Of a DNA stretch of 12,687 nucleotides, positions 1 through 12,687 are shown piece after piece (positions within the stretch are counted from its first letter, which is position 1; every line of letters starts with the position of its first letter). A program made the position numbers and the translations under genes. This DNA is from an uncultured bacterium (GTDB lineage Bacteria; Patescibacteria; JAEDAM01; Absconditabacterales; Absconditicoccaceae), in NCBI GenBank assembly GCA_903904545.1, contig CAIVDB010000125.1:1-12687 (forward strand). The letters are read 5' to 3'. The notes beneath the pieces are model-generated. The model searched no databases. It was not told the DNA's origin and saw only the letters and a program-made list of their open reading frames with translations.

Positions 1-360
1 AAGATTGCAAAAAATAAAATTTCTGCACCATTCAAGACAGCTGAATTGCCCGTCAAGCGAGGTATAGGATATGACAAGACAGCAGATATTGTAGAAGCAG
101 CAACTGCACTCAAATTGGTCAATAGGTCAGGTGCTTTCTATACTTTCGGTAGCCAGAAATTCCAAGGGAAAGAAAAGTTCGTCGCAGCATTAGATAGTGA
201 TGAGAAAACAAGAAAAAGCATAGAAAAAGATATTCAAAATAAGATTAAGGATATGAGAATGGGAAAGAAAGTCTTAGATGACGAAGCTCTTGTCGCTATT
301 GAAGCAGAGATAGAAGAAGACAACATCGATCCCGCATCATTAGGAGAAGTGATAGAATAA
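1..360 (+). CDS. recA: RecA recombinase, C-terminal part (5' end outside window)
   Basis: RecA forms the nucleoprotein filament for homologous recombination and triggers the SOS response. Only the last 119 residues are present; the reading frame is open to base 1. The sequence starts KIAKNKISAPFKTAEL, matching the end of the RecA core (E. coli KNK..APFKQAEF), and continues through the C-terminal domain with SGAFYTFGSQKFQGKEKF, equivalent to the E. coli AGAWYSYKGEKIGQGK stretch. It ends in an acidic tail rich in Asp and Glu, as is usual. The gene has no in-frame TGA and stops with TAA. The codon CGA at 58-60 falls on the aromatic position before Gly (Tyr in E. coli ILYGEGI), so it is more likely Trp than Arg here. 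The next gene starts 23 bases downstream on the same strand, so the two may be cotranscribed. Family assignment is secure. Confidence 0.95.
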   Translation, partial: KIAKNKISAPFKTAELPVKRGIGYDKTADIVEAATALKLVNRSGAFYTFGSQKFQGKEKFVAALDSDEKTRKSIEKDIQNKIKDMRMGKKVLDDEALVAIEAEIEEDNIDPASLGEVIE

Positions 361-383
361 AATTTATTTGTCTTATTTCTATT

Positions 384-866
384 ATGGAAGAAAAAAGCCT
401 TCTTGCATTTATTGCATTAGCACATAGACATACCTATGCTGCACCTCTAGAAATCAAGAAAATGTATAAATGCGAGCATCCTATCTTAGTAGGACACAAA
501 GACTATGATTTCGTACAAGGGGACTGGTGTTACCATGATTCTTATGCAGGGAGCACGCGGGCTCCTGGAAGGGAAGTGGTGTTCTTCAAAGAAACACCGG
601 TCCGATCTATGGCATATCAAGGCTATCACAATCCAAAATACGATGAAGCATTCTTTCAAGAACAAGTATTCCCCTTTTTGGGAAACGCTCTGATGAATTT
701 TGATGATGCAATGCCTTTTAGAGGACCCAATAGCTTTGCCGAAGGAGATTTTCATTACATATTTGATATGGAAGGTGACTACCAGTATTTCAAGGGACAA
801 GAAAAAATATTCTACCAAGAAGAGACTATATTCACTCAGGATGTAATGGGCACATTGATTAAATAG
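384..866 (+). CDS. DUF5680-like small protein
   Basis: A 160-residue soluble protein with no signal peptide or membrane segment. I recognise from memory, not from a search, the pattern of DUF5680 proteins: a tyrosine-rich block GDWCYHDSYAGS, then GREVVFF, then a motif that in the family reads PVWxMxYxG. Here that motif is PV-[CGA]-SMAYQGY, with CGA (603-605, residue 74) exactly at the Trp, one of the best single arguments that CGA means Trp in this genome. The only CGG codon found in the window is at 558-560 (residue 59). The biochemical role of the domain is unknown to me; in other bacteria it occurs alone or fused to DNA-binding regulators. The gene lies 23 bases after recA, has no clear Shine-Dalgarno sequence, stops with TAG, and is followed by a strong terminator. 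Confidence 0.7.
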   Translation: MEEKSLLAFIALAHRHTYAAPLEIKKMYKCEHPILVGHKDYDFVQGDWCYHDSYAGSTRAPGREVVFFKETPVRSMAYQGYHNPKYDEAFFQEQVFPFLGNALMNFDDAMPFRGPNSFAEGDFHYIFDMEGDYQYFKGQEKIFYQEETIFTQDVMGTLIK

Positions 867-886
867 AACTATAGATTTTTAGAAAG

Positions 887-913
887 AAAAAACGCCTGGG
901 TAGGGCGTTTTTT
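887..913. terminator. Bidirectional intrinsic terminator between convergent genes
   Basis: A perfect 10-bp inverted repeat: AAAAAACGCC (887-896), a 7-base loop, and GGCGTTTTTT (904-913), followed by more T on the plus strand. On the minus strand the same stem is also followed by a T-run. It sits between the stop of the DUF5680-like gene (866, +) and the stop of the CHAP gene (935, -), so it can end transcription from both sides. Confidence 0.9.
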
Positions 914-934
914 TTATATAAGAGTACATGATGA

Positions 935-2218
935 CTATTTTTCTACAGTAAATCCTATTTTAGCAATTTTGTCTCCTCCCAGAGTAATCAAGAGAATAGA
1001 TTCACCTACTTTGTCTCATGATATTTTTAAGGAAAACTCACCATTTTCTATAAGTTGAATAGAAGAATAATCTAGTCCTATAGTATTTTGAGAATTGATA
1101 AATTCCAGAGGAAGTGGCACAAGCCCAGAGAAAGGTTCTCCTGTTTTTTTATTCGTAATAGTGATAAGTAACTCTTGTTTCTTACCTATTTGGAACGGTG
1201 TTCGTTCACGAAGGTGTATTTCAATATCTCGCTGTCCTACAAAGAAGTCTCCAAGATCAGAGAGAAGAGTAAAATCAAGTGCGATATCTTTTTCTAGAAG
1301 TGTTGGAGATGGAACGGGTAGTACTTGATTATTTGAAGTGTTTGTCGATTGAGTTCCTGTCGTCAAAGAAACGATGCCTCCAGAAGATGGAGAATCAGAA
1401 GCAGCATTATGAGTGCCTGTTGTAATTACTTCGGTACTAGGAATTGTCATTCCTATTGAAATTCCAGTAGAAATTACTCCTGTTTCTACTATCGGAGCGG
1501 CTACCGCAGGCATGCCTGTTCTTGAATTGTAAATATAACATTTGATATTCTCATCATTGGTATCCTGCCAGTGATCAGACATCATAAATGTGCTTACTCG
1601 AGCCATATCTCTTACAATCACCTTGTTTAATCATTTACTATAATACATGACTTTCCCTACGTGTCCATAAGGTCCAAACTTTCCGCCTCCATTATATACA
1701 ATGAGTGAACCTACTTTGGGGGTATTGCTGATTTTATATCATGTTGCTGCTGCGTTTTCGCACCAATCTATGGCGTTACCTCATCGTGTTCTTTGTTGTA
1801 AGGAACTCGTGATATAGGGGAAAAATTCAGGAGAAATACGTGCTGCTCCATAGGTACAATATCCAGTAGTAAAGCTAGTATAGACAGTAGTAGGAACTTT
1901 CCATACAGAGATAAGATTCCCTTGTGTTAGGATATTTTGAGGCTTTTCGATCGCTTGAGCTAAATAGCTAGCAACTTCTGCAGTGTTTTCTCTCATATAA
2001 GCATCTAGAGAACCAGAAAAACTAGCAAAGAGATAACTAGAAAGTCACATAACGATAACAATAATGAGTTCTCAAGAATGGATAATTGTGTGAGAAATGT
2101 GGTTGTATGCAGAGATAGCTCTATGTACATGTTTATGAAAATGCTTAACAATATGATGATGTATTGTTAGACGAGAACTTAACTTTTGTGAGGTAGTATG
2201 TGATGCTTTACGAACCAT
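935..2218 (-). CDS. Membrane-anchored CHAP-domain peptidoglycan hydrolase
   Basis: A 427-residue protein, visible as one gene only if UGA is Gly; six in-frame TGA codons lie at 2072, 2045, 1781, 1739, 1631 and 1016. Residues 1-48 form a basic tail with 11 histidines. About residues 49-68 (GELIIVIVMGLSSYLFASFS) form one membrane helix, suggesting an N-in, C-out protein. Residues about 115-220 match a CHAP amidase/endopeptidase domain: catalytic Cys121 in TGYCTYGAAR, the GGNAIDW motif, PKVGSLIVY, and catalytic His186 in YGHVGKV. Such domains cut peptidoglycan cross-bridges or the amide bond to the glycan. A Ser/Thr/Gly-rich linker follows, then a C-terminal beta-sandwich-like segment of about 110 residues. 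CGA codons occur at residues 145, 207, 330 and 339; residue 145 precedes GGNA where CHAP domains usually have Trp. The stop is TAG. An adjacent upstream ATG (2221) is an equally possible start. A role in wall remodelling or attack on other cells is inference. Confidence 0.88.
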
Positions 2219-2241
2219 CATGATCAAGCAGAATAAATGCC

Positions 2242-2277
2242 TACATTGATTATATCCATAAAATGGATTTTTGTCAA
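2242..2277 (-). promoter_or_regulatory. Consensus sigma-70-type promoter of the CHAP gene
   Basis: On the minus strand, TTGACA (plus 2272-2277) and TATAAT (plus 2249-2254) are both perfect consensus hexamers separated by exactly 17 bases. The expected transcription start is near 2242, giving a leader of only about 24 bases before the ATG at 2218. No clear Shine-Dalgarno sequence lies in that leader. The spacer contains the small palindrome TCCATTTTATGGA, a possible operator. Confidence 0.9.
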
Positions 2278-2307
2278 AAAAAAAGGGACTTTATTTCCCC
2301 TTTTTTT
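2278..2307. terminator. Terminator-like hairpin upstream of the CHAP promoter
   Basis: AAAAAAAGGG (2278-2287) pairs with CCCTTTTTTT (2298-2307) around a 10-base loop, and a T-run ends the stem on either strand. It directly abuts the -35 box of the CHAP promoter (2272-2277). It could end a minus-strand transcript coming from the structured region to its right, or insulate the promoter. Confidence 0.5.
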
Positions 2308-2370
2308 GCAGTCCATTCTCCTTTGAAATCTGCAAGAAAAAGGGCAAAAAAAATGGTACATTTTTTGTCG

Positions 2371-2395
2371 TATAGGAACTTGAATTGTTCCTATA
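2371..2395. repeat. Perfect 9-bp inverted repeat
   Basis: TATAGGAAC (2371-2379) and GTTCCTATA (2387-2395) are exact reverse complements around the 7-base loop TTGAATT. It may be an RNA hairpin or a binding site for a dimeric regulator. No T-run follows, so it is not a terminator. Confidence 0.8.
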
Positions 2396-2404
2396 GATAG
2401 AAAC

Positions 2405-2437
2405 GACGGGAAAGTTCTTTTTTGAACTTTCTGCGTC
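2405..2437. repeat. Interrupted hairpin, GACG/CGTC plus AAAGTTC/GAACTTT
   Basis: GACG (2405-2408) pairs with CGTC (2434-2437), and AAAGTTC (2411-2417) pairs with GAACTTT (2424-2430) around a TTTTTT loop. The small internal loop is GG against CTG. The outer arm CGTC can instead pair with AAGACG at 2466-2471 (as CGTCTT), so the two structures exclude each other. Confidence 0.75.
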
Positions 2438-2476
2438 TTATTCTACAGTCCATTCTTCGCATAAAAAGACGAAAAG

Positions 2477-2505
2477 ATGGGCAAATTTAGGGGGAATTTT
2501 CCCAT
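2477..2505. repeat. 10-bp inverted repeat with one central mismatch
   Basis: ATGGG-C-AAATT (2477-2487) pairs with AATTT-T-CCCAT (2495-2505) around a 7-base G-rich loop. There is no T-run behind it. It lies about 110 bases before the start of the protease gene, within its presumed leader or promoter region. Confidence 0.75.
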
Positions 2506-2550
2506 ACAAGACAAAGCATCTAAAAAGGGCAAAAGATATGTATTTTTATC

Positions 2551-2578
2551 TTGCAATTCTTATTGTATCCACTAGTAT
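2551..2578 (+). promoter_or_regulatory. Possible weak promoter of the protease gene
   Basis: TTGCAA (2551-2556) and TAGTAT (2573-2578) each match four of six consensus bases with a 16-base spacer. Transcription would begin near 2585, about 28 bases before the ATG at 2613. This is the best candidate I could find on this strand but is far weaker than the CHAP promoter. Confidence 0.3.
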
Positions 2579-2612
2579 GCAACAAAGACTCTTTATCTTG
2601 TTTAAGATGCTT

Positions 2613-4769
2613 ATGAAAAAGAAAATTTTGTTCTTGGGTGTCGGGATGTTTTCTTTATTAGGAACGTGTCGAGCAGATCAGTCCTTTACATTGACGATGC
2701 AAAGTGATAGGAGCGAATATATAGGGTGATGAACTATGCATACATTTTCTTCGAACAATGAAGATGCTTTGACAATAAAAAAAGCAACAAAATCAGAAAT
2801 TTCACTCAAAGTAGAGGGATTGGAAGAAACTTTCTTGTTGGATTTTTGAGTTCCCAAAAGCTTTCAGGAAGAGACAATAGTTCCTGGAAAACGTTTTGGA
2901 TTTAGATGAACATTGCCTGGATTAGAAATTTCGGGAAATGGAAAGGGATGTAATGAATTGATAGGGAAATTTTATATTCATGAGTATATACTAAATGGTA
3001 CAGGGGATATAGAAACTTTGGCAATAGACTTTGTCCAATATTGTGAAAGGGACACTACAAAAGGATTATACTGATCATTGAGATATAACTCTTCTATAGC
3101 TGGATCTTGCACTTCAAGCGACTGTTCCAAAGTCAAAAGTACTCTAGGGGTTTCCTCATCAGTATCGTTGAATCCCTTACAAGAGTCTTTTGTGCCGCCT
3201 TCTTCATCACAAAGTTCAGGAAGCTCATCATCCAAGAAGATATCGAGTATACAAAAATGAAATAATACAATATTCCAAATCAATGCATATGCCTATAATA
3301 CAGAATTAGATATCTATACCCCTATGCAGTATGGAAGCGCAGTTTTGGTAGGAAAAAATCTTTTACTCACAAATGCTCATGTGATCACAGACGAAGATGA
3401 TAAGCTGACACTTCACTATGAGGCATGTCAGACAGTAAGTCCAGAGCTTCCTGCAGAGTGTTTTTCTACACTCAAGTTGATTAAATATGACATAAAGAAT
3501 GACTTAGCATTATTAGAGATCCAAGAATCTCTTCCAGTAGAAGTAGATCCTGTCTCTTTTGGAGAAACCGAAATCTCTATAGGTACCAGAATCAAAATTC
3601 TTTGATATCCAGGGAATGGAGGAAATACAATTACAGAAACGATAGGAAATATTGCTTGATACCAAAAAGGGGCATATAAAACAGACGCTAATTTGGATGA
3701 AGGAAATTCTTGAGGAGGCGCTTTTGATGAACAAGGGAACTTCATAGGAGTCCCTACCTATGCAGTTGGATGAATAACCTCAATGGGGTACATCGTCTCT
3801 CTTGATGTAATTAACCCCTTTTTGGAGAGCACTAAGTCAATAAACAAAAGTGTAACGGCTTGATTCACTCAATATCTCAAATGAACCTATAGTATTGAGA
3901 AAAAAGGAAGTATAGAAAACAATATATTTACTACTCCCCAATTTGAAGAATGAGGGCTTTATCTGACATTAGCTCAGGCTAAACCAAATCAATGAGTATA
4001 TACCTATACGATTGAAGATGAAGATGGAAACATGATCGTGATAACGGTAGGAAGAACATCCAAATATGCTCAGATAGGAAAGATTATAGAGAGTCAGCGT
4101 AAAGAACTAGCAGATTGACTTGGAGATACAAAGAAAGTGACCCAAACTCAACAGAATATAGGAGGATATTCCTGGAAAATACTTACCGTCCAATATGATG
4201 AAGTCGATATATTGCGACAGGAATATTACCTTGCTACTATTGTAGACGGAACGTTCATAAATATCAGCATGATTGTAGATGCTGAGGATACGACAAGAAG
4301 ACAAGAACTAGAGTCTTGGATAAAGAAGATTGTTTTCAAAAAGAAATTTCCTAAGCAATCAGGAAAGATAGAATACTCTCATATCAATATCCAAGGATCT
4401 AAGTCACGAGGAATAGTGAAATTTTTGGGGAGTGATAAACTCCATGTGTTACTTATCTCCAATGACTCAAACTGGTCAATGTCGATCTCTCCTACGAGCA
4501 CCTTAGAGAGTATAGAAGATATCGAAGATGCGGTTGATTATATGAAGGAGATAGGAAAATCCATTTGAGAAAAAGTAGAAAGCCAAAAAGACGGAAATCG
4601 ATATGCAGTGATTATTACCAAAGAAGATGGCACCAAAGAGATCACTACACTTCAAGGAGCAAAAAGGTGAGGTAAATTTGTAGGAATACAGACTACCTCC
4701 AAAGTACCAAATGTTGGAGATGTCAAAAAAGTATTGGAGATTAGCAAAAAGCTCCTCAAAACATCATAA
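2613..4769 (+). CDS. Secreted trypsin-like (DegP/S1C-type) serine protease with N- and C-terminal extra domains
   Basis: A 718-residue exported protease, continuous only when UGA is Gly (17 in-frame TGA, including a tandem pair near 2727). The start at 2613 gives a clean signal peptide (MKKK, hydrophobic core, cleavage near residue 21); the earlier ATG at 2538 would bury it. Residues about 25-170 form an N-terminal beta-rich domain with DFVQYCE and LYGSLRYNS, a pattern I recall from secreted bacterial proteins of unknown function. A Ser-rich linker follows. The chymotrypsin-fold domain has a full triad: His256 in LLTNAHV, Asp297 in KNDLALLEI, Ser366 in EGNSGGAF. The first Gly after Ser366 is TGA (3711-3713), as is the Gly opening GYPGNGG. 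Residues about 440-718 carry at least one PsbP/Mog1-like alpha-beta segment (WKILTVQYDEVD to ESWIKKIVF). No PDZ domain is evident. CGA codons are at residues 20, 535, 599 and 663. The stop is TAA. The glycosyltransferase follows 23 bases later. Substrates are unknown; a role outside the membrane is likely. Confidence 0.9.
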
Positions 4770-4779
4770 TTTTACTTAT

Positions 4780-4785
4780 GGAGAG
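4780..4785 (+). promoter_or_regulatory. Shine-Dalgarno sequence that decides the glycosyltransferase start
   Basis: GGAGAG lies 7 bases before the ATG at 4793. An in-frame ATG at 4778 overlaps this motif and lacks its own ribosome binding site, so 4793 is preferred. This is one of the few clear Shine-Dalgarno sequences in the window; most other starts here have none. Confidence 0.75.
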
Positions 4786-4792
4786 AAAAGAA

Positions 4793-5956
4793 ATGAAACC
4801 ACATATTCTATTTATCTTAGATTACTTTGCTCCTCATAGGTGAGGTTCAGAAACCGTATTCCAAAATATCATTACAAGACTTCACGCCAAAGGATATCCC
4901 ATTACGATACTTACCAGCAGATTTGATCCTCTTCTTCCCTCCTATGAAGAACAAGACGGGATGCATATCTACAGAGGAGGACGTACAAGAATAGGATTTA
5001 TGTTTCGTGCGGTATTCGAAGGCATCCAAATCTTCCACAAAGAAAAAGATATTTCGTTCATCCATACGAGCACCTATGGAGGAGCACTTCCATCCAGTAT
5101 ATTAGGTATTCTATTCCAAAAAAGGGTACTATTGACCGTCCATGAAGTCTTTGGGAAACTTTGGTATCTTTTCAAATGACCAATAAAAGGTGGATGGTAT
5201 AGCTGTTTTGAAAAACTTATTTTCTGATTTCCCTATACCGCTTATCACTGTGTATCAAGATATACCATGAATAGTCTTCGTTTACTTTATGGTATCCCAG
5301 ACAGAAAACTTCACATGATATATAACGGAGTAGATACCTCTTTTTGGAACCCAGAAAACGTAAGGGAAGCTGAAGTGCGTCAACGAAGGACCACTCATCA
5401 ACGAGGGGATTCCTTTGTGGTTTTGTACTACGGTCATGCAGGTAAGTCAAAAGGGATTGATTACCTTGTTGAGGCTATGCCACAAGTCCTCCAACATCAC
5501 AAAAATATCATATTTGTATACAATCTTATAGATTCCAAGAGGACAAAAGAGATTATTTCAAAGATCCAAGACATAAAATCCTCGATACAAAACCCAAAAA
5601 GTATCCAAATTTTTAATGGATTTGATCAAGGAACATTACGTACAGTGCTAGCAAGTGCAGATATGGTAGTTGCTCCTTCCCTAGCAGAAGGATTTGGATC
5701 TGTCCATACAGAAGTTGCTGCTATGCAAAAACCACTCCTTACAACGTCTATAGGCCCATTGCCAGAAGTGGTTTGGGGGAAGGTTGAGATGGTTGCCCCA
5801 GCTTCTTCACAAGCTATTGCTGAGTGAATACTCAATATGGCAGAGTGAAAATTTCCTAATTCATTGCCACCAAAAATATTTTCTCGAGACGAGACCGTAC
5901 AAGAAATAGAGGGACTCTATAAAAAGATTATTACTTCAAACAATAGAAACTTATAG
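4793..5956 (+). CDS. Glycosyltransferase, GT4 family (GT-B fold)
   Basis: A 387-residue cytoplasmic or membrane-associated enzyme that would transfer a sugar from a nucleotide donor to a surface glycan, lipid or protein. It begins MKPHILFILDYFAPHRGGSE, the typical GT4 N-terminal strand and glycine-rich acceptor-side loop; the first Gly of GG is TGA. The junction motif VSRYTMNSL, then IYNGVDTSFW, marks the start of the C-terminal Rossmann domain, which continues with LYYGHAGKSKGIDYLVEAM. The donor-binding EX7E motif is E299-GFGSVHT-E307. Five in-frame TGA codons are read as Gly. CGA occurs at residues 198, 204 and 365; residue 365 lies in FS-[CGA]-DETVQEIEGLY, where GT4 enzymes commonly have FSWE or FSWD. 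The gene follows the protease by 23 bases and may share its transcript. It stops with TAG, two bases from the stop of the convergent gene. Sugar specificity cannot be told from sequence. Confidence 0.92.
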
Positions 5957-5958
5957 TA

Positions 5959-7569
5959 CTATTTTTTCTCCTTTACAAAAATACGAGCAATCACTTGTGG
6001 GTGTCCTTCTGGAAGATCTTTTATTTTACTTACTATGATCTCAAATTCAGGATTTTTGATAGCACGAAGTTCCTTAAACATTTTATCTTTGAATTTTCCA
6101 TACTGTAAATCGATAAGTGAAGGTTTTAAAGTACCTCAATCTACTTGAATAAATGATCTATCGTTTTCTCAGAGATTTTCCAATTCTCCTTTTTCATTTC
6201 TTAGGAGAACATTGTTCTTTTTTCTATATGAATTATTATAGTCATGGATAGTTTTGAGAGATTTGTTAGCCATCTCTGACAGGCTAGTAATATTGGAAGA
6301 AAATGCTCTGTCGGGATCAAAAGTATAGTTTTTTATGGTAGTGATCAAACCAGAGATCTGTGGATTGCTTATTTTACTAACATCAAGAGAGTTGAGTTGC
6401 TTGATTAATCCAATTGACTCTGTTTTATATCCTTCTTTTTTGGTCTCCTGACCTTCCCCCGCACTTTCATACTCAAAGATATTGCTAGTGATCTTCTCTA
6501 TTGTTTGAGATAATTCTAGGTTTTCATCCATAAAATTCTTGATCTCCCAAAATTTATCCAAATTGTCCTTTACCTCTTTTATTATTTCGTCAGTTTTATC
6601 TACGGTTTCATGAGCTTTGTCCTCAGCTTCTTTTGAGTCTATCTTCTGGTTGTCTAGTGCTGCCTTGGTGTCGGGGGTATTGTCTGTCGTTGTGGGATTC
6701 ACTGCGTTCTTTGTCTCATTAGATGATGGTTGAGGAATTTGTTTTTCCTTCTCTGACGCGATAGTGGATGTATTTTTGTCGGGGTCATCTTGAGAAGTCC
6801 CGTTTTGTGGAGAGCTAGATATATTTTCGTTGCTTACTGATGAGATACGAGGAAAGGTATCATTTTGGAACGTAAAAACTCTCTTCTCCTGTCCCTTAAA
6901 AAAGGAGATGGTCTTGTCTTGCTGGGTAAAGCTTCCATCAGACTGGCTGAGAAATCATGAGGAATCTTTTCCTCCAGATACTCATAAACTCACGGGAATC
7001 GCTTCCCCAGAGGATATTGCATTTGGAGTTATGATATTCCCATCTTTATCATAAAAATCAATTCTTCCTGTAGCAATAACTTGTCCTGTTTCATCAGTAA
7101 GGGTACCAAACTGAGGATTGTTTCCCTGATAGAGATCAGGATAAATCTGCCAAATTTCGTGACGAGGAGCTTCTTCCTCTGCTTGTGGTTTAGTCTCAGG
7201 CGTTGGAGATGATGAAGGCGTCGATGGTTGCTGAAGGGTGTTGAAAGTAGCGAGAACTTGTTCTTGATTCGGATTTTTCTCTGTACCAACAAGTGCTGTA
7301 TACAGATACATGACAGCAAACTCTGGACTTCAGGAAACAAGCTGCTGAGTCTCTTTCGCAATGTCTTTGCAGACAGTGCAGATCTTTTCTTGATTGGGTT
7401 TGATGGCATTTAAAAATTGCTCATTGTTCTTAGTGAGTTGATTGACAAGCAAAATTTTTTCTTGTTTGGTATCCAACAGTTTTTTTAATTTGGATCAGTC
7501 AAGATTCTCTTTTTGAAGTTCCTGAACGATATCAGGTGTTTTTTGACTTTCTGGAGAGTTAGTAGTCAT
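5959..7569 (-). CDS. Unknown 536-aa Ser/Thr/Gln-rich protein, last gene of the surface-protein operon
   Basis: Not recognised. Read with UGA as Gly (TGA at 7495, 7330, 6982, 6955, 6169 and 6136) it is one 536-residue protein without a signal peptide or membrane segment. Residues 1-110 are helical, rich in Lys, Gln and Glu, with a CxxC pair (Cys64, Cys67). A Pro/Ser/Thr linker follows (QQPSTPSSSPTPE), then a beta-rich stretch containing GRIDFYDKDGNIITP, then a long low-complexity Ser/Asn/Thr/Gln region. Next is a charged helical, possibly coiled-coil segment (DKAHETVDKTDEIIKEVKDN), and finally a more globular C-terminus ending in HPQVIARIFVKEKK. It contains no CGA codon, unlike its neighbours. 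The start is set by the ATG at 7567-7569; there is no obvious Shine-Dalgarno sequence. It lies 19 bases after the 96-aa gene, so it is probably in the same operon as the giant surface protein and could be a cytoplasmic partner or regulator of it; that is inference only. Confidence 0.8.
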
Positions 7570-7588
7570 GAATACAGAGGCAAGATGA

Positions 7589-7879
7589 TTAAATGTTAGC
7601 GAGAATATCTTCTAGTTTTTTGATATCTTCCATATCTTTGAGATGGTATTGATCTTCCATCTGTTTGAGCTGAAGAAGAAATACTTGAGCTTTGGACAAT
7701 GCTAACTCTTGACTTTTCGAAGAGCTTTCTTTGATTGCTGATTGGACAATAGTCAAGAGCGCATCAATGGTGTGGTCGTCTATGATATTACGCTCAAGAA
7801 GGACCTTGAGTCATCAAGCAAGAGGTCGCTCTGTGACAAGACTATCGCAGAGTGCAAGGAGATATACTTTTCTATCCAT
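7589..7879 (-). CDS. Small 96-aa helical protein of unknown function
   Basis: This small gene is hidden under the standard code because a tandem TGA-TGA (read Gly-Gly) splits it near codon 22. With UGA as Gly it runs from ATG (7877-7879) to TAA (7589-7591). The protein starts MDRKVYLLALCDSLVTE, passes through PLAGGLKVLLERNIID, and ends in a long predicted helix rich in Gln, Lys and Glu (SQELALSKAQVFLLQLKQ). It has no signal peptide or membrane helix. Its ATG overlaps the TAA of the giant surface protein in the sequence TAATG, which suggests translational coupling. The 536-aa gene follows 19 bases on. One CGA codon lies at residue 18. Evidence for being real: tight operon fit, continuous frame and soluble helical composition. 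I do not recognise the family. Confidence 0.75.
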
Positions 7880-10800
7880 TATTTCTTGTTAGCATTGTAA
7901 ATGTGTGCTTTCAATGTCTCTGGACTAGAGAAGTATTTTGCAGATTTGAAATCGTAAGACGAGTATCTCTCATCAGTTGTCTTGAAAAGACGGTAGACTT
8001 TTCCACCAGGAGCAGTATAAGGAGCTGATTGCCAAGTACCATCTACAATATGATCTCGACCACCTCCAGAAACGCTATATCCACCTCCAGCAGTACCTCC
8101 ATTATTTTTATCAATATATGCTTTGAGTGCATCTAGCGTAGTAAAGGTCTTAGCATAAATGAAATTAGGAGACGTAAAGGTTTTGTTGGTACTATTGTAA
8201 CTTATAGAGTAGACTTTGCCGTTTGGAGCGGTATATCTATTGCTTGTATCTACAATGTTATCCTCCCCAAGATATTCTTCAGTGAGATCATACAAATATT
8301 GGAGTGCATCAATTTTTCTCTGAGTAGAGGAAGCGGTACTATCTCCTTCAAGTTCACTAATCTTTTCATTGAGCATAGTCAGAAGAGTATTGAGGAAACT
8401 CGTCCTCAATGTAGAGGTATAAAGATCTTTGAGTGTAGTAAAGATGATCGCCACTTGAAGTTTTTCTGTTGTAGAAAGGTTTGAGCTTATATCACTACTA
8501 TCTTCATCTTCAGTTATTGTAGTGACAGAGAATGAAGTGGAGAAGTCTCCTATAGTAAGGATACTGCGTACTCTGGTTTCATACAATTTACTTGAGATGA
8601 TTTCTATGCTTACGGTATCTCCATTTTTGATATATCCAGTAGTTCCTGTCATGACGTCATTGATATACAAAACTCATTTATCGACACTTGCTAAACTATA
8701 TGCACCTGTAGAAAGGCCAGCAATTGTTGCCTTAGAAGAAGTATAACTCTTCTTGGTTGTAGCATCAATAATACTTCCAAAAGAGAAGCTTGTTGGGGTA
8801 TAATTTGCTACCCCTGAATAGACAAAACTCTGGATAGGAGAAGCTATCCCCGTGATCCCAAACTTATCCTTAGCAACAACATATCGGTAATATGTACCAG
8901 AAGTTCCTAATTCATAATTTACAAGAGGAACTGATATCGCTCAAGTAAATCATGATTTTACTATGCCAGTAAAGGCAGGGGTAGTGCCGATGTAATACAG
9001 ATATCCACTGAGCCCAACTCCAGCATCACTTGAGGCATTCCACATGAGCGTAAATGCACCACTTACGGCACTTCCACTAGTTGGATAGGTGAGGACAGGA
9101 GTAGTAGGTCCTGTAGTGTCCAAAGCAATATTAGAGAGTGTCAAAGAAGATGATTCACTTCCTGATGAAAGGCTAATATATACAGCTTTGTTTCCATCAT
9201 TACCTGTAAGTACAGGATAGAGGAGAAGCGGACTACCTACAGTATATACTCATGAGAGAGGAGTACTAACGTCTCCTGTAAGTAAATAAGATGCAGATTT
9301 ATTTGCATTGAGAAGGATACTAACGAAAGATGGAGTATAATAGGTTGACCCATTGAGGATAAGATTAGCTCAAGTAATACTTCCTGTAGCAGTCAATGTG
9401 ACATTCAGCGTAAAGGGAATCGGGACAAAGAATGCTGTATTTCCTGCATAATCTGTAGCTATGATTTGCCATACATAAGAAGCATTAGGGAGGTTTGTTA
9501 TCGTTTTGCTTGTTCCTGTGAGTTCATAGGTATTACGAATGGCTATATTTGTTCCACTGAGGATAAAGGTATACCCAGAGATTCCAGCTCATGAGTCATT
9601 TCCAGCTCGAGAGAAAGGAACGTCTCGACTACTCGTTATCGTGCTTCCATTGGCTGGAGAGGTCCCTGTAAGTATGGGCGCTGTTTTATCAATCCAATTG
9701 ACAGTAGCTAGTGTTGAACCAGTATTCCCTACAAGATCAGAGAAGGTAAAAGTAAATGACCCATTACCCGTAAAGAGATGCCCTGTTGCGTTGACTCAAG
9801 TGAGAGTCTCTGTCCATCACGTCAAACTTACATACACGTTCCCATTTGTCCAAACTCCTGTTGTAGGACTAACAACGGCAAATGGCCAGAAGGTATCAGT
9901 ATAATTAAAGAGTCACAATGATGATGCTCCTGTATTTCCTGCAAGATCAGTAGCAATGATTTGCCATTGTCGTACATGGGAAGTGGTATAGGATAAGACA
10001 TTAGCGAGAAGAGTAATCCCCGTTCCTGTTGTAGTGATTCCTGTGATAAGTGTTGCTCCACTGTAAATAGAGAAAGTATATCCAGAGATTCCTAGATTAT
10101 CATTTCCTGACCAAGTAAATGCAAATGAACTACTTCCAGAAAGATGCGTTCCCATAGCAGGAGTAAGTAAACTCACTGACGGAGGTGTAGTATCTGGAGC
10201 AGTAAAGGTAAATAAACTTAAATGGTTAGTCCTAAATGTACAATATTGTCCACTATCGACGATACATGTGGTCTGTGGACTATTTGTTGTCCAAGTATTT
10301 CCGTCATTATAATTGGATCTCAAGATATTGAGTTGTTGCCCAGAAGTAGTAGTACTGACATACGTAGAGACAGTAAATGTTCCTGTATAAGGAATCAAAT
10401 CTGCAGTAGTAGATCCTACCTCGATAGTTTGAAGAGGAGCTAAGAATAGTCCAGTCTCTCCTTGTACGGCAATTTTAGATCATGTAGCAAGTTGAGGAGC
10501 TATGAAGGAGCCACCTCGGCTAGCACCAGAGAATCAGACATATTGATTTCCACTAACGAGAAGTGATCAACTAAGGGATGCTCCAGTATAGAGATGTGGA
10601 GTTGTTATGTGATCTAATCACGTATTGCTATGTATAGCGAAATTACTCACAAGTGTCGGATGTGATTGAAGGAGTTGGATAAGCGATGCAGGTAAAGAAG
10701 TGAGTTGATTATTTGTTGCATAAAATAGTCCTAATCTAGAAAGATTACCAAAGCTCGTCGGAAGCGAAGTAAGTTGATTGTGGTCTAAATCAAAGATATA

Positions 10801-12687
10801 CAAATTGGTAAGATTGCCAAAACTAGGCGGAAGAGAAATAAGTTGGTTATTGTTTAGATAAAGCTCTGTTAATCCAGAAAGATTACCGATTTCTGTAGGG
10901 AGAGAAGTGATTTGGTTATGGTGTAACGCCAGAATCTGTAAACCTGTAAGATTGCCAATATTGGCAGGAAGCTGGGTGAGTTGATTGTAAGATAGAGCAA
11001 GTTGATCTAGATTAGAAAGATCTCCAATAGAATCCGGAAGAAAAGAAATCTTATTGTTGTTCATGTAAATACGACGCACAAGAGGAGTAAGATTACTGAT
11101 AGAAGAAGGTATGGATCAAGAAAGATTTTTGTATTGTAGATCAAGTATATAGACATGATTAGCAGAACAGGTTACTCCAGCCCAGCTACATACACCAGTG
11201 TTTACGAGCCAACCACCTTTATTAGTCCATCCAGATCCATTAGTAGAATTGTAAAGGTCTACAAGAGCGTTACATTCGCCAGTAGAAACATCAGTGACGT
11301 TATCACAGAATGGGGACGGAGTAGTTAGAGTAAATAAACTTAAATGATCTGTTCTAAATGTACAGTAGAGTTGACCATTGAGGATACATTCCGTATCTGG
11401 AGTATTAGCTGTCCACGTATTTCCATCGTTGTATTGAGATCTATAGATAGAAACTGTTTGCCCAGCAGTCCCAGAAGCTACTTTTGCAGAGATAATGAAA
11501 TATCCACTTCCAGGGATGAGCTCGGCACCTGTAGATCCCACTTGGATAGTTTGAAGGATTTGTGATACTGAAGAAAGTCCTGTTTCATTTTTGACAGCCA
11601 TTCATGTTCCAGAAGTTACGAGTTGAGGGGGAAGGAACGTATTATTCCAATTGCCTCAAGAAGCACTTACAAAAACAGTTCCGCTCAGTCTAAGAGATCA
11701 ACTCATGGTAGATGAGGTATAGAGTCCAGAAGAGATGACGCCATCAAGACCACTATTATCCAAATTAAAATCTAGCCCACCAGAACGATATTTTTGTGCA
11801 AGGAATGCAGGGATGTTCCCCTCAAGAGTATTGTCTGATATATAAAGTGTGTTGAGATGAACAAGATTACTCAAAGAGGTAGGAAGTGATCCCTTGAGAT
11901 GATTGCTCTGTATAGCGACTCTTTCCAAGAAACTGAGAAGAGAAAGAGAAGAAGGAAGCGTCCCAGAAAGATTGTTACTTCCAAGATCGAGATCAGTGAC
12001 TCAAGAAGGAGAACAAGATATTCCATACCAATCACACAGTGTTGTTGGATCATTATCATTATCATTGACTCCAAACCATCCATCATGGGTAGTCCAGTTG
12101 TTTCCATCTGTAGCACTGTAGAGGTCTAGTAGTGCTGAACATTCATTTTCACTAATATCGCTCGCTTGAGAACAGTTGAATGTTTTGAAAGATTGTAAAG
12201 GAGAAGTAGTTGCCTGCCTAAAGATATCTTCTACACGTACAGTATAAGAATATTGTCATACAGGGAGAACGACATATATTGAAACATCTGGACTTGAGCC
12301 AGTATTTTGTTGGAAGAGAGAGCCTCCACTATATAGAGACAATATCCAACCAGAGAAATTCTGATCTACAGCACTCCAAGAGAAATGAACAGGAGTGTTT
12401 ACAATACTTCCCTCCAAAGGAGACGTTATAGTAAGAAGAGGTGCTTGAGTATCTATACTAAAGGTGATAGAAGAAGAATTTCAAGCACGATCTGTTACTC
12501 TAAAGATATATTGTCCATCCGAAGAGATTCTGGCACCATTAGCAAAATTACCACTAAGATAATTTGTTCCGTTGAGTCCACTAAGTACAGCACCAGAAAG
12601 ATTGAGGTCAGAGAAACTAAGTGTTATTCATGTAGTATAAATTCAATTGCCTGTTATGAGAGTCCCAAGGAGAGTAGTTCAAGTAAG
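7879..12687 (-). CDS. Giant secreted surface protein with Ig/FN3-like and leucine-rich-repeat modules (N-terminus outside window)
   Basis: At least 1602 residues, open from the right edge of the window to TAA at 7879 when about 23 in-frame TGA codons are read as Gly. From the N-terminal side it shows: Ig-like beta modules (to about 12190, one starting DTQAPLLTITSP at 12453); an LRR block (12180-11700) with plant-type cap ALLDLYSATDGNNW and CDWYGISC and repeats of the NLSGTLPSSL type; a Cys-containing beta module ending CTFRTDHLSLFT; a second LRR block (11310-10640) with cap ALVDLYNSTNGSGW and repeats of the NQLTSLPTSFGNL type; a second copy of the beta module ending CTFRTNHLSLFT; further Ig/FN3-like modules starting near 10194, 9902, 9690 and 9120; an alpha-helical segment near 8500-8260; and two copies of a 46-residue C-terminal domain. 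Such proteins mediate adhesion or binding to other cells. The signal peptide would lie outside the window. Six CGA codons occur, three at positions where sister modules or the domain family have Trp. It heads, or lies inside, a leftward operon with the two downstream genes. Confidence 0.88.
7882..8022 (-). repeat. C-terminal 46-residue domain, copy 2
   Basis: Encodes PYTAPGGKVYRLFKTTDE and continues to AKYFSSPETLKAHIYNANKK, immediately before the stop codon. It is a tandem paralog of copy 1 with similar spacing of the conserved residues. Confidence 0.7.
8101..8238 (-). repeat. C-terminal 46-residue domain, copy 1
   Basis: Encodes RYTAPNGKVYSISYNSTN and continues to AKTFTTLDALKAYIDKNN. It shares the YTAPxGKVY start, an AKxF centre and a LKAxI end with copy 2, and is followed by a Gly-rich linker. 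The position at the extreme C-terminus of a secreted protein suggests a sorting, anchoring or cell-wall-binding role. Confidence 0.7.
10195..11310 (-). repeat. Protein-level module copy 2: LRR cap + LRR + beta module
   Basis: Encodes FCDNVTDVSTGECNALVDLY through CTFRTNHLSLFTFTAP. The cap and the beta module match copy 1, but the LRRs between them are of a different kind: about seven 23-residue LPxxIGNLxxLxxLxLxxNQ repeats. In the linker before the beta module the codon CGA (10516-10518, in GAS-[CGA]-GGSFIAPQL) aligns with TGG (Trp) of copy 1 (GGNWNNTFLPPQL). Confidence 0.75.
11311..12180 (-). repeat. Protein-level module copy 1: LRR cap + LRR + beta module
   Basis: Encodes FNCSQASDISENECSALLDL through CTFRTDHLSLFTLTTPSP. 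The LRR part uses short GxIP-type repeats as in plant receptor ectodomains. Its beta module (APQL-like start, then ETGL, QTIQVGST, YNDGNTWT, CTFRTDHLSLFT) is clearly duplicated in copy 2, and the DNA is also similar around the HLSLFT motif (near 11330-11375). Confidence 0.75.

Follow-up and report, generated by a model that had tools for sequence, protein, structure and literature searches.

Changes in the meaning of sense codons are very rare in bacteria, and the closest described counterpart of the DNA analyzed here is the genetic code of the Absconditabacteria, which we take to be NCBI table 37. According to Shulgina and Eddy (2021), bacteria of this group use CGA and CGG for tryptophan and UGA for glycine (PMC8629427), a code that was restated for the Absconditabacterales (PMC13092985). 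Their survey took G73 without A20 in tRNA-UCG as marks of a tryptophan tRNA, covered a GC range of 26-38%, found the reassigned codons to be still rare (in the species surveyed, fewer than 37 CGA per 10,000 codons) and held that decoding can be established by experiment only (PMC8629427). CGG was also reported as tryptophan in some Gracilibacteria, as well as in Anaerococcus and a Bacilli clade, the order RFN20 (PMC8629427).

The window, by which we mean the entire analyzed stretch of 12,687 nucleotides, exhibits the same three predicted codon changes as the Absconditabacteria code, probably belongs to the same bacterial group by RecA and GT4 similarity, has a similarly low GC content (37.9%), and has relatives with the same marks on tRNA-UCG. 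It differs in its CGA frequency, which at 49 per 10,000 codons lies above the survey value, the two figures being counted on different bases. Sister genomes of the Gracilibacteria type share in-frame UGA facing glycine, but use CGA, where it occurs, for arginine. Anaerococcus and RFN20 are likewise low-GC genomes in which an arginine codon of the CGN box was captured by tryptophan; in contrast to the window, only CGG has changed there, while CGA stays arginine and tRNA-UCG is missing (PMC8629427). An earlier note on this DNA, which had proposed CGA as tryptophan, mentioned a survey reporting CGA/CGG reassignment in Absconditabacteria; this was correct (PMC8629427), and the code change itself is already published for this group. 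Added here are the share of CGA among the tryptophan codons of the window (37%) and the alterations of the tryptophanyl-tRNA synthetase (TrpRS) in the order of its relatives detailed below.

Judged by similarity, the source is likely an Absconditabacteria-type bacterium. The C-terminus of its RecA is 90% identical over 98 amino acids to that of G002, the nearest genome found by similarity, and the order of G002 comprises 49 genomes, two of which are titled Absconditabacteria. The ORFs of the window are open only if UGA is read through, and no tRNA genes were found within it. The eight called genes contained 20 CGA, one CGG, 33 UGG, 23 CGU, one CGC, 43 AGA and 13 AGG codons. A separate raw ORF codon usage was set aside because this count included unsupported frames, and homology-supported stretches were counted instead.

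We predict, with a probability of roughly 95%, that CGA and CGG specify tryptophan in this source, besides UGA specifying glycine, because these two CGN codons are sited where related proteins carry tryptophan. Database proteins of the GT4 family were rejected as direct witnesses, as the consensus of 121 proteins has tryptophan at a glycine and arginine at a UGG of the window; the comparison was therefore carried out at the codon level from the DNA of relatives, with the aligned cell as the unit. Some of the GT4 database sources seem to render UGA as tryptophan. The 133 cells at CGA positions of the window contained UGG (40), CGA/CGG (35), Tyr (11), Asn (10), Phe (9), Lys (8), arginine encoded by AGR/CGU/CGC (1) and others (19), which bears out the earlier claim more strongly than it was stated. 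Conversely, the 157 cells at UGG positions held CGA/CGG 49 times, UGG 48 times and arginine not once. AGR/CGU/CGC positions faced Arg in 201, Lys in 80, UGG in two and CGA/CGG in one of 434 cells, in agreement with the proposed use of CGT, AGA and AGG for arginine. The difference between the two classes of codons (40:1 versus 2:201) yielded p of about 3e-42 in Fisher's test, which serves only as a guide since related genomes do not contribute independent cells. UGA as glycine, also part of the earlier note, found the same backing, with Gly codons in 61, UGA in 58 and UGG in three of 207 cells.

By position (Table 1), eight of the 20 CGA codons have tryptophan support, one leans towards lysine and 11 lack a decisive column. 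All eight CGA codons listed in the earlier note are in frame, and those starting at 58, 603, 1784, 1598, 5885 and 9607 held up as tryptophan sites, while 8884 and 10516 gained no clear support; the GT4 codons at 5384 and 5402 complete the supported set. The span given in that note ends at the 9970-9972 codon, which faces neither Trp nor Arg, and the single CGG, which is absent from it, also occupies a tryptophan position. The four CGA codons of the trypsin-like gene all fall in weakly conserved columns. DUF5680 is a family with homologs outside the bacterial group, in which an AGA codon of the same gene faces Arg in 120 of 120 proteins. These homologs carry the same database-translation risk as those of GT4, yet position 74 (CGA at 603) is almost invariably tryptophan. 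Taken together, the reading of CGA as tryptophan is supported by the codon-level alignments, by this family with outside homologs and by the tryptophan-type tRNA-UCG of the relatives. Standard annotation writes arginine at the 21 window codons predicted to encode tryptophan, and the same mis-annotation reaches the databases for the entire group.

Table 1. CGA and CGG codons of the window with their partners in aligned relatives or homologs
Gene	Codon	Position	Strand	Predicted reading	Aligned partners
RecA	CGA	58..60	+	Trp	TGG in 8/10 relatives, CGA in 2/10
DUF5680	CGG	558..560	+	Trp	Trp in 105/120 homologs, Arg in 4/120; Pro in the order's 3 distant copies
DUF5680	CGA	603..605	+	Trp	Trp in 119/120 homologs; Tyr in the order's 3 distant copies
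CHAP protein	CGA	1784..1786	-	Trp	18 cells: TGG 8, Phe 7, CGA/CGG 3
CHAP protein	CGA	1598..1600	-	Trp	19 cells: CGA/CGG 9, Tyr 5, TGG 2, Phe 2, Gly 1
CHAP protein	CGA	1229..1231	-		13 cells: Asn 9, CGA/CGG 3, Tyr 1
CHAP protein	CGA	1202..1204	-	leans against Trp	13 cells: Lys 8, Ala 2, Thr 2, Arg 1
Trypsin-like protein	CGA	2670..2672	+		column not usable
Trypsin-like protein	CGA	4215..4217	+		mixed column; Trp in 2/20 proteins
Trypsin-like protein	CGA	4407..4409	+		aliphatic column, 20 proteins; neither Trp nor Arg
Trypsin-like protein	CGA	4599..4601	+		mixed column, 20 proteins; Trp and Arg not listed
GT4	CGA	5384..5386	+	Trp	13 cells: TGG 8, CGA/CGG 3, Val 1, Met 1
GT4	CGA	5402..5404	+	Trp	13 cells: TGG 6, CGA/CGG 6, Leu 1
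GT4	CGA	5885..5887	+	Trp	8 cells: TGG 4, CGA/CGG 4
Small ORF 7589-7879	CGA	7826..7828	-		no relatives found among the loci
Surface protein	CGA	10516..10518	-		1 cell: Ser
Surface protein	CGA	9970..9972	-		Tyr 2, Thr 1, Ala 1
Surface protein	CGA	9625..9627	-		Ser 2, Asn 1, Val 1
Surface protein	CGA	9607..9609	-	Trp	3 cells: TGG 2, CGA 1
Surface protein	CGA	8884..8886	-		CGA 2, Ala 1, Ile 1
Surface protein	CGA	8056..8058	-		Gly 1, Thr 1, Leu 1

Across the order, the commonest partner in 508 CGA columns was UGG (288), followed by Tyr or Phe (65), Arg (10) and Lys (8), the opposite of the Arg/Lys predominance that the earlier note had named as speaking against tryptophan. A normal tRNA-Arg for CGA, which it had named as well, did not appear in the relatives: no arginine-type tRNA-UCG was read in 12 genomes of the order, and where it was sought and read in these relatives of the window's genome, tRNA-UCG carried G73 and lacked A20 (12 of 12). 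As to the origin of this tRNA-UCG, its best matches within the same genome reached 67-74% and were scattered, among incomplete sets of 3 to 23 tRNAs per genome. We consider it very unlikely that CGA and CGG are ambiguous, mostly tryptophan and at times arginine, for instance via a left-over arginine-type tRNA. Such ambiguity would fit the 122 CGG columns of the order, in which UGG was the commonest partner in 60 and Arg in 15, the lysine-leaning CHAP column at 1202-1204, and genome G004, in which a second tRNA-CCG with the arginine-type mark A20 (L051) accompanies a tryptophan-type copy. However, the tRNA-UCG data and the single arginine codon among the 133 window cells stand against it, and contamination is possible in G004 because this genome is in many contigs. 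Further points against tryptophan are the Tyr and Pro of the distant DUF5680 copies of the order at two positions assigned to it, and the poorly paired acceptor stem of the tRNA-CCG of G001 (L057); the CHAP column concerns one of 20 CGA codons.

Under the predicted tryptophan reading, the usual tRNA-Arg(UCG) would have been lost or remodelled, and tRNA-UCG and tRNA-CCG with tryptophan-type marks (G73, no A20) would now read CGA and CGG, while arginine would be written by AGA, AGG and CGU. What the alignments display is where CGA, CGG and the other arginine codons fall, together with the tRNA genes of the relatives; we infer that the window's own genome encodes both tryptophan-type tRNAs, that the TrpRS serving tRNA-Trp(CCA) would also charge them, and that the ribosome would insert tryptophan at CGA and CGG. 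The TrpRS of the order departs from residues that are fixed elsewhere, with Gln-Ser replaced by Pro-Ala and Gly-Tyr-Gly by Ser-Tyr-Lys, which renders the charging step directly testable. Possible, if doubtful, is a mature reassignment, in which CGA would provide a third to half of the tryptophan codons in many lineages of the order and one TrpRS, rebuilt by these changes, would charge tRNAs CCA, CCG and UCG sharing only the anticodon middle base C35, which would make it a naturally occurring synthetase of relaxed anticodon recognition.

CGA retains its usual meaning elsewhere in the class. In ValRS of 20 sister genomes with in-frame UGA, UGA faced Gly in 218 of 251 columns, while CGA, in columns from eight of the 20, faced Arg in 38 and Trp in two of 49; an ordinary tRNA-Arg(UCG) was read in seven of the 20, and other genomes of the class also keep CGA as arginine. 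Sisters with UGA as glycine but CGA as arginine locate the change within one class. That CGA is arginine in the window as well, its tryptophan-like contexts reflecting chance or selective reading, would be in line with these genomes and with the Lys/Arg leaning at CHAP 1202-1204, but is most improbable given one Arg against 40 UGG cells, the reverse ratio at the other arginine codons of the same genes, and the DUF5680 column. An arginine reading by chance or in one odd gene was rejected, as the same picture emerges from five genes, namely RecA, DUF5680, CHAP, GT4 and the surface protein. Another aromatic residue is hardly credible either, since the Tyr and Phe cells at CGA positions are outnumbered by UGG, window UGG itself faces these residues (12 of 157 cells), DUF5680 has tryptophan in 119 of 120 homologs, and tRNA-UCG shares G73 with tRNA-Trp(CCA).

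Two sister genomes, G113 and G114, carry an odd tRNA-UCG. We make no claim of another CGA meaning for either of them; in the 49 aligned CGA cells of G114, no single residue prevailed (Leu 7, Gly 7, Ser 6 and Gln 4).

With UGA read through, the 12,687-base window (GC 37.9%) held eight ORFs, identified with Pfam where matches existed (see table), which together contained 20 CGA, one CGG, 33 UGG, 23 CGU, one CGC, 43 AGA and 13 AGG codons. The eight CGA codons that the earlier note had listed as apparently encoding tryptophan were all in frame and correctly located, and the note's observation was confirmed.

ORFs of the window, in the groups reported, and positions discussed in the text
Feature	Coordinates	Position discussed
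RecA C-terminus		CGA, 58-60
DUF5680 protein	384-866	CGA, codon 74; CGG, codon 59; AGA, codon 113; AGG, codon 63
CHAP protein		CGA, 1202-1204
Trypsin-like protease
Family 4 glycosyltransferase (GT4)
Two ORFs without Pfam match
Large surface protein (leucine-rich repeats, Ig-like domains)

The predicted reading of CGA as Trp in the window is supported by the codons of relatives. CGA and CGG were masked in the window proteins, these were compared by tblastn with 182 loci, and the aligned codons (cells) were tallied with each distinct DNA context counted once. Window CGA was matched in 133 cells by UGG (40), CGA/CGG (35), Tyr (11), Asn (10), Phe (9), Lys (8) and others (19), with a single AGR/CGU/CGC arginine codon. 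Window UGG (157 cells) was matched by CGA/CGG in 49, UGG in 48 and Arg in none, while the 434 cells at window AGR/CGU/CGC included Arg (201), Lys (80), UGG (2) and CGA/CGG (1). By these counts CGA resembles UGG and not the other arginine codons; since cells from kin genomes are not independent, the Fisher value for this contrast is a guide only. Position by position, 8 of the 20 window CGA codons were Trp-supported, one (in the CHAP gene) leaned towards Lys and the other 11 pointed neither way.

The nearest genome found in a scan of genome contigs (8 loci matched) was G002, with 90% identity over 98 aa of the RecA C-terminus. The gene order of the window (RecA, CHAP, GT4, surface protein) recurs on its contig, where DUF5680 lies on the opposite side of RecA. 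Among the 49 genomes of its order in the search, two are named Candidatus Absconditabacteria and others Gracilibacteria, Peribacteria or Patescibacteria. Across the order (154 loci, per-genome rows summed; stop-to-stop frames, for which some noise is expected), the commonest partner was UGG in 288 of 508 CGA columns (Tyr or Phe 65, Arg 10) and in 60 of 122 CGG columns (Arg 15). At least one UGG-type CGA column was present in 38 of the 39 order genomes with a scored CGA column. Conversely, the order's CGA and CGG codons met UGG in 109 of 240 cells from three sister genomes, or in 67 distinct columns versus 8 with Arg codons. Extension of the Trp reading to CGG is likewise supported by these alignments.

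This code change is already known for Absconditabacteria: the survey mentioned in the earlier note reports CGA and CGG as Trp (Shulgina and Eddy 2021, PMC8629427), as is restated for Absconditabacterales in PMC13092985. The survey describes the reassignments as early, with rare codons. In contrast, CGA appears as a working Trp codon here, although the counting bases differ: it made up 20 of 54 predicted Trp codons in the window (37%), 13 of 29 in homology-supported stretches, 17-45% in G001-G008 and, in smaller samples, from 0 (G022, G038, G039) to 64% (G017). The homology-supported stretches of the order members G039 (L138), G038 (L142) and G022 (L108) lacked CGA altogether (0/1,050 to 0/1,280 codons each).

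The RecA alignment proposed in the earlier note gave TGG in eight of ten relatives at the CGA codon and CGA in two. For DUF5680, 127 homologs were found at E 1e-3 or better; of the best 120 of these, 119 carry Trp at the CGA position, and at the CGG position 105 have Trp and 4 have Arg. AGA was matched by Arg in all 120, and AGG by Arg in 98, with Lys in a further 18. As counter-evidence, three order genes of about 32% identity (G002, G048, G049) have Tyr and Pro at the CGA and CGG positions. The window gene is 60-70% identical to homologs of which several are from MAGs named as archaeal by their source (Nanoarchaeota, Woesearchaeota), but about 32% identical to the G002 gene adjoining RecA, which suggests gene transfer followed by recoding of its Trp codons.

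A Trp-type tRNA-UCG, which the earlier note proposed to look for, was found in 12 order relatives. The search pattern (UCG anticodon loop plus T arm) retrieved one tRNA-UCG in nine of ten order genomes and two identical copies in the tenth, while G022 and G023 each yielded a single gene; as read from the sequences, all have G73 and lack A20, the provisional Trp rule of the survey (PMC8629427). The same ten genomes carry a tRNA-CCG without A20, with a poorly paired acceptor stem in G001. In G004 a second tRNA-CCG with A20 (L051, on the separate contig C151) occurs beside the genome's Trp-type tRNA-CCG; it looks Arg-type, which counts against a clean CGG story in G004, and may be a left-over, a contaminant contig or a sign of dual reading of CGG.

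One TrpRS apiece was present in eight order genomes. In the 30 of 34 TrpRS loci that yielded a frame (9 order, 16 sister, 5 outgroup), six positions were fixed differently in the order and identical in sisters and outgroups; the counterpart figures were 1 for sisters and 3 for outgroups. Three of the six changes (Ala to Met, Phe to Leu, Met to Lys) agree with the G. stearothermophilus-type sequence and are nothing out of the ordinary. The remaining three comprise Gln-Ser to Pro-Ala at 102-103 and Gly to Ser at 283, which adjoins a Gly-to-Lys change at 285. Among the five PDB alignments listed, two of nearly the same protein, Gln-Ser was kept in all five and Gly 283 in four. These order-specific residues might affect anticodon reading; the simple alternative is clade-specific drift. 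A literature search covering few subscription journals found no paper on Absconditabacteria and tryptophanyl-tRNA synthetase. In the order's TrpRS loci (L029-L036, L239, L241), residues fixed in sisters and outgroups are replaced, most notably Gln-Ser by Pro-Ala and Gly-Tyr-Gly by Ser-Tyr-Lys.

Among 20 sister genomes that use UGA in frame, an ordinary tRNA-Arg(UCG) (A20, A73) was read in seven and an odd one in two, and the anticodon-loop/T-arm pattern read none in 11. With ValRS columns below 50% conservation left out, the 49 CGA columns of the sister genomes, only 8 of the 20 having scored CGA, gave Arg 38 times and Trp twice, and the 71 CGA columns of 28 class members without in-frame UGA gave Arg 55 times and Trp never. 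The tRNA-UCG at L213 and L214 (sister genomes G113 and G114) carries A73, lacks A20 and is unusual in its body; in G114, CGA is almost unused, without a dominant partner residue. Two sister ValRS genes, L194 (G122) and L202 (G083), have CGG in a Trp column, and UGG was the commonest partner of CGG (12 of 37 cells) in G114 stretches L263-L282, in line with what the 2021 survey (PMC8629427) notes on CGG in Gracilibacteria.
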